Shown here piece by piece: positions 1-64,000 of a stretch of DNA of 64,000 nucleotides (position 1 is its first letter; each line of letters begins with the position of its first letter). The DNA is from Paraburkholderia sp. BL23I1N1 (GTDB lineage Bacteria > Pseudomonadota > Gammaproteobacteria > Burkholderiales > Burkholderiaceae): positions 5,146,001 to 5,210,000 of the forward strand of contig NZ_RAPV01000001.1 of assembly GCF_003610295.1 (NCBI RefSeq), read 5' to 3'. A model generated the notes under the pieces. The model did not search any database. It worked only from the letters and a program-made list of their open reading frames with translations, and was not told the DNA's origin. Made by a program: the position numbers and the translations under genes.

Positions 1-528
1 AGCGGACGGGCAGCCAAGCGTTGATTGGCTCTTGTTCGCAGATCTTTCCGTCGTTTATCGGCGGAGCACGCAGGTGTGAACGTCCTCCACCACGACATAT
101 CGGTGCTTTTCGGACGCTTGGCCGCTGGCGTTACGGTCTCTCAACCCGGCGCAGCGGCGTCTTGTTGAAGCGCTTTTTGGCCGAAAGGCGCTCTTACTCG
201 GGAATACCCGCACTTCCACTTACTTGAACGAGGCCTCTCTGCGTGCTAACGTGCCGTTACGGACGTTATCGATAACGTTACTTTAACTCTGCAAGCACAA
301 AAGCCTTGGCATAAGTGGAAGGCAGTTGGGCGAATCCGGAGGGAGGTGACATCTCGATGGAAAAAGTATCAAGAGCCTTGTGGTGACGGATCGAGGGCAC
401 CACACGATCGAGATGCGACCACATCCTCCGCGAGGTACAAACCCGCTGGAGTCATTGCGCGCCTCGATAGTTCACTATGATTTGAACGGCATTGGTGAGC
501 AGGTCGCTGACTCGGAAGGAGTTCACCA
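1..528. other. Left-edge region without a convincing gene
   Basis: No reading frame here looks like a protein I know; a 68-codon frame at 21-227 lacks a ribosome binding site and recognisable motifs. The one clear signal is a perfect 16-base palindrome at 263-278, listed separately. The last bases before 529 hold a good ribosome binding site for the PIN-like gene. Confidence 0.4.
263..278. promoter_or_regulatory. LacI-type operator palindrome (orphan copy)
   Basis: ACGTTATCGATAACGT is a perfect 16-base palindrome with the central CG usual in LacI/GalR operators. It matches the palindrome just upstream of the sugar ABC operon (5831-5852) at all but one position, so both are probably bound by the LacI regulator encoded at 4441-5559. 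It lies about 0.8 kb before xylD and may mark that gene's original promoter or a leftward gene outside the window. Confidence 0.6.
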
Positions 529-945
529 ATGATCACGTTGGATACCTACGGCGCAATCTACTGGCCAGGTGATTGCACTGAGCTAAGCGATGCGACTCGC
601 ATGGAAATCGCGGACACGCTTGACGGAGGTGAGGTGCCCATCTCGTCCATTAGCGTCCTCGAGGTCGCGCAGTTTGCCGAAATCGGACGGCTCGCGCTTT
701 CGATCGAAGACGTATGGATGGTTCCTGTGGTCACGGCAATCGTTATGCTCGCAGCGTCGATGCCCCCTGTTTTGCGGGTTGCCCAGCGGCTCAGTGCAGC
801 CCACGGCACGTTGGGTGTTCCACTTGCCACGCTGGACCTGCGGGTTCGCAAACTCACGCAGGTCGAAACGTGGGACATAGAGCGATTGCTATGGAGATTG
901 CAATTGACGTGTGTCGCAGGATCGAGTCGGCTGAGTGGCGCATGA
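529..945 (+). CDS. PIN-domain (VapC-like) protein, probably degenerate
   Basis: The 138-residue product resembles a type II toxin RNase of the PIN fold. It has an N-terminal LDT with the first acidic residue, a central LEVAQFAEIGRLALS block with the conserved Glu, and a C-terminal GVPLATLDLRVRKL block with the last Asp. The usual DPADR motif before the C-terminal block reads RVAQR, so one metal-binding acid is missing. The start has a good ribosome binding site (GGAAGGAG about 8 bases upstream). I find no antitoxin gene in front of it, although a VapB partner is normally adjacent. The protein is therefore either an inactive remnant or an orphan toxin relative. Family assignment is by motif reading only. 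Confidence 0.55.
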   Translation: MITLDTYGAIYWPGDCTELSDATRMEIADTLDGGEVPISSISVLEVAQFAEIGRLALSIEDVWMVPVVTAIVMLAASMPPVLRVAQRLSAAHGTLGVPLATLDLRVRKLTQVETWDIERLLWRLQLTCVAGSSRLSGA

Positions 946-1071
946 AAAGCACGGATATCTCGACACTGTTGCCAATCGCACCGGCTGTTCGACTCGGGCG
1001 ATGGGCCGTTGGCCGAATCGAACGGTCACAGGTAACACGCCGTTTAAATATATACCAACGGAGTACAGCAC

Positions 1072-2856
1072 ATGTTCCCATCGACCGCACGTCGCCTTCG
1101 CAGCCAGGAATGGTTCGACGATCCTTCGCACGCGGATATGACTGCGCTCTATGTCGAGCGCTTCATGAACTACGGCCTCACGCGCGAAGAGCTGCAGTCC
1201 GGCAGGCCGGTCATCGGCATTGCGCAGACGGGTAGCGATCTCGCGCCCTGTAACCGCCATCATATCGAGCTGGCTGCGCGCACGAAGGCGGGCATCCGCG
1301 ACGCGGGCGGCATTCCAATGGAGTTCCCCTTGCATCCCCTCGCCGAGCAGAGCCGCCGTCCGACGGCCGCGCTCGATCGCAACCTCGCGTATCTTGGCCT
1401 TGTCGAAATCCTGCATGGCTTTCCGCTCGATGGCGTGGTGCTCACCACGGGCTGCGACAAGACCACGCCCGCATGCCTGATGGCGGCCGCCACCATCGAC
1501 ATGCCGGCCATTGTGCTATCGGGTGGCCCGATGCTCGACGGCTGGTACCAGGGCAAGCGCGTCGGTTCAGGTACGGTCATCTGGCACGCGCGCAATCTGC
1601 TCGCAACGGGGGAAATCGACTACGAAGGTTTCATGGAACTGACGGCGGCGTCGTCGCCCTCCATCGGCCATTGCAATACGATGGGTACGGCGCTATCGAT
1701 GAATAGCCTCGCGGAAGCACTCGGCATGTCGTTGCCCGGATGCGCGAGCATTCCCGCTGCTTATCGCGAGCGCGGCCAGATGGCGTATGCGACAGGTAAG
1801 CGCATCGTCGAAATGGTGCGTGAAGATCTGAAGCCGTCGCGCATCATGACGAAAGAGGCCTTCGAGAACGCAATCGTGGTCGCATCCGCGCTCGGCGCAT
1901 CGAGCAACTGTCCACCGCATCTGATCGCGATTGCGCGGCACATGGGTGTGGAGCTGAGTCTCGAGGACTGGCAGTGCGTCGGTGAGCAGGTGCCGTTGCT
2001 CGTCAACTGCATGCCTGCAGGCGAATATCTCGGCGAGAGTTTTCATCGCGCGGGCGGCGTACCTGCTGTGCTGCGCGAACTGGCGCAGGCGGGACTTGTT
2101 CACGAATCGTGCATCACGGTTTCGGGCCGCACGGTAGGCGACGTTGTTGCGACTGCACCCGTTGCGGATTGCGACGTCATTCGCACGATGGCCGAACCGC
2201 TCAAGCATGGCGCGGGTTTTATCGTGTTGTCGGGCAACTTCTTCGACAGTGCGATCATGAAGATGTCAGTGGTGGATGACGCGTTCCGACAAACGTATCT
2301 GAGCGAGCCGGGTAAGGAGAATACGTTCGAGACGCGCGCGGTCGTGTTCGATGGTCCCGAGGACTATCACGCGCGCATCAACGACCCGGTGCTTGAAATC
2401 GACGATCGCTGCATGCTCGTCATTCGCGGTGCGGGAACGGTCGGTTATCCGGGCAGTGCGGAAGTGGTCAACATGGCGCCGCCTTCGGAACTCGTGCGCA
2501 AGGGAATCACGTCACTGCCGTGCATGGGCGATGGACGCCAGAGCGGCACGTCAGCGAGTCCGTCTATCCTCAACATGTCGCCGGAGGCGGCCGTCGGCGG
2601 CGGCCTGGCGCTGTTGCGCACGAACGACCGCATTCGTGTCGATCTCAACGCACGCAGCGTGAAACTGCTCGTCGACGAGGAAGAACTCGAGCGCCGTCGC
2701 GACAGCATGAAGTTCGAGATTCCAGGTGCGCAGACGCCGTGGCAAGAACTGTATCGCCAGACTGTCGGCCAGCTTTCGACGGGTGGCTGCCTCGAACCCG
2801 CGACGTTGTATCTGAAGGTGATTGCCGAGCGCGGCAATCCTCGACACTCACACTGA
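1072..2856 (+). CDS. xylD: D-xylonate dehydratase (IlvD/Edd family)
   Basis: This 594-residue enzyme should dehydrate D-xylonate to 2-keto-3-deoxy-D-xylonate in the cytoplasm, the third step of the Weimberg pathway. It belongs to the iron-sulfur IlvD/Edd dehydratases. Two cluster ligand motifs are visible, TTGCDKTTPAC near residue 130 and GHCNTMGTA near residue 200, along with the RPTAALDRNL and GDGRQSGT segments. From its N-terminal SQEWFD block to its C-terminal HSH it follows the pattern I remember for Caulobacter XylD. Length is normal. The start at 1072 has a GGAG box and sets the N-terminus level with the family. L-arabinonate dehydratase is the close alternative, but the neighbours xylX, xylB and xylC favour xylonate. 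The next gene follows after about 70 bases. Confidence 0.85.
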   Translation: MFPSTARRLRSQEWFDDPSHADMTALYVERFMNYGLTREELQSGRPVIGIAQTGSDLAPCNRHHIELAARTKAGIRDAGGIPMEFPLHPLAEQSRRPTAALDRNLAYLGLVEILHGFPLDGVVLTTGCDKTTPACLMAAATIDMPAIVLSGGPMLDGWYQGKRVGSGTVIWHARNLLATGEIDYEGFMELTAASSPSIGHCNTMGTALSMNSLAEALGMSLPGCASIPAAYRERGQMAYATGKRIVEMVREDLKPSRIMTKEAFENAIVVASALGASSNCPPHLIAIARHMGVELSLEDWQCVGEQVPLLVNCMPAGEYLGESFHRAGGVPAVLRELAQAGLVHESCITVSGRTVGDVVATAPVADCDVIRTMAEPLKHGAGFIVLSGNFFDSAIMKMSVVDDAFRQTYLSEPGKENTFETRAVVFDGPEDYHARINDPVLEIDDRCMLVIRGAGTVGYPGSAEVVNMAPPSELVRKGITSLPCMGDGRQSGTSASPSILNMSPEAAVGGGLALLRTNDRIRVDLNARSVKLLVDEEELERRRDSMKFEIPGAQTPWQELYRQTVGQLSTGGCLEPATLYLKVIAERGNPRHSH

Positions 2857-2926
2857 AAGCAGAGATGAGCCCGTTCTGTGTGCAAAAACCGGCTCGATTG
2901 GATCAACAATTACGGGAATATCTTCC

Positions 2927-4105
2927 ATGGGCGCATCATCTCAACCGGGCTTTCTGCCTCAAGACGTCGAACGAGCGCTCCTTGTGGGTCGCGTGTGGCG
3001 TAGGACTGGAGACCGCGAAGGGCCGTGCGTGGTAATTGTGCGTGCTGGCGAAGTCTTCGACATTACAGCCAGTGCACCGACTACAGCTGACCTTTTCGAG
3101 CGTGAGAACATCGTTCACTTTGTAAGCACCGTGGACGGAGAATCGCTTGGGCCCGTTGATTCGCTGCTAGCTTTAAACCAGCCGGGACCAGAGGTTCCAA
3201 TAGTGCAGTTGCTCGCACCTTGCGATCTTCAGCCTATCAAGGCATGCGGTGTGACGTTCGCGGTGAGCCTTGTCGAGCGCGTTATTGAAGAGCAGGCTGG
3301 CGGTGACCCGGCGAAAGCAAAGGAAGTGCGTGAGTCCATTGCCTTCACGATTGGCAGTGATCTGTCGAAAATCAAGCCGGGCTCGGAAGCAGCGATGAAA
3401 CTCAAAGCCGAACTCGGGCGGCGCGGCGCGTGGTCACAGTACATGGAAGTCGGTATCGGGCCGGATGCTGAGGTTTTCTCAAAGTCACAACCAATGTCAG
3501 CTGTGGGGTTTGGCGCAGATGTGGGGCTACTTCCGTCGTCGAGCTGGAACAATCCGGAACCGGAAATCGTGCTCGCAGTGAACAGTCGTGGAGAAGTGGT
3601 CGGCGCGACGCTCGGCAATGATGTGAATTTGCGCGATATTGAAGGACGTTCGGCGCTTCTGCTCGGAAAATGTAAAGATAACAACGGTTCGTGCGCAATC
3701 GGTCCTTTCGTACGTCTGCTTGATAACTCGTTCGGTATCGATGCGGTCCGTGCCGCCAGCGTCTCGCTGCGCGTCGAAGGACCGGATGACGGTTTTCTGC
3801 TCGAAGGTGTGAGTCACATGCGGGAAATCAGCCGTGATCCACTCGATCTTGTCGCCCAGACCTGGGGGCGCCATCACCAATATCCGGATGGGTTCATGCT
3901 TTTTCTTGGCACCATGTTCTCGCCAATCATGGATCGTGATACCGCGGGCGGTGGTTTCACCCATCACCTAGGCGACCGAGTGACAATTTCGACCCCGCAA
4001 CTGGGGGCATTGATTAACACAGTACAACTGAGCACGGACATCGCACCGTGGAAGTTTGGCGTGCGCGCCCTCTACCAGAACCTTCGGGCGCGTGGTGTGT
4101 TTTAG
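2927..4105 (+). CDS. xylX: 2-keto-3-deoxy-D-xylonate dehydratase (FAH family)
   Basis: The 392-residue protein is a fumarylacetoacetate-hydrolase-fold dehydratase predicted to turn 2-keto-3-deoxy-D-xylonate into 2-oxoglutarate semialdehyde. The C-terminal FAH core carries WNNPEPEIVL, GNDVNLRDIEGRSALLLGK and DNNGSCAIGPF, with metal-binding acids in the first block. These blocks match my recollection of Caulobacter XylX almost segment by segment. An upstream in-frame ATG at 2822 would overlap xylD by 35 bases. I chose 2927 because the resulting MGASSQPGFLPQDVE start aligns with the family and lies clear of xylD. It is probably cotranscribed with xylD. Confidence 0.82.
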   Translation: MGASSQPGFLPQDVERALLVGRVWRRTGDREGPCVVIVRAGEVFDITASAPTTADLFERENIVHFVSTVDGESLGPVDSLLALNQPGPEVPIVQLLAPCDLQPIKACGVTFAVSLVERVIEEQAGGDPAKAKEVRESIAFTIGSDLSKIKPGSEAAMKLKAELGRRGAWSQYMEVGIGPDAEVFSKSQPMSAVGFGADVGLLPSSSWNNPEPEIVLAVNSRGEVVGATLGNDVNLRDIEGRSALLLGKCKDNNGSCAIGPFVRLLDNSFGIDAVRAASVSLRVEGPDDGFLLEGVSHMREISRDPLDLVAQTWGRHHQYPDGFMLFLGTMFSPIMDRDTAGGGFTHHLGDRVTISTPQLGALINTVQLSTDIAPWKFGVRALYQNLRARGVF

Positions 4106-4440
4106 ATGATGCCTTGCACACTACTTCATCGGAAAACAACACTCGACGTTATTGAGCCGGTGGTCGATGGAAATGAGCTTCGGGAAGACGAGCGCTACTT
4201 CGCGATTGCGCGTGAAGTGGACTGTGGCGAACGATACCGAGTCCAGTTTTTCCGCAGATGTCTCCACGACCTCGTTCAAATAAGCGGCGCACTTCCGTCG
4301 TCACCGTCTTCGCGGGAAAAGTGACTCAAGCTACTGCCGATGAGAGCCTTGTATGGCTTCTTTGTGGGTGTTGAGAGTGATCAATTAAGCCGGATGCGGC
4401 AGCCGGCTACCACGCTTGTGTGCGTTCGCAATGGGGATAT
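4106..4440. other. Intergenic stretch between xylX and the LacI gene
   Basis: Transcription from both sides converges here. A 72-codon frame at 4106-4324 begins in the base after the xylX stop but has no ribosome binding site and no motif I recognise, so I do not call it. I see no clean stem-loop terminator. Confidence 0.4.
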
Positions 4441-5559
4441 TCATTCAACTTCTGTTCGGTGCTGCGGCGGAACAATAGAGGGCTGACTACGCTTTGGTCG
4501 GACCTCGCGCGGTATCTTTCCTCGACGGGTTGCACCCTTACTTCGCGAATCAGGCACCCGCCCTGTTGAGTCGCGAACCACGAGTTCGGCAGGAAGGGTA
4601 ATTCGGGCGGCGGCCGCTTCAGCGCCATCGATGCTGGCAAGAAGCGTATTGACGGCTGCTCGCGCCATTTGCTGGAATGGCTGCCGGATCGTCGTAAGGG
4701 CTGGGTGAACCTGTGCCGCCATGGGAATGTCATCGAATCCGATGACGGAGATATCGTCAGGTACACGCAGACCTGACTCGCGCACGGCTGCGATAACGCC
4801 AAACGCGCTAAGGTCATTCGCGGCGAAGATCGCGGTTGGTGGGTCCGCCAGTTTGAGCAGGCCCGACGCCGCTTCAAAGGCTTTCATCTGGGAGAGGTCA
4901 CCCGTGGTAACAAGGGCAGAGTCACGGGGTATTCCGAGTTGGTCGATTGCGTCGTCGTAGGCTCTGCGACGGTCCCTTACGCCTTCTATGGTTTCGTCGC
5001 CCGATATGAAAGCAATACGTCGATGCCCCAACTCGGCGAGGTGCTCGACGGCGAGGCGAGCACCTCCGTAGTTGTCGACGGAAACTGATGGGAAGGTTGT
5101 CAACGAACCACGTTGATCGATAAGTACGACAGGGACGTGAGCTGCCGCCAATGCGTCGAAATATATGGATTCTCTCGGGAGAATGGCGACGACGCCATCC
5201 GCGAATTGCTGAAGAAGGTTAATCAGGCTTCGATGGGTATCCCTGTCCTCATCAAAGATTGTGTAGACCAGCGTTTCGTAGCGAACCGCACGGGCGGCCC
5301 GGCCGACGCCAAGTATCAGTTCGCTCGCAAACTGATTGTCTAGCATTGGCGTGATGATCCCGATAATACCGTTGCGTCCGCCTGAAAGCTTCTGCGCGCT
5401 GCGATTCACAACATAGCCGATGTCGACGGCAATCCTCAATACCTCGTCGCGCGTCTGACGCGAAACGCCCGGGCGGTCATTGAGCGCACGGGATGCCGTC
5501 ATCTGCGATATCCCCGCGATCTTTGCGACATCCGCGAGGGTGGGATTTTGCTTGTTCAT
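4441..5559 (-). CDS. LacI/GalR-family transcriptional regulator of the xylose module
   Basis: The 372-residue product has an N-terminal LacI helix-turn-helix (LADVAKIAGISQMTASRALN, about residues 7-26) with the RSAQKLSG hinge, then a periplasmic-binding-protein-like sugar-sensing domain containing the ISVIGFDDIPMA block near the end. The gene is divergent from the ABC importer and faces away from it. The palindrome at 5831-5852 in the shared region, and a matching one at 263-278, are its likely operators, so it probably represses uptake and xylDX until a pentose or xyloside binds. An upstream ATG at 5622 would add 21 residues before the HTH. I prefer 5559, which places the HTH at the usual distance from the N-terminus. 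A basic tail of about 30 residues after the sensor domain is longer than usual. Confidence 0.85.
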   Translation of the reverse strand: MNKQNPTLADVAKIAGISQMTASRALNDRPGVSRQTRDEVLRIAVDIGYVVNRSAQKLSGGRNGIIGIITPMLDNQFASELILGVGRAARAVRYETLVYTIFDEDRDTHRSLINLLQQFADGVVAILPRESIYFDALAAAHVPVVLIDQRGSLTTFPSVSVDNYGGARLAVEHLAELGHRRIAFISGDETIEGVRDRRRAYDDAIDQLGIPRDSALVTTGDLSQMKAFEAASGLLKLADPPTAIFAANDLSAFGVIAAVRESGLRVPDDISVIGFDDIPMAAQVHPALTTIRQPFQQMARAAVNTLLASIDGAEAAAARITLPAELVVRDSTGRVPDSRSKGATRRGKIPREVRPKRSQPSIVPPQHRTEVE

Positions 5560-5640
5560 AGCCGAATGAGATCCGGAAAACGCGCTCTTGCCTTGATGCG
5601 TGCCCCGTTGCGCAAAGGACATGCTCGCAACGGTAGCAAG

Positions 5641-5656
5641 ACGTTATCGCTAGCAC
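5641..5656. promoter_or_regulatory. Partial LacI operator upstream of the regulator gene
   Basis: The left half (ACGTTATC) equals that of the perfect operator at 263-278, but the right half is degenerate. It lies about 85 bases upstream of the regulator start, where autoregulation would be expected. Only half the site is convincing. Confidence 0.35.
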
Positions 5657-5830
5657 AAGTTTGTACCTTGAACATTCTACCAGTAGCTGTTCGGTCGGCC
5701 GGCGAAATGAAACGGAGGGCGTTGCGGCTTATGGCTGCCAGGGCGGGACGGCGTCCCTCCGGCGACCAACCCGTCCCGGAATCATGGGTAAACCCCCATG
5801 GCGTCCCGGTCTTCGTCCGACTAGCATGAA

Positions 5831-5852
5831 TTAACGTTAGCGATAACGTTAA
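5831..5852. promoter_or_regulatory. LacI-type operator of the sugar ABC operon
   Basis: Nine-base arms TTAACGTTA and TAACGTTAA flank GCGA, giving a 22-base palindrome with a central CG. It lies 35 bases before the binding-protein start, in the promoter zone between the divergent regulator and importer. It shares its core with the site at 263-278. Confidence 0.75.
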
Positions 5853-5886
5853 TAAGACTAAGCAAACCTCAAATGAGGAGACGAAA

Positions 5887-7191
5887 ATGAAGTGGTTTTC
5901 CCGCCGCAAACACGCGGCAGTCCACGGCACCGCGGCATTGCTATGTTCTGTAACAGCGGCATGGGCTGCGACCGGAAATGCTCAAACCTCGAAGACGATT
6001 ACCTCGTGGGACCATCAGACCGATGGGAATGGGCCCAAGATCGTGCGGGAGGCTGCTGACCGCTTCGAAAAGCAGAATCCAGGCTACAAGGTCGAAGATT
6101 CACATGTGCTCAACGATGCGTACAAGGCCAAACTGAAGGTGGCATTCGGCGCCGGACAACCGCCTTGCCTGTTCGACACGTGGGGTGGTGGACCGTTGCG
6201 CGAATACGTAAAGGCAGGGCAGGTTGTCGACCTTACTCCGTATCTCCAGAAGGATCCCGTGTACCGCGACCGGTTCCTGCCGACGTCTTGGCGCGCCGTT
6301 ACATACGACAACAAGATCTACGGAATTCCGACTGAGAATGTTTCGGCGGCCGTTGTCTTCTACAACAGGGACCTGTTCAAGCAGTACAACCTTACGCCGC
6401 CTGCGACGTGGGGTGATCTGATGAGTGTGGTCAAAACGCTCCAGTCTCACGGCGTCGCGCCATTCTCGCTCGCTAACAAGAACAAGTGGACGGGGTCGAT
6501 GTACTACATGTATCTCGTCGATCGCCTCGGTGGACCGGATGTATTCCGCAAAGCAGCCGATCGCCAGCCGGGAGGCAGCTTCGCCGATCCCGTTTTCGTG
6601 GCGGCGGGCAAATACATCCAGCAACTGGTCAAGGCTGGCGCATTCGCGCAGGGTTATAACGGGCTCGACTATGACATTGGCGCATCGCGGCGCCTGCTTT
6701 ACTCGGGTCGTGCAGCAATGGAGTTGATGGGGGGCTGGGAGGCATCGACCATTCAGAAGGAAAACCCTGCCTTCTACAAAAAGCTCGATTTTTTCCCGTT
6801 CCCTAGCATTCCTGGCGGCAAAGGGGATCCGCGCGATGTGGTCGGCACAGTTGGCGACAGTTTCACCAGTATTTCGGTGCAGTGCACAGAGCGCGACGCC
6901 GCTTTCAAGCTGATCAAGACGATCACCGACGACGGGTCGATGCAGGCTCGGGTTGCAGATGCACGTATCCCTCCTGTCAAGAATATTCCGGTGACGGACC
7001 CGTTCCTCAAGAGGTTGCAGGAGTTGGTTGCGCAGGCACCGAACGTACAACTGTGGTACGACCAGGAGCTTCCGCCCAGGCTTGGGGAGTTGCACAAAGA
7101 TACTTCGCAGGCGTTGTTCGGACTGTCGCTGAGCCCGGAAGAGGCCGCGCAGCAGATGGAAGCAGCCGCCAAGGCCAATGCCGGCCAGTAA
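5887..7191 (+). CDS. Sugar ABC transporter substrate-binding protein (family 1)
   Basis: This 434-residue periplasmic binding protein begins with a Sec signal peptide: basic residues in MKWFSRRKH, then a hydrophobic run ending near AWA/NAQ at about residues 28-34. The mature part has the family-1 (CUT1, MalE/UgpB-like) layout, with ITSWDHQ at its start, YGIPTE near 145, and an aromatic-rich ligand region. CUT1 binding proteins usually take oligosaccharides or glycosides rather than free pentoses. That fits the cytoplasmic GH3 enzyme further downstream and suggests import of a xyloside or xylo-oligosaccharide. A GAGGAG box precedes the ATG. First gene of the importer operon; the permease gene follows after about 40 bases. 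Confidence 0.88.
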
Positions 7192-7234
7192 ACGAAAATG
7201 ATTGCCCGATGATACGGCGGGCCAGGAGACAGTT

Positions 7235-8152
7235 GTGAACATTGCAATCCCGCTTGCGCCGGTAAGGGCTCAACGACTGCAGTCAAGATGGCTTGTCATC
7301 GCGGTTCTTCTTGCGCCGTCGGTCGTCTTGCTGTCTGTTTTTCTGATTTACCCGTTATTGTCGAGTTTTCAGTTATCGACGCTCGACTGGAGTGGTTTGG
7401 GAAACAACGCGCGCTTCGTCGCACTCCAGAATTGGGTGCGTCTTGTCCACGACGACATTTTCTGGAAGGCGCTGGGTAACAATCTGCTTCTTGGAATTTT
7501 TTCGATCCTCGTACAGTTGCCTATTGCACTTGCCCTTGCCGTCCTGCTCGACAAGGCGGGGCGCGGCTCCCGGACGCTGAAGATCCTGTATTTCCTGCCA
7601 CTTCTGATGTCGAGTGTGGCGATCGGAGTGCTGTTCAAGAACGTCTATGACCCGAACTTTGGTCCGTTGAATGCAGCGCTACACGCATTCGGTCTGGACG
7701 TGCTGGCGAAGGATTGGCTTGGTGATACGCACTATGCCCTTGCTTCAACGATTGCGGTCATCTGCTGGCAAAATATTCCGTTCTACATGATTCTTTTCCT
7801 GGCAGGGCTGTCGTCCTTTCCCGCTGAGCACGGAGAAGCGGCTTGTCTCGATGGTGCATCGGAGTGGACGATTTTCTGGCGGATCAAGCTTCCCCATCTT
7901 CAAGGGACGGTCCGGACAGGTGCGCTGCTGGCAATTATCGGTTCACTGCGCTATTTCGACCTGATTTACGTCATGACGGGTGGTGGACCGGAGAGTTCGT
8001 CCGAATTGATGGCGACATACATGTATCGCACCGTGTTCAGCTCTTTCCAGCTTGGCTACGGTAGTGCTATTGCTTCCGCAATGTTCATCATTGTCGCAGT
8101 GGTTGCCGCTGCAGCGATGCGCCTAACCAACCGGTTCGCAACGGAGGTCTGA
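7235..8152 (+). CDS. Sugar ABC transporter permease (MalF/UgpA type)
   Basis: This is an inner-membrane permease of about 305 residues with six predicted membrane segments; the first is [20 protein letters not shown]. The cytoplasmic EAA loop that contacts the ATPase is visible as [22 protein letters not shown] chose the GTG at 7235 because an AGGAGA box sits just upstream; the TTG at 7202 has none. The gene is followed almost at once (one base) by the second permease, so the two are translationally linked and should form the heterodimeric channel. Confidence 0.88.
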
Positions 8153-8153
8153 C

Positions 8154-8999
8154 ATGACTCGGTCTGCAACCCGAGGCGTTGGCAAGCAGTTTCGTCCCGG
8201 TATTTTTTTGCTGGGGCTTGTCTGGCTTGCGGTGACGACCTTGCCTTTTCTCTTCGTTCTGGCGACCAGTTTCAAGACACAGGAAGAAACCTATTCGGGA
8301 TCTGTATGGGCTTTGCCGTCTCACCTGGACTTTGTGAACTACCTCGCAGTTCTTCAAGGTTCGTTCTTCACATACCTTGGAAACAGCGTCTTCGTTGTCG
8401 GGGTCTCGGTCACGCTCATCGTACTGTTTAGCGCAATGGCGGCTTATGTATTCGCGCGATTGCCTTTTCGCCTGAACAAGCTGCTTTTCGGACTTGTGGT
8501 GGCCGGCATGATTGTCCCATTGCATGCAACGCTGGTTCCCATCTACCTGCTGATCCGCAACATTGGACTCTATGACACAAAGTTTGCGCTTATTGGTCCG
8601 TACGTGGCATTGGGTCTGCCTATGTCTATTTTCATCCTCACCGAGTTCATGCGCCAGATTCCGCGCGAGTTGGAGGAGGCGGCGCAACTCGATGGTTGTG
8701 GACCTTTCAAGATTTTCTGGCGGATCTACTTTCCTCTGTCGACGCCGGGTCTTGCGACTGTCGCGATCTATAACGGTATTGCGCTCTGGAACGAATTTAT
8801 CTTTGCCTATGTTTTGACTTCAACGCCGGAGCATAGAACTTTGCCTTTGGCGCTGTGGGACTTTCAGGGACAGTATTCGTCGAATATTCCAGCGATGCTT
8901 TCGGTCGTGACGCTCACCTCGCTGCCTTTGATTCTCGTGTACGCCTTTGGCCAGGAACGGATCATAAGGGGAATGATGGCGGGATCATTGAAAGGATAG
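8154..8999 (+). CDS. Sugar ABC transporter permease (MalG/UgpE type)
   Basis: The 281-residue second permease has six membrane segments and the EAA loop [21 protein letters not shown] near residue 185. MalG-type permeases usually begin with a short cytoplasmic arm and a first helix leading into an FKTQEE-like periplasmic segment, as here. It starts one base after the previous stop. The ATPase gene follows after a 128-base gap, which is longer than other gaps in this operon. Confidence 0.88.
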
Positions 9000-9127
9000 A
9001 GGCGACAGCGGCATTTCAGGTAGGCAGAGCATAACCCGTCCTCGGGCAACGTTTTGCTGATCATCCGGTCAACGTGTTTTTGTGACGAGTGGCATATCGA
9101 CTGCCATCTTCGGCGAGCGAGTGAGTC

Positions 9128-10297
9128 ATGGCAAGCATTACCCTTTCGGCAGTTCAGAAAGCCTACGAAGGCAATCCCCCGGTGATTCGTGACGTGAATC
9201 TCGAGATTGGCGCAAACGAGTTTTGCGTATTTCTCGGACCATCGGGGTGTGGAAAGTCAACCTTGTTGCGCATGGTCGCAGGGCTGGAGGAGATCACTGC
9301 GGGTGAGCTGTGCATCGACGGGAAGATGATGAACCACGTACATCCGTCCCAGCGTCGCGTAGCGATGGTTTTCCAGAATTACGCGCTCTATCCGCACATG
9401 AATGTGTATGAAAACATGGCATTCGGATTGCGCCAGGCGAAACTTGATAAGGCAACGATCGACCGGAAAGTTCGCCAGGCAGCGCAGGCTTTGCAGTTGG
9501 AGAAATACCTTGACCGGCGACCCGCTGCATTGTCCGGTGGCCAGCGCCAACGGGTCGCAATTGGACGGGCGATTGTACGGGAACCCGGCGTTTTCCTTTT
9601 TGACGAGCCGTTGTCAAACCTCGATGCATCGCTTCGGGTTCAAACTCGCACTGAAATTGCCCGACTGCATAGGGAATTCAACAGCGCAAGCGCAATTTAC
9701 GTGACACACGATCAGATCGAGGCAATGGCGCTCGCGGACAAGGTTGTTCTGTTGCACGCCGGTTCTGACATGGAGCGACATGGAAGTGTTGCGCAAATCG
9801 GAGCTCCGCTCGACCTGTATCACCGACCAAAAAGCCGGTTCGTAGCAGGGTTTATCGGATCGCCGAAGATGAATTTTCTTCCCGGCACCGTTTTGGCGAT
9901 TACGAACGTTGGTGTTGCCGTCCGTCTGATCACGGGTGATGTTGTTCATGCGGCAGTCGACGGTAGCAAAGCACGTCTGGGCATGAATGTGACGATGGGC
10001 GTCCGCCCCGAACATCTTCATCTTGATACTCAGGCGGGCAAGCAGCAATCAGTCCACGGAACAGTTCGCCTCGTTGAGCGATTGGGCGAGCATAGCTACG
10101 TTCACGTCGCGATCGGCGAGAAGGGCGCGGACTCGATGATTATCGCGAAACTCGCCGGGGAGGGTGGCGTTTCTGTTGATGAACGGATTCCGCTCCATGC
10201 TTCTCCGGACGTGTGCCATGTTTTCGACGACCAGGATATGGCGCTGAACCGCCTTGAGACCACAGGCGCCTCGACTGGTGCTGTTCGCCTGGCCTAA
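9128..10297 (+). CDS. Sugar ABC transporter ATP-binding protein (MalK/UgpC type)
   Basis: The 389-residue ATPase energises the importer. Walker A is GPSGCGKST near residue 38, the Q-loop FQNYALYPHMNV near 83, the signature LSGGQRQRVAIGRA near 135, Walker B VFLFDEPLSNLD near 155, and the switch YVTHDQIEAMALAD near 190. A C-terminal TOBE/regulatory domain of about 150 residues, typical of CUT1 ATPases, includes GVRPEHL. ATPases of this class can serve several sugar importers, but its position inside the xylose module makes the adjacent permeases its natural partners. Confidence 0.9.
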   Translation: MASITLSAVQKAYEGNPPVIRDVNLEIGANEFCVFLGPSGCGKSTLLRMVAGLEEITAGELCIDGKMMNHVHPSQRRVAMVFQNYALYPHMNVYENMAFGLRQAKLDKATIDRKVRQAAQALQLEKYLDRRPAALSGGQRQRVAIGRAIVREPGVFLFDEPLSNLDASLRVQTRTEIARLHREFNSASAIYVTHDQIEAMALADKVVLLHAGSDMERHGSVAQIGAPLDLYHRPKSRFVAGFIGSPKMNFLPGTVLAITNVGVAVRLITGDVVHAAVDGSKARLGMNVTMGVRPEHLHLDTQAGKQQSVHGTVRLVERLGEHSYVHVAIGEKGADSMIIAKLAGEGGVSVDERIPLHASPDVCHVFDDQDMALNRLETTGASTGAVRLA

Positions 10298-10356
10298 GGT
10301 CAGACAGGGTTTGCCAATACGATCTGTGTCCCGTGACTGTATCAACTGGAATTTTT

Positions 10357-11124
10357 ATGTCGTACGCAATTTATCCAAGCCTGAAAGACAAGACCGTGGT
10401 CATTACTGGAGGCGGTACAGGTATTGGCGCCGCCATGGTCGAGGCGTTCGCTGGTCAGGGCGCGCAAGTGTACTTTCTCGACGTCGCCGAGGCGGATTCG
10501 CTTGCTCTCCAGAATTCCCTTTGCAACGCGTATCATCCACCGCACTTCCAGCGATGTGACCTTCGGAACGTGGACGCAATCACCGAGGTGTTTTCAGCCA
10601 TAACGGATAAGGCCGGCCCGATTGAGATACTTGTCAATAACGCAGCCAACGATGATAGGCATGATCTCGATACAGTTTCGCCAGACTATTGGGACGACCG
10701 GATCGCTGTCAACTTGCGGCACCATTTCTTCTGCGCGCAGAAAGCTGCGCAAAGCATGCGAACGAATGGGCACGGTGTCATTCTGAATCTCGGATCTATC
10801 TCATGGCATCTTGCGTTGCCGGATCTCGCCATTTATATGACCGCAAAAGCAGGGATTGAAGGGTTGACGCGTGGCCTTGCGCGTGACTTGGGGTCCTGTG
10901 GCATCAGGGTTAACTGTATCGTACCCGGTGCGGTTCGAACTGCCCGGCAGATGAAATTGTGGCAGACCGAAGAGAGTGAAACGAGGCTGATCGAGGGCCA
11001 GTGTCTGCCTGAGCGCATCGAGCCAGAACATGTGGCGCGGATGGCGCTGTTCCTGGCGTCGGACGATGGCGCGCGTTGCTCGGGGCGGGAGTATTTCGTG
11101 GATGCCGGATGGTACGGCGCATGA
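10357..11124 (+). CDS. xylB: D-xylose 1-dehydrogenase (SDR)
   Basis: This 255-residue short-chain dehydrogenase should oxidise D-xylose to D-xylonolactone with NAD(P)+. The cofactor motif TGGGTGIG is near residue 17, NNAANDDRH follows mid-protein, and the active site has Ser in LGSISWH and the pair Tyr/Lys in YMTAK. The start SYAIYPSLKDK, the NDDRH block and the C-terminal FVDAGWY agree with Caulobacter XylB as I remember it. A GTG at 10333 is possible, but the ATG at 10357 gives the family N-terminus. Its stop overlaps the next start (ATGA), so xylB and xylC are translationally coupled. Confidence 0.85.
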   Translation: MSYAIYPSLKDKTVVITGGGTGIGAAMVEAFAGQGAQVYFLDVAEADSLALQNSLCNAYHPPHFQRCDLRNVDAITEVFSAITDKAGPIEILVNNAANDDRHDLDTVSPDYWDDRIAVNLRHHFFCAQKAAQSMRTNGHGVILNLGSISWHLALPDLAIYMTAKAGIEGLTRGLARDLGSCGIRVNCIVPGAVRTARQMKLWQTEESETRLIEGQCLPERIEPEHVARMALFLASDDGARCSGREYFVDAGWYGA

Positions 11125-12005
11125 ACACTCAATCTCCAATTTGCGTGTGGCAGGTTGAAGCGGACCTTGGCGAAGGTCCGGTTTGGCAGTTCAACGAACG
11201 AGCCGTTTATTTCGTCGACATCATGGGCCGCCATCTGCATCGATTATCTGTGGAAACAGGTGAAAGGAAAAGTTGGCAGACTCCATCGGAGCCGGGATTC
11301 GTCCTACCGTTATCCGATAATGCATTTATATGCGGCTTGCGGGATGGTCTGTATCGGTTTGATGGCGAGGATGGCACGTTTTCAAAGCTGACAAGTGTTG
11401 AGGCGGATCTACCGGGTAATCGCCTCAATGATGGCTTTGTCGATTTCGATGGCCATCTGTGGTTTGGGTCTATGGATGATTCGGAGAAGAGACCGACAGG
11501 CGCGCTCTATCGACTCGACGACTGCGGCGATGTGACGATTCGTGACGCCGGGTACGTCATTACGAACGGTCCGGCGACGAGCCCGGATAACCGGACGCTA
11601 TATCACACGGACACGCTCGGAAAATTGCTGTATGCATTCAACGTCAACGAGCTTGGAGAGCTATCGCAGAGGCGCGTCTTTGCGGCCATTTCCGGCACTG
11701 GATATCCTGACGGGATGGCGGTTGATGCCGAAGGCTTCGTCTGGGTTGCGCTTTTTGGGGGCGGACGGATCGAGCGCTATGCGCCGGATGGAAAGCTTGT
11801 AGAACGGGTCTGCTTCCCTTGCTCGAACATCACGAAACTCGCGTTCGGCGGAGACGATCTCCGCACCGCCTACGTTACGACTGCGCGCAAGGGGCTGTCG
11901 CCTGAGGAGATATGGCAACAGCCGCTTGCAGGTGGCCTGTTTTCCTTTCACACCGAGGTACCTGGGCAGGCACAGGTGAGGTGCACCCGAGGTCTGAAAC
12001 GATAA
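11121..12005 (+). CDS. xylC: Xylono-1,4-lactonase (SMP-30/gluconolactonase family)
   Basis: The 294-residue beta-propeller lactonase should open xylonolactone to xylonate. Metal-binding landmarks of the SMP-30 family are visible: LGEGPVW with its Glu near residue 16, RLNDGFVDFDGHLWFG with Asn/Asp near 105, TNGPATSPDN near 150, and YPDGMAVDAEG with Asp near 200. This order matches Caulobacter XylC. It begins within the xylB stop codon. Expression with xylB gives a xylose-to-xylonate unit that feeds xylD. Confidence 0.85.
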   Translation: MNTQSPICVWQVEADLGEGPVWQFNERAVYFVDIMGRHLHRLSVETGERKSWQTPSEPGFVLPLSDNAFICGLRDGLYRFDGEDGTFSKLTSVEADLPGNRLNDGFVDFDGHLWFGSMDDSEKRPTGALYRLDDCGDVTIRDAGYVITNGPATSPDNRTLYHTDTLGKLLYAFNVNELGELSQRRVFAAISGTGYPDGMAVDAEGFVWVALFGGGRIERYAPDGKLVERVCFPCSNITKLAFGGDDLRTAYVTTARKGLSPEEIWQQPLAGGLFSFHTEVPGQAQVRCTRGLKR

Positions 12006-12200
12006 AACGAAGATTATTGATCAATCGGTCCGGTTAAAAGGGTCGTTTTCGTTGGAACATGAAAAACACAAGCATTTAGGATAATTGATTAAATTAATGT
12101 CGCGAAATGACTATCGCTTGGGGTTCAAACGTTGAACCGGAAAATTCCAGACTTACCAGTCTGCTTGTCTGCAAAAATATCTGATTAAAGGACGCACTTT
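12006..12200 (+). promoter_or_regulatory. AT-rich leader in front of the GH3 gene
   Basis: This stretch is distinctly AT-rich against its surroundings. It holds a 10-base palindrome ATTGATCAAT (12016-12025) and an ATTGATTAAATTAAT run near 12083. An AAAGGA box precedes the GH3 ATG. Either the operon continues through it or the GH3 gene has its own promoter here. Confidence 0.4.
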
Positions 12201-14615
12201 ATGGCTACGAATAACGCTGCCGAGACACCCCTTTATCGCAACCGGGATGCCGCAATTCAAGATCGTGTCACTGATTTGCTCGGACGGATGACGTTAGACG
12301 AGAAGATTGCACAGTTGCACGCCGCTTGGCTCAAACTGTCTTCGGACGGAAATCACCAATGGCGAGTCGCAGACTTTGCACAGCGCACGACCAATATCTC
12401 CGTCGACGCGCTGTTGAAGCACGGCTTGGGGCAAATTACCCGACCGCTTGGGACTCACACGGTTGATCCTAAGGAAGGTGTTCGCGCACTTAATGAGCTG
12501 CAACGTCAAATGATGGAGGAAACCCGGCTGGGGATTCCCGTGATGTCTCATGAAGAGTGTCTTGTTGGCTTGATGATCAAGGATGCAACACTCTTTCCCG
12601 CTCCGCTGAACTATGCCGCGACGTGGAATCCCGAACTCGTAGAGCAGGTAGGCGAGGTAATTGGTCAGCAGGCGCGCTCGATCGGCTGTCATCAAGGGCT
12701 TGCTCCTGTTCTTGATGTGTCTCGCGACCCTCGGTGGGGTCGCACGGAAGAGACCTTAGGCGAAGATCCTTATCTCGTAGGCGTGATGGGATATCGATAT
12801 GTCAAGGGCATTCAGGGCGAGCAACGTGATTTACTCGCAACACTCAAGCATTTCGCAGGGCATTCCGCGAGCGAAGGCGGACGGAACCACGCGCCCGTCC
12901 ATGTCGGGCCCCGCGAATTCAATGACATTTTCCTTTTGCCGTTCGAGATGGCAGTGAAACTCGCAAATGCAGGTTCGGTTATGCCTGCTTATCACGATAT
13001 CGATGGCGTCCCCTGTCATGCAGACCAAACCCTGTTGACGGGAATTTTGCGCGAGAAGTGGGGATTCGACGGTCTGGTTGTTGCGGACTATGCGGGTGTC
13101 AACCTACTTTACACGCATCATGGAGTGGCTCGGGACGCAGCCTCGGCTGCCGCAATGTCATTTAAGGCAGGACTTGATATCGAGTTGCCGGGCCACGAGT
13201 GCGCCTTGCATTTGAGGGAGGCGATAGAGCGAGGGCAGATTACCGAAGAGGTCATCGATCCGATTGTCTCCCGGGTGCTGGCGACCAAGTTCAGCCTTGG
13301 CCTTTTTGAGCGTCCCTATGCCGACCCCGAAAAGGTTGAACTTCGAGGCGAACCGGCGAACCAAGTGGCTTATCAGGTCGCGGTGGAGTCGGCCGTCCTC
13401 CTGTGCAACGACGGAACCTTACCGTTGGACATCGAGAAAACCGGGAAGCTGGCCGTCATCGGCCCCACGGCGGACGACCCGCTTGCGTTGCTGGCGGGCT
13501 ACAGTTTCCCGGTCCACCTGATCAATGCGGGGGAGCAGACCGGCGCTCACATAGCGACTCCGCTCCAGGCGCTGCGAGCCCGGTTCGGTGACGCACGTGT
13601 CGCCTACGCAAAAGGCTGCGATGTCATCACGGAACGGAGCCAAGGTGCGCCGGTGTACCCCGGCGATGTGGACATGGACGCCGCGATTAAGGAAGACCGG
13701 ACGTCGCTGGTTAGTACGGACAAAGGACAGATTGTTGACGCGGTCAGTGCGGCAAGGGACGCAGACGTTGCGGTTGTTTTTGTGGGTGATCTCGCTGGCC
13801 TGTTCCAGTCCGGCACGGTGGGTGAGGGATCCGATACCGACAGTCTCGATCTGCCGGGCGTGCAGCAGGCCCTCCTTGAAGCGGTCGTCGCAACTGGCAC
13901 GCCGACGGTGGTTGTGCTGACGGGCGGTCGACCTTATAACCTTGGCGGTCTCGAAGACAGAATTGCGGCGGAGGTAATGGCGTTCGCACCGGGCGAAAGA
14001 GGTGCCGACGCGTTGGCTAATCTTCTGACAGGGACGGCGGGTTTTTCCGGACGCTTGCCGCTGTCGGTCCCAAAAAGTGCGGGCGCTGTTCCGTACTTCT
14101 ACAACCATAAGCTAAAGAGCGCCGGGACGCCGGTTGCATTTCACTTTGGCTCGCGCTATCCATTTGGATTTGGATTGAGCTATACACGGTTCGAATACCG
14201 CGACCTCGAATTCAAGCAAGATGAAGTATCAATCGATGACGGAACACTCGAGTTACAGTTCGTAATTGAAAATGTCGGCGCTCGGACAGGCACCGAAGTC
14301 GTTCAGGTCTATGTCCGTGACCGTCTCGCTTCGACCGTTCGCCCAGTTCGGGAGCTGAAGGGATTTGCGCGGGCAACTTTGGATTCCGGCGAGGTGGGCA
14401 AAGTAACAGTTGCTATTCCTGTCGATATGTTGAATTTCACTGATGCCCATGGGGACCGCATTGTTGAACCGGGCGACTTTGATGTCATGATAGGTAGTTC
14501 AAGTCGCGATATGCATCTGGGCGCAACAGTAACCGTCGTTGGAGACGGTCCAGTGGTCCTGCCTTCCCAGTGGCGCATGCTAAGTGAGACGAAATTCGCA
14601 GTTCTGTCGCGGTAA
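12201..14615 (+). CDS. Glycoside hydrolase family 3, beta-xylosidase/beta-glucosidase
   Basis: The 804-residue enzyme has the three-domain GH3 plan: an N-terminal (beta/alpha)8 domain with LGEDPYLVG, the KHFAGHS block and the nucleophile Asp in VVADYAGV near residue 300; a middle alpha/beta sandwich carrying LTGGRPYNLGG and the FGFGLSYT segment; and a C-terminal fibronectin-III-like domain from about 680. There is no signal peptide, so it acts in the cytoplasm on an imported glycoside. Next to a CUT1 importer and the Weimberg genes, a beta-xylosidase role is the simplest reading. Beta-glucosidase or alpha-L-arabinosidase activity cannot be excluded from sequence. Confidence 0.82.
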   Translation: MATNNAAETPLYRNRDAAIQDRVTDLLGRMTLDEKIAQLHAAWLKLSSDGNHQWRVADFAQRTTNISVDALLKHGLGQITRPLGTHTVDPKEGVRALNELQRQMMEETRLGIPVMSHEECLVGLMIKDATLFPAPLNYAATWNPELVEQVGEVIGQQARSIGCHQGLAPVLDVSRDPRWGRTEETLGEDPYLVGVMGYRYVKGIQGEQRDLLATLKHFAGHSASEGGRNHAPVHVGPREFNDIFLLPFEMAVKLANAGSVMPAYHDIDGVPCHADQTLLTGILREKWGFDGLVVADYAGVNLLYTHHGVARDAASAAAMSFKAGLDIELPGHECALHLREAIERGQITEEVIDPIVSRVLATKFSLGLFERPYADPEKVELRGEPANQVAYQVAVESAVLLCNDGTLPLDIEKTGKLAVIGPTADDPLALLAGYSFPVHLINAGEQTGAHIATPLQALRARFGDARVAYAKGCDVITERSQGAPVYPGDVDMDAAIKEDRTSLVSTDKGQIVDAVSAARDADVAVVFVGDLAGLFQSGTVGEGSDTDSLDLPGVQQALLEAVVATGTPTVVVLTGGRPYNLGGLEDRIAAEVMAFAPGERGADALANLLTGTAGFSGRLPLSVPKSAGAVPYFYNHKLKSAGTPVAFHFGSRYPFGFGLSYTRFEYRDLEFKQDEVSIDDGTLELQFVIENVGARTGTEVVQVYVRDRLASTVRPVRELKGFARATLDSGEVGKVTVAIPVDMLNFTDAHGDRIVEPGDFDVMIGSSSRDMHLGATVTVVGDGPVVLPSQWRMLSETKFAVLSR

Positions 14616-14654
14616 AGCGATTTTGATGAACAGTAGCTATATTATCAGGACTGC

Positions 14655-15250
14655 TTACATTGCCAGACAGTAGAATTTCCGGGCGATCGATGGCTTGAGT
14701 TTGCCTGCGCCTTTCATCTGCATCTTGGCGATCGTATGCATCAGTTCAATGCGGCTCAACAAGACGCGCGCACAACGAGAATCCTTGAATCCCGGCATGG
14801 ATCGGGTACGGTGCTTGATCGCCCGATGGTTTCGTTCTACGATCTTGTTGAGATACTTGGCCTGCCGGGTCTCGGTGGGCATCTCAACCTCGGGGTTCAT
14901 GGAGTGCGGCGGCCAGATTGGCACCCTTCTTGTCGATGGTTACGGGGTCGGGCGCGCCATTCTGGTCGATGCCATTCTCGATGTGCCGTCGGGCCGCTTC
15001 CTCGTCCCGCTTGACTCGCAGCAGGAAGTCGACCGTGCCGCCGGCCTTGTCGACAAGCCGGTGAGGTACTTTCATGTGCCATGGACCTTCGCATACGTTG
15101 CGGCCATCCGCCAGCTCTTGGCGGCCCGGCGCTTGCAGCGGCCGAACGCCTTTTCAACGCACCGGCAGAAACTCGATGGCAACCGGTGCACAGTCCTACG
15201 TGTAGAGCTTCTCTCTGGCGATCGTCCGGGGTGATGCTTATCCGCGATCA
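14655..15250 (-). pseudogene. IS6-family transposase remnant
   Basis: The C-terminal third is readable at 14655-14924: QAKYLNKIVERNHRAIKHR with the catalytic Glu region, then GFKDSRCARVLLS and MQMKGAGK, typical of IS6/IS26-type transposases. Further upstream on the same strand, in shifted frames, come KVPHRLVDKAGGTVDFLL and SWRMAATYAKVHGT, the DDE-domain start. Several frameshifts and deletions separate these blocks, so the gene is dead. I do not see matching terminal repeats at either side. Confidence 0.78.
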
Positions 15251-15328
15251 ATCGATCGATTCTGCCATCTTCCGACATCGCGGCATGCTGTCTTACATTC
15301 GTCTCCAACGACACTTGGAGACAGAGTT

Positions 15329-16957
15329 ATGAATGCTAGCGAGCCGCATCCGCGGGAACCTCGCGTGTTGATCGTTGGCGCTGGGCCGGTCGGCCTGGCA
15401 CTTGCTATAGAGCTCGGTCAACGCTCGGTTCCTTGCTTGGTGATCGAGCGCAACGAGCGCGGCGGACATGCGGCACGCGCCAAGACGACCAATGTCAGAA
15501 CACGCGAGCATTTGCGTCGCTGGGGAATCGCAGACCAGCTGCGAGCTGCTTCGCCGCTCGGAGTCGATTACCCGTCGAACGTGGTGTTCTGCACCCGGCT
15601 GGCGGGCCACGAGCTAGCGCGCTTCGAGAACGCCAATTACTGTATGCCCGGACGTAACCCCCTGTACTCGGAACATGCCCAATGGGTTCCACAGTACACG
15701 CTGGAGCGAGTGTTGCGCGAGCATGCCCAGTCGCTGCCGGGTGTCACCCTGCGCTTCAACTGTGAGCTCGTCGGGTTCGAACAGGACGGTGATGGCGTTC
15801 TGGCGGAGATCAACCACCGGGACACGCGCGAAAAGTTGCGGGTCGACTACCTCGTTGGTGCTGACGGAGCACGCAGCACCGTGCGCGACGCTATCGGCGC
15901 GCGCATGGAGGGCGAGTATGGACTCTCGCGCAACTACAACATCGTCTTCCGCGCGCCAGGCCTTGCGCAAGCGCATCGCCATGGGCCAGCCATCATGTAC
16001 TGGCAGGTCAACGACGACGCGCCGAGTCTGATTGGTCCAATGGACAGTGACGACAGGTGGTTCTTCATGCCGACCAAGGTGCCAGCATCGATGCGGCCCG
16101 AGGACCTGGATGCCCGTGCACTTATTGCCCGCGCCACTGGCATCGACCTGCCTTACGAGGTGCTTAGCACGGACGAATGGGTGGCCAGTCGGCTCATCGC
16201 GGACCGCTACAGGAGGGGTCGCGTTTTTCTCGCAGGGGACGCCTGCCACCTGCACCCGCCGTTCGGCGGCTACGGTATGAACATGGGGATCGCCGACGGG
16301 GTGGATCTCGGCTGGAAACTCGCCGCGGTACTGCAGGGCTGGGGCGGAGAGCGCCTGCTCGAAAGTTACGAGACGGAACGCCGTCCGGTGCACGAATACG
16401 TTCTCGACGAGGCGGTGGCTAACCACGCGACGCTCGGCAACCAGCTCGCGACAGTCGGGCTCGACGACGACAGTGCCGAAGGGGCGCGCCTGCGGCGGGA
16501 AGTAGGCGAGCGCATCCGTGCCGCGAAACTGCGTGAGTTTGCCACCCTTGGCGTGGTCCTTGGCTACCGCTACGAGGAGTCGCCGGTCATCGTGCCCGAC
16601 GGCACACCACCTCCAGTGCGCGACTTTGTGAACTACGTACCGACCTCACGACCGGGACATCTCGCGCCACACGCCTGGTTGCACGATGGCCGTTCGTTAT
16701 ACGACTGCTTCGGTGCCGGTCTGACACTGCTCGCCTCGCGCGAGGTGGCTGCGCCGGTGCTCGCCGAAGCGATGCGGCAGGCTCAGGCGTGCGGGATCCC
16801 GTTGACGGTCATTCGCCCTGAAGAGGGAGGTGTCGCAGCGATGTATCCCTGCGCCTTCACCTTGATCCGCCCGGACCAGCATGTGGCCTGGCGCAGTGAT
16901 GTCTGGCCCGCCGACGGCGCAACGCTGTTGCGTCAGCTTACTGGCCAGTCGCATTGA
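15329..16957 (+). CDS. FAD-dependent aromatic monooxygenase
   Basis: The 542-residue flavoprotein belongs to the class A (PHBH/MhpA-like) hydroxylases. It has the dinucleotide motif VLIVGAGPVGLALAIELGQ near residue 12, the DG motif VGADGARSTVR near 175, and the GD motif FLAGDACHLHPPFGGYGMN near 300. Such enzymes hydroxylate a phenolic ring with NAD(P)H and oxygen. With the extradiol dioxygenase and FAH hydrolase directly downstream it forms a hydroxylate-cleave-hydrolyse operon. A GGAGAC box precedes the ATG. The natural substrate cannot be told. The next gene starts 22 bases after the stop. Confidence 0.82.
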   Translation: MNASEPHPREPRVLIVGAGPVGLALAIELGQRSVPCLVIERNERGGHAARAKTTNVRTREHLRRWGIADQLRAASPLGVDYPSNVVFCTRLAGHELARFENANYCMPGRNPLYSEHAQWVPQYTLERVLREHAQSLPGVTLRFNCELVGFEQDGDGVLAEINHRDTREKLRVDYLVGADGARSTVRDAIGARMEGEYGLSRNYNIVFRAPGLAQAHRHGPAIMYWQVNDDAPSLIGPMDSDDRWFFMPTKVPASMRPEDLDARALIARATGIDLPYEVLSTDEWVASRLIADRYRRGRVFLAGDACHLHPPFGGYGMNMGIADGVDLGWKLAAVLQGWGGERLLESYETERRPVHEYVLDEAVANHATLGNQLATVGLDDDSAEGARLRREVGERIRAAKLREFATLGVVLGYRYEESPVIVPDGTPPPVRDFVNYVPTSRPGHLAPHAWLHDGRSLYDCFGAGLTLLASREVAAPVLAEAMRQAQACGIPLTVIRPEEGGVAAMYPCAFTLIRPDQHVAWRSDVWPADGATLLRQLTGQSH

Positions 16958-16979
16958 GAAAGCGAAAAGGAAAGATTCC

Positions 16980-17942
16980 ATGACCGATCCTCGCAGCCTT
17001 CGCCGTACCGGTGCAGTAGGCGTGCACTCGGTGAACCGGTTCGTGTTCTCGGTGCCTGATCTTGACGAGGCGGAGCACTTCTACCGGACTTTCGGGCTTG
17101 ACGTGCATCGCCGAGGCGAGCGTCTCGATCTCCACGCCTTCGGGCATCCGCACGTCTGGGGTTCGGTGCATGCGAGTGGCGCAGTCAAGAAGCTCGAGTA
17201 TGTGAGCTACGGTATCGATGCCGACAACCTGGGTATCTTCCGCGAGCGAATCGAGCACCGCGGAATTGCCTGTCCGCCGCACCCGCTGTCCGATGGTACC
17301 GGCTTGTGGATGCGCAATCCAGACGGCACGCCAGTGCAGATTGTGGTTGCGCCCAAGGTCTCGCCGAGTGTGAAATGCCGCCATACGCCACGCGTCGAAG
17401 TGCCCAGCGGTCGCGGTGCCGCACCGGCGCGCAGCCTGGTTTCCCAGGTGCGCCCGCGCGCGATGTCGCATGTTCTGTTCTTCACGCCTGACGTGAAGCG
17501 CATGGTCACCTTTTCCACCCACGTGCTCGGGATGCGCCTGTCGGACCATTCCGGGGACGTCATCGCCTTCCTGCACGGCGTGCATGGCAGCGATCACCAC
17601 CTGGTCGCCTTCGCGAAATCGCGTGCGCCGGGGCTGCACCACTCTAGCTGGGACGTAGGCAGCATTGACGATGTCGGGTCGGGCGCTGAGCAGATGCGTG
17701 TTGCGGGCTATGACCGCGGGTGGGGCTTGGGTCGTCATGTGCTTGGCTCCAACTACTTCCACTACGTGCGAGACCCCTGGGGTAGCTACGCTGAGTATTC
17801 GTTCGACATCGACTTCATTCCTCACGACGTCGACTGGCCGGCCACCGACCATCCGCCTCACGACTCGCTTTATGTCTGGGGCCCCGCACTGCCGGATGAC
17901 TTCATCACCAATTATGAGACGACTAACGGAGACGCCACATGA
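16980..17942 (+). CDS. Extradiol ring-cleavage dioxygenase (two-domain VOC)
   Basis: The 320-residue protein has two vicinal-oxygen-chelate modules, like catechol 2,3-dioxygenases. In the C-terminal module the iron ligands look intact: His in AMSHVLFFTP, His in GLHHSSWD, and Glu in GSYAEYSFD. The N-terminal module keeps the fold but not the metal site, as usual in type I extradiol enzymes. GRHVLGSNYFHYVRDPWG is shared in pattern with the second VOC dioxygenase at 51286-52230. It should cleave the catechol made by the preceding monooxygenase. The start at 16980 has a GGAAAG box. Its 3' end overlaps the next gene by four bases (ATGA). Confidence 0.83.
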   Translation: MTDPRSLRRTGAVGVHSVNRFVFSVPDLDEAEHFYRTFGLDVHRRGERLDLHAFGHPHVWGSVHASGAVKKLEYVSYGIDADNLGIFRERIEHRGIACPPHPLSDGTGLWMRNPDGTPVQIVVAPKVSPSVKCRHTPRVEVPSGRGAAPARSLVSQVRPRAMSHVLFFTPDVKRMVTFSTHVLGMRLSDHSGDVIAFLHGVHGSDHHLVAFAKSRAPGLHHSSWDVGSIDDVGSGAEQMRVAGYDRGWGLGRHVLGSNYFHYVRDPWGSYAEYSFDIDFIPHDVDWPATDHPPHDSLYVWGPALPDDFITNYETTNGDAT

Positions 17943-18802
17943 GATTCATTGCTTTCAGAAACGACCAGGGACAACCGGCACTCGGCCTTCGCGAGGGGGA
18001 CACCCTTGTCGACCTCACCGCACTCGGGGGGCCGCAAAGTTTGGACATACTGCTCCGTCAGGGCGAGGCCGGTCTGCAGGCAGTGCGAGAACTTGCCTCG
18101 CGTGCCACCGAGCGACGGCCACTGACGGGGTTGGAGTACCTGCCGCCGGTGCTCAACCCGGCAAAGGCATTCGCTATCGGCCTGAACTACAAGGATCATG
18201 CGGCAGAAAGTAACTTTGAGCCGCCCAAACATCCGGTGGTATTCCAACGCTACCCATCGTCGTGGGTCGCTCACGGCAAGCCGCTTGTACGCCCCCATGT
18301 GTCAGTCCAGTTCGACTATGAAGCTGAGTTCGTCGCGGTGATCGGCAAGCCCGGCCGCTACATCCCGAAGGAGCGCGCCCTGGAGCACGTGGCCGGCTAC
18401 TCGCTGTTTAACGACGGCTCGGTGCGCGATTACCAGCTCCGTACCAACCAGTGGATGCTGGGAAAGAATTTTGACGACTCCGGTTCGTTCGGCCCCGAGT
18501 TCGTCACCGCCGACGAGCTGCCGCCCGGTGCCAACGGCCTGGAACTCAGGTGCCGACTGAACGGGGACACGCTGCAAAGCGCGAACACTGCTGACATGAT
18601 CTTCGACGTCGCCACGTTGGTGGCGGCCTGCTCCGATGCAATGCTGCTGCAGCCGGGAGACATCATCATCACCGGCACCCCGTCGGGAGTTGGCCTCGCG
18701 CGCACGCCGCAGGTCTGGATGAAGGATGGCGATGTTTGCGAGGTCGAGGTCGAAGGCATTGGCGTTCTGAGAAATCCGGTCATTGATGAGCACGTTTCCT
18801 AG
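17939..18802 (+). CDS. Fumarylacetoacetate hydrolase family protein
   Basis: The 287-residue cytoplasmic protein has the FAH C-terminal fold: GLNYKDHAAE near residue 80, FDYEAEFVAVIGK with two metal-binding Glu near 125, and GDIIITGTPSGVGLAR near 240. Members hydrolyse acyl-pyruvates or hydrate and decarboxylate 2-oxo-diene acids formed in meta-cleavage pathways. It is the third gene of the monooxygenase-dioxygenase operon and is translationally coupled to the dioxygenase by an ATGA overlap. Confidence 0.82.
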   Translation: MRFIAFRNDQGQPALGLREGDTLVDLTALGGPQSLDILLRQGEAGLQAVRELASRATERRPLTGLEYLPPVLNPAKAFAIGLNYKDHAAESNFEPPKHPVVFQRYPSSWVAHGKPLVRPHVSVQFDYEAEFVAVIGKPGRYIPKERALEHVAGYSLFNDGSVRDYQLRTNQWMLGKNFDDSGSFGPEFVTADELPPGANGLELRCRLNGDTLQSANTADMIFDVATLVAACSDAMLLQPGDIIITGTPSGVGLARTPQVWMKDGDVCEVEVEGIGVLRNPVIDEHVS

Positions 18803-19136
18803 ATCATCATTGCGCGCCATGCCCCGAAAGGACAACTGCAGCTTGGGAGAACCCAAACGTGGCCGTGATTGACCAATCAGATCTAAATGCCCGGATGGGC
18901 AGGCCATTCGATCGATAGCCTGGTCATCCGCGCTTGGTATCTAATAGCATTCCTCACGATTATTTGTGAGGTCGAAGGAGTGCGGACGATTGAAGTGGTC
19001 AGAGCTTCCGCAAACGTCGTCTGGTAGTAAGGATGTTAAGTGGCGAGGGCTTCTTGGTGGCCTTGATTCGCATGCGCGACGAAGGCGCATGTCGGCCAAC
19101 CAACGGAAATCAAATAAACGAAAACAGGAGACAGGT
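18803..19136 (+). other. Leader region of the porin gene
   Basis: No gene is visible. An inverted repeat CCTCAC, eight bases, GTGAGG lies at 18952-18971 and may be a regulator site or a weak terminator for the preceding operon. An ACAGGAGAC ribosome binding site sits at the end. Confidence 0.4.
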
Positions 19137-20273
19137 ATGGACAACATCAAATACAGCACTTTGCTCGGTTTTGCAGTATGTGCGACGCTGTTCGCCACGG
19201 CATCACACGCCCAGAGCGTTACGCTCTATGGGATCGTCGATACCGGAATCGAATACGTGAACCATGCAAATTCGAGCGGTCGGTCGGTCATACGTATGCC
19301 GGGGACGACAGGGGAACTCCCCTCTCGCTGGGGCCTGAAGGGGAACGAGCCTCTGGGTGCAGGCTACAGCGCTATTTTTACGTTGGAGAGCGGATTTGCG
19401 CTTCCCACTGGAGTCTCCAACCAGGGCGGTCGACTGTTTGGCCGGCAGGCCTACGTTGGCATTGACGCTCCTTGGGGAACATTGACGTTGGGCCGACAGT
19501 ACTCCATGTCTTTTTGGGGGAACATTCCGGCAGATCTGATCGGAACGGACATCTACGGGATCGGAACGTTAGACGCCTGGCTCGCCAATTTACGCAGTGA
19601 TAATACGGTCGCATATCGAGGCAAATTCGGCGCGTTCAATTTCGGAGGTACCTATTCTTTTGGTCGCGACGCATCTCCTGGCACCGCATCCAACACGCCG
19701 GGCCAAGCTTCCTGCGCAGGAAGTATTCCAGGCGATGCCAGCGCATGTCGCGAATGGTCCGTTATGGCGAAGTACGATAAGGGTACGTGGAACGTGGGGG
19801 CGACGTATGACCGCCAATATGGTGGGCCTGCTTCATCGGTCGCGGTTTTTAATGGCCTTCCGGCGGTCCCGTTAGTCAAGAGCAGCGACTACGATGGGCG
19901 ACTGATTTTCGATGGTTACGCGCGTCTAGGGAATCTGTCGCTTGGTGCATTATGGATTGCCCGGCGCGTCGTGGCGGCGCAGCGTGTGTCCTCCGACCAG
20001 GTCGCGCTCGAAGCTGCCTATCAGCTCTCGCCGGCGCTGTTTGTAGATGGATTGGTGCAGCGTATTGTCAACACCCAGCAGGACACAAGAGCGACAACGG
20101 AGATGATACGCATGACGTACTTGCTGTCAGTCCGCACGGCGATCTACGCACAGACGGCATTTCTGCAGAACAGCAAAAACGCTGCCTACTCCGTTAGCGG
20201 AGGCGGCCTCTCTACGCCAGCCAAGGGCATGAATCAGGTTGGTGCAATGATTGGCCTCCGACATTCATTTTGA
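19137..20273 (+). CDS. Outer-membrane general porin (Burkholderia type)
   Basis: The 378-residue trimeric 16-strand porin begins with a signal peptide cleaved after ASHA. The first strand SVTLYGIVDTGIEY and the FGRQAYVGIDAPWGTLTLGRQY block are hallmarks of the Burkholderiales porin_4 family, and the protein ends in the aromatic RHSF needed for outer-membrane assembly. It follows the aromatic operon and probably supplies its substrate or another small anion. Start chosen at 19137, where an ACAGGAGAC box lies directly upstream and the signal peptide begins. Confidence 0.88.
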   Translation: MDNIKYSTLLGFAVCATLFATASHAQSVTLYGIVDTGIEYVNHANSSGRSVIRMPGTTGELPSRWGLKGNEPLGAGYSAIFTLESGFALPTGVSNQGGRLFGRQAYVGIDAPWGTLTLGRQYSMSFWGNIPADLIGTDIYGIGTLDAWLANLRSDNTVAYRGKFGAFNFGGTYSFGRDASPGTASNTPGQASCAGSIPGDASACREWSVMAKYDKGTWNVGATYDRQYGGPASSVAVFNGLPAVPLVKSSDYDGRLIFDGYARLGNLSLGALWIARRVVAAQRVSSDQVALEAAYQLSPALFVDGLVQRIVNTQQDTRATTEMIRMTYLLSVRTAIYAQTAFLQNSKNAAYSVSGGGLSTPAKGMNQVGAMIGLRHSF

Positions 20274-20625
20274 AGTTGTCGTGAACACGTCGGCGGTAGC
20301 CGGCTCTGGGCCAGTCTCCAAGCCACGCCGCCGTCGTGTTCCAACAATCATGGCCGTCGCATGAAGCCGCTATTCGCGCGTTTCTTTGACGTTGTGGCTC
20401 GTTAAAAGGTCAGCGTTCGATCAATGTGGGACGCAGCGCGGGGGCAGCGATGCAGGTGAAGGTCCTTTCGCTGTCCGAGCGCTTATCGGTGAACGCCTCA
20501 CCGTCACTGCTCTGGCTCGCCCAAGGCGGCCGCACTTAACTTCATATGAGCCAAACCTTCAGCGAAGTCTTAAGCGCCGAGTTCCGAATACGCTTCCACA
20601 TACATCTGAATCGCAAGGGGCAAAC
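20274..20625. other. Intergenic region between porin and chemoreceptor
   Basis: I see no gene. An in-frame extension of the chemoreceptor back to 20386 lacks a ribosome binding site and adds no plausible domain. The promoter of the chemoreceptor should lie here. Confidence 0.4.
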
Positions 20626-22206
20626 GTGAACGGCTTTGCACAGAGCATCAAATTCAAGATCATTCTTGCGTTCGGCATTTGCGTGACCCTGATGGCCGGG
20701 ATCGGTCTTTTCGGCATATTTGGGCTTGCGAGACTGAATTCGAACATGAGCGAGTCGTATTCAGGCAACACGGTTCACATTGCTGATCTTGCAGAAGTGC
20801 GCGTCGCCCAGCTGGATCTGGGCCTCCAGATCCGGCGGATTCAGGTCTTCCGTGATCTCCATCAGACGAAGGCAGGCATCGAAGCAATCCGTGCGGATCT
20901 GGCGCGCATCGACAAGGCATGGAATGACTACTACTCCGGCGGAATTTCCAGCGACAAGGAAAACGAAATCGCAGCGAGGGTCAAGAATATTCAGCCGCAG
21001 TTCAGGGCGGCACTGGACGAAGCGTTGGCGGCGATGGATGCGGGTAACTACGATGCTGCCGTCCCAATTGTGAACAGGCTGGGACCAATTGCCGGACCCT
21101 TGAATGACGCGCTGGGGGAGGATGCCGCCTTTAACCTTGTTCGGGCAAGGCAGTTTGCAGATGCAAGCGGAGCGACGTTCAGAACGATTCTCGCGATCGC
21201 CATCGCGCTGGTCTGTCTGGGCGTCGTTGTGGCAATTGGGGCGTCGATGTATCTACTGCAGGCAATTTCGAATCCGCTTAATAAGGCTCTTGGCATTGCA
21301 AGCGACATCGCCGACGGTGAATTGGAGCATCGGATCGACATCGTATCGCGCGACGAGTTTGGGCGGTTGCTGGAAGCGTTGAAGAAGATGGACCGGCAAC
21401 TTGGCGACACCGTTCGAGGAATAAAGGCGAGCACCGAATCAGTCAGGCTGGCGTCGCGCGAGATCGCCATCGGCAATACCGATCTGTCTGCCCGCACGGA
21501 GGAGCAGGCCGCCTCGCTCGAAGAGACTGCGGCGACCATGACACAATTGACCGAGACAGTAAAGCGGAACGCCGAAAATGCACGACACGCCAATGGGCTG
21601 GCGACACGCGCCTCCGATATTGCAGACGTTGGCAATGAATCGGTGCAGAGCATGGTCGGAACGATCGAAAAAATCAGTAGTGGTTCGAGCAAGATTTCCG
21701 AAATCACAAGCGTCATCGAAGGCATTGCGTTTCAGACCAACATCCTCGCGCTGAATGCCGCTGTCGAGGCGGCCCGCGCGGGTGAGCAAGGGCGTGGTTT
21801 CGCCGTGGTGGCAAGCGAGGTCCGCAGCCTCGCTCAGCGTTCTGCGGCCGCCGCGAGGGAGATTAAGGCATTGATTGGCTCGTCCGTAACGATGATTCGG
21901 GACGGCGCGAAACAGGCTATCGAGGTCGGTGCCACGATAAGCGAAGTGAGGCAAGCGATCAGGCAGGTTTCCGACATTGTCGGCGAAATTTCTGCGGCTT
22001 CCGAGGAGCAGAGCCGGGGCATCGAGCAGGTCAATCAGGCCGTTGGCGAGATGGACGAGGTTACGCAGCAGAATGCTGCCCTCGTTGAACAGGCCGCCGC
22101 AGCAGCCGAGTCTCTCACGGAGCAGGCGACGCGGCTCGGCGTAGCTGTATCAGTATTCAAGCTAGCTGGTGAGGAGGCGGTGGCGTCGCGGACGCCGGAA
22201 CATTGA
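20626..22206 (+). CDS. Methyl-accepting chemotaxis protein
   Basis: The inner-membrane chemoreceptor has about 526 residues. Membrane helix 1 ([20 protein letters not shown]) is near residue 12. A helical periplasmic sensor of about 160 residues of the four-helix-bundle type follows, then membrane helix 2 ([20 protein letters not shown]) near 190, a HAMP linker, and a cytoplasmic signalling domain. The CheA/CheW-contacting hairpin tip [20 protein letters not shown] is near 370. I prefer the GTG at 20626 with its AAGGGG box. No che genes are nearby, so it plugs into the cell's main chemotaxis system, perhaps sensing an aromatic compound handled by this region. Confidence 0.88.
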
Positions 22207-22667
22207 CCGCGCGGCAAACACATACAATGCGGAGAAACTTGCACGCACAGTTCTTAGACGGCTGTGCGCGGCCAAACCCGCCAGGTTACCCAACGATGTT
22301 GGATTCCGCGAGCGGACGATCGGCTTCAGACCCGTCAGGCAGCTTTGATTAGGGAAGTCGTTGCCTTGCTATCGCTAGGGGATACTCGATGATTGGTGAT
22401 TCAGTTCGCAAAATACGTTGGCAACTTCCTGCTCATCGAAAGGCACCCTCATCGAACGCATCGCTGATCACTCTGTGAGCCGGACCGACGAACGGTTACC
22501 TTGAAACGTCGCTCTATACATACTCCCTAGCGCTTCGATCTCGTTCGCTAGCGGTCGATCCTCGCACACATCAACATAATCCGCGAAGATTAGATCGAAT
22601 GCTTACGCCACTACATATGCGCGGGGTCCTTTGCGGGGCGGCTTAGTCAACAGCATTGTCTGCATCG
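22207..22667. other. Gap between chemoreceptor and IclR gene
   Basis: The two genes converge here. I find no frame with protein-like composition, no IS end and no clear terminator hairpin. Confidence 0.4.
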
Positions 22668-23546
22668 TTATTTCACAAGACTGGACGCAACGCGTTCCGC
22701 CCCGTCGATCACCAATTCGGACAGGCGCCGAACCTGTTTCGGGTTCATCCGCGTCACTGGCGTTGAAATACCCAGCGCCGCAACGAGTCCGCGAGTCGGA
22801 TGACGAATTGCGGTGGCCACTGAGCACACGCCCGACTGGCTTTCCTCGAAGTTGGTCGCGTAACCTCGCTTGCGAACTTCGTCGAGTTCTTCCTCCAGCG
22901 CCAGCCACTGGGTGATTGTATTGCTGGTGAACGATTGAAGCGGACCGCGAGGGTACATGGCGCGCACGGATTCAATCGGCAGTTCGGCCAATATGGCTTT
23001 GCCTGCGCTGGAGGCGTAAGCAGCGAACACTTTCCCCACTGGCACGGACACTCGCAGCGCCTGGCTGCTTTCGATGGCGTCGATATAGCGAACGTTACCG
23101 TCCTCGAAAATAGCCAACTGAACGGTCTCTCCAGTCTCAGCGGCCAACTCTTCGAGAACCGGGCGGGCAATTGTCCGGATGTCCATTCGTTGAACGGCCG
23201 CCAAACCAACTTCGACAAGCGCGTTGCCAGGTTTGTAGATTCGCGACACAGGGTCTTGCGTTACGAAACCGTGATAGACGAGCATCGCCAACAGGCGATG
23301 GACGGTGGAATGGCCAACGCCGAGCTCCTCTTTCGCGTCCGAAAGGCGAATCTGGCTAGTGCGGCGAAACATAAGAAGAAGCCGAAGCACATTGTTGACC
23401 GATTCCAGCATGTAGCGAGGCGCTGGCGACTGCGATGTTGCTGATTCGTCTGTCGAATCTGTATCGGCAACCTGTTGCTCCTCAACAAGTTTCTGTGTGG
23501 CAGAAACCCGGTCAATTTTGCGCGTTGTACTTTGGAAGTCAGACAT
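22668..23546 (-). CDS. IclR-family transcriptional regulator
   Basis: The 292-residue regulator has a poorly conserved N-terminal arm of about 45 residues, then a winged helix-turn-helix (SVNNVLRLLLMF, then LGVGHSTVHRLLAML), and the IclR ligand-binding domain with GETVQLAIFEDGNVRYIDAIES and CSVATAIRHPTRGLVAALGIS. IclR proteins such as PcaU, PobR and HmgR control aromatic catabolism. The gene diverges from the bicupin operon starting at 24465. A cluster of AGAAA/TTTCT palindromes lies between them, the likely binding sites. Confidence 0.85.
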   Translation of the reverse strand: MSDFQSTTRKIDRVSATQKLVEEQQVADTDSTDESATSQSPAPRYMLESVNNVLRLLLMFRRTSQIRLSDAKEELGVGHSTVHRLLAMLVYHGFVTQDPVSRIYKPGNALVEVGLAAVQRMDIRTIARPVLEELAAETGETVQLAIFEDGNVRYIDAIESSQALRVSVPVGKVFAAYASSAGKAILAELPIESVRAMYPRGPLQSFTSNTITQWLALEEELDEVRKRGYATNFEESQSGVCSVATAIRHPTRGLVAALGISTPVTRMNPKQVRRLSELVIDGAERVASSLVK

Positions 23547-23765
23547 ATAGTTGGTACCCGTGCATGTAAGCCGAAGTTAGTTCCAGAGATGATATACGCT
23601 CCGCGCGAAACTTCGTCAACGGCCATCTCAGTCACCTCCGGTTTTGCCTAAAAAATATAGATAAATCAAATGGATAAGAAATTATTGAAGCCGCTCGCGA
23701 GGTGGGGCGCTACCATCTTCGCCCGGGCGACCCAGCCGTTTTCGTTTCGTAATGGCCAGGAGCTG

Positions 23766-23790
23766 TTTCTTCAGAGAAGAAATGATTTCT
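23766..23790. promoter_or_regulatory. Overlapping palindromes, probable IclR operator
   Basis: TTTCTTC-AGA-GAAGAAA (23766-23782) overlaps AGAAATGATTTCT (23778-23790). A related palindrome occurs 43 bases further on. Their placement upstream of a -35-like TTGACG suggests an activator/repressor site for the divergent IclR protein. Confidence 0.5.
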
Positions 23791-23798
23791 GAAAGTGC

Positions 23799-23834
23799 TT
23801 GACGTTTTTTGTCTTCTTGCAGAAAATAGTTTCT
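23799..23834 (+). promoter_or_regulatory. Candidate promoter with embedded operator
   Basis: TTGACG at 23799-23804 fits a sigma-70 -35 box, with AT-rich GAAAAT about 17 bases later. The palindrome AGAAAATAGTTTCT (23821-23834) covers the -10 region. It reads toward the bicupin operon but starts more than 600 bases before it, implying a long leader or an unrecognised gene. Confidence 0.4.
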
Positions 23835-24464
23835 GAGATGTGGAAATGTGACCATTCACGGTCGATGCCACACTGGCGCACATGACATACAAGCAACGCG
23901 CCTGATCAGGAGGCGAAGATGTGTAGGAGACAAAGCCGGCGGCACCTTGCGGACCGCGGCCTTCATCTATCGGAAGCAACCTTGCCCGGAATCCGGGCAG
24001 AAGGTGCTATGGCGGTCCCTGTGTCCGTTCAGGCGCAGCGTCTCAATGCACTTGATGCGGGCGCCGTTGAATCTGGCGCGGCCCGATGCCGTTCCCATTC
24101 CCGGAAAATCACGGCTCAATTACCGGCGCGGGCAAGCGGCCCCTCGTATGCCGCAGCAATCAGCGTTGGTAAATTGTCCAGCACCGACTTAATGAGCCAC
24201 GCGGTTGGTATGTCCGCGCGGGCGGGCGTGCGTCCTGCGTCGTTCACCGCGCCGCGCACAGCTAATTGTGACGACGCAACGAGTACCCCTTCAAAGCGGC
24301 ACAGCAGTGTGGCCCCGAGATGTTATCAACACGGGCGAAACGCATCTTCGAACAGGCGATCTGGTGCGGCATGCGTCCTTGGACGCGCGGAATCGATGCG
24401 CTGATTAAATGAACCGTCACGTGAGCAACGAACTTGCGAGTCGACGAACCAAGGAGATAATTAA
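23835..24464 (+). other. Long leader with one unassigned open frame
   Basis: Between the candidate promoter and the bicupin gene lie about 630 bases. A frame at 23919-24404 (161 codons) has an excellent AGGAGGCGAAG box, but its Arg/Ser/Ala-rich product lacks any motif or hydrophobic core and looks like out-of-frame coding. It could be a decayed gene behind an intact ribosome binding site, or a non-coding leader. I do not assign a function. Confidence 0.25.
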
Positions 24465-25508
24465 ATGACGGACGAAACAAAAGTCGGCAAACCCGCCGCA
24501 CAACTCTGGACGCGCGAAGGTTTCGGCGGGCCGCTATCGGTCGTGACACGTCCCACTTATGGCCCGGATTATCTGTCAGTGGAGGGTAAGCATGCGCCGC
24601 GCCGCTCAGTGCTAAACCGGATGACTCCGCGCGATAACGATGATGTTGATGCACTGCCTTCTGTCGTGGCGAGCTCGAAACTTGGTGTGCGTGTCCTGGT
24701 ATCCGGGCGTCGCAAACCGATGCCGTTTGTGGTGCGCAACGCCGAGGCCGATGAGATCCATTTTGTCCAGACGGGAACAGTCAGGTTCGACACAGATGTC
24801 GGCAGCCTGACGGCGGAAGAGGGCGATTTTGTCTGCATTCCACGAGCCGTTGCCTACCGGTTCGGGCCTGTCGGGGAGTCAATGCGCAGCGTGATTATTG
24901 AAAGTCCGTCGGCCATCAGCCTGACCCCACCTGCACCGTTCGGCATGATCAACTTCGCGCGCGACGTCAAGTATGCCGAGATCAACGCCGACATCCCCGC
25001 GGGCGGACCTACGCGGTTGATCCTCAAGACAGCGGACGACGAACAGACAGTGTACCTGATGCCGCACGACCCGCTCGCAGTCAGCGGTCGAATGGCGGGA
25101 AACGCGCCTGTCTGGAAGCTCAACCTGACGAAGATCCAGGTTTTGACCTATCTGCCGGACGGCGGGCCGCCGAGTCCTTTCCTGTCGTCGACAAACGGTG
25201 AACTTCTGATGTTCAACCTCAGCGCACGCATCACAAATCGGCCCCCGGTCCATATCAACGCTGATTTCGACGAAATGGTCTGCTATGTGCGCGGCCCCGG
25301 GGCGTGGGGAGGCTGTACCGAAGCCGGAACGCTCACGTGGGTGCCGAAGGGGGTTGTCCATCACGGTCCGTCTGAAAATGTACCGGAAGGCTACCTCGCC
25401 TGGCTGATAGAAACGCGAGCGACGCTGCGCTGGACGCCTGAGGCCATCGCTACTTCTGAGTTGATGGAAACCGGTCAATACGGCCCGCATCCAAGCCTGC
25501 GCAAATGA
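24465..25508 (+). CDS. Homogentisate 1,2-dioxygenase-like bicupin
   Basis: The 347-residue two-cupin protein resembles homogentisate dioxygenases but is about 90 residues shorter than HmgA. The C-terminal cupin keeps an HGD-like iron site: His in PPVHINADFDEMVCYVRG with its Glu, then His in KGVVHHGPSEN near residue 300. The N-terminal cupin (ADEIHFVQTGTVRFDTDVG) has no metal site, as in true HGDs. It heads an operon with a BKACE-like protein, an NTF2-like protein and two SDRs, none of which belong to the classical homogentisate route (HmgB/HmgC are absent). The ring substrate is therefore likely to be something other than homogentisate. GGAGAT box upstream. Confidence 0.72.
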   Translation: MTDETKVGKPAAQLWTREGFGGPLSVVTRPTYGPDYLSVEGKHAPRRSVLNRMTPRDNDDVDALPSVVASSKLGVRVLVSGRRKPMPFVVRNAEADEIHFVQTGTVRFDTDVGSLTAEEGDFVCIPRAVAYRFGPVGESMRSVIIESPSAISLTPPAPFGMINFARDVKYAEINADIPAGGPTRLILKTADDEQTVYLMPHDPLAVSGRMAGNAPVWKLNLTKIQVLTYLPDGGPPSPFLSSTNGELLMFNLSARITNRPPVHINADFDEMVCYVRGPGAWGGCTEAGTLTWVPKGVVHHGPSENVPEGYLAWLIETRATLRWTPEAIATSELMETGQYGPHPSLRK

Positions 25509-25643
25509 GGTCGTGCGCGACGCGAGCCGTCGTGCTGACAGTACCGGATTAAATTCATTCGCCGTTGAACGGCTTAACGATGAAAGCCTGGATGAAATTA
25601 GTAGTCCTAGATGCTGGATTTTAACTTGAAAAGGAGTATTACC

Positions 25644-26594
25644 ATGATTGAAAAACTTCCTCTGTGGGAAGCCGCCAAGCGTGAGATGGAAAACTACCAG
25701 TTTGTCGCCGACGCGGACACCCAACCGAAATGGGACGTTTCACCGAAGATCGCAATCAACGTTGCGGTCGCCGGGCGCTTCGATGATGGCAAGCCAACGT
25801 CGATCCAGAACTATGTTGACGAGGCCTCGCGAGTCATCGAAGGCGGGGCATGCGGAATCCATATTGACTTCACCTGGGTAACCGACGACAAGGGGCGCCG
25901 TCTCGATCGCGATCTGCCACCCGTCGAGGCATATTCGGCTGTTCTCGAGCCGTTGCGCGCGCGTTTCGGAAACGACTTCGTATCGAACCTCAACGTGCTT
26001 AACGGCACGAGCTTCGACGTGTGCGTAAGCCCCGCGCGCGAGGGGCTCGCGGAAGTGGCGCCGTGCGCCCCAGGACATCCGGAAGCGTTTGCCGTTCCTG
26101 CTGTGCAAGCGCTCGAGGAGGTCGGTGTCAAGCCGGAACTCGCCGTTCATAGCTCCGGCGAAATCGAACTTGCGAAACGGCGCTTCATCGATACCGGCAT
26201 CCTCCAGAAGCCGTACAACTGGCTGATCCTTTATGGGCTGCCTTTCAATGTTGGCCGCACGCTCGTCTCCGGCACATGGGTGAGCAATGCTCAGGACATG
26301 ACGCGCCACATGTTCCTGATGGTGGATCAGATCCGCCAGATCGACCCAACGTCTGTGATTACGGTGTGCGCTGCCGGTCGCGCCAGCCTGTACATGACCA
26401 CGCTCGCAACGATGATGGGACTGCACGTGCGCGTCGGCACAGAAGATACGCCGTGGAAGCACCCGAACAGTGATGCCCGTCTCAAGGACAACCTCGAGAT
26501 GTTCAACATGGCGAAGGATATTGCCGGGTTGCTGGGGCGTACCCCGGCCACCGCGAACGAATACCGCGCACTGATTGGCAAGCCTGCTCGCTGA
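25644..26594 (+). CDS. BKACE-family protein (DUF849, beta-keto acid cleavage enzyme-like)
   Basis: The 316-residue TIM-barrel protein resembles 3-keto-5-aminohexanoate cleavage enzymes, which split beta-keto acids with acetyl-CoA. The C-terminal block LHVRVGTEDTPWKHPNSDA, with the conserved Glu, is characteristic. In the usual zinc motif HxH (GIHxHVRD) this protein reads GIHIDFTWVTD, so one His is Asp and the following Arg-Asp is lost. Metal binding may be altered. An AAGGAG box supports the start at 25644. Position two in the operon after the bicupin suggests it processes the ring-cleavage product. Confidence 0.7.
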   Translation: MIEKLPLWEAAKREMENYQFVADADTQPKWDVSPKIAINVAVAGRFDDGKPTSIQNYVDEASRVIEGGACGIHIDFTWVTDDKGRRLDRDLPPVEAYSAVLEPLRARFGNDFVSNLNVLNGTSFDVCVSPAREGLAEVAPCAPGHPEAFAVPAVQALEEVGVKPELAVHSSGEIELAKRRFIDTGILQKPYNWLILYGLPFNVGRTLVSGTWVSNAQDMTRHMFLMVDQIRQIDPTSVITVCAAGRASLYMTTLATMMGLHVRVGTEDTPWKHPNSDARLKDNLEMFNMAKDIAGLLGRTPATANEYRALIGKPAR

Positions 26595-26675
26595 TAGCAC
26601 GTGTGCAAGGCGCGTCCCCGGCGCCTTGCATCTGCACCAGAACTGAAAATTATACAAGGTCAAAAGGAGACACCC

Positions 26676-27053
26676 ATGGCCACAGAAGTGACGTTGTCAC
26701 CGTTCGAATTCGCTGCTTCGGTTTATGAAGCCTGCGATTCGATGGACGAAGAGCGGTTTGCTGCGTTCCTCGCCGAAGATTGCGTGTTCGTCTACGCGAA
26801 TGCAGCACCCGTGATCGGCCGCGTGGCCGCAGCAGCATCTGTCAAGTCTTTCATGGCGTTGATTGCCCGGATCAAACACACATTGCTCGAAGTATGGCAG
26901 TGCGACGACGTGATCGTATCTCGCATGCAGGTGACCTACACGCGCAAGGATGGCACCACTCTTACGGTCCCGGCGATGACAACGTGGCGCATGCGCCAAC
27001 GCGAGATCAGTGAGTACCTCATTTATGTCGACGTGTCGTCGCTCTTTACGTGA
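26676..27053 (+). CDS. NTF2-like/SnoaL-type small protein
   Basis: The 125-residue product has the NTF2 cone-fold pattern: an N-terminal helix (FEFAASVYEACDSMDEERFAAFL), the DCVFVYAN strand, and three C-terminal strands (VTYTRKDGTTLTVPAMTTWRM, EISEYLIYVDVS). This fold serves isomerases, dehydratases, and small subunits of ring-hydroxylating dioxygenases. No large oxygenase subunit is nearby, so a stand-alone isomerase or dehydratase in the operon is more likely. AAGGAGA box before ATG 26676. Confidence 0.6.
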   Translation: MATEVTLSPFEFAASVYEACDSMDEERFAAFLAEDCVFVYANAAPVIGRVAAAASVKSFMALIARIKHTLLEVWQCDDVIVSRMQVTYTRKDGTTLTVPAMTTWRMRQREISEYLIYVDVSSLFT

Positions 27054-27073
27054 CGACTCCAAGGAGACCCGGA

Positions 27074-27841
27074 ATGCTAAATGAGCTGGAAGGTAAATCC
27101 ATCGTCGTAACCGGCGGAGGCACTGGGATAGGGCGCGCGACGGCGCTCGCGTGCGCGGCGGCAGGAGCCCGAGTCGTCGTTGCCGACGTGAATCTCGAAG
27201 CGGGGCGGGACACGGTCTCGGTCATATCCGATCGGCGCGGAGAGGCGATTTTCATCCGTACGGATGTCTCGAAGGAGGAACAGGTCGAGTCCCTCGTGCG
27301 AGACACTCTGCAAGCGTTCGGCCGTCTCGACGGCGCCTTTAACAATGCAGGTCTTTCGCAGACCAATCTGCTGTTGCACGAACTAACCGCCGAACAATGG
27401 CACTGCATCCAGAGCGTCAATTACGACGGTGTGTTCTTTTGCATGAAGCATGAAATCCGCGCGATGCTGCGGTCCGGCAAGGGTTCAATCGTCAATGTCT
27501 CCTCTTCGCTCGGCCGCGTCGCCGTACCGCGCGCGGCTGAATACTGCGCCTCCAAGGGCGGGGTGCTCGCGATGACGAAGGGCGCTGCCGTCGACTATGG
27601 CGCACAGGGCATTCGCGTCAACGCTGTCCTTCCGGGCATCACCCGAACGCCAATGGTCGAATCGTTGGCCGCACAACCGCAGTTCGCCGAATTGTTGCCG
27701 CGGCTGGAAGCACGTCATGCATTGGGTCGACTTGGCTCGCCAGAAGAAATCGCGTCCGCCGCCGTGTGGTTGCTTTCTGACGCCTCCTCGTTCGTCACCG
27801 GGGCCGAACTGGCCGTCGATGGCGGCTACCTCGCTATGTAG
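27074..27841 (+). CDS. SDR-family dehydrogenase
   Basis: The 255-residue classical short-chain dehydrogenase has TGGGTGIGRA near residue 14, an Asp after the second strand (VVVADVN, suggesting NAD preference), NNAG, a catalytic Ser in NVSSSLG, and the Tyr/Lys pair in YCASKGG. The C-terminal AVDGGYLAM is typical. The start at 27074 has an AAGGAGA box; the GTG at 27050 overlaps the previous gene. It probably oxidises an alcohol or dihydrodiol intermediate of this operon. Unlike the next gene, it has an intact catalytic tetrad. Confidence 0.8.
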   Translation: MLNELEGKSIVVTGGGTGIGRATALACAAAGARVVVADVNLEAGRDTVSVISDRRGEAIFIRTDVSKEEQVESLVRDTLQAFGRLDGAFNNAGLSQTNLLLHELTAEQWHCIQSVNYDGVFFCMKHEIRAMLRSGKGSIVNVSSSLGRVAVPRAAEYCASKGGVLAMTKGAAVDYGAQGIRVNAVLPGITRTPMVESLAAQPQFAELLPRLEARHALGRLGSPEEIASAAVWLLSDASSFVTGAELAVDGGYLAM

Positions 27842-27885
27842 CTCTGGTTAGATGTCCGCGCCACCGAAACTGAAGGGAGATGAAT

Positions 27886-28662
27886 ATGAATGAGACAGGC
27901 GGGAAGGGAAGGCTTGCTGGGAAGGTCTGCATCATAACGGGCACGGGCGGGAGCATGGGCAGAGCTGCTGCGCTGATGTTTGCGCGAGAGGGTGCCCGTG
28001 TCGTCGGGTGTGACGTATGTGAATCTTCCGCGCAACAGACGGTCGATCTCGTGCGTGCTGCCGGTGGTGACATGGTATCGATGCAGCCATGTGACCTCAC
28101 TCGAAAGGAGGATTGTAAAAAACTTGTTGACCTTGCGGTCACGGCCTACGGGCAGCTCGACGTCCTGTTCAATAACGCCGCGATGGCCTGGTTTGCCCCG
28201 ATCACCGAAATCAGTGACGATGACTGGTACAAGACGATTGATAATGAACTGCACCTTGTTTTCCAGTTGACGCGCGCGGCGTGGCCGGATCTCCTCCGAA
28301 GTTCCGGCTCAATCATCAGCACGGCATCGTGTTCGGCCTGGCAAACCTACGCGGCGTTGCCAGCGCTCGGGCACGCGGCCGCAAAGGGGGCGGTAGTCGC
28401 GATGACCCGCCAGCTTGCCCTCGAAGGAAGAAAGCACGGACTGCGTGCGAACTCAATTTCCCCGGGACTGATCGAAACGAACCAGACCCGTCAGCTACTT
28501 TCCGATCGCGCCTGGTCGGAAGCAATGATCGGCAAGATCATGCTGGGAAGGATGGGTCAACCGGAGGAGGTTGCAGCCGCCGCTTTGTTCCTTGCTTCGG
28601 ACGAGAGTTCGTTCATTACAGGAACCGATCTTCGCGTTGACGGAGGGACGACCGCCTGGTGA
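27886..28662 (+). CDS. SDR-family protein with His in place of catalytic Tyr
   Basis: The 258-residue SDR has TGTGGSMGRAAAL near residue 15, NNAA, and RANSISPGLIETNQ after the active site. Where YxxxK should stand it reads GHAAAKGA, so Tyr is His while Lys is kept. The same change occurs in the paralog at 58323-59087, which shares SMGRAAAL-like, ITRQLA-like and VDGGTTAW segments. The substitution suggests a distinct subfamily with altered chemistry. Of two near-equal starts I chose 27886, which gives proper spacing from the GAAGGG box. Last gene of the operon. Confidence 0.78.
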   Translation: MNETGGKGRLAGKVCIITGTGGSMGRAAALMFAREGARVVGCDVCESSAQQTVDLVRAAGGDMVSMQPCDLTRKEDCKKLVDLAVTAYGQLDVLFNNAAMAWFAPITEISDDDWYKTIDNELHLVFQLTRAAWPDLLRSSGSIISTASCSAWQTYAALPALGHAAAKGAVVAMTRQLALEGRKHGLRANSISPGLIETNQTRQLLSDRAWSEAMIGKIMLGRMGQPEEVAAAALFLASDESSFITGTDLRVDGGTTAW

Positions 28663-28901
28663 CGACTCGGGGAGCGCGGACATCGATAAGACGGAACTAA
28701 AAAAGGACGCCGTTCACAGAAACCGCGCTGCTGATTCATATGGCAAATCGATCCCGATATTCATAATTTAATTATTAGGTATCCATAACAATAAAAGTAA
28801 GGCATTGGATGAATTCAATGCCGATATAAAAAACAGGGCGATTGCCGCGCAGTGTTTCAGCGCGCGGTGAATTGAACCGATAACAGGGAAACGGAGACAG
28901 G

Positions 28902-30086
28902 ATGGAACAGCGCAGGATCATTTCGCTAGCCTTGATGATTTCGGCCGGCATGGCGAACGTGTGTTTCGCAAGTACCGGCATTTACGCAACCGGCTACGGC
29001 ACACGTGAGCAAGGGATGGGCGGCGTCGGCATCGCAACCGGCGAGTCGGCGCTTGCACCGGCAGAGAACCCCGCAGGCATCGCGTTTTCAGGTGACCGCC
29101 TGGATATTGGTGGCGGCCTGTTCTTCATCCACGGCGGGGCTCAGGACAACGGCGTCTCCTACAACGCGAAGACAGGCATCACGCCGATGCCCGAGTTCGG
29201 CTATGTGAAGTCGCTCTCACCTTCGCTCGTGTTCGGCGTGGCGTCGTGGGCGTCTGGTGCGTCAATGAGTTACAGGGCGCCCTATGGGGGTATCCCCGGA
29301 AATTCGAATACGTATTCGCAAGGTGTTTTTGTGCACATCGCGCCCACTATTGCGTACCGCTTCGGGGCTGAGAAGAACCATGCACTTGCGCTGTCCTTCG
29401 TCGGAGCGCTGTCGACTATCGATGTCGAAGGCATTCAGGGCCAAACGGGTCTGCCGAATCAGGGGCGAAACTGGACGCCCGGTTACGGGTTCAAGATCGG
29501 CTGGATGAGCCAGTTCACCTCCCAGCTGTCGATCGGCGCGTTCTATGCGTCAAAGGTTCAGTACATGCCCTGGCATAAATACGACCACATCTTTGCGGAT
29601 GGAGGACGATTCGAAGAGCCGGAACAGTATGGCGTCGGCATCGCTTTCCGACCCACTCCCAAGTGGCTGCTTGGATTCGACTGGATCCGTTTCAACTATG
29701 CCAAGACACATGTGCTTGGCAACCCGGTGAATTTTAGCGTGCCGCTCGGAGACATCAATGGTTGCGGATTCGGATTCGCTAACACCAATGCTTACCGCTT
29801 TGGCGTGCAATACGAGTTGACCGACCGGATCACGGTGCGAGGCGGCCTCGAAATGACCGACCAGATCGTGACGCCGGACAGTACGGGATTCACGTTTCTA
29901 GCCCCTACGACGCTCAGGCGCACCTACACGGTCGGCGCTACGTATCGGATCGGCAAGCAATCGGAACTGTCGTTTGCTTATGCGATATCCCCGCGCGTGC
30001 AGGTCAATGGGACCGCGCAAAGCACAGGGACCAATCCGTATGCGCAGAACAACTTCGTTGCACTCACCTATACGAAGAAATTCTGA
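28902..30086 (+). CDS. FadL/OmpP1-family outer-membrane channel
   Basis: The 394-residue protein has a signal peptide ending near CFAS, then the FadL N-terminal hatch pattern: GYGTREQGMGGVGIATGESALAPAENPAGIA, including the conserved NPAG, followed by beta strands. It ends in Phe (YTKKF). FadL-family members outside fatty-acid uptake (TodX, TbuX, SphA-linked) carry hydrophobic aromatic compounds across the outer membrane. Placed after the bicupin operon and before a porin and an aromatic-acid carrier, it probably brings in the operon's substrate. GGAGAC box upstream. Confidence 0.78.
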   Translation: MEQRRIISLALMISAGMANVCFASTGIYATGYGTREQGMGGVGIATGESALAPAENPAGIAFSGDRLDIGGGLFFIHGGAQDNGVSYNAKTGITPMPEFGYVKSLSPSLVFGVASWASGASMSYRAPYGGIPGNSNTYSQGVFVHIAPTIAYRFGAEKNHALALSFVGALSTIDVEGIQGQTGLPNQGRNWTPGYGFKIGWMSQFTSQLSIGAFYASKVQYMPWHKYDHIFADGGRFEEPEQYGVGIAFRPTPKWLLGFDWIRFNYAKTHVLGNPVNFSVPLGDINGCGFGFANTNAYRFGVQYELTDRITVRGGLEMTDQIVTPDSTGFTFLAPTTLRRTYTVGATYRIGKQSELSFAYAISPRVQVNGTAQSTGTNPYAQNNFVALTYTKKF

Positions 30087-30270
30087 CCTTGGACGAAGCC
30101 TGAATAGGCGAGTGCCTGACGCGAATCGGGACTAGGGCGCGAACAGGAAAACGTATTCTCGAAACGTCGTCGCGCAGTCGAAGTGAGTTTGTTGGAGCGG
30201 TGAAATCATACGAGCCTGGCGACGATGCCGTAACTACGACGTCCGATGCCGGTGCGAAAAAGGAGCGGAG

Positions 30271-31449
30271 ATGAAAGTCGGCGAAAGGTGGCTTATAGCG
30301 GTCTGCGTTGGAGGGTGCGTTGGCGTTGCGCACGCGCAGAGTTCGGTCACGCTGTACGGCGTATTTGACCAGGGTGTGCTGGCGGCGACGAATGTGCACG
30401 GCGCGCACGTTTATCAATCGTCGGGCGGCTGGCTGTCAGGCTCGCGATGGGGCTTGCGAGGTGCCGAAGATCTTGGCGGAGGGGCGCAGGCGATCTTCGT
30501 TCTTGAGAACGGCTTCGACGGGTCCACCGGAGCCGCGCTGCAAGGCGGTCGACAGTTTGGGCGTCAGGCCTACGTTGGACTTTCCAACTCGTACGGGAAA
30601 CTGACGTTTGGCCGGCAATACGACATGGTCGTCGACCATCTTGCTGTTACTGGCATGACCGCGGAAATATGGGGTGGAGCATTTGCTTGTAGTCCGGGCG
30701 ATGTTGACAATCTGTGCAACAGCCGGCGCATGGACAACTCCGTCAAGTATTCCAGCCCGTCGTTCGGCGGCCTTTCATTCGGCAGTGCCTATAGCTTTGG
30801 CGGAGTTCCGGGGGAACTCTCGCGGTCGAGCATCTGGACTGCAGGCGCGGATTACTCGAATGGTTCGTTAACTGCGGGCGTTGGCTATTTCAATGTGAAT
30901 AGTCCGAACACAGCCTCCTATGGAGGTGCCGCAGTATCCGGTACCGCCAACACCTTTACGAATGGTATGAGTTCGTCGCCGGTCATTAGCGGCTTTGCGT
31001 CGGCGAATCGGCAGGAAACGTTAGCAGCTGGCGTGAACTATACGATCGGCTCCAGCACGTTCGGCGCGTCCTACACCTATACCCGTTTCGACGGGCTGGG
31101 GACATTTGCCGTGGCAGGCACACCAGCGCTCAACGGGACTGCGAAGGTACAGAATGCCGAAGCGCGATACTTTGTGTATGTCACCCCGTTCCTTGTGACA
31201 GGAATCGCCTTCCACTACACGGCGGTGGGCGCCGCGGGCAGCATTACTGGCGCGCGGTACCGGCAGCTGGATCTCGGCGTCAACTACTATCTGTCCAAAC
31301 GCACGACGCTTTATGCAGTTTTGGCGATGCAGTCTGCAAACGGACAGGACTCGACTGGCAAACCGGCGGTCGCGGCACTGGCGTTCGTCTCACCGTCTTC
31401 GTCGAATCACCAGGCCGCTGCCCAGATCGGCATCCGCCATCGATTCTAG
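30271..31449 (+). CDS. Outer-membrane general porin (Burkholderia type)
   Basis: The 392-residue porin has a signal peptide cleaved after AHA, first strand SSVTLYGVFDQGV, the GSRWGLRGAEDLGGG and FGRQAYVGLSNSYGKLTFGRQYD blocks, and an IRHRF C-terminus. It is a member of the same family as the porins at 19137 and 50062 but clearly diverged from both. It sits between a FadL channel and an MFS carrier, giving two different outer-membrane entry routes in one locus. GGAG box at the start. Confidence 0.88.
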   Translation: MKVGERWLIAVCVGGCVGVAHAQSSVTLYGVFDQGVLAATNVHGAHVYQSSGGWLSGSRWGLRGAEDLGGGAQAIFVLENGFDGSTGAALQGGRQFGRQAYVGLSNSYGKLTFGRQYDMVVDHLAVTGMTAEIWGGAFACSPGDVDNLCNSRRMDNSVKYSSPSFGGLSFGSAYSFGGVPGELSRSSIWTAGADYSNGSLTAGVGYFNVNSPNTASYGGAAVSGTANTFTNGMSSSPVISGFASANRQETLAAGVNYTIGSSTFGASYTYTRFDGLGTFAVAGTPALNGTAKVQNAEARYFVYVTPFLVTGIAFHYTAVGAAGSITGARYRQLDLGVNYYLSKRTTLYAVLAMQSANGQDSTGKPAVAALAFVSPSSSNHQAAAQIGIRHRF

Positions 31450-31588
31450 GACGACCGCGACCCGGGCAGGCACATGCGGAGAGAGGGGGTAATGGCCGCC
31501 TCTTCGTTGGTTCGACGATCTGGCGGCGGCAACGTGCCGCGTCATCGCGTCACGTTGCCGATTCAAATGATGAGGAATTGGAGGAGTG

Positions 31589-32923
31589 ATGAATCAGGAA
31601 CATATTGACGTCCGGGATTTCCTGGACGCGCAGAAAGGTTGCCGTCTGCAGTGGACGGTTGTGGCGCTGATTTTCGCGTTCTGTCTCGTCGATGGCTTCG
31701 ACGCGACCGTGATTGGTTTTCTTGCCCCGGCTATCAAGGCGGAATGGGGATTGTCCCCCGCCGACCTTGCACCTATATTTGGTTTCGGGATGGCGGGCCT
31801 GCTGGTCGGTGGCTTGATCTGCGGTCCTCTGGCGGACCGCCGTGGTCGCAAGCCGGTAATTGTCGCCGCCGTCGCATTTTTTGGCCTTACGACGCTCGGC
31901 GCCGCGCTCGTCGATAGCGTCAGGGCGATGGTCGCACTTCGATTTCTGACGGGAATCGGGCTCGGTGGCGCAATGCCGATTGCGCTGACGCATCTGGCCG
32001 AGTTCGCGCCGACCAACATGCGTGCGCGAATGATGGCGTGGGCGGGCATCGGCTTCACTCTGGGCGGGGCTGCGTCAGGCCAGGTTGCCGCGCATCTTAT
32101 TTCGCATCTGGGCTGGCGCGGTGTGATGATATTCGGTGCCGTGCTACCCCTGCTGCTGTGTGTATTGCTGATTGCGTTTCTTCCAGAGTCGTTGCGCTAC
32201 CTCGTCGTTAGAGGCGCTGATGAGTCACGGATCCGCCGGGTCGTTGAGCGGATCGTGCCAGACTTCGCCGGCAAGCTGATTCACCGTGACGTCGAAGAAT
32301 CAGGCGGTAATCGTGTGTCGGTTCTGGCGCTGTTCCGGCAGAACCTGTTTGCGACGACGGTGCTGATCTGGGCCACGTACTGTTGCAGTCTCTTCCTGTT
32401 TTACCTGATGAGCAGCTGGCTACCGCTTATCCTCAGCACGACAGGGATGACCACGCGACATGCAGCCACTGTCTCGTCGATCTTCCTACTTGCGGGCGCG
32501 GTTGGCATGCTGATACTCGGCTTTGCGATGGACAAGTTTCGGGGGGAAGTGGTGCTGGGCCTGGCCTACGCGGCCGGTGCAGTCTTCGTATGGCTGGTCG
32601 GGATGTCCGCGGACCCGACGACACTGACTGCGCTAATCGTCTGCTTCGGACTGTCAGTGGGCGGAGCGCAGAGCATCATTCCGTCTCTGGTCGCGTCGTG
32701 TTATCCAACGCCAACGAGAGCCACGGGAGTCAGTTGGGCGTCTGCGTTTGGCCGGGTGGGCGCATTCATCGGATCGATAGCGGGGGGCATTATGTTGACC
32801 TTGCATCTGCCCACCTCGACAATATTTTCACTGATGGCCGTGCCTGCGGTGATTGCGGCAGTTGCCTTGCTGGCATTAAACAGGGCACGGCATCCAGTGG
32901 CGACGCCCGTACTGGGCAAATGA
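31589..32923 (+). CDS. MFS aromatic acid:H+ symporter (AAHS family)
   Basis: The 444-residue inner-membrane carrier has 12 predicted helices. DGFDATVIGFLAPAI in helix 1 carries the DGxD motif that AAHS transporters such as PcaK and BenK need for aromatic substrates. GPLADRRGRKPV between helices 2 and 3 is the MFS signature. FLPESLRYLV precedes the central loop. It should import an aromatic carboxylate for the preceding operon. ATG 31589 is preferred over an immediately upstream GTG at 31586. Confidence 0.85.
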   Translation: MNQEHIDVRDFLDAQKGCRLQWTVVALIFAFCLVDGFDATVIGFLAPAIKAEWGLSPADLAPIFGFGMAGLLVGGLICGPLADRRGRKPVIVAAVAFFGLTTLGAALVDSVRAMVALRFLTGIGLGGAMPIALTHLAEFAPTNMRARMMAWAGIGFTLGGAASGQVAAHLISHLGWRGVMIFGAVLPLLLCVLLIAFLPESLRYLVVRGADESRIRRVVERIVPDFAGKLIHRDVEESGGNRVSVLALFRQNLFATTVLIWATYCCSLFLFYLMSSWLPLILSTTGMTTRHAATVSSIFLLAGAVGMLILGFAMDKFRGEVVLGLAYAAGAVFVWLVGMSADPTTLTALIVCFGLSVGGAQSIIPSLVASCYPTPTRATGVSWASAFGRVGAFIGSIAGGIMLTLHLPTSTIFSLMAVPAVIAAVALLALNRARHPVATPVLGK

Positions 32924-33347
32924 GTCGAGTCCCGCGATGAACGCGGGCGATCGGCGGCGGGCGTCATTTGCCGCGGTGCTGGTCAGATGCTGCCATCCTC
33001 GAACCGGCTGGAGATTGCGTTAACCGCTCGAAACGGTCGTCGAAGAACGGGGCCGTAAGGAGATTGCTCGCGGGCGCACTGGCAGCGCGGGGCTCGATTC
33101 CGCACTGTAAGGACGAACAGATTTCGCGTTGCCGCTGAGGGGAACGGGACACCTGCGATCGCGTCCCGATCTATTGTCCGTCCAGTGCCCTTATCTCCCA
33201 CGATGTATCGCGCCAGTGACCATGCTTCGTCGGAATCGGCGCGTTACCAGCACCGCTCGATCAGCGATCCAGGCATAGTCGGGAACATTGCGAAATCGTG
33301 GGGCAAGGGGAGTGACGCCAGGGAGGCCGACGCCCCATCCGGTTGTA
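32924..33347. other. Gap between MFS carrier and IS5-type element
   Basis: No convincing gene. The left flank of the IS reads ...GTATTA immediately before the element's terminal repeat, and this TTA supplies the transposase stop codon. Confidence 0.4.
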
Positions 33348-34114
33348 TTAGGCCGTGTTCACATTTACGAGTGGTCCAAACGAGCATGCAAGGGACGCGA
33401 ACACGAGATAGCTGTCGGCGAGCTTGTCATACCGAGTGGAGACACGGCGAAAATGCTTGATACGGTTGAAGAAACGCTCGACGAGGTTGCGTGTGCGGTA
33501 CAACGCTCGACTGTAGCGGCGCTTTGCCTTGCGATTCGAGCGCGGCGGGATGACGGCCTTCGCCCGCGCGGCTCGAATGTGATTCACGAAGGCATCCGAA
33601 TCGTAGCCCTTGTCTGCGACGACTGCCCCGGTGCGCAGATGCTCCACCAGTTCTGTGGCACAGGAGATATCGGCAACCTGTCCTTCAGTGATGATCAGTC
33701 GCAACGCACGACCTGTCGAGTCCACGGCCAGATGCAGCTTGGTACTCAATCCGCCACGGGAACGCCCCAGCGCTTGTGGCCCACTTTTTTTAAGGCCCCG
33801 GCCGAATGCTGGTGCGCGCGCACGATCGTTGAATCGATCAGGACGTGCTCGATTTCCGGCTGGTCTGCCAGTGCATTCACAACCCGCTGCCATACGCCCT
33901 TGCTTCGCCAGCGCGAGAAACGGATATATACCGTATGCCATCGGCCGAACTCCGCGGGAAGATCGCGCCATGGACTGCCGGTGCGGGCAATCCACAGCAC
34001 CGCTTCGAGAAACCAGCGATTGTTCGATGCCGTCCGACCCCGGTCGCTTTCCTTGCCCGGCAAGATGTCTCGGACCTTGTTCCATACTTCATCGCTCAGT
34101 AACGTTCGTGCCAT
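33348..34114 (-). CDS. IS5-family (IS427 group) transposase, two frames joined by -1 frameshift
   Basis: The transposase reads MARTLLSDEVWNKV from 34114. It switches frame at a seven-A run (seven T on the plus strand, 33785-33791), where TTA AAA AAA GTG can slip by -1, and ends at 33348. The first frame has FGRWHTVYIRFSRW and the DDE Asp in VLIDSTIVRAHQHSAGA. The second has GLSTKLHLAVD, VVADKGYDS, and the Glu-containing NLVERFFNRIKHFRR motif. This two-frame layout with a slippery A run is normal for IS427-type elements, so the element may be active. The stop codon lies just outside the left terminal repeat. Confidence 0.85.
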
Positions 34115-34157
34115 CCCGCCTCGTCGTGCAAAAGACAAGATGTAAACACAAGGCAGA
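33351..34157. mobile_element. IS5/IS427-type insertion sequence
   Basis: The left end is GGCCGTGTTCACATTTACG (33351-33369), just inside the transposase stop. The right end of a minimal element would be near 34141-34157, where a diverged match to the repeat follows a short leader before the start codon. A better match to the left repeat exists at 36781-36797, so the true right end is uncertain (see findings). Confidence 0.65.
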
Positions 34158-34158
34158 G

Positions 34159-34239
34159 GGTTTTTTGGTTGGCGATCGCGGCTACGTACCTGTGAGCAAG
34201 ATCCGATGAAGTCAGGCCGCGATCGGTAACTAAAAAACC
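34159..34239. repeat. Long imperfect inverted repeat (24-base arms)
   Basis: Arms at 34159-34182 and 34216-34239 pair at 21 of 24 positions, including CGATCGCGGC with its complement and flanking T6/A6 runs; the loop is 33 bases. It lies between the IS5-type element and the IS91 transposase. It could be the folded terminus of the IS91 unit, a bidirectional terminator, or a chromosomal palindromic repeat used as target. Confidence 0.6.
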
Positions 34240-34566
34240 GTTTGTGCTGAACCGCTCCGCAGGCGGTCGCCGCTATGGGCATTGAATGGCCACCGGGGTC
34301 ATTCAATGCGTGCCACCCGCGTTGACCGGGCGCCGGGCAAGGATGAAGTGGAGTGGATGAGGGCGTGAGGGTGGTGCCAGCGTTGAGTTGGCGAGGTCAG
34401 GGATGCAGATGACGGGCGTTCCCCTACGGCAAAGAGTCGATGACGCAAGGCCGGGCGCGTTGCCATCAGGAATGCATGGAAACGTGATTGGTTGTGGTGC
34501 GAACGCAGATCAGTGAACATGGTGAGCGGTTGGCGGCGCACGGGGCAGTGCACCGGGCAGGAAGGT
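34240..34566. other. Non-coding flank downstream of the IS91 transposase
   Basis: IS91-type elements usually carry a few hundred non-coding bases beyond the transposase stop. This stretch fits that and holds no gene I can support. Confidence 0.4.
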
Positions 34567-35718
34567 TTAGATGCACACCATGTGGCCCCTGCCGCAGACG
34601 GGGCAATCGCGCAGGGACTTGCCGGTGAGTCCCTGGTAGCGGTCGCGGTAGTCTTCCATCGGGTCGGGTATTTCGTGCGCGGGCGCCTCGACGCCGAGCA
34701 GCCGGCGGCAGGTGGCCAGGCGCGCCGCCCGGTGGCGATTGGCCAGCAGGCCGTAGCTGCGGATGTGCTGAAAGCCGCTCGGCAGCACATGCAGCAGGAA
34801 GCGGCGGATGAATTCGTCGGCCTCGAGGGTCATGGTCTTCGTTGCAGCGGGGTGTTTATAGTCTTTCCACCGGAAGGTGACCTGGTCATCGTCGAAGCTG
34901 ACCAGCCGGTGGTTCGAGATGGCCACGCGATGGGTATAGCGCCCCAGGTAGTCGAGCACGTGCCGGGCGTCGCCGAACGGAGGCTTCGCATAGACGACCC
35001 ACTCGGCCTGTGCGGCCGGCGCGAGAAAGGCGCAGAACGCCTGGGGGTTGGCAAGCGCTTCGAGCTTGCCGTAGAAATGCAGTGCGCCGGTGTCGAAGGC
35101 ATGGCGCAGCTGTTCGAGAAACAGACGCCGGAACAGCCGTGAGAGCACCCGCACGGGCAGGAAGAAACCGGGGCGACAGGCGATCCAGTGTTCGCCGTCC
35201 GGCGCGATGCCGCCGCCCGGTACCACGCAGTGCACGTGGGGATGGTGCTGGAGGTTCTGCCCCCAGGTATGCAGGACCGTGATGAAGCCGATCTCGGCGC
35301 CCAGGTGTGTGGGGTCGGCGGCGATGGTGCGCAGGGTTTCGGCGCTGGTGCGGAACAGGATGTCGTAGACCACCCGCCTGTTCTGGAAGGCGAGCGCCGC
35401 GATGGGCTCGGGCAACGTGAAGACCACATGGAAGTACTCGACCTCAGGCAGCAGTTCAGCCTGCCGGTGTTCGAGCCATTGCGCGCGGGCGAGCGACTGG
35501 CACTTCGGGCAGGCGCGATGCCGGCACGAGTTGTAGGTGATGCGCTGGTGACCGCAGGCGTCGCACTGTTCGACATGGCCGCCAAGCGCCGCAGTGCGGC
35601 ACAGCTCGATCGCGCTCATCGCCCGGCGCTGGGCACGACTGAGCCCGTCGGCGTGGCTCTGCCGGTACTTCGGGCCGCAGCGGCGGAAGATGTCCGCCAC
35701 CTCGAGTGGCGCACGCAT
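34567..35718 (-). CDS. IS91-family transposase (HUH, Y2)
   Basis: The 383-residue protein starts with a zinc-binding region (EQCDACGHQRITYNSCRHRACPKCQ, two CxxC pairs near residues 50-75). It then has the HUH nuclease motif HHPHVHCVVPGGG near 175 and the Tyr-containing LDYLGRYTHRVAISNHRL near 275. IS91 proteins move by single-strand rolling-circle transfer and can mobilise neighbouring DNA. All motifs are intact. It overlaps no other gene, and the recombinase gene lies 9 bases upstream on the same strand, so the two are probably one transcript. Confidence 0.88.
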   Translation of the reverse strand: MRAPLEVADIFRRCGPKYRQSHADGLSRAQRRAMSAIELCRTAALGGHVEQCDACGHQRITYNSCRHRACPKCQSLARAQWLEHRQAELLPEVEYFHVVFTLPEPIAALAFQNRRVVYDILFRTSAETLRTIAADPTHLGAEIGFITVLHTWGQNLQHHPHVHCVVPGGGIAPDGEHWIACRPGFFLPVRVLSRLFRRLFLEQLRHAFDTGALHFYGKLEALANPQAFCAFLAPAAQAEWVVYAKPPFGDARHVLDYLGRYTHRVAISNHRLVSFDDDQVTFRWKDYKHPAATKTMTLEADEFIRRFLLHVLPSGFQHIRSYGLLANRHRAARLATCRRLLGVEAPAHEIPDPMEDYRDRYQGLTGKSLRDCPVCGRGHMVCI

Positions 35719-35726
35719 GACGGTGT

Positions 35727-36605
35727 TCAGAAATAGTCGGGCGGACTCGGCGGAGGCGCCACGGGCTCAACGTGCGGCAGCAGATCAAAGGGGCTGGAGG
35801 TTTCACAGATGGTGCTGGTTGCCACTTTCAAGTACCTGGCCGTAGTAGAAAGGCTGCGATGGCCCATCAGCAGCTGGATCCTGCGCACATCAGTACCGGT
35901 TTCCAGCAGATGCGTGGCGAACGCGTGCCTCAGCGAATGCGGGGTGATGGGTTTCTGGATGCCGCTGCGCTGCCGTGCGAGGTTGCACGCCCGTGCTACG
36001 GCAAACCGGGTGATGGGCAGGCCCGGGATGTCGCCCGGAAAGAGCCACTCCCGGGGGTGAGCGTCTTGCCAGTACAATCGGAGGATCGCGAGCAGTCGTG
36101 GCGAGAGCATTACATAGCGATCCTTACGATTCTTGCCCTGGTTCACGCGGATGACCATGCGCTGGCTGTCGATGTCGGTGACCTTCAGATGCACGACTTC
36201 CGACACCCGCAGCCCGGCGGCGTACGCGGTCATCAGGATGGTGCGCTGCTTGAAACTGGCGACCGACTCGAAGAAGGCGGTGATCTCCTCCAGGCTCAGG
36301 ACGACTGGCAGTCTGAACGGCTTCTTGGGCAACGGAAAGTCCTCGTCGCTCCAGGGTCGCCTGAGCGTCACGCGGTAGAGGAAGCGCAGTGCGCCGATCG
36401 TTGGACCGAGGCTGCCGGGGGCCAGCTTGCGCTCCTCGCGAAGATGGATGAGCCACGCCCGGATCTCTTCGGGGCCGAGCAATTCTGGCGAGCGCTGGAA
36501 ATGCCGGGCGAAACTGGAAACCTGCAGCAGATAGGACCTCTGGGTGTTGTCGGCGAGGTTGCGGATCTGCATGTCGTGCAGCATGCGTTGGCGGAGCAGT
36601 GTCAT
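35727..36605 (-). CDS. Tyrosine recombinase (XerC/D-like integrase) of the IS91 unit
   Basis: The 292-residue recombinase has an N-terminal SAM-like core-binding domain (QRSYLLQVSSFARHF) and a catalytic domain with Arg in AYAAGLRVSEVVHLKVTDID, Lys in NQGKNRKDRYV, the HSLRHAFATHLLE box, His/Arg in LMGHRSLSTT and the nucleophile Tyr in TARYLKV. All six catalytic residues appear present. The ATG at 36605 has a GGAGGT box. It is directly upstream of an IS91 transposase; some IS91 relatives carry such an accessory recombinase. Its role there is not established to my knowledge. Confidence 0.87.
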   Translation of the reverse strand: MTLLRQRMLHDMQIRNLADNTQRSYLLQVSSFARHFQRSPELLGPEEIRAWLIHLREERKLAPGSLGPTIGALRFLYRVTLRRPWSDEDFPLPKKPFRLPVVLSLEEITAFFESVASFKQRTILMTAYAAGLRVSEVVHLKVTDIDSQRMVIRVNQGKNRKDRYVMLSPRLLAILRLYWQDAHPREWLFPGDIPGLPITRFAVARACNLARQRSGIQKPITPHSLRHAFATHLLETGTDVRRIQLLMGHRSLSTTARYLKVATSTICETSSPFDLLPHVEPVAPPPSPPDYF

Positions 36606-36780
36606 GGCGGACCTCCGGGAAACAGTGGATGGCATGCCCGGTCGGGCACCTCCATGCTGCTCCTGGCCGCCTGCTCGTCCCTTCCCCGTGGTTCGGCATC
36701 TGACCACCGTCCTGACCGAACGGCAGGCACTGACCTTCGCTTCCCTCCCACTACCGCGTCAGCGGTTTAGTACATATCTT

Positions 36781-36797
36781 TAAATGTAAACAGCCCC
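36781..36797. repeat. Orphan IS5/IS427-like terminal repeat
   Basis: TAAATGTAAACAGCCCC is, reversed, a 13-of-17 match to the left end of the IS5-type element at 33351. It is followed by ATTA, the same four bases that precede the left end. It may be the true right end of that element, now separated from it by the IS91/integrase insertion. Confidence 0.5.
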
Positions 36798-36865
36798 ATT
36801 AATCCGAAGCTACGGATGAAGTAAGCGCGGCCGTGAGGATGCGGTCGTTGCTCAATCGCATTCGC

Positions 36866-36885
36866 TTTTCAGCTCCGGCTGAAAA
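36866..36885. terminator. Perfect 8-bp hairpin with UCCG loop
   Basis: TTTTCAGC-TCCG-GCTGAAAA forms a perfect stem closed by a C(UCCG)G tetraloop on the plus strand, 37 bases beyond the nadC stop. It lacks a trailing T run, so a role as terminator of nadC or of leftward-facing DNA is only likely, not clear. Confidence 0.4.
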
Positions 36886-36921
36886 CCTGTGCTGTCTCAG
36901 ATCGATGATGTTCATTCGGCA

Positions 36922-37782
36922 TCAGGCGTGAATCCGCATCGACAAGTCGATAGCGCGAACATGCTTGGTAAGCGCACCACTCGAAATACGATCCACGCCT
37001 GTAGCGGCGATTGCGCGCAGGGAATCCAGGTCAACGCCGCCGGACACCTCCAGAACCGCGCGACCGCCGTTCACGATGAAGGCGTGTGACATGTCGTCGA
37101 GGCTGAAGTCATCCAGGAGGATGCATTCTGCCCCTGCGTCCAGCGCCTCCTGGAGCTCGACGAGGTTTTCCACTTCGATCTCGATGCTGATGTTCCCTCC
37201 CAGACTCTTTGCTTGCTCGAGCGCCCGGCGCACCCCGCCTGCAGCAGCGATGTGATTCTCTTTGATCAAGATGCCGTCCCACAGCGCCATGCGATGGTTT
37301 AATCCGCCTCCGACGCGCACGGCATACTTCTGCGCTTGTCGAAGTCCTGGCAGCGTCTTCCTTGTATCGAGAATCGCACATCCTTTGGAATTGGGCGAAA
37401 CACCCGAAATTTCGTCGACGTAGCGACGTGTCACGGTGGCTACGCCGGATAGCATTTGCAGGAAGTTCAGTGCTGATCGCTCTGCAGACAATAGGGCTCT
37501 TGCGTCGCCGCTGATGCGACACACGACCGAGTTAGCTTTAACTGGTACGCCTTCGTGAACAAGCCATTGAATTTGCGCGTCGGTGTCCAGCCTTGCCACA
37601 CAAGCTGCGAACCAGGACTGGCCGGCAACCACTGCGTCTTCTTTGGCCGTGACAAAGGCTTGTACGCGTTTCTTGGGCGGCACGAGTCGCGCGGTCCAGT
37701 CCCCACGTCCGATATCCTCGCGCAGCGCATCTTCGACGTTGCGCTCTAGCGCCTGCTGCAGAGTCTCGTTGCACTCGAGCAT
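36922..37782 (-). CDS. nadC: Nicotinate-nucleotide diphosphorylase (carboxylating)
   Basis: The 286-residue enzyme makes nicotinate mononucleotide from quinolinate and PRPP, with loss of CO2. Family motifs are clear: EDIGRGDWTARLV near residue 18, LNFLQMLSG near 95, ILDTRKTLPGLRQAQKYAVRVGG near 130, HRMALWDGILIKENH near 160, and the C-terminal EVSGGVDLDSLRAIAATGVDRIS. I chose the ATG at 37782; an upstream extension to 37920 adds 46 unrelated residues. There is no nadA/nadB beside it, unlike the usual housekeeping locus, and it stands between mobile DNA and catabolic genes. It may be a second copy serving quinolinate or pyridine-acid breakdown. Confidence 0.87.
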   Translation of the reverse strand: MLECNETLQQALERNVEDALREDIGRGDWTARLVPPKKRVQAFVTAKEDAVVAGQSWFAACVARLDTDAQIQWLVHEGVPVKANSVVCRISGDARALLSAERSALNFLQMLSGVATVTRRYVDEISGVSPNSKGCAILDTRKTLPGLRQAQKYAVRVGGGLNHRMALWDGILIKENHIAAAGGVRRALEQAKSLGGNISIEIEVENLVELQEALDAGAECILLDDFSLDDMSHAFIVNGGRAVLEVSGGVDLDSLRAIAATGVDRISSGALTKHVRAIDLSMRIHA

Positions 37783-38144
37783 CTTTTCTCCAAACGGTGC
37801 GCCGTCGGTGCCCGGCACGCACGCTATTTTTAAATGTTGTAGGACACGTAGGTCGACAGGCGAGGAATCTCGTGCAACGGCACCATACCGCCAGACAGGC
37901 CCTGACTGTCGTGCTGGCATTCAGATGTTTTCACCGTGCGGCGACGGTAGGGATCCCGTACAGCCAATAGCTGTCACCAGGCGAGTCGGGGAGTACCTGG
38001 GGCATTTCCTCCACGAAAGGCCCGGTTACCGTGGTCGCAGGCGTAATGGAAATTTGCTCGAACGCAGACGCCTTTGAAATTTCCCTGGTCAGACATTGCC
38101 AGCGGGCAGCCAAGATCCAACATCCCCGTGCACGGACGCTGCAA
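37783..38144 (-). other. Gap upstream of nadC
   Basis: Weak open frames overlap on the minus strand (for example 37931-38158), but none has a ribosome binding site at its start or recognisable motifs. nadC's promoter should lie near 37800-37900. Confidence 0.35.
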
Positions 38145-38396
38145 TCACGCCGCAGCACACCACGAAGCGTTCATCGCCGGACGTTCGATATCGGGCGGGA
38201 ACACACGCCACGTACCGTCATCGTGGAGGAAGAAGTAGATTGTCAAAGCGCCTGATGGTCGCAATGCTTCCACGCAGATATAGCGTCCCCGATTGGAAGG
38301 CATTCGACCAAACTGGGTGACTCGGGCCGGCATCGCCGGAGTCGGCCCAAGCCACTTTTTGACCAGTGAGCGCAAAGGTCTGTCTATCGTACCCAT
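38145..38396 (-). CDS. Small hypothetical protein (83 residues)
   Basis: The ATG at 38396 has an AAGGAGA box eight bases upstream. The product has mixed, protein-like composition: a basic start (IDRPLRSLVKKWLG), a central RGRYICVEALRP segment, and a strand-rich ALTIYFFLHDDGTWRVFPP. I do not recognise a family, though short proteins of this flavour occur near mobile DNA in Burkholderia. It stands alone between nadC and an MFS carrier. Confidence 0.5.
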   Translation of the reverse strand: MGTIDRPLRSLVKKWLGPTPAMPARVTQFGRMPSNRGRYICVEALRPSGALTIYFFLHDDGTWRVFPPDIERPAMNASWCAAA

Positions 38397-38599
38397 CGAC
38401 TTCTCCTTCAACTTTCCAGCACTGATGCAGCCAGCGACATCAACGTTCGAATAACGAGTCTGATGTCAGAGGTGACTCAATTTCATTCCGAGCCCCTGAA
38501 AACACGAGGCCGCCATTGGAGGGAGAACAGAGCGGTGCTCCATTGCGCTTAGCGCCTTCCGAAATAGGCGGTGATTCAATTCTGCCGTTGGAACGACTG

Positions 38600-40021
38600 T
38601 CAGGTATCCAGCGCAGGTGTCACACTTTCGCTGGAAGGCATTGCACCGTATACGAGCGCAGCAGTAAGCAACAAGGCGGCCCCGATGGCGATGAACATGG
38701 CATCGTATGTGCCTGACCATTGCTGGATAAGGCCCGCAAGTAAAGGTCCTAACATCGCCCCCACCCGCGACAATCCGAGAAAAATACCGACACCTGTCCC
38801 CCGGATTTCCGTGGGATACATTGCTGCAACCAGATTGTTGAGAACTATCTGGGATCCAACTACGAACGCCCCCGCCGCGGCGACCGCAATGATGGTCGTG
38901 TTGTGATTATGAGATCGCGCTAACACCCATATGGCTGCGGCGCCAAGTACGAAGCTTATGGCGACGACGCGTCGGCGATCGCCTGACCGGTCTGCCGCGA
39001 AGCCCGCCAGGAGGCCGCCGAAAACAGCCATTGCGGCGAGCAGGGAGCCGTAAGCAAAGCTTGCCGACAGGTTTTCGCCACGCTTGAGCATGATGGTCGG
39101 GAGCCAGCCGGAGAGGCCGTATGCCGAAAACAGGCTGAGTGCGCCCGCGCAACAGCAACTGACAGTCCGGACCCAGTAATCGCTTGAGAAAAGCACGCGC
39201 GCGGAACCGCGGTGCTCGATCCTGGGCGGCACGTACAGCTGTGCCGACTCGTAGCGCTGCGCACGATCAGGACGGATCTTTCCGAGCAACACTCTCAGTT
39301 CCGACCAGCGGGCGCGGCTCGCGAGGTAGTGGGGCGACTCTGGAAGCCAATGGACGAGCACCGTAAGCGAGAGCAGCGCTGCGCCAGCGTAGTACAAGCT
39401 CTGCCAGCCGAAATGGGGTGTGAGCCATGCCGCGACAATGCCGGCCGATGACGCGCCTGCGAGCCAGCCAAGCGAAAAGAACCACGCAGTGAAAACGTTC
39501 GACACACGCGCCGGCGCAATTTCATTGATATAGGTGACGGCGATCGGCATGAGCAGGCCGAGTGCAAGGCCCATGACCACACGCAGCGCGACATATGAGA
39601 AGAAGTCATGCGCTGCGACGGCGATCGTGAGGCTCATGATGCCGGATGCCCAGCATCCGAGAAGAAGCACCTTCCTGCGGCCAAGGCGATCGCCTAACAG
39701 TCCGGAAACGGTCGATCCTGCTGCGAAGCCTGCCAGGCCGCTGGAGAGAAGTACACCGATTTCACCCGGTGAAAGGCGCCATAGCCCGGCGACCGAATGG
39801 ACGATGTAGGCTGCGTTGTACAGGTCGTAGCCATCAGCCAGAAGTATCAGCGATATCAACAGGCCCAACCGGATGTGGAAGGGCCGGAGGGGGGCGTTGT
39901 CGATCTCCTGCCTTACGTCAAGGCGTCCCGACGAGTTCCATCCCGCGCTTGCACGGGGCGGCTCAAGGTCCACGTCGGGTAATGACGCGAGAACCATTGT
40001 GTCATTCAGCCTGGCCTTCAT
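38600..40021 (-). CDS. MFS transporter (AAHS/sugar-porter-like)
   Basis: The 473-residue, 12-helix carrier has a DGYDLYNAAYIV motif in helix 1, analogous to the DGxD of aromatic-acid symporters, and LLGDRLGRRKVLLLG between helices 2 and 3. LPESPHYLASR precedes the middle loop. Its N-terminal cytoplasmic arm is about 50 residues. It probably imports the aromatic or heterocyclic acid used by the downstream-oriented cluster at 40-45 kb, which is transcribed in the same direction. Confidence 0.82.
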   Translation of the reverse strand: MKARLNDTMVLASLPDVDLEPPRASAGWNSSGRLDVRQEIDNAPLRPFHIRLGLLISLILLADGYDLYNAAYIVHSVAGLWRLSPGEIGVLLSSGLAGFAAGSTVSGLLGDRLGRRKVLLLGCWASGIMSLTIAVAAHDFFSYVALRVVMGLALGLLMPIAVTYINEIAPARVSNVFTAWFFSLGWLAGASSAGIVAAWLTPHFGWQSLYYAGAALLSLTVLVHWLPESPHYLASRARWSELRVLLGKIRPDRAQRYESAQLYVPPRIEHRGSARVLFSSDYWVRTVSCCCAGALSLFSAYGLSGWLPTIMLKRGENLSASFAYGSLLAAMAVFGGLLAGFAADRSGDRRRVVAISFVLGAAAIWVLARSHNHNTTIIAVAAAGAFVVGSQIVLNNLVAAMYPTEIRGTGVGIFLGLSRVGAMLGPLLAGLIQQWSGTYDAMFIAIGAALLLTAALVYGAMPSSESVTPALDT

Positions 40022-40146
40022 TCTTTGTCTCCCACGTATTATGGACAGCAGCGGTAGTTTTATGAGCGCCCAGCGCGGTGGATGCGCCGCGCGGTCCGAG
40101 GCGCCGTCATGCCAGACGAACCCGGAATGGCGACGCCGAACGCAAA

Positions 40147-41128
40147 TTACGCGAGCCGCGGCGCTTCGCGCGTTGGAAGGGGAAGCGGGGCGCCGAGTCC
40201 GGCACGCGTTGCACGCTCCAGAATTTCGACGCCAAGCGCCAGGTCCGACACCCCCATCCCCATTGCCTTGAAGATAGTGATGTCGTCGTCAGCGGTGCGG
40301 CCGCTCTTTCCGGCGATGACATCACACAGCGAGTTGACGTCGGCCCAGCGACGGGATTCGCCATAGGCCCGAATGAGCTCGGTCGAAAGGCGTTGCGCCG
40401 CGGGCAGGTCGTCAACGACGGCGCGCGTGCAGCGGGCGAACACATTCATTTCGAGTTCGACACGCTCCTCGGTAATCGCCCCTACCGCGTTGATGTGGGC
40501 GCCCCGGGCTATGCTCGACGCAGACAGGAATGGCTGTTTCGCGCGCGTCACCGTGGTGATGATGGGCGCGTCGGAAACAGCCTCTTCCACGGAGCTGGCT
40601 TCGACGATTTCCATTTGAAACGTCTCACGCGCTCGGGCGATAAAACGCCTGCCGCTTCTCGGGCGTTGGGCTGAAAACCCGCACGAGGCGCAGCGGTCGT
40701 ACAGCGGCCACTGCGGCGAGTTGCGACAGGGCCTGCTTGCCCGTACCAATCAGCGCCATCACGTCGGCATCCGGCTGTGCAAGCCACCGCGACGCGACGC
40801 CGGATATCCCGCCGGTGCGCATCTGCCCGAGCGCGAACGCCTCGATGATCGCTTTCAACTGTCCCGTCGCAGCATCGAACAGAATCAGCAAGGGGCATGT
40901 TCCGCCGGTAGTGTGCGCCCATGTCTTGGTTCCGACGATGCCGGTCTTCGGATACGTGGCGCCAATGGCGTGCAGGTTATTCTCGCCCCAGGCTACATGC
41001 GTTTTCACCATGTTGCGCGCATCGCCCGCCGCCTGCTGAGCCAGGCCTCGCTCGAGCGCGCCGATTGCGTCAGAAAGGCTCATCAATGCGACGACATTCT
41101 GTTCGGAGATCCAGATCGGTGAAGTCAT
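40147..41128 (-). pseudogene. Ornithine cyclodeaminase/mu-crystallin family, frameshifted
   Basis: Two frames together give a full-length protein of about 325 residues. The first (from 41128) has EQNVVALMSLSDAIGALERG, KTHVAWGENNLHAIGATYP, FALGQMRTGGISGVASRWLA, and the dinucleotide motif ALIGTGKQA. The second continues with FQMEIVEASSVEEAVSDAPIITTVT and AVVDDLPAA. The break is at a four-A run (40642-40645 on the plus strand); removing one base restores the reading frame. Members interconvert amino/imino acids with NAD(P). It begins eight bases after the stop of the CMD-like gene. Either a real lesion or a sequence error. Confidence 0.75.
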
Positions 41129-41135
41129 CTCGCTG

Positions 41136-41683
41136 TTACTCCTCGAAGATTGACGGGACCGGCGGCGCCAGTCGGAGACTGTTGACCACGATCGCGTGAG
41201 TGACGTAACGCCCAATCAACATTGCGAAGGCCATTGCTTCGGATGGCGGAACGAGACTGGCGAATGCCTCAAACTCGTCCTCAACGCCGATTCCACGCTT
41301 CTGGAGCGCCGCAAGCGCGTAGACCTGCGCCGCCTTTTCGACATCCGTCAACGCTTCGGCCGACGCCGGATCGAGCCTGTTGACTTCCGCGATCCATTCG
41401 CGGGAAAGCCCAGCTTCACACTCAGACGTTCGTGCTGATGGCGTTCATAGCGGTTCTCCATGTAGCTCGCCACTGTCAGTGCACCGAGTTCGGTCAGCCG
41501 GTCCGGGAGCGCCTTCTTCAATGCGTCGGTGAAATGCATGAATTGCAGGATCACGTCGGGCGCATTACCTGCGCACTTGAAGAGTTCGCCCAGATACCCG
41601 AGCCGTTTCACGCGCGGCCCAAGATAGGCTGCGAGGTCGGGGGGCAGCGACTCCATCTCGAGCCGGGGGATACGGTTACTCAT
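41136..41683 (-). pseudogene. Carboxymuconolactone decarboxylase-like (AhpD fold), frameshifted
   Basis: The first frame (from 41683) reads PPDLAAYLGPRVKRLGYLGELFKCAGNAPDVI and LTELGALTVASYMENRYE, typical of CMD/AhpD-like helical proteins. It then runs out of frame at a short T run (three A at 41405-41407 on the plus strand). In the shifted frame the family-like tail continues: REWIAEVNRLDPASAEAL, DVEKAAQVYALAALQKRG, and so on to 41136. One inserted base would restore a protein of about 180 residues. The usual CxxC is absent. GGAGAC box at the start. Confidence 0.65.
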
Positions 41684-41709
41684 CGTTGTCTCCTTTTGAC
41701 GGGCGCGCG

Positions 41710-43188
41710 TCAGAACGCACCGGCGAGCACGCCGGCCTTGATTTCGAGGTAGTCGTCGACTCCGTACACAGAGCCTTCGCGTCCGACGCCGGACGCCTTG
41801 ACTCCGCCGAACGGAACGACTTCCGATGAGATCGCGCCGGTGTTGATGCCGACCATGCCGGCTTCGAGCGCCTCGAACACGCGAACAATCCTGTCCATGC
41901 GGGACGCGAAGAAGTAAGCCGCGAGGCCGTATTCCGTATCGTTGGCAAGCGCAATGCCTTCTTCTTCCGTGACGAATCGCACGATCGGCGCCACGGGACC
42001 AAACGCTTCCTCGCGAAAGAGCCGCATATCGGGAGTCACGTCGCGCACAACCGTCGGTTCGAAGAAATTACCTCCGAGCGGATGCGGGTTGCCGCCGACC
42101 GTCACTGTCGCATCCCGCGCAATAGCGTCTTCGAGCAAGGCGCGGAGATGGGCAATAGCATCGCTATTGATGAGCGGGCCTTGATCGACGCCTTCTGCCG
42201 TTCCCGGGCCTACACGTAGCCGCGCCACTGCACGCTCGAATTCCGTGCAGAACGTGTCGTACACGCCCTCCTGAACCAGAATCCGGTTGGTACAGACGCA
42301 GGTCTGTCCGGCATTGCGGAATTTCGAGAAGATCGCGCCCGCGACAGCCTTCGGGATGTCAGCGTCGTCGAATACGATGAACGGTGCGTTGCCGCCCAGT
42401 TCCATTGAAACCTTCTTGACCGTTTCCGACGATTTCGCCATCAGTTCACGACCGACTTCTGTCGAGCCGGTGAACGTGAGCTTGCGCACGATCGGGTTAC
42501 GACAAAGTTCATCGCCGATGGGGCGGGCGCTGCCCGTGACAACGTTGATGACGCCTGCGGGAATGCCGGCTTCCTCGGCGAGCACGGCGAGCGCCAGCGC
42601 GGTGAACGGGGTGGCGCTCGCTGGCTTCAGAACCACCGTGCAGCCCGCCGCAAGCGCCGGTCCGATCTTGCGGGTAATCATCGCCGCCGGAAAATTCCAT
42701 GGCGTGATGGCCGCACAGACGCCAACGGGCTGCTTGACGACGATAATGCGATGGCCGTCGGCAGGGGCGGGGATCACATCGCCGTTGATCCGTTTCGCCT
42801 CCTCAGCGAACCATTCGATGAAGGATGCGGCGTAGCGAATCTCTCCGCGCGCCTCAGCGAGCGTCTTGCCCTGTTCGGACGTCAGAATCAGTGCAATGTC
42901 CTCGATATGCGCAACCACCCTGTCGTGCCACGTACGCAGCAATTGCGATCGATGCTTCGCAGTGGTCCGCTTCCAGGATTTCAGCGCTGTCGCTGCCTGC
43001 TCAATCGCGCTGCGCACCACTTCGACCTTAAGGTCAGGGACGCGTCCGACGATTGCTCCCGAAGCCGGATTGCGCACGTCAAGCGCTGCCCCGTCGCCGG
43101 CCTCGATCCACGTGCCGCCCACGTATGCAGCCTGACGCAGCAGATCGGGACGAGCGAGGACGGGCGTCGCCAGCTTATGTGTTGGCAT
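41710..43188 (-). CDS. NAD(P)-dependent aldehyde dehydrogenase (GabD-like)
   Basis: The 492-residue enzyme has the ALDH landmarks: TPWNFPAAMITRKIGPAL near residue 165, LTFTGSTEVG near 240, the catalytic Glu in MELGGNAPFIVFDD near 265, and the catalytic Cys in NAGQTCVCTNR near 300. The sequence is closest in style to succinate-semialdehyde dehydrogenases. In this operon it should oxidise the aldehyde released by the DapA-type lyase next to it. It could also supply the 2-oxoglutarate-semialdehyde step missing from the xylose module, since GabD-like enzymes often accept that substrate; this is inference. Confidence 0.87.
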   Translation of the reverse strand: MPTHKLATPVLARPDLLRQAAYVGGTWIEAGDGAALDVRNPASGAIVGRVPDLKVEVVRSAIEQAATALKSWKRTTAKHRSQLLRTWHDRVVAHIEDIALILTSEQGKTLAEARGEIRYAASFIEWFAEEAKRINGDVIPAPADGHRIIVVKQPVGVCAAITPWNFPAAMITRKIGPALAAGCTVVLKPASATPFTALALAVLAEEAGIPAGVINVVTGSARPIGDELCRNPIVRKLTFTGSTEVGRELMAKSSETVKKVSMELGGNAPFIVFDDADIPKAVAGAIFSKFRNAGQTCVCTNRILVQEGVYDTFCTEFERAVARLRVGPGTAEGVDQGPLINSDAIAHLRALLEDAIARDATVTVGGNPHPLGGNFFEPTVVRDVTPDMRLFREEAFGPVAPIVRFVTEEEGIALANDTEYGLAAYFFASRMDRIVRVFEALEAGMVGINTGAISSEVVPFGGVKASGVGREGSVYGVDDYLEIKAGVLAGAF

Positions 43189-43206
43189 GTTTATGGCTCC
43201 TCGTCC

Positions 43207-44100
43207 TCAGATGAGACCTGCGCGTTCGAGCACGTGGTCGAGGCGTTTTTCGAGTTCGGGAGTCGCAGGGACCATGGGCAGCCGATGCTCGTTGACCGGC
43301 AGCAGGCCCAGCCGCTTCATCATGTACTTGATCGGAATCGGATTGGTGTCGAAGAACACTGACAGATTCAGTTCAAACAGATCGAAGTGCAGCTTTCGCC
43401 CTGCCGCAAGATCGCCCTGGTCGACGGCCTCGAAGAGGTCGGCGACCTTGCGGGGTGCGAGATTGCCGACCGCATTCATCAATCCGCATGCACCGACCGC
43501 GAGCATCGGGAAGCTCAGTTCCTCGAGGCCTACAAACACACGCCAGTCGGGCCCGAACGTGTCAAGCATGTGCGTGACGAAACCCATATCGTTGACGGCG
43601 TGTTTCATGCCGATGAGGTTCGGCACGCGCTCCCGGATTGCCTTGACGGTCGCGAGATCCACGTTCACGGCCGCGCGCCCCGGGATGTGATAGATCATTA
43701 GCGGCCGTTCTGTGCGTTGGCCAACTTCTGCGTAATACTCGACGAGGCCGCGTTGTGGCGGCTTGATGTAGTACGGCGTGACAACCAGCAGCCCGTCGAC
43801 GCCTGCTTTGTCCGCATGGGAAGTCAGCTCAAGCGTTTCCGCTAGCGATTGGGAACCGGTCGCCGCGATCACCGGCACGCGACCGGCCGCAGCCTCGATC
43901 GCCACGTCGACAAGGCGATTGCGTTCAGCAGTCGTCAGCGTGCTGGGTTCTGCAGTAGTGCCGTTGACGAGCACGCCGTGACCGCCGTTGGCGATCTGCC
44001 AGTCCACGAGCCGCGCGTAGGTGTCGTAGTCGACCTCGCCGTTCCGGAACGGCGTGACGATCGGGGTCATTGAACCCCGCAATGAAGAAAGTTTGGTCAT
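43207..44100 (-). CDS. DapA/NAL-superfamily aldolase or hydratase-aldolase
   Basis: The 297-residue TIM-barrel has NGTTAEPSTLT near residue 45, VVTPYYIKPPQRGL near 108, the Tyr-bearing IYHIPGRAAVNV near 135, and the Schiff-base Lys in LIGMKHAVND near 165. Members cleave or form carbon-carbon bonds at pyruvate. Between a gentisate-type ring-cleaving bicupin and an aldehyde dehydrogenase it would hydrate and split the ring-opened product to pyruvate and an aldehyde. True dihydrodipicolinate synthase is unlikely in this setting. Confidence 0.8.
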   Translation of the reverse strand: MTKLSSLRGSMTPIVTPFRNGEVDYDTYARLVDWQIANGGHGVLVNGTTAEPSTLTTAERNRLVDVAIEAAAGRVPVIAATGSQSLAETLELTSHADKAGVDGLLVVTPYYIKPPQRGLVEYYAEVGQRTERPLMIYHIPGRAAVNVDLATVKAIRERVPNLIGMKHAVNDMGFVTHMLDTFGPDWRVFVGLEELSFPMLAVGACGLMNAVGNLAPRKVADLFEAVDQGDLAAGRKLHFDLFELNLSVFFDTNPIPIKYMMKRLGLLPVNEHRLPMVPATPELEKRLDHVLERAGLI

Positions 44101-44111
44101 CGATCGAGTCC

Positions 44112-45230
44112 TCAGGTTGCGCTCTTGCGATTGGTCTGGAAGCCCGTCTGGGTGCCCAGCAGCGCCGGCGCTTCCTTCAAGCTCTCCTGCCAGAGGAGCG
44201 ATTCCATGTAGATGTTCAGTGGCTGATCCTGAATCGTCAGTTCATACACGGGCTCGTCGTGCGATGCATGGTTGTGCACAGCCCAGCCGGGTGCCGACAA
44301 CATCAGGTCGCCCGCTTTCCAGTCGTAACGGTTGCCAGCGACCATGCTGTGGCCCGAGCCGGAAAAGTAGTAGTTGATTGCGGCCGATACGTGGCGGTGC
44401 GGACGATCGACGATCTTTGGCGGACGGATTGTCATGGTTGCAAAGAAGTTCGGCGTGATGCCGTTCGTGCGCCCCGTCGTCGGGTTGTACATCATGTAGA
44501 GACGTCGGCCCACGTACTCGCTGCCAAGTGCGGCGAGTTTGTCGAGTTCTGCCTTTACGTTTTCCCACGGGAAATGGAGCGGCTTCGACTCGACAACGGT
44601 CGGGTTGATCAACGTCTCATACGGCATGAGCAGGCCGCCCTCGGTGCCGATCGGGAACGTGCCATAGGGATTCTTGCGCCGAGGATCGTCATCAGAGTGG
44701 GTAATCGCAGGACCGCTCTCGACGTCAAGCGCAACATCGAAATCCGGCACATAGATTTCCATGTGCTGAAGCAGCGGGATGTTCGAGTACACCAGCCGGA
44801 CCTGGATGTCGTCCGAGTCATTGATGTGCTGATAGGCGACGAATGACGGATGGTTCCATACGTCGTATTGACGGAATGCAATAGAGCGACCGGCAACGAT
44901 CGTGCGACCCGCACCGCGAATGCAGAAGTTGACCTCAGTCGCGTTATGGCGCATGGGTTGCGTGGCTTCGCCCGGCAACAGCACCTGCAGCATGACCTGG
45001 ATGCCGGGCGCGAGCCCCGGTGCGTCCTTACGCGCTGAGGGATGCACGATCAGCGATTGCCGGCGTCCGTCGGCCGGGGCCGGCAGGCCCGCGAGGCGAG
45101 CCACTTCGCCGTCGATTTCCTCGCGCGTGATGACCACAGGATCCCAGTAGTGATTGTCCCGCGGACGTGTTGTTGTCTGATCGACAAACGACGCCTCGCG
45201 CCGTTCGAACGCGTGCTTCAGCTCATGCAT
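44112..45230 (-). CDS. Gentisate/1-hydroxy-2-naphthoate dioxygenase-like bicupin
   Basis: The 372-residue protein has two cupin domains like gentisate, salicylate and 1-hydroxy-2-naphthoate dioxygenases, which open a hydroxylated ring next to the carboxylate. In those, the iron His residues sit in the N-terminal cupin. Here that site is degenerate (PMRHNATEVNF in place of HRH; FVAYQHIN in place of WxWH). The C-terminal cupin keeps PHRHVSAAINYYFSGSG and PGWAVHNH. ATG 45230 follows a GGAGGCAG box. It is the first gene of a minus-strand operon with the DapA-type lyase and the aldehyde dehydrogenase, divergent from an HTH-citrate-synthase protein. Confidence 0.75.
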   Translation of the reverse strand: MHELKHAFERREASFVDQTTTRPRDNHYWDPVVITREEIDGEVARLAGLPAPADGRRQSLIVHPSARKDAPGLAPGIQVMLQVLLPGEATQPMRHNATEVNFCIRGAGRTIVAGRSIAFRQYDVWNHPSFVAYQHINDSDDIQVRLVYSNIPLLQHMEIYVPDFDVALDVESGPAITHSDDDPRRKNPYGTFPIGTEGGLLMPYETLINPTVVESKPLHFPWENVKAELDKLAALGSEYVGRRLYMMYNPTTGRTNGITPNFFATMTIRPPKIVDRPHRHVSAAINYYFSGSGHSMVAGNRYDWKAGDLMLSAPGWAVHNHASHDEPVYELTIQDQPLNIYMESLLWQESLKEAPALLGTQTGFQTNRKSAT

Positions 45231-45447
45231 GACTGCCTCCGTTTTCGGTAATGGATTTGTGCTTCGGTCACGTCGCTGCGCAACCGTTGCCATCCGAAAA
45301 CAATAGACTTCATTAAGAATTCGATCAAGATTGATAATTCAAATCAATATAAAGGCGTTAGCTTGCCGCTGGGCCTTGTCTAATGGGTGTTCCGGCGCTC
45401 GATGTACAATTGATTAAATCTACTTTGTCAAAGGAATGCGTCGTCCC
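45231..45447. promoter_or_regulatory. Divergent promoter region with inverted repeat
   Basis: This AT-rich region separates the bicupin operon from the HTH-citrate-synthase gene. It contains ATTGAT, seven bases, ATCAAT (45330-45348) and a further ATTGATTAAAT near 45410. These are candidate operators for the adjacent HTH protein. Confidence 0.5.
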
Positions 45448-46701
45448 ATGGCCAAGGATTTATTGACTCGAAGCGAAGTGCTCGAATTGCTCAACATCAA
45501 GGCGGGCACGCTCTACGCGTACGTGAGCCGGGGCTTGATCAAGACGGCTCCGCACCCGGACGGTCGCAAGAGCCTGTATTTCCGGACCGACGTAGATCGT
45601 GTTCGCAGCCGCAAACGTGGGCGACCGCCGCAGATCGCCGCGGCGGAATCCACGATGCACTGGGGTGCGCCGGTAGTGGCCTCTGCAATCACACAGATTG
45701 CCGAGGCGGGCCCGTCCTACCGGACCCGCCCGGCCGTCGAAATGGCACGCGCGGGAGTGTCGTTCGAATCGGTCGCGCAATTGCTGATGACAGGAATGTG
45801 GCAAGACAATTTCGCGGCCTGGCCGGCCATCGACACGCCGGAAGATGTGAAGCAGCTGATTGATCATTACCAGGCGTCGCAAGTGGCCACCGATATTGGC
45901 AATCTGCTCGGCATGGTGACATTCGCGTTGGGTATGCGCGGCAGGGGACCGGCGGAAATCGCGGACGGCGCATCCGTGCCGGCCGCAAGGCTCCTGATGC
46001 AAACGATGGCTGGCTGCCTGGGTTTCCTGCAGACGTCGCGCCGCTTCGCAGCGCGCCAGGCATTCGAGTCGCTTCCGGCGTTTATTCTGCGCGTCAGCGG
46101 CGTTGATGTCTCGCCGGAGGCTCTGCGCGCATTAAATGGAGCGATGGTCGTACTCGCCGATAACGAACTGGCGCCGGCGACATTCGCCGCGCGCATTGCT
46201 GCATCGACCAACGCTGACCTCTTCAACTGCGTTGCAGCAGCAATAGGCTCGCATCTCGGATTCTCAACAGGCACGGCCACCCACAAGGTGGAGTCCGCAT
46301 TGCTTCAGACGACGTCGGCCAAGGACCTGGCACAGCGCAAGAGCCTCGTCAAGGAGTACGGCGCAAGCCTGTTCGGTTTCAATCATCCAATGTATCCCGG
46401 AGGTGACCCCCGGGCGGACGTCATACTGGACCTGGTCCAGGCACTCCCGAGACTGGAAAGCGGCACCCGTAATACTCTCGCGTTTCTCGCCGAACTTCGC
46501 GCACAGCAGCAGGCGCATCCGGGCGTCGCAATAGCGCTGGTCACGCTTGCCCGGGCGTTGGGGATGCCCGACGGGTCTGCAACGGCGATCTGGGTACTAA
46601 GCCGCACGAGCGGCTGGGTGGCGCACGTGTTGGAGCAGCGCACGATGGGCTTCTTGCTCAGGCCGCGCGCGAAATACATAGGTAGCGCTGCCTTGCGCTG
46701 A
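45448..46701 (+). CDS. HTH-citrate-synthase-fold protein, probable ligand-sensing regulator
   Basis: The 417-residue protein starts with an excisionase/MerR-like helix-turn-helix (LLTRSEVLELLNIKAGTLYA, then SRGLIKTAPHPDGRKSLYF). After a basic RSRKRGRPP linker comes a citrate-synthase fold. Of the three citrate-synthase catalytic residues only the His of LFGFNHPMYPGGDPRAD remains. The HGxA segment reads GFSTGTAT (His lost), and the Asp of the NxD block reads PGVAIAL (Asp lost). ADHE is ADNE. It is thus unlikely to make citrate and more likely senses an acyl-CoA or carboxylate to regulate the divergent bicupin operon. ATG 45436 abuts its ribosome binding site, so I chose 45448. Confidence 0.78.
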   Translation: MAKDLLTRSEVLELLNIKAGTLYAYVSRGLIKTAPHPDGRKSLYFRTDVDRVRSRKRGRPPQIAAAESTMHWGAPVVASAITQIAEAGPSYRTRPAVEMARAGVSFESVAQLLMTGMWQDNFAAWPAIDTPEDVKQLIDHYQASQVATDIGNLLGMVTFALGMRGRGPAEIADGASVPAARLLMQTMAGCLGFLQTSRRFAARQAFESLPAFILRVSGVDVSPEALRALNGAMVVLADNELAPATFAARIAASTNADLFNCVAAAIGSHLGFSTGTATHKVESALLQTTSAKDLAQRKSLVKEYGASLFGFNHPMYPGGDPRADVILDLVQALPRLESGTRNTLAFLAELRAQQQAHPGVAIALVTLARALGMPDGSATAIWVLSRTSGWVAHVLEQRTMGFLLRPRAKYIGSAALR

Positions 46702-46800
46702 ACTTATCGGTTGCCCCGGTGACACGCACTGTTGCAAAAACTATTGTGGACCGAGAGGTCCGAAACGGCTGCCACATCGAACAAATTACGAGAAGGGGAT
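46621..46800. repeat. Segment shared with 59419-59600
   Basis: The last 27 or so codons of the HTH-citrate-synthase gene and the following 100 bases are strongly similar to 59419-59600. Shared landmarks are CAGCGCACGATGGGCTTC, CTTGCGCT before the stop, GACACGCACTGTTGCAAAAA and GTCCGAAACGGCT. In the other copy the segment leads straight into a TetR gene; here the similarity stops at the equivalent start codon. Confidence 0.8.
46748..46761. promoter_or_regulatory. TetR-type operator, stranded copy
   Basis: GGACC-GAGA-GGTCC has the same arms as the two palindromes around the TetR gene (59547-59560 and 60220-60233). No TetR or target gene remains beside it. Confidence 0.6.
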
Positions 46801-46870
46801 GGCGGCGTTTGTCAACGGTAGGCGGCTCGCGATGCCGTCGTAGACGGACGCAAGAATCGACATCAAAGTG

Positions 46871-47011
46871 ATGTCCATCATTTTCGAAGTGGTGGACACC
46901 ATTTTGTCAGAGCCAACTCAGAGGCCTTGCAGCCGTAAAGGCCGCCCGAACCATAGTCCAGAATTCCGCCGTCGCCTGGCGATGGCAGCTTGTGAATCAG
47001 GGGTGTCAGTC
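46871..47011 (+). pseudogene. IS66-family TnpA N-terminal fragment
   Basis: About 47 residues match the start of IS66 OrfA proteins: PCSRKGRPNHSPEFRRRLAM followed by AACESGVSV. The usual continuation into the helix-turn-helix is cut off, and the LysR gene begins 15 bases later. The start codon and upstream frame survive, but no other part of the IS remains here. Confidence 0.65.
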
Positions 47012-47025
47012 GTCATCTGTCCAAG

Positions 47026-47922
47026 ATGCAAGCGCTCCCCTCTTTCAACCATCTGCGCAGCTTTCAGGTCATCGGTCATCACCTAAATCCTGTGCACGCG
47101 GCACGCGAACTGAACCTAAGTCCATCGACGCTATCGTATCAACTTGGCATCCTTGAAGAGCGGCTCGGCGTGCGTCTGTTCATACGCACGGGCCGCGGGC
47201 TCGCGTTCACCGATGCTGGCCGCGAGTTACATGGAGAAGTAGATCGATGTCTTCGGCAACTCTGGACGGCATGGCAACGCGTCGCAGTGCGCGGCGCATC
47301 TGCTCCGCTCATCGTCAATTCGCTGCCGACATTTGCTATGCACTGGTTGTTGCCGCGGCTCGCTGCGGTCCAAGAGCAGTTCTCGAACGTCGAGATTCGC
47401 GTGTCAATCTCAGCGGTCGATTTCGTGCGAGACGCGCTTGACTGCGCGATCGCATACGGTGACGGTGATTGGCCGGGGTTGCGTTGCGATTTCCTTCGTG
47501 CCGAAAAGTTAATCACTGCATGCTCCCCAACGACGCGTACGGCTAAAGCGCCGCTAGTGGGTGTCGCTGACCTGGCGCATCATACGCTGCTCTCCGCCAG
47601 GTCTCGCCCAGAAGATTGGGCGCTGTGGGCGGAAGCCGCGGATAGTCCAGCGCCAGCGGGCGAACGTCAGTTGGTTCTCGCCTCGCGGATCGTGGTGATT
47701 CAAGCCGCCTGTGAAAGCCTCCGAGTGGCGGTCGTGGACCCGGCGATGGTGCGGGCGGAGTTATCGGCAGGTCGACTAGTGCAGGCTCTGCCTGAAGTGG
47801 CTCGAGGAAAGGGCTCGTACTATCTCCTCTATCCCGAAGGAGAGGAAGCATTTGCGCGAGTGGGTGCGTTTCGGGCTTGGTTGCTCGCAGAACTTGCGGT
47901 GGAAGAGACGCGGATCGCATGA
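47026..47922 (+). CDS. LysR-family transcriptional regulator (GcvA-like)
   Basis: The 298-residue regulator has an N-terminal winged HTH (FNHLRSFQVIGHHLNPVHAA, then LNLSPSTLSYQLGILEERLG) with FxRTGRGLAFTDAG, and a substrate-binding domain that follows the GcvA/AmpR pattern, ending in RVGAFRAWLLAEL. It lies between gene fragments, with an IS66 remnant 15 bases upstream and an aldehyde dehydrogenase fragment directly downstream. Its natural promoter and target have probably been removed. The coding sequence itself is intact. Confidence 0.82.
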   Translation: MQALPSFNHLRSFQVIGHHLNPVHAARELNLSPSTLSYQLGILEERLGVRLFIRTGRGLAFTDAGRELHGEVDRCLRQLWTAWQRVAVRGASAPLIVNSLPTFAMHWLLPRLAAVQEQFSNVEIRVSISAVDFVRDALDCAIAYGDGDWPGLRCDFLRAEKLITACSPTTRTAKAPLVGVADLAHHTLLSARSRPEDWALWAEAADSPAPAGERQLVLASRIVVIQAACESLRVAVVDPAMVRAELSAGRLVQALPEVARGKGSYYLLYPEGEEAFARVGAFRAWLLAELAVEETRIA

Positions 47923-47955
47923 GATGGCGATTCGCGGTCGGGTTCTCTTGTCGGT

Positions 47956-48078
47956 GTCGCTGTCGAGCGCAAATTCCGACTCGCCAACGATACGGTCTTT
48001 GGACTCGCAGCTTAGTTCTATAGCCGGAACATCGGCCGAATCTGGCGCGTCGCCAAACGACTCGAGTATGGAGTGGTG
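47956..48078 (+). pseudogene. Aldehyde dehydrogenase C-terminal fragment
   Basis: In one frame this reads RLANDTVFGLAA, stop, FYSRNIGRIWRVAKRLEYGVV, the stretch of succinate-semialdehyde-type dehydrogenases after the catalytic Cys. The TAG at 48013-48015 stands where family members have Tyr. Similarity ends sharply where an IS66 fragment on the opposite strand ends. Confidence 0.7.
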
Positions 48079-48201
48079 TGCCACGATCGAGACCGATGCA
48101 CCGGGTTCCAGCGTTTCCTTGACGATTTGCTGCTTGAATTCTCGCGGATATACACGATACCCCTGCTTGGGGCGAGCATCCTTCGTTGTGCTGTCCAACA
48201 T
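48075..48201 (-). pseudogene. IS66-family TnpA N-terminal fragment (second)
   Basis: About 42 residues (YPREFKQQIVKETLEPGASV preceded by a short basic arm) match an IS66 OrfA start different from the one at 46871. It is truncated at exactly the edge of the aldehyde dehydrogenase fragment, consistent with an IS insertion followed by deletion. Confidence 0.62.
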
Positions 48202-48244
48202 ATCGGCATACCCTCCTGGCTCACGAATCAGCTCACATCATGAG

Positions 48245-48867
48245 GCTGTGTCTCGCGAATCGGGGCCTGGCCTTGCCGAGCCGATTACCGCGCAACACGG
48301 CGCTCCAGCGATCGAACGGTCGCGCGACTCCCTTCCCGCGCAGCAGCGTGACGCCGGCGGCGATCAGCACCGCATACGCCGACTGGCACGTTGTTGCCGA
48401 CCAGCCAGTGTCAGTCGGCCACGCGCAGGACGGAAGCCGCGAGACTCTGCCCGAACGATGCCGACAACGCGGCCGTCAGCGCGAGTAGCGCGATGCCGCG
48501 TGCGACCTTTGACTGCGGCAGGATCGAGCGGAACAGCGCGGGCTCGAGCGTGGCGACGCGTGCGCCGCAAACCCTGCAGCATCCGCGACGCGACCAACGT
48601 GCCTATCGACGGCGACAGCGCGCAGAATAGCGAGGCAAATTTTAACAACAAGACACCGCCTCGATACACGCGCCGGTAGCCGAACCGCTCTCCGAGAGCG
48701 ACGAGCGGCAGCATGGCGACGGCCATCGCCAACTGATAGGCGTTGACTACCCATATGGCCAGCGACGGTGCGCTGCTCAGATACCGTGAGCTGAGCGGAA
48801 TGGCGATGTTGGCGATTGCCGTATGCGCTCCGCCCACGAGAGTCTCCTGCTGCAATCCTGCCGTCAC
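48245..48867 (-). pseudogene. DHA2-type MFS transporter remnant
   Basis: The first 110 codons are readable in one frame: IWVVNAYQLAMAVAMLPLVA, GERFGYRRVYRGGVLLL, and ALSPSIGTLVASRMLQGL, helices 2-4 of a 14-helix drug transporter. After LQGL the frame shifts repeatedly; later pieces such as SLAASVLRVAD appear in other frames. The gene is clearly dead. Confidence 0.72.
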
Positions 48868-48883
48868 CGTTCAAGCCTCGCAG

Positions 48884-49951
48884 TCACTTCAGGCCGAACG
48901 CGACTTCCGCGTTGGTCTGGTAGAAGCGCTTCTTGTCTTCCGGCGTGGACGACATGTTGTCGAGAATGCCGACCTCCTCGATCGCGTGTTGATACGGATA
49001 GTCCATCGCATACATGACGCGATCGGCTCCCATCATGCCTTGCGTGTACTTGATGGCGGCTTCGTCCGCTACGCCGCTGTTGGTGATGTAAAAATTCTCG
49101 CGCAGATAGTCGCTCGGCTTCTTCTGAATCGGCTTCATGCAGGCGTAACGCTCCGACTTCACGGTCGCGCGGTGCATGTAGTCGAGACGATAAGCCCAGA
49201 ACGGCAGCGCTTCGCCCATGTGGCCGAGAATGATCCGTAACTTCGGGAAGTGGTCGAACACGCCCGCCGTAATGATTCGCAGCGCGTGCAGTCCGGTCTC
49301 GACGCCGAAGCCGAAGATTGCGCCGTCGAGGCCGCACTCGAGGAACGGCTGAATCATGTTGCGCGGTGGCGTGTTCGGGTGCAGGTAGATCGGCGTGTCG
49401 TTCGCCTCGGCGGCTTCAAAAATGGCCCAAAACTTCGGATCCGAAAGATATTCACCATGCGTGTGCGAATTGATGATGACACCGTTAAGCCCCAGCTTTT
49501 GCACGCCCCGCTCAATCTCCTTCGCTGCCGCTTCTGGGTCTTGCGGCGCTACAGCAACCATTCCCGTGAAACGCGTCGGGTGCTTGCGAACTGCTTCCGC
49601 CAACTCATCGTTGGCGACCTTGGCGAACGCAACGGCCGATTCCCCGTCCATGACCTGCACGCCGGGCGACGTCAGTGCGATCACCTGCCGGTCGATCCCC
49701 GCTTCGTCCATATGATGCAGTCGTTGCTCGCCGAGGTCAGTGAGGCATTCGATAATGTGCCGCGCCCGGGCGCTCTTGCTGCTCATATAGAAGCCGATCA
49801 GGCTGACGAAGCCGGGATCGGGGTCCGCGCCCTCAAGAATCTTGCGCCAAATCTGAAGCATTTCCGCTGGCGCGAACGCTTCTTCAGTGGCAATGCGCTT
49901 ATAGGCGACCTTGCCCGGGCGCGGGGCTGTCGTAGTTTGGCTTTGATCCAT
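48884..49951 (-). CDS. Metal-dependent aromatic-acid decarboxylase (amidohydrolase-2 family)
   Basis: The 355-residue TIM-barrel belongs with the 2,3-dihydroxybenzoate/gamma-resorcylate decarboxylases. The N-terminal IATEEAFAP resembles the EEAFA start of 2,3-dihydroxybenzoate decarboxylase, where Ala replaces the second metal His of gamma-resorcylate enzymes. Other metal/active-site residues are present: His in IYLHPNTPP, His in ILGHMGEALPFW, and Asp in MYAMDYPYQ. It should remove CO2 from a hydroxybenzoate to give a phenol or catechol, feeding the extradiol dioxygenase upstream on the same strand. ATG 49951 is preferred over 50002. Confidence 0.75.
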   Translation of the reverse strand: MDQSQTTTAPRPGKVAYKRIATEEAFAPAEMLQIWRKILEGADPDPGFVSLIGFYMSSKSARARHIIECLTDLGEQRLHHMDEAGIDRQVIALTSPGVQVMDGESAVAFAKVANDELAEAVRKHPTRFTGMVAVAPQDPEAAAKEIERGVQKLGLNGVIINSHTHGEYLSDPKFWAIFEAAEANDTPIYLHPNTPPRNMIQPFLECGLDGAIFGFGVETGLHALRIITAGVFDHFPKLRIILGHMGEALPFWAYRLDYMHRATVKSERYACMKPIQKKPSDYLRENFYITNSGVADEAAIKYTQGMMGADRVMYAMDYPYQHAIEEVGILDNMSSTPEDKKRFYQTNAEVAFGLK

Positions 49952-50061
49952 GAGCCCATTCCTCTCTTGCTGGTTAAGAATTGTGGAAGCCAGTGCATCC
50001 AAACAGCACGCTGTAAGTTCCGGCGTCCGTCAGTCACTTCAATGCTACCGCCTTGCTCGCA

Positions 50062-51111
50062 TTAGAACCTGTGGACGAGGCCAATCTGCATGCCCTTTGC
50101 TGTCGCACCAGGATAGGCCACCGGAATACCTGCGGTCGTCGCGCCGTTCATAGCAAAAGTTGCCTTGTTCTGATTGTCGATCCATGCCGCCGCGGCATAC
50201 AGAGTGGTTCGTTTAGACAAAAAATAGTTGTAACTAACACCGATCTGATTTGCGTTGTTATCAAGAGACGACTTGTCCCGTGCGTGTCCTATCCCGATGG
50301 CGGCGGTCATGTCTGGGCTGATCGTGTAACGTAGCGATGCGACATACACATCTCGATTGAGCGGCGTTTCGGTCTGCCGGTTGTTGTTATAGCCAATAAA
50401 AGCGGTCACCGGCCCAAAGCTGTACGACACTCCCGCATATAGTGCCTTCAGAGTGCTTCCAGGCGGAGCGGACGGATAGCTGATTCCCACGGGATCATTG
50501 ACGCTCTGGTAACCGAAGGTCGCCCCCACCGGGCCATTCGCGTATTCGATTCCCACGTGGTAGTTCGCTATACCGTTTTGCGGGGCCGTCGTTGTGTCTC
50601 TCAGTCCCACCATAAATTGAGCAGTCAGGCCCGCGATGTTGGGTGTGTGATACGAGATTGCATTGTTCACTCTCGGAACGATACTGAGGAAGCTGATTAG
50701 CGCAGACCCGATTGTCGCTCCACCGAATGCGTCCAGAAGACCAGAAACGGGGATGTAGACAGGGGAGTTCTGACGTCCGAACCGCAGTTCCCCCCACGGA
50801 CCGGCCACACCAACCCAAGCCTGACGACTAAATGAAAGGCTGGGTGTACTAACTGCACCGTTGTTTACCAAAAATCCCTGCTCAAGCGTGAATTTAATGG
50901 AATAACCTCCTCCGATGTCCTCAGTGCCTAGAAAGCCGAATCGTGATCCGAGCACCTCTCCCGAATCCATACGAACAGCTGTCCCGCTCCCTACGTTAGC
51001 GACCTCGACGCTGTTATCCAAAATTCCATAAAGGGTCACTCCTCCAGAAGCGTGGGCACTCAACGAAAGAACCATCAGTGACGTCCATAATATAGGATAC
51101 CGAAGCTTCAC
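50062..51111 (-). CDS. Outer-membrane general porin (Burkholderia type)
   Basis: The 349-residue porin has a signal peptide ending near AHAS, first strand GGVTLYGILDNSVEV, GSRFGFLGTEDIGGGYSIKFTLEQGF, and LRFGRQNSP, and ends GLVHRF. It is the shortest and most diverged of the three porins in the window. It lies between the decarboxylase and the extradiol dioxygenase on the same strand, so it is probably induced with the cluster to admit its substrate. Confidence 0.87.
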   Translation of the reverse strand: MKLRYPILWTSLMVLSLSAHASGGVTLYGILDNSVEVANVGSGTAVRMDSGEVLGSRFGFLGTEDIGGGYSIKFTLEQGFLVNNGAVSTPSLSFSRQAWVGVAGPWGELRFGRQNSPVYIPVSGLLDAFGGATIGSALISFLSIVPRVNNAISYHTPNIAGLTAQFMVGLRDTTTAPQNGIANYHVGIEYANGPVGATFGYQSVNDPVGISYPSAPPGSTLKALYAGVSYSFGPVTAFIGYNNNRQTETPLNRDVYVASLRYTISPDMTAAIGIGHARDKSSLDNNANQIGVSYNYFLSKRTTLYAAAAWIDNQNKATFAMNGATTAGIPVAYPGATAKGMQIGLVHRF

Positions 51112-51285
51112 GTTTGTTGTCTCCTTGAATTCTTATTTGTTGTCGGGCGGCAAATCTCGCCTCGACCTGGCGCTCCGCGCTGTTCGACATGTGCCGTAGC
51201 CGCCGCGTTAGATCGGCTTGCTGAACGAACACTATCGAAGAAAAAGTGCGACAGAGCGCCAGGTCGGCGTCGAGGTGCTGTGGGA

Positions 51286-52230
51286 TTACGGTTTCACATT
51301 GTTTCGAAAACGGTCTGACGGAGGATCGCCCCACTGATTGGTGAGGCCTTCTTTAACGTCCCAGACCCCTATGGGCGCGCTTGCGTTCAACCGATCGGAG
51401 TCCGCCCAGTGCTCGTGAGCGTGTCCGAACGGATCATTCCAGTAGTCGAAAAGTTGGCTTCCTAGCAGATGTCGACCGACACCCCAAAGCTGGTCATAGC
51501 CGCGTGATTTCAGAAAGTGGTGGTCCGCCATGACAGCGTCGATGTCTTGAGCTTCGAAAGAGACGTGGTGCAATCCCGCCGTCGCCGAGCGCATCGGAAG
51601 GAATGCATGATGGTCCACGTAATCATCGCCTTTGTCGACTCGAAGGAAGGACGCGATGTGTTCTGAACCGCCATGACCGAAGACTTCATCGGAGGCGACA
51701 AAGCCAAGTGTCTGTGCGAACCACTCCGCAGTCTCGGAAACGATTGGCGTCCCAAGCACGACGTGGGCAATCCGCTTGACTGGAGTTGGCTGCCCTTGCG
51801 GCAGCCGCAACACTGTTCCTGCCCGGGCGAGAGGGCGACGACCTGTATTAACCGCCTGCCGTTCGATGTTAATCGGCTCGCGCGCCTCGATTCCGTACAC
51901 CACATCAACGGCATAGCCGTTGGGCTCCTGCAGTCTCAGACGCATGCCGCCGCCCGGTTCGTCAATTTGCTCGACTTGACGTCCCGTTGCAGCTGCAAGC
52001 ACATGGAGATCACTTTCGTTCTTCGCTTGAAAAGCGAAGCCAAGGAGGGAGAGCGGGCCCTCATGAATGATGTAGCAATGAGGGGCCGCGTCTGTGCCCC
52101 GGAAGTAGATTGCATCTGCAGTCTCAGCGACTGAAATCAGACCAAAGTCGGTGAGGAAGCTCTTTGCTTTCGCGAGGTCGGGAACTTGTCGACGAATGTA
52201 GACAAGTTCGTTGCATTTTATCGTGCTCAT
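51286..52230 (-). CDS. Extradiol ring-cleavage dioxygenase (two-domain VOC)
   Basis: The 314-residue protein has two VOC modules. The C-terminal module carries the iron site: His in KRIAHVVLGTP, His in AGLHHVSFEAQD, and Glu in GHAHEHWADSD. GVGRHLLGSQLFDYWNDPFG is shared in pattern with the enzyme at 16980-17942, so the two are distant paralogs. It should open the ring of the catechol formed in this cluster. The SDR gene lies 20 bases upstream on the same strand. Confidence 0.83.
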   Translation of the reverse strand: MSTIKCNELVYIRRQVPDLAKAKSFLTDFGLISVAETADAIYFRGTDAAPHCYIIHEGPLSLLGFAFQAKNESDLHVLAAATGRQVEQIDEPGGGMRLRLQEPNGYAVDVVYGIEAREPINIERQAVNTGRRPLARAGTVLRLPQGQPTPVKRIAHVVLGTPIVSETAEWFAQTLGFVASDEVFGHGGSEHIASFLRVDKGDDYVDHHAFLPMRSATAGLHHVSFEAQDIDAVMADHHFLKSRGYDQLWGVGRHLLGSQLFDYWNDPFGHAHEHWADSDRLNASAPIGVWDVKEGLTNQWGDPPSDRFRNNVKP

Positions 52231-52250
52231 AGTATTTCTCTGGACAGTTA

Positions 52251-53069
52251 CTAGGCCATTAGACGGCCGCCGTTTACATGGAATGTGTGGCCAGTCACAA
52301 ATCTCGATGCTGGGCCAAGCAGAAACAACATCGGTGCGACAATGTCTTCCGGTTCGGCGATTCTGCGCAACGGAATCGTTTCAATAATCGCTCGTGCGCG
52401 CTCAACCCCGAACCAATCTTCAAGAGAGGACCCTACGCGTTCCGTCGCTTGCCCAGAACCACCGGCAAGGAATGGGGTGTTCACGAGACCAGGTGACAGG
52501 GTGTTGACTCGTATCGGCGCCCATTCTTTGGCAAGCGTCTTCGCCAGCGCTACCAGCCCTGCTTTTGACGCGCTGTACGCAAGAAATCCAGGGTCCGCTT
52601 GCTGCGCAAGCCCTGAAGACACTATCACCACTGAGCTATGCTCAAGCAAGAGGGGACGAGCGCGAGTCATAGTTAAAAATGCGCCGCGCAAATTCACGTC
52701 CATCGTTCGATCCCACTGCTCAACGGTGTGCTCTGTTGCAGGTGTTGGGCGCGCGCCGATCCCGGAAACGAACGCGAGCCCATCAATGGAGCCCCATCGT
52801 TCCTGTATTGCACTGAATGCAGCGTCGATAGAATCGTTGTCGGTCACATCTACTGCGATTGAGTGCAGTCCCTCCATGGGCCCGGCTTTGTCGATCGCCG
52901 ATGCTGTATCGAGGGCAATAACCTCCACCTCGATGGAAAGCGCCGCCTGACAAAGCGCTCTTCCGATGCCGCCATGACTACCGACAACGACGAGTCTGAA
53001 TCCCCGCGAAGGCGCGAGCCGGCCGAAGTCGAAGGGTGCCTGACTTTGGTTTGAAGTGTAGTTGGTCAT
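52251..53069 (-). CDS. SDR-family dehydrogenase
   Basis: The 272-residue short-chain dehydrogenase has VVVGSHGGIGRAL near residue 28, an Asp-containing VIALDT after the second strand (NAD preference likely), catalytic Ser in IVSSGLAQ, and the Tyr/Lys pair in YSASKAG. The NNAG motif is replaced by FVSGIG. It may act as a dihydrodiol dehydrogenase producing the catechol cleaved by the following dioxygenase. About 25 residues before the fold are unusual but have no signal features. Confidence 0.8.
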   Translation of the reverse strand: MTNYTSNQSQAPFDFGRLAPSRGFRLVVVGSHGGIGRALCQAALSIEVEVIALDTASAIDKAGPMEGLHSIAVDVTDNDSIDAAFSAIQERWGSIDGLAFVSGIGARPTPATEHTVEQWDRTMDVNLRGAFLTMTRARPLLLEHSSVVIVSSGLAQQADPGFLAYSASKAGLVALAKTLAKEWAPIRVNTLSPGLVNTPFLAGGSGQATERVGSSLEDWFGVERARAIIETIPLRRIAEPEDIVAPMLFLLGPASRFVTGHTFHVNGGRLMA

Positions 53070-53119
53070 TTTGCAATCCGATAATCAATATCTGAAGACG
53101 ATGATTCGAAACTTTGCCC

Positions 53120-54523
53120 TTAAGCCTTTGAGTTCTCGGAAGCGTGGTGTCGGTAGCGTTTCATCGTCAGTGCAGCGACAATCGCCGAACCGGTCGCTGC
53201 TACGAGACTGACCGACGTAATCGCCTGTCCAATGGAGTTCGACGCGTTGGCAAAGACATGAGACGCGGTCCATGCAACGATCACGGTGCCGCCGCCGAGT
53301 CCGACGAGATTCATGATCAAAAACAGAAGGCCAGAATTCATTGCGCGCAGACGATTCGGAATAACGGCCTGCATCGATGCCGTGACCGCACCGAAGTAGG
53401 AATTTTGGACTAGAAAATACAAACAGGCCGCAATGAGGGTCACCTTCTGATTGTGGAATAGTGTGCCAAGCACCGTAGGAAGAATCGCGATAGAGGCAAT
53501 CAATACCGTGCGCATGTGGGCGTCTCGATAACCTCTCCGGAACAACTGTGCGGTGAGCGATGGTCCAATCGTGGACCCGACGACGCAACCTGCCATCAGC
53601 GCAATGCCCAAGGCCAAGCCTGTGTAGCTGGGCGTAGTCTGATAGGTCCTCATGAAGTACGTCGGTAACCACCCAAGGTTAGCGAACAGTACGGCCGCGA
53701 GAAGCGTGGAGCATACGTAGAGAGGAACGAGGTGTGAACGCAGCTGCCACAGATGTTTGCAAGCTTCACGCATGCTCGGCAACGGCTGATCGTCGAGACG
53801 CTTTGGTTCCTTGACTGCCGCGAGCAAGACAGCCGTCAAAATCATGCCAGGCATTCCAAGGGAGATAAATACAAGCTGCCACGGCTGAAACGTTCCGCCC
53901 AGTACATGGTGAGCAACCCTTGTCGCATAGTCGAGGGTCATTCCTCCCACTACCAGCGCAAAGCCGCCACCGAGCATTGCGCCCATCGAGAACAAGGCAT
54001 TCGCGCGCACCAGGCGCTTGGGCGCAAAAGTGTCGGCGAGCAAAGAGTAAGCGGCCGGGGCCAGCGCCGCTTCGCCAACGCCGACGCACATGCGCGCGAC
54101 AAACAATGTCGCAAAGCTGTCGGCAAAGGCGCACGCAATCGTCGCCGCACTCCAGAACGTCATTCCAAAGGCGATGATTAGACGCCGGTTACCACGGTCA
54201 GCCAGTCTGCCCAGCGGGATTCCAAGAACACAGTAGAACAGCGCGAAAGAGAACCCCTGGAGCAGTCCAACCTGGATATCGTCGATGCCGAGCGCCGCTC
54301 GAATGGGACCCACCATCAGCGAGAGGACCTGCCTGTCGACCAGGGAAATAACGTACGCGACGATGAGTATGGTCAACGTCATGTAGCCGCGCACAACCGG
54401 TGGATACCTTGCCGAGCTAGACGTGTCGGCGATGGGCTTTTTCAAGCCGCTGGAATCATCGTCGGTCGGAGCGGGGCTCAAGGCGCGCGAGAAAGGCGGT
54501 GCGACTTCCTGTTGACGGGACAT
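53120..54523 (-). CDS. MFS transporter (spinster-like)
   Basis: The 467-residue, 12-helix carrier has LVDRQVLSLMVGPIRAALG in helix 1, GIPLGRLADRGNRR between helices 2 and 3, and GVGEAALAPAAYSLLADTF in helix 4, a pattern of the spinster-like MFS branch common in aromatic catabolic clusters of Burkholderiales and sphingomonads. A long N-terminal cytoplasmic arm precedes helix 1. ATG 54523 follows a GGAGAC box. First gene of the minus-strand half of the cluster, divergent from the tautomerase gene. Confidence 0.8.
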   Translation of the reverse strand: MSRQQEVAPPFSRALSPAPTDDDSSGLKKPIADTSSSARYPPVVRGYMTLTILIVAYVISLVDRQVLSLMVGPIRAALGIDDIQVGLLQGFSFALFYCVLGIPLGRLADRGNRRLIIAFGMTFWSAATIACAFADSFATLFVARMCVGVGEAALAPAAYSLLADTFAPKRLVRANALFSMGAMLGGGFALVVGGMTLDYATRVAHHVLGGTFQPWQLVFISLGMPGMILTAVLLAAVKEPKRLDDQPLPSMREACKHLWQLRSHLVPLYVCSTLLAAVLFANLGWLPTYFMRTYQTTPSYTGLALGIALMAGCVVGSTIGPSLTAQLFRRGYRDAHMRTVLIASIAILPTVLGTLFHNQKVTLIAACLYFLVQNSYFGAVTASMQAVIPNRLRAMNSGLLFLIMNLVGLGGGTVIVAWTASHVFANASNSIGQAITSVSLVAATGSAIVAALTMKRYRHHASENSKA

Positions 54524-54718
54524 GGGTCTCCTCCTTATCGGAGATTGCAGTGGTTTCGAACTAGTTTGCACAAAAACACATTATCTGCAAAGAACATTTT
54601 TCATCCGGTCCGAGACGGCGAAGCCTAAGTTATTGAAAAATAGACACAAATAGGCCGCGGAGGGATTGTACCTAGTCGGTTCCTAGACCCGAGTTGGCCG
54701 CGTCAGTCATCGATAACT

Positions 54719-54746
54719 TTGCAGGAAATCGGCATTCGTGCATAAT
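54719..54746 (+). promoter_or_regulatory. Candidate sigma-70 promoter for the plus-strand half
   Basis: TTGCAG (54719-54724), 16 bases, CATAAT (54741-54746) lies 34 bases before the tautomerase start, in an AT-rich divergent region. Assigned by eye. Confidence 0.4.
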
Positions 54747-54779
54747 TGGTTATGAAGCCCTAATAGAGGAGGAGACATC

Positions 54780-55034
54780 ATGCCGGTCATTACCGTCCAG
54801 CACCTAGCAGGTGCATTCACGCGACAACAGCAAAACGAATTGATGAAGGACATTACGGAAGCCGTTGTTCGGCAGGGCGGCGAAGGAATTCGACCAGCCA
54901 CCATTGTTGTCATCAACGAAGTGGCCGACGGCCTCTGGTCTTACGGAGGAAATGCCTTGACGCTTGCCGAGGTCGAGGCGCGGCGAAAGGCGCGCGCGGC
55001 AAAGGCGAATATCGGCAACGACCTACTGACCTGA
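54780..55034 (+). CDS. 4-oxalocrotonate tautomerase-family protein
   Basis: The 84-residue protein begins MPVITVQ, leaving the catalytic N-terminal Pro after Met removal, and has the small beta-alpha-beta tautomerase shape with the TIVVINEVADGLWSYGG segment. Such enzymes isomerise 2-hydroxy-dienoates to 2-oxo-enoates after meta ring cleavage. It is slightly longer than 4-OT (62 residues), with a basic C-terminal helix. GAGGAGGAGA box upstream. First gene of the plus-strand half of the cluster. Confidence 0.82.
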   Translation: MPVITVQHLAGAFTRQQQNELMKDITEAVVRQGGEGIRPATIVVINEVADGLWSYGGNALTLAEVEARRKARAAKANIGNDLLT

Positions 55035-55064
55035 CCACCTCACTCGAGGATATGGAGGCAATTT

Positions 55065-55526
55065 ATGTACGCGATTTCAGTCAGTTTCGATGTTAACCCC
55101 GCGGATGAACCGGTTAACGTTAGCCGGACGCAAATGTGGGCCGGACTTGTTCAAAAAGCGGAAAATGCTGTTCCGTTTGTCTCTGCCATGGACGAGTGCA
55201 AGGTGATCGAGCGGTACGAGCAAGGACTTTTGCGCCAGATCAGCTTGCGCGGCACGTCGATTCGGGAGCGCATCTCTTTTACGCCTGAAGTGCAAGTACT
55301 CTTTGAGCGTATCGACGACCCGGATCACGGTTGGATCTCAAACGTGCTCAGCGATTCGGATCGAGGCTTGATCCTCACATTTACCTTCGCTCTCGCATTT
55401 CCCGGCGTCGCTGCAGGCTCAGACGAAGAAAGGCAACGAGGCGAGGAGGTGCGCGACAGTTATATTTCGGCTGTTGCGGCCACGATCATGGAAGTGCGTC
55501 GCCGCGTTACCGCTGGCGAGCTTTGA
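55065..55526 (+). CDS. DUF1857/AtaL-like SRPBCC protein
   Basis: The 153-residue product fits the DUF1857 branch of the START/SRPBCC fold: QMWAGLVQKAENAVPFV near the start, LLRQISLRGTSIRERISF, and FTFALAFPG toward the end. The fold has a deep hydrophobic pocket that can bind aromatic molecules. No reaction is established for bacterial members as far as I know. Its place between a tautomerase and an FAH enzyme suggests a binding, cyclase or hydrolase role in the same pathway. The next gene follows 22 bases after the stop. Confidence 0.65.
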   Translation: MYAISVSFDVNPADEPVNVSRTQMWAGLVQKAENAVPFVSAMDECKVIERYEQGLLRQISLRGTSIRERISFTPEVQVLFERIDDPDHGWISNVLSDSDRGLILTFTFALAFPGVAAGSDEERQRGEEVRDSYISAVAATIMEVRRRVTAGEL

Positions 55527-55548
55527 GCATTTACGGATACAAGCCGCC

Positions 55549-56484
55549 ATGAAGGAAAATTTATTCGGTAGCCTGCCAAGCCGTCCCGTGCTAATTCGTT
55601 ACGAGTCGGAGCGAGGTGCACGAACGGGACTTCTTCTCGATGACCGCGTGTACGACCTCGCGGAAACAAGTGGTGAAGCCAGATACGTCGACATGGCGAT
55701 GGTGCTGACGGACTGGCCCGCTTTCAGTGGCTGGATCAAGAAGTTCAATCCGATCACGCACAACCCGACAGTGTTGGTCGGGCAGGTGAAGCTATTGGCA
55801 CCGCTGGCGAACTCGGGAAGCTTGTATTGCGCCGGCGCCAATTACTCCGACCACGAAGCGGAAATGGCTGCGGCCCAAGGCAACGCCTCGGTGAATCAAA
55901 AAGGGGCAAGGTCATGGCATTTTTTGAAGAGCTCGCATTCCATGACCGGAACGGGATCAACCGTGCGCGTGCCGGCGGCCTCTTCGGCGCTAGATTGGGA
56001 AGTCGAGCTTGCGGCGGTGATCGGTGTTAAAGGGAAAGACCTTGCTATCGAGACGGCGTTAGATCACGTCGCCGCTTATACCATCGCAATCGACTTTTCG
56101 GCCCGAGACTTGAGCAGGCGGCAAGATGTGCCTGAGCGTTCACCATTCAGGATGGACTGGCTCTCGCACAAAAGTTTTGACGGTGCGTGCCCAATCGGGC
56201 CGTGGCTTGTCCCCGCCGACAATGTTCCCGATCCGCAGAATCTCGATCTTAGCCTCTCCGTAAACGGTGACACCAAGCAGCGCTCGAACACAAGTCACAT
56301 GATTTTTTCGCTGGCTGAGCAAATCAGAGATATATCCGAGCGTATTACGTTGTGGCCCGGAGACATCATCCTGACGGGAACGCCGGCGGGGGTCGGAAGC
56401 AGTCGGGGAGAGTTTTTGCGGGCGGCCGATATTGTCTCTGCGAAGGTTGCTGGGCTTGGGGAAGTTCGGGTACTTATTGCCTGA
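55549..56484 (+). CDS. Fumarylacetoacetate hydrolase family protein
   Basis: The 311-residue enzyme has an N-terminal cap and the FAH core: CAGANYSDHEAEM near residue 93, LDWEVELAAVIG with metal-binding Glu near 140, DFSARDLSRRQDV, and GDIILTGTPAGVGSSRG near 280. The FSxRD segment is often seen in hydrolases or decarboxylases of meta-cleavage products. It should act after the dioxygenase and tautomerase of this cluster. Start at 55549 preferred; the in-frame start at 55474 overlaps the previous gene. Confidence 0.82.
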   Translation: MKENLFGSLPSRPVLIRYESERGARTGLLLDDRVYDLAETSGEARYVDMAMVLTDWPAFSGWIKKFNPITHNPTVLVGQVKLLAPLANSGSLYCAGANYSDHEAEMAAAQGNASVNQKGARSWHFLKSSHSMTGTGSTVRVPAASSALDWEVELAAVIGVKGKDLAIETALDHVAAYTIAIDFSARDLSRRQDVPERSPFRMDWLSHKSFDGACPIGPWLVPADNVPDPQNLDLSLSVNGDTKQRSNTSHMIFSLAEQIRDISERITLWPGDIILTGTPAGVGSSRGEFLRAADIVSAKVAGLGEVRVLIA

Positions 56485-56506
56485 CGCTAATTCTGGAAGC
56501 GATGAC

Positions 56507-57511
56507 ATGAAAGCTGTTCTGATGGAAAGGTTTGGTGGCCCGGATGTTTTGGCACTGACGGACGTCCGTGACCCGACCCCGCAGGCCGATGAGGTCCTGA
56601 TCAAGGTACATGCGGTCACAGTTAACCGGACTTTAGACCTCGCTGTCAGAGCCGGTCGCTACGGCCGGCCGGTCAATCTCCCGCACGTACTCGGAGCGGA
56701 CCCGGTTGGCACGGTAGCGGCTGTCGGCGATGCCGTTTCTGATCGCAAGATCGGCGATCGCGTAGTCACGTCGCCCATTCTGAGGCCGGCATCGGCTAAT
56801 CAGCCGCCTGTCTTGCTCGGCGTGTCCGTGTGGGGTGGGTATGCACAATATGTCTGCGTTCCAGCTGTCGCGACTCACCTAGTTCCCGAGGGTCTTAGCT
56901 TCGAGGACGCTGCTGTCATTGGCCGACATGCGCCGTTGGCGCTGCATCTGCTGAAGAGCAAGGCCGCGGTTCGCCCCGGCGAAACAGTGCTCGTAATGGG
57001 GGCGACGGGTGGTCTCGGAGCCGTCGGCGTTCAAATCGCCAAATGGCTGGGGGCAACGGTCATTGCTGGCGCGGGCGCGCGCGCCCGCATCGAACGCGCG
57101 ATCGCACTGGGAGCTGATCACGGTATCGACTATCGAGCGCAAGACCTCCAGCAGGAAGTGATGAAGTTGACGGAGGGGCGCGGGGTAGACGTTGTGTTCG
57201 AGAACATAGGAGACGCTGAACTGTTTCCCAAGGCAGTCGCCAGCCTTGCGCGCGGCGGGCGGCTCGTAACCGCAGGATCGCACGGGGGCGGCATCGTGCC
57301 GCTTAACGTGACAACGCTCTACCAACGGCAGCTCACGTTGTATGGTTCCACAGGACAAACAGCGGCTGACGTCGAACAAGTCCTTCGCCTTGGTACTGAC
57401 GGGCTACTGCGGGCTGAGATTGCCGTTTCGATGCCCTTAGGATCGGCCGCCGATGCCCACGATTCGTTGGAAAGCGGCCGAGTGTCCGGCAAGATCCTGC
57501 TGCTGCCCTAG
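56507..57511 (+). CDS. Quinone oxidoreductase-like MDR protein
   Basis: The 334-residue medium-chain reductase lacks zinc ligands and has the NADPH motif VLVMGATGGLGAVGVQIAKW near residue 165 and the MKAVLMERFGGPDVL start of the quinone oxidoreductase branch. Substrates may be quinones or enones. In this cluster it could reduce an unsaturated or quinoid intermediate. It starts 22 bases after the FAH stop. Confidence 0.82.
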   Translation: MKAVLMERFGGPDVLALTDVRDPTPQADEVLIKVHAVTVNRTLDLAVRAGRYGRPVNLPHVLGADPVGTVAAVGDAVSDRKIGDRVVTSPILRPASANQPPVLLGVSVWGGYAQYVCVPAVATHLVPEGLSFEDAAVIGRHAPLALHLLKSKAAVRPGETVLVMGATGGLGAVGVQIAKWLGATVIAGAGARARIERAIALGADHGIDYRAQDLQQEVMKLTEGRGVDVVFENIGDAELFPKAVASLARGGRLVTAGSHGGGIVPLNVTTLYQRQLTLYGSTGQTAADVEQVLRLGTDGLLRAEIAVSMPLGSAADAHDSLESGRVSGKILLLP

Positions 57512-57554
57512 GTCTGCCGTTCTTGATTCGTCACCTTCTTAATCGAAAACCATC

Positions 57555-58274
57555 ATGAAGTCGCATGAAACACTAGTCGTTTCACGGTCCGATGACGACG
57601 CGAATGGCAAAAGTCGGCCCTTGTCAGAGCAAGCCTTCAATACGATTAGACGTCGTATCTTGCGCGGCGAAATTGCGCCAGGTACGAAGTTGCGCATGGA
57701 AGTGCTCCAGCAGCAACATGCATTTTCAAGCAGTCCTTTACGCGAAGCTCTGAATCGGCTCGTGGCTGAAGGATTGGTGACGGCAGACGATAATCGCGGC
57801 TTTCGTGTTGCGCCAATGTCTCCCCATGATCTCGCAGACTTGACCAACTTCAGGTTGCTGGTCGAGGCAGAAGCTCTTACTCGGTCGATTGCACAAGGCG
57901 ACGACGCGTGGGAAGGCAGAGTCATCGCCGCTTATCATCAGCTCGAGCGCCTGGAAAAGCGTACCGACGGCGGGCAGAACCGCCTCGATGATGAATGGAC
58001 CGAGCGACATAAGGGCTTCCACATGACGTTGCTCTCGGCTGCCGGATCGCCAAGGCTACTCCTTTCGTGCTCGAATCTCTTCGACCAGTCGGAGCGCTAT
58101 CGCCGCTTTTCGGCGATGAATCGGAATGAACCCAGAAATTCGCAGGATGAGCACCGTCGAATGATGGATGCCGCGGTTGAGAGGAAAGCAGATCTAGCCT
58201 GTGCAATATTGCGCGATCACATTTCGCAGACCGCCCGAAACGTGATGCTGGTAACGGAACAAGATTCGAAATAG
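57555..58274 (+). CDS. GntR-family regulator (FadR/FCD subfamily)
   Basis: The 239-residue regulator has an N-terminal winged HTH (SEQAFNTIRRRILRGEIAPG and SSPLREALNRLVAEGLV) and an all-helical FCD effector domain with metal-binding Asp/His positions such as DEWTERHKGFHMTLLSAAGS and EHRRMMDAAVERKADLA. FCD regulators respond to organic acids. It lies inside the plus-strand operon and probably controls the divergent cluster at 48.9-59.1 kb. Confidence 0.85.
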   Translation: MKSHETLVVSRSDDDANGKSRPLSEQAFNTIRRRILRGEIAPGTKLRMEVLQQQHAFSSSPLREALNRLVAEGLVTADDNRGFRVAPMSPHDLADLTNFRLLVEAEALTRSIAQGDDAWEGRVIAAYHQLERLEKRTDGGQNRLDDEWTERHKGFHMTLLSAAGSPRLLLSCSNLFDQSERYRRFSAMNRNEPRNSQDEHRRMMDAAVERKADLACAILRDHISQTARNVMLVTEQDSK

Positions 58275-58322
58275 TCCGAGTGTGTACTTGACAAGACCTG
58301 ACTAACACTGATGAGGCATCTA

Positions 58323-59087
58323 ATGCCGAACCGATTGAACGAAAAGGTTGCTGTGGTAACGGGAATCGGCAGCGGAATGGGGCGTGCAGCGGCGCTTCTA
58401 TTTGCTGCCGAAGGAGCACAGGTTGTGGGGTGCGACCTGAACGAAGAGAATTCTCGCACAACGGTGGCCGAGATTATCGCGTCCGGTGGTAGCGCGGTGA
58501 GCTTGCAACCTTGCAATCCATCGGAGCCTGATGAAGCTCTCGCTCTTATTGATCTTGCATACAGGAGTTACGGCCAGGTAGACGTACTCTACAACAATGC
58601 CGCCAGCGTTCACTTCGCACCGATCGAGGACATGTCGATCGAAATGTGGAGAGCGACGATGAGGGGCGAATTGGACATCGTTTTCAACCTATGTAAAGCA
58701 GCGTGGCCGTACCTCAGGCAGCGTGGTGGGTCGATCATAAATTGCGGGTCGGTCTCGGGAAAGATGGCATATGAGGTGTTGCCTGCCATCGCACACTCCG
58801 CCGGTAAAGGTGGCGTAATTGCAATGACTCGCCAACTGGCTGCCGAAGGCGGCAAGTACGGCATTCGAGCGAACAGCATCTCCCCAGGGCTTGTGCGTAC
58901 GGGCGCGACAGCGAGGCGTATCGACGATCCGGATTGGTTTGCGCCGATGAAGCGGAAGCTCATGTTAAATGGCCAGGTAGGCACGCCGGAGGATGTCGCT
59001 TACTGCGCATTATACCTCGCTAGCAACGAGGCAAAATGGGTCACCGGTGCGGATTTCGCAGTCGATGGTGGGACGACCGCATGGTAG
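58323..59087 (+). CDS. SDR-family protein with His in place of catalytic Tyr
   Basis: The 254-residue SDR has TGIGSGMGRAAALLF near residue 13, NNAASVHFAPI, and RANSISPGLVRTG. At the active site it reads AHSAGKGGV, so the usual Tyr is His, as in its paralog at 27886-28662. Both end VDGGTTAW. Ser of the tetrad appears as NCGSVSG. The shared substitution in two catabolic clusters indicates a defined subfamily. Of ATGs at 58311 and 58323 I prefer the latter. Last gene of the cluster. Confidence 0.78.
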   Translation: MPNRLNEKVAVVTGIGSGMGRAAALLFAAEGAQVVGCDLNEENSRTTVAEIIASGGSAVSLQPCNPSEPDEALALIDLAYRSYGQVDVLYNNAASVHFAPIEDMSIEMWRATMRGELDIVFNLCKAAWPYLRQRGGSIINCGSVSGKMAYEVLPAIAHSAGKGGVIAMTRQLAAEGGKYGIRANSISPGLVRTGATARRIDDPDWFAPMKRKLMLNGQVGTPEDVAYCALYLASNEAKWVTGADFAVDGGTTAW

Positions 59088-59418
59088 AAATCGTCGCGGT
59101 AGGAAAACCTGCAACCACTTCCTGAGGCAATCTCGCAGCGAAGCGATGGGGAGGCCTCCAGACGTTTTAAGGGGTAGAGAGATTTTCATAAGGGCCGGCG
59201 TCCGAAAGCGCAAAACTACACTTGTCGTCGACCAAGAGTTCGCTCGCCAGCAAATACGAGAAGGGTGGTTCAGACTGAAGTGCAACACGGAGTCTAATTT
59301 TAGAATCGCAAGGTTGGCTTGCTGAGGCGAGCGTGGCGGCGAAGATCTCGAATGGAGAATTGCACGCGTGAATCGCGCGAGGCCAACTATCTGGTGCGAG
59401 TCGCCCAATCGGTTGGAC
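59088..59418. other. Decayed DNA upstream of the gene-tail fossil
   Basis: Frames are broken throughout. Weak traces (an IW-containing stretch near 59380) suggest that more of a second copy of the HTH-citrate-synthase gene once stood here, but the similarity is too eroded to draw limits. Confidence 0.4.
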
Positions 59419-59600
59419 GGCACACGTCGTAGAACAGCGCACGATGGGCTTCGTGCTTAGGCTGCGGGCGAAACGCATAGGCCGCGCAGTCTTGCGCTAA
59501 ATCCATCGGTTCGCCTGATGACACGCACTGTTGCAAAAATCGTTCTGGACCGATGGGTCCGAAACGGCTACCATATCGGAAACGTCAAGGGACAAGAGAT
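59419..59600 (+). repeat. Fossil of HTH-citrate-synthase gene tail plus TetR leader
   Basis: 59419-59499 translates as AHVVEQRTMGFVLRLRAKRI and on to a final VLR, equivalent to the C-terminus of the protein at 45448-46701. The next 100 bases match the sequence after that gene and lead into the intact TetR gene at 59599. It marks an ancient duplication of a citrate-synthase-like/TetR junction. Confidence 0.78.
59547..59560. promoter_or_regulatory. TetR-type operator upstream of the TetR gene
   Basis: GGACC-GATG-GGTCC lies about 40 bases before the regulator start, a normal place for autorepression. Confidence 0.6.
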
Positions 59601-60180
59601 GGCAAGGCCGCGTGAATTTGATGAAAGGGAAGCGTTGCTGCAGGCAATGCAGGTGTTCTGGAGCCAGGGTTTCGAGGCGACGTCACTCACCGACCTGCTG
59701 AAGGCTACCGGTCTGAGCAAGAGCAGTCTTTATGACACGTTCGGAAGCAAGCGTGAGTTGTTCCTGGCAGCGTTCGAGGTTTACCGGCTGGAGAGAATGC
59801 GGATGCTCGACGGTTATCTGAAGAGCAAACCGACTGCATTCGCATCGATTCAGGCTTTCTTCGAGATGGTGGTTGAACACGCGCGCCTCGTCGATCGGCC
59901 ATTTGGCTGCATGAGTTGTAACGAGGCCGTCGAATTTGGGCCGCATGACGAGGAAGTACAGCAACTTATTGCCCGGGATTTCCTCGGAATAGAAGATGCG
60001 CTCGCGCATGCTATTGAGCGCGGCAAGGCAGACGGTTCGATCCCCCGCGATAAATCTGCGCGAAAACTGGCGCGCTTTCTCACCGTCACCCACCAGGGCT
60101 TGCAGATTATGGCCCGCTCGAAGGCGGACGTCGGCCGGCTTGACGATGCGCTTGGAGTGATGCTGCAGGCGTTGCAATAA
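59599..60180 (+). CDS. TetR-family transcriptional repressor
   Basis: The 193-residue regulator has a TetR HTH (FEATSLTDLLKATGLSKSSL followed by YDTFGSKRELF) and an all-helical ligand domain with FGCMSCNEAVEF, whose Cys residues resemble those of repressors such as NemR and YbaO-type electrophile sensors. Palindromes GGACC-N4-GGTCC occur before this gene and before the following reductase gene, so it likely represses both. I chose ATG 59599, which gives the MARPREFD start usual for the family. Confidence 0.83.
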   Translation: MARPREFDEREALLQAMQVFWSQGFEATSLTDLLKATGLSKSSLYDTFGSKRELFLAAFEVYRLERMRMLDGYLKSKPTAFASIQAFFEMVVEHARLVDRPFGCMSCNEAVEFGPHDEEVQQLIARDFLGIEDALAHAIERGKADGSIPRDKSARKLARFLTVTHQGLQIMARSKADVGRLDDALGVMLQALQ

Positions 60181-60219
60181 ACGGTTCCCACCCCAGGTGG
60201 GATTTATTTGGACTATTTT

Positions 60220-60233
60220 GGACCGTATGGTCC
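60220..60233. promoter_or_regulatory. TetR-type operator upstream of the reductase gene
   Basis: GGACC-GTAT-GGTCC lies 23 bases before the old-yellow-enzyme start codon, overlapping the expected promoter. Same arms as the sites at 59547 and 46748. Confidence 0.65.
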
Positions 60234-60255
60234 GTTACAAAAAAGGAAGATGAAC

Positions 60256-61332
60256 ATGACTGCAAAATCGCTTGGTCAACTGCTTTCGCCCGTGCAACTC
60301 GGCGCATACAAGCTGCGCAACCGGATGGTGATGGCGCCGCTGACGCGCAGTCGCGCCGGCGATGGCGACGCGCCGACGCCGCTGATCGCGCAGTACTACC
60401 AGCAGCGCGCAAGTGCCGGCCTGATCATCACTGAGGCTTCCCAGATTTCGCCGCAGGGTAAGGGCTATCCGCGCACACCGGGCATACACTCCGCCGCGCA
60501 GATCGCGGGCTGGAGGCAGGTGACTGATGCAGTGCACGCAGAAGGCGGTCGCATCTTCCTGCAGATCTGGCACGTCGGCCGGCTGTCTCACCCGTCAGTG
60601 CAGCGGAACGAAGCGTTGCCGGTCGCGCCGTCCGCACTTCGGGCCGATGGCGAAATCTTCACGGGCGAAGGGCTTATGTCGCTCGTGACACCGCGTGCAC
60701 TTGAGCTGGAGGAAATCGCCGGCGTCGTGGCCGACTTCCGCAAAGCGGCGGAAAACGCGAAACTTGCTGGCTTCGACGGCGTCGAGATTCACGCAGCGAA
60801 CGGTTACCTGATCGACCAGTTCCTGCGCGACGGTACAAACGTGCGTACGGACGCCTATGGTGGCTCGATTCAGAATCGCGCGCGCTTCCTGAAGGAAGTC
60901 GTGGAAGCCGTCGTGCCGGTGTTTGGCGCCGATCGCGTGGGCGTTCGTCTGTCGCCTATCTTCAACGGTTTCTCGATGAGCGACAGCGATCCTGCAGCGA
61001 CGTTCGGGTACGCTGCAGAGCTGCTTGGTCAATATGGGCTCGCGTATCTGCACGTGATGCAACTCGGCGAAGGGGAGTTCGACTTTAAGGCCCTGCGGCA
61101 GCGCTTTAACGGCACATACATTGCGAATGGTGGATACGATGCCGGACGGGCTGAATCGGCAGTCGATGCGGGGGATACGGACCTCGTTTCGTTCGGCACT
61201 CTCTTCCTCGCTAATCCGGATCTGGTGAATCGCTTCCGCGCCGGATCGCCCCTCAACGATGCCGACCGAACGACTTTTTATCAAGGGGAAGAACGGGGCT
61301 TCACCGACTACCCCGCGATAAACGCTGCCTGA
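60256..61332 (+). CDS. Old yellow enzyme-family alkene reductase (NemA-like)
   Basis: The 358-residue FMN TIM-barrel has MVMAPLTRSRAGDG near residue 25, QIWHVGRLSHPS near 100, the substrate-binding His/Asn pair in IHAANGYLIDQFLRDGTNVR near 180, and VSFGTLFLANPDLV near 310. Such enzymes reduce activated alkenes, nitro compounds and reactive electrophiles with NAD(P)H. The repressor upstream and its operator make this a TetR-OYE response pair. Two ATGs are close together; 60256 has the better spacing from AAAGGAAG. Confidence 0.87.
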   Translation: MTAKSLGQLLSPVQLGAYKLRNRMVMAPLTRSRAGDGDAPTPLIAQYYQQRASAGLIITEASQISPQGKGYPRTPGIHSAAQIAGWRQVTDAVHAEGGRIFLQIWHVGRLSHPSVQRNEALPVAPSALRADGEIFTGEGLMSLVTPRALELEEIAGVVADFRKAAENAKLAGFDGVEIHAANGYLIDQFLRDGTNVRTDAYGGSIQNRARFLKEVVEAVVPVFGADRVGVRLSPIFNGFSMSDSDPAATFGYAAELLGQYGLAYLHVMQLGEGEFDFKALRQRFNGTYIANGGYDAGRAESAVDAGDTDLVSFGTLFLANPDLVNRFRAGSPLNDADRTTFYQGEERGFTDYPAINAA

Positions 61333-61432
61333 TAGACAGCGCGTCGAAAGCGAAAACGCCATCCGCGTCGAATAGTCGGGTCGGGTGGCTGACCACGCTA
61401 GTCGCGAAACCATGCAAATGAGGATAGGGAAC

Positions 61433-62311
61433 ATGTCACGCACGATTCTCGTCACCGGCGCAACGAGCGCCATTTCGGCCGAAGTTATCAAAGGGCTTGT
61501 AGCCGCGAATGCAAAAGTTCGCGCGCTGGTACGTAACCCGGAAAAGGGCGATTCGCTCGCGCGATCTGGCATCGACATCGTCGTGGGCGACTTTGAAAAG
61601 CCGCAAACGCTGGACGCGGTGTTCGCCGGTGTGGACACCGCGTTCATGCTGACGCCGCCGGGTCCGCGAGCGCCTGTGCAAGGGTCGAACGCGCTGTGGG
61701 CAGCGCGCCAGGCTGGTGTGCGGCGCATTGTCCGTTTGTCAGCCTTCGGCGCCGCACACGACGCGCCTACGATCAATGGACGTCTGCACGCACTGTCCGA
61801 CGCCGAGCTCATCGCCTCCGGTTTGAGTTACACGATTCTGAAGCCGCACTTCTTCATGCAAAATCTCTTGATGGCGGCGAGGAGCGTGGCGGAACACGGC
61901 ATCTTGCCGCTTCCAATGGGAAACGGGCGTATGGGGATGATCGATACGCGTGACATTGCCAGCTTTGCCGCGCGGGTGCTTATGTCAGACGGCCATGAAA
62001 ACGTCAGCTACACGTTGACTGGGCCGGCGTCGATTTCGATGGATGAGACGGCGTCCGCGCTTGCCAGTGTGCTAGCAAAGCCGGTTCGCTATCAGGACGT
62101 GCCACTTGACGCGGCGCTCCGGAACATGGCCGAAATGGGCTTTGACGACTTCACGCTTAACGTTTTGCACGATTATTTTGTGGCCTACAGCGGGAACTGG
62201 GGTGACGTCGTGACAGATGATATTTCGAGGGTAACAGGCGCACCCGCGCGCACCGTCGCAGAATTCGCACGAGACTTTGCCGACGCGTTTGGCGGAGTAC
62301 GGGTGGCTTGA
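61433..62311 (+). CDS. NmrA-like NAD(P)-binding protein
   Basis: The 292-residue protein has an atypical-SDR fold: ILVTGATSAISAEVIKGL at the start, VRALVRNPEKG after the second strand, and VDTAFMLTPPGP at the fourth. The glycine motif GATGxxG has become GATSAIS, so nucleotide binding may be weakened. There is no YxxxK catalytic pair, as usual for NmrA-like redox-sensing proteins. It follows the OYE gene and may belong to the same TetR-controlled transcript, although 100 bases separate them. Confidence 0.75.
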   Translation: MSRTILVTGATSAISAEVIKGLVAANAKVRALVRNPEKGDSLARSGIDIVVGDFEKPQTLDAVFAGVDTAFMLTPPGPRAPVQGSNALWAARQAGVRRIVRLSAFGAAHDAPTINGRLHALSDAELIASGLSYTILKPHFFMQNLLMAARSVAEHGILPLPMGNGRMGMIDTRDIASFAARVLMSDGHENVSYTLTGPASISMDETASALASVLAKPVRYQDVPLDAALRNMAEMGFDDFTLNVLHDYFVAYSGNWGDVVTDDISRVTGAPARTVAEFARDFADAFGGVRVA

Positions 62312-62485
62312 TAGCCGGTCGATTGATGTGTGCCGAACAGAGTTCAAAGCGACGCTTGCCTTTGAGCGGATAATCCGTCGCGCATGGATGCACGATCGGA
62401 CGCTCTCATTTCGCTCTTCTCGCCAGAACGCCGTGTCGGATCGTTATGGCTGACCGACCCGCAGAACAGAATCGAAGTGAAGAAA

Positions 62486-62818
62486 ATGTCCTCAATTATT
62501 GACAACGCTGATACCGAACCGAGTCATTTTCTCTACTTCGCCAGCGTAGTGCGCAACGGAAGCTTTACCCGCGCTGCCGAAGAGATTGGAGTAAGCAAGT
62601 CGACGTTGAGCCGGGTTGTAGCAAGCATGGAAGCGCAGTCCGGCGTAGCGTTGCTCGAAAGGACGACCCGGCGGATAAAGGCGACAACCGCTGGGCTCCA
62701 GGTTTTCGAATGTTGTATGCAGGTTCATTCGGCAGTACGAAGAGCGCAGGGTGTGCTCGATATGCTGAGCATCCGATGTCCCGACGAGTCTGTTGCTCGC
62801 GTGCCTGGTCGTCGTTGA
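62486..62818 (+). pseudogene. LysR-family regulator, truncated after the DNA-binding domain
   Basis: The first 85 residues form a LysR HTH: HFLYFASVVRNGSFTRAAEE, VSKSTLSRVVASMEAQSGVA, and LLERTTRRIKATTAG. After the linker helix the product ends at about 110 residues, and no effector domain is found in any frame downstream. It is probably a truncated gene, although a free DNA-binding domain might still bind its sites. Confidence 0.7.
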
Positions 62819-62959
62819 TCAACTTCTCTGCCTGGTACCGGTAGATACCGACCTGGAAACAAACGGACTTTTTGTCTTCGGAAACATCAGCGCGGCACGC
62901 TATTTGCACCAGCCTGGGAATCGGTTCGAAGATTAATCTGCTCAAAATGGGAGTACGTC

Positions 62960-63664
62960 ATGGGCGCTGAGAAAGAAAGAGCTGTAATTGTCGCCGGCGG
63001 GGCAGGTGCCGTGGGTGAAGGCATTGTGAGAGCATTCAGAAAGGCGGGTTACGCTGTTGTGATCCCGTCGCGAAGCGCGAAGCGTCTGGAAGCGCTGCAC
63101 GCGGCAGTTGGGGATGGACTTGATCTTGTCGAGACGGACTTGTCCGATCCTGCCGCTGCGAGGGAATTTGCCACCAATGCTGCCGCGCGGCACGGCGGAA
63201 TCGAAGTGGTCGTTGCAGCGCTTGGAGGCTGGTCGCACACCGGCCGTTTGCTCGACGCCTCCGCTGAAGTCTGGAACCGGGTCTTGGAAGACGGTCTGAC
63301 GAGTCACATGCGTACAGCGCAGGCGTTGGCGCCTCTTGTGGCCACAACTCGTGGCGTCTATCTATTGATCAATGGCGGCGCCGCAGAACAACCAGTGCCT
63401 GACTACGGGCCGGTGTCGATTACCGCAGCTGCACAGGCCATGCTTATGCGCGTTCTGGATCAGGAGCTCGCGACCTCGGGTGCGCGGTCACTGACTCTGC
63501 TTGTCGACAGTATTGTCGCGACGCGGTCGAGGGAGCATCCGAAGGCGCAGTGGATTACAGCTGACGAAGTGGGACGGCTTGCCGTTATATTGGCCTCACC
63601 AGAAGCCGCTCCGTTCGCGGGACAGGTGGTGCGTGCAGGTCAGCTGCGCCGGAAGGCAGTCTGA
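62960..63664 (+). CDS. Atypical SDR-family protein lacking the YxxxK pair
   Basis: The 234-residue Rossmann protein begins AVIVAGGAGAVGEGIVRAF and has IPSRSAKRLEAL after the second strand, pointing to NADP binding. Where the catalytic Tyr and Lys should follow LINGGAAEQ it reads VSITAAAQAML; both are absent. It could be a binding or scaffolding SDR, or use different chemistry. Good start context (GGGAGTACGTC before ATG). Confidence 0.72.
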   Translation: MGAEKERAVIVAGGAGAVGEGIVRAFRKAGYAVVIPSRSAKRLEALHAAVGDGLDLVETDLSDPAAAREFATNAAARHGGIEVVVAALGGWSHTGRLLDASAEVWNRVLEDGLTSHMRTAQALAPLVATTRGVYLLINGGAAEQPVPDYGPVSITAAAQAMLMRVLDQELATSGARSLTLLVDSIVATRSREHPKAQWITADEVGRLAVILASPEAAPFAGQVVRAGQLRRKAV

Positions 63665-63917
63665 GACACAGTCAGGCAAGTAGGCTGACAAGGATTGCAT
63701 ATCATGTCTGAGACCCTCTGCGAACTCATTGACTTCCTCAGGCGCCACTGGAACACAATGCACCGCAGGAATCTAGCGCGCCCGGCATGAGCCGAACGAC
63801 TGGAGGCGTATCGCGTGGCCCTTTTCACTTTAGGCGCGGACGAAGTTTGTGAGTACTGCCGCGTTCGGTCGAGCGCGGCGGTCGTGCAGAGCGGGCAAGC
63901 GGTGCCGCACCGCCCAA
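63665..63917. other. Intergenic region near the right edge
   Basis: Convergent ends of the SDR and the edge gene. No further gene is supported. Confidence 0.4.
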
Positions 63918-64000
63918 TCAGAACGCCGAACCGCCGAACAACGAGGCGAACATCGCGCGGAGCCATTCGTTGCCTGGATCGCCATGGAAGCGCTGGTGCC
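63918..64000 (-). CDS. C-terminal end of an unidentified gene running off the window
   Basis: On the minus strand the open frame entering from the right edge reads HQRFHGDPGNEWLRAMFASL and stops at a TGA (63918-63920). The His/Asp and WLR-A-FASLF pattern is like the last helix of LysR-type regulators, so a LysR gene is my best guess. Only 26 codons are visible. Confidence 0.45.
   Translation of the reverse strand, partial: HQRFHGDPGNEWLRAMFASLFGGSAF

Follow-up and report, generated by a model that had tools for sequence, protein, structure and literature searches.

The locus considered here lies on a 64,000-nucleotide stretch of Paraburkholderia sp. BL23I1N1 DNA (the window) and raises the question of what a protein may do that carries a DNA-binding domain in front of a citrate-synthase fold and is encoded opposite a gene for a ring-cleavage dioxygenase-like bicupin. 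The features on which the argument draws are collected in Table 1.

Table 1. Features of the HTH-citrate synthase (HTH-CS) locus, in window positions; residue equivalents follow pig citrate synthase numbering
Feature	Position	Strand	Basis or remark
MFS transporter, aromatic acid/H+ symport-like	38600..40021	-	TIGR00895, below cut-off
Ornithine cyclodeaminase-family gene, occupying two frames	40153..41128	-	profile match and locus comparison
Small conserved operon gene, occupying two frames	41142..41692	-	locus comparison
Aldehyde dehydrogenase	41710..43188	-	over succinate-semialdehyde dehydrogenase cut-off (TIGR01780)
DHDPS-family aldolase-like gene	43207..44100	-	profile matches
Bicupin, ring-cleavage dioxygenase-like, divergent partner	44112..45230	-	profile matches; divergent in 16/18 related loci
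Bicupin promoter candidate TTGATC-N17-TATTGT	45300..45328	-	spacing constant 17/17
Conserved 28-bp block, proposed operator O1	45325..45352	.	22/28 invariant columns
Palindrome ATTGAT-N7-ATCAAT	45330..45348	.	exact match
ATTGATT half-site before HTH-CS start, possible autoregulatory site	45409..45415	+	weak in window
HTH-CS, 417 aa, proposed one-component regulator	45448..46701	+	profile matches, relatives, dN/dS
Winged HTH, residues 5-53, Xis/MerR-like	45460..45606	+	
Basic linker KRGRPP, residues 56-61, AT-hook-like	45613..45630	+	connects the two domains
Citrate synthase fold, residues 72-407	45661..46668	+	
N239, replaces His238	46162..46164	+	alignment with citrate synthases
T274, replaces catalytic His274 (GFSTG)	46267..46269	+	alignment with citrate synthases
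H313, equivalent of catalytic His320, kept	46384..46386	+	alignment with citrate synthases
R322, carboxylate-binding Arg329 equivalent	46411..46413	+	invariant 98/98
A361, replaces catalytic Asp375 (PGVA)	46528..46530	+	alignment with citrate synthases
R386, carboxylate-binding Arg401 equivalent	46603..46605	+	invariant 98/98
R405, carboxylate-binding Arg421 equivalent	46660..46662	+	invariant 98/98
LysR-type regulator adjoining HTH-CS	47026..47922	+	

The coordinates and frame of HTH-CS were confirmed, and its orthologs are consistent with a start at or beside 45448. The fusion of a helix-turn-helix to a citrate-synthase fold, as proposed by an earlier sequence-only reading, was borne out by profile searches: HTH_17 (PF12728) matched the 70-residue N-terminus at 30.6 bits, above its cut-off of 27 (26.2 bits, slightly under that cut-off, in the whole-protein scan), and residues 72-407 matched Citrate_synt (PF00285) with an E value of 2.6e-43. 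The highest score with an NCBIfam citrate synthase model was 107.9 bits, the cut-off being 332. The linker, which we take to resemble an AT-hook motif, falls in a region (residues 56-75) with a pLDDT below 50 in the predicted structure, and as RGR occurs near this position in 65 of 98 aligned sequences, KRGRPP is only partly conserved.

In citrate synthase, catalysis depends on His274, His320 and Asp375, while His238 binds oxaloacetate, Arg329, Arg401 and Arg421 belong to the oxaloacetate pocket, and the GPxHGG loop lines the acyl-CoA side. Mapping of these positions by alignment with a GltA-like protein of the same genome agreed with the earlier observation that the HGxA His and the NxD Asp are replaced and the HPxY His is left; the loss of His238 and the retention of all three arginines had been overlooked. 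Among 121 proteins (the window protein and the best 120 of 1470 matches) neither His at the 274 column nor Asp at the 375 column occurs once (0/121 each), and the three arginines are kept in every one (121/121). A survey of 90 HTH-CS proteins (92 HTH rows minus L088 and L043) found His274 lost in 52, which keep R329, R401 and R421 in 52, 51 and 52 cases, respectively, and whose clade has a degenerate GPxHGG loop; among the other 38, all of which have His274, His320 is present in 37 and Asp375 in 36, the remaining two having Glu in place of the Asp. From this pattern of retained arginines and a degenerate loop it follows that the acyl-CoA and chemistry side of the active site has decayed and the carboxylate side has not.

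The same residues bear on whether HTH-CS is still an enzyme that makes citrate or methylcitrate, or catalyses a related condensation or lyase reaction, and for which regulation is secondary. The retained fold and arginine triad would fit such a role, public databases name such proteins citrate synthase, and intact HTH-bearing relatives keep the His, His and Asp residues; however, two of the three catalytic residues are replaced and a third active-site His is lost in the window protein, His274 is missing from 50 of 50 rows of the clade described below as well as from the 121 proteins above, and four other citrate synthase genes of the genome score far higher (408-479 bits versus 149 for HTH-CS). 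With catalytic residues replaced and the GPxHGG loop degenerate, an active enzyme was rated low, and we consider it very improbable.

Phylogenetic analysis (103 rows, midpoint root; seven of 110 rows were dropped as shortened, fused or badly called) separated a branch of 85 HTH rows together with L058, which was missed by the search motif yet has an evident HTH, from 17 plain citrate synthases with support of 100/100, and the window protein falls with the HTH-CS rows (100/100). Loss of His274 maps to one change on this tree, at the base of a 50-row clade (support 100/99) that is set apart by a single branch in every one of 200 bootstrap trees. The named members of this clade are betaproteobacteria, mostly Burkholderiales, except for L037, a Hyphomicrobiales MAG in which His274 is lost and the Asp is kept. 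With regard to the "sensor class" of the sequence-only reading, the window protein does not stand alone: it belongs to a wide family, part of which has the full catalytic set. HTH-CS was detected in 25 of 144 genomes of the genus and, order-wide, in at least eight of 399 (its own included) at an E value of 1e-60 or better, which is a lower bound as at most four candidates per genome were scored. Of 588 matches the best 80 supplied the 79 named loci, which therefore lean to close relatives. Three HTH-CS proteins are encoded in the genome studied here, namely the window protein, a degenerate one (L006) and one with a full catalytic set (L005). The degenerate copy lies approximately 70 kb away (L009:8556-9815, minus strand), in the vicinity of a transposase-like frame and of genes resembling SDR and esterase genes, with three mismatches in its best match to the palindrome of Table 1. 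Three HTH-CS matches each were also noted in plasmid records NZ_CP021364.1 and NZ_CP021368.1 and in genome G243.

As regards its genomic setting, HTH-CS was confirmed to diverge from the bicupin operon, as had been claimed. The bicupin gene is divergent and adjoining in 13 of 15 genus relatives at 50% identity or more (L092-L106; the exceptions being L105 and L106, at 60% and 50%), and in 16 of 18 loci when L012, L013 and L014 are added, or 14 of 16 distinct ones, as the intergenic sequences of L013 and L095, and of L014 and L098, are identical (reducing the 17 intergenic sequences to 15). The intergenic region given previously, 45231-45447, is likewise correct, since orthologs support an HTH-CS start at about 45448 and a bicupin start at about 45230 rather than 45293. 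A core of bicupin, DHDPS-type, small unnamed and cyclodeaminase-family genes was found in nine of nine bicupin loci (L122-L126, L129 and L012-L014; seven distinct, as L129 equals L014 and L125 equals L013). In two further loci, L015 (Burkholderia peredens) and L017 (Pandoraea), in neither of which a bicupin gene was found, the gene opposite HTH-CS encodes an MFS transporter that shares 53-60% identity with those of the bicupin loci. Downstream of HTH-CS in the window, the minus strand of 48884-53069 holds amidohydrolase and glyoxalase-family genes of an aromatic-catabolism type, and SDR-like and porin-like frames were discerned there by eye.

The following names and profile scores bear on the substrate of the operon. 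Relatives of the bicupin are named gentisate 1,2-dioxygenase, cupin or AraC-type ligand binding protein, and its NCBIfam scores fall far under cut-off. The aldolase-like protein matches TIGR02313 best (310 bits, under the cut-off of 396.7) and exceeds the cut-off of the DapA model TIGR00674 (255 versus 206 bits); its counterpart in one plasmid record of the bicupin locus is named 2,4-dihydroxyhept-2-ene-1,7-dioic acid aldolase. No Pfam match was obtained for the small gene, either for its frame or for its intact relative in L014. The aldehyde dehydrogenase gene is present in the window, L122 and L123 and absent from the other seven bicupin loci compared. It may be guessed, given that the aldehyde dehydrogenase exceeds the TIGR01780 cut-off, that the pathway ends in pyruvate and succinic semialdehyde, and then succinate, but the aldolase scores, under TIGR02313 and over the DapA cut-off, and the occurrence of the dehydrogenase gene in few loci weaken this guess.

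The small gene and the cyclodeaminase gene each occupy two overlapping frames in the window and form stop-free single stretches in a 97% relative (L122), which may reflect either decay or sequencing error. Were it decay, HTH-CS itself might be a decaying regulator in this strain. The frames of HTH-CS, the bicupin, the aldolase, the dehydrogenase and the MFS transporter are nonetheless open, and the HTH-CS gene is under purifying selection, with a dN/dS of 0.083 against L122 and of 0.07-0.22 against five more distant relatives for which dS is near or beyond saturation; a regulator in decay is considered very unlikely.

Linkage also bears on the adjoining LysR-type gene, which could control the bicupin operon in place of HTH-CS, the latter acting elsewhere. 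Convergent relatives of it (75-76% identity) adjoin HTH-CS in L124, L129 and L014 (L129 and L014 being the same), and the plasmid record of the bicupin locus has a LysR-type gene, annotated as gcvA, beside HTH-CS. In contrast, no LysR relative was found in the stretches (2-8 kb on that side) of L122, which is the 97% relative, L123, L125, L126 and L013, nor near HTH-CS in L012, while all six loci keep HTH-CS opposite the bicupin gene; moreover, the conserved 28-bp block between the two genes matches sites upstream of other HTH-CS genes. Control by the LysR-type protein is accordingly considered unlikely, and HTH-CS is most likely the switch of the divergent bicupin operon.

Such a switch would be expected to have a site in the intergenic region, where the sequence-only reading had noted an inverted repeat; this was located as the exact palindrome of Table 1, embedded in the 28-bp block. 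Across 17 aligned intergenic sequences (15 distinct) the block keeps 22 of 28 columns invariant, compared to 16 among the 273 others, and the best 28-column stretch outside it has four. With six diverse sequences the figures are 23 of 28 and 18 of 273, and outside the block the five sequences other than that of the window share 35-48% identity with it at ungapped positions. The palindrome has a single exact match in the window, and a repeat finder set to arms of at least eight did not list it, its arms being six. At up to two mismatches there are three matches where 1.63 are expected by chance, and thus the loose palindrome alone proves little. The complete block occurs at one place in the 9.1-Mb genome at up to three mismatches, and this genome search returned no further target sites.

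The palindrome was derived from the window's subgroup and then applied to regions outside it. At up to two mismatches it was found upstream of 24 of 82 HTH-CS genes there (91 regions minus nine near-copies), compared to a mean of 0.81 and a maximum of four in 100 shuffles and to five of the 623 starts of other genes within these loci, a control set that was not dereplicated. A spacing of N6 gave 22 of 82 and the remainder 4-14 of 82, the half-sites being enriched at several spacings and most at N6 and N7. When these two spacings, picked after the first count, were combined as TTGAT-N6/7-ATCAA with one mismatch, sites were obtained in 21 of 33 regions of intact members (shuffle mean 0.6), in 18 of 49 further regions assigned to the H274-lost group (shuffle mean 0.9; these being all regions outside the window's subgroup and the intact list, with L088 and L105-L120 placed without an individual His274 check) and at 28 of 623 control gene starts. 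As the site is present in both intact and dead forms it probably predates the loss of catalysis, while its absence from 31 of the 49 and 12 of the 33 regions would suggest that part of the family may use another site.

The position of the block hints at the sign of regulation. A TTGAnn-N17-TAnnnT element begins one base past the palindrome, on the bicupin side, in all 17 intergenic sequences (15 distinct); a generic sigma-70 scan, which asks for closer consensus matches, reported no promoter at this candidate. Counting from its hexamers as for a usual promoter, the palindrome centre would lie near -46, a position typical of activators. Since the palindrome abuts the -35 element of the candidate, activation is suggested, and the bicupin operon is probably activated by HTH-CS. 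TTGAT-type half-sites near the HTH-CS start, present in all 17 aligned regions in varying arrangement, point to autoregulation. A repressor, of which a dimer covers the bicupin -35 region and a stretch near its own start until a pathway carboxylate releases it, appears possible though doubtful: a further TTGAT half-site coincides with the candidate -35 hexamer, the half-sites lie close to the HTH-CS start and divergent autoregulated repressors are common, whereas the palindrome itself is upstream of the -35 candidate and the poor consensus matches of the promoter hexamers fit a need for an activator.

The neighbourhoods of dead and intact members were compared using 32 and 27 hand-chosen loci, respectively, mostly one per group of similar neighbourhoods, with genes called by a simple script and neighbours tabulated for the 25 commonest families, such that rarer ones (e.g. 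a citrate synthase beside H274-lost members) may exist. The 126 near neighbours of H274-lost members include TctC (10), MFS_1 (8), short-chain dehydrogenase (7), aldehyde dehydrogenase and TPP enzyme (6 each), Rieske (5) and cupin (at least 5) proteins; the 106 near neighbours of intact members include Citrate_synt (15), CoA_transf_3 (3) and MFS_1 (1), and no aromatic-operon linkage stood out among them. Four of 12 plasmid records with an HTH-CS match were examined: in two the gene adjoins components of a ring-hydroxylating oxygenase, in one such genes lie about 5 kb away, and one is a bicupin locus. Judged by the predicted families of its neighbours, the H274-lost clade is linked to aromatic-acid catabolism and carboxylate transport, while intact members often lie opposite a second, plain citrate synthase gene. 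One example of the latter is L075 (Caulobacter sp. 602-1), whose divergent pair may be the counterpart of the neighbouring citB and citC genes in Caulobacter crescentus. The full-catalytic-set HTH-CS of the present genome (L010:7791-9026, minus strand) is divergent from a CoA-transferase family III gene (9084-10568, plus strand), with CTTGATTATGATAATCAAT upstream of it, and the intact loci L078, L082 and L090 share its neighbour cluster.

Taken together, the single loss of His274, the purifying selection, the conserved divergent operon, the palindromic block at a promoter candidate of constant spacing and the half-sites elsewhere strongly support a regulator derived from a repurposed enzyme fold. 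We consider it likely that HTH-CS is a one-component regulator, probably an activator, in which a winged HTH acts on the palindrome and a non-catalytic citrate-synthase domain senses a di- or tricarboxylate of the pathway. Citrate synthases are dimers, and the winged HTH, perhaps helped by the basic linker, would bind ATTGAT-N7-ATCAAT as part of such a dimer. The citrate-synthase domain would have given up catalysis and kept the three arginines of the oxaloacetate/citrate pocket, because of which it probably binds a di- or tricarboxylate; the ligand may be one of the ring-cleavage pathway, such as a 2-oxo-dicarboxylate ahead of the aldolase. Closure of the fold upon binding, as in citrate synthase, would change where the HTH pair sits or how tightly it binds. 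Bound beside the -35 element, HTH-CS would activate the bicupin promoter, with the half-sites providing autoregulation. The earlier proposal of a regulator that senses a metabolite through an enzyme fold is thus partly supported: strongly as to a regulator, by linkage, block and residues, and as to a carboxylate in that such a ligand fits the invariant arginines. For an acyl-CoA, also suggested then, the fit is poorer, as members of the clade have a degenerate GPxHGG loop.

We would give about even chances to the broader proposition that HTH-CS represents an undescribed family of metabolite-sensing DNA-binding proteins with the following history. The ancestral protein would have had the full catalytic set, being an enzyme that also governed itself and a neighbouring citrate synthase gene via TTGAT-N6/7-ATCAA. 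Loss of the catalytic His in the ancestor of the mostly Burkholderiales clade may then have freed the carboxylate pocket for citrate-like intermediates of ring cleavage, after which copies of the dead form would have spread into many catabolic operons as local switches. If this holds, citrate synthase, a textbook central enzyme, joins the folds turned into bacterial transcription sensors, the public annotation of these proteins as citrate synthase is to be corrected, orphan aromatic-degradation clusters gain regulators and candidate operator sites, and the family becomes a source of carboxylate biosensors. Enzyme-like and dead forms stand side by side in one family and even in one genome, and because the His loss is a single step on the tree, this would be a clear case of an active site becoming a sensor pocket.

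Compared to the established enzymes PrpC and GltA, HTH-CS has His274, Asp375 and His238 replaced and adds a winged HTH, a linkage to a catabolic operon and a conserved operator-like block. The intact HTH-CS proteins of Myxococcota, Rhizobium, Caulobacter, Pseudoxanthomonas and Ralstonia (and L005/L010 here) are closer, sharing the domain order, the half-sites and the tree group of the window protein, and differ in that they retain His274 and nearly always His320 and Asp375, and often lie opposite a plain citrate synthase gene.

MerR relatives (SoxR, CarH, GlnR and BldC) have a similar winged HTH; in that family it is followed by a long dimerising helix, and the operator lies inside a promoter spacer of 19-20 bp. 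The MerR models scored 20.2 bits (PF00376, cut-off 28.2) and 18.2 bits (PF13411, cut-off 21.6). In monomer models of HTH-CS the helix ends at residue 53-58 and is followed by a low-confidence linker of approximately 20 residues, and the hexamers of the candidate promoter are 17 bp apart, the palindrome lying ahead of the -35 element in all 17 sequences. Membership of the MerR family was rejected, as the long dimerising helix is missing from the monomer models, and the geometry of the candidate promoter may also speak against it.

The nearest reported idea is Caulobacter CitA, an active citrate synthase with a regulatory role in cell-cycle control that is independent of its activity; complementation of an E. 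coli gltA mutant is not achieved by its paralog CitC (PMC7083601). CitA differs from HTH-CS in being an active enzyme and in acting in cell-cycle control, and the term "helix-turn-helix" has no occurrence in the text of that article (PMC7083601). The citrate synthase homology domain of ATP citrate lyase has, by the title of the article (PMC10115795), an allosteric role; it is a module of a eukaryotic enzyme and not a DNA-binding protein, unlike the proposed HTH-CS. Text searches of the open-access literature showed, among the papers listed, no description of a regulator with a citrate-synthase fold. The combination of HTH and Citrate_synt is already visible in public Pfam annotation, under the name of citrate synthase. 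Regulators of the ROK, MocR/GabR and PurR types combine an HTH with an effector domain of enzyme origin. HTH-CS would share this plan, and is set apart from them by its effector fold, which is that of citrate synthase.
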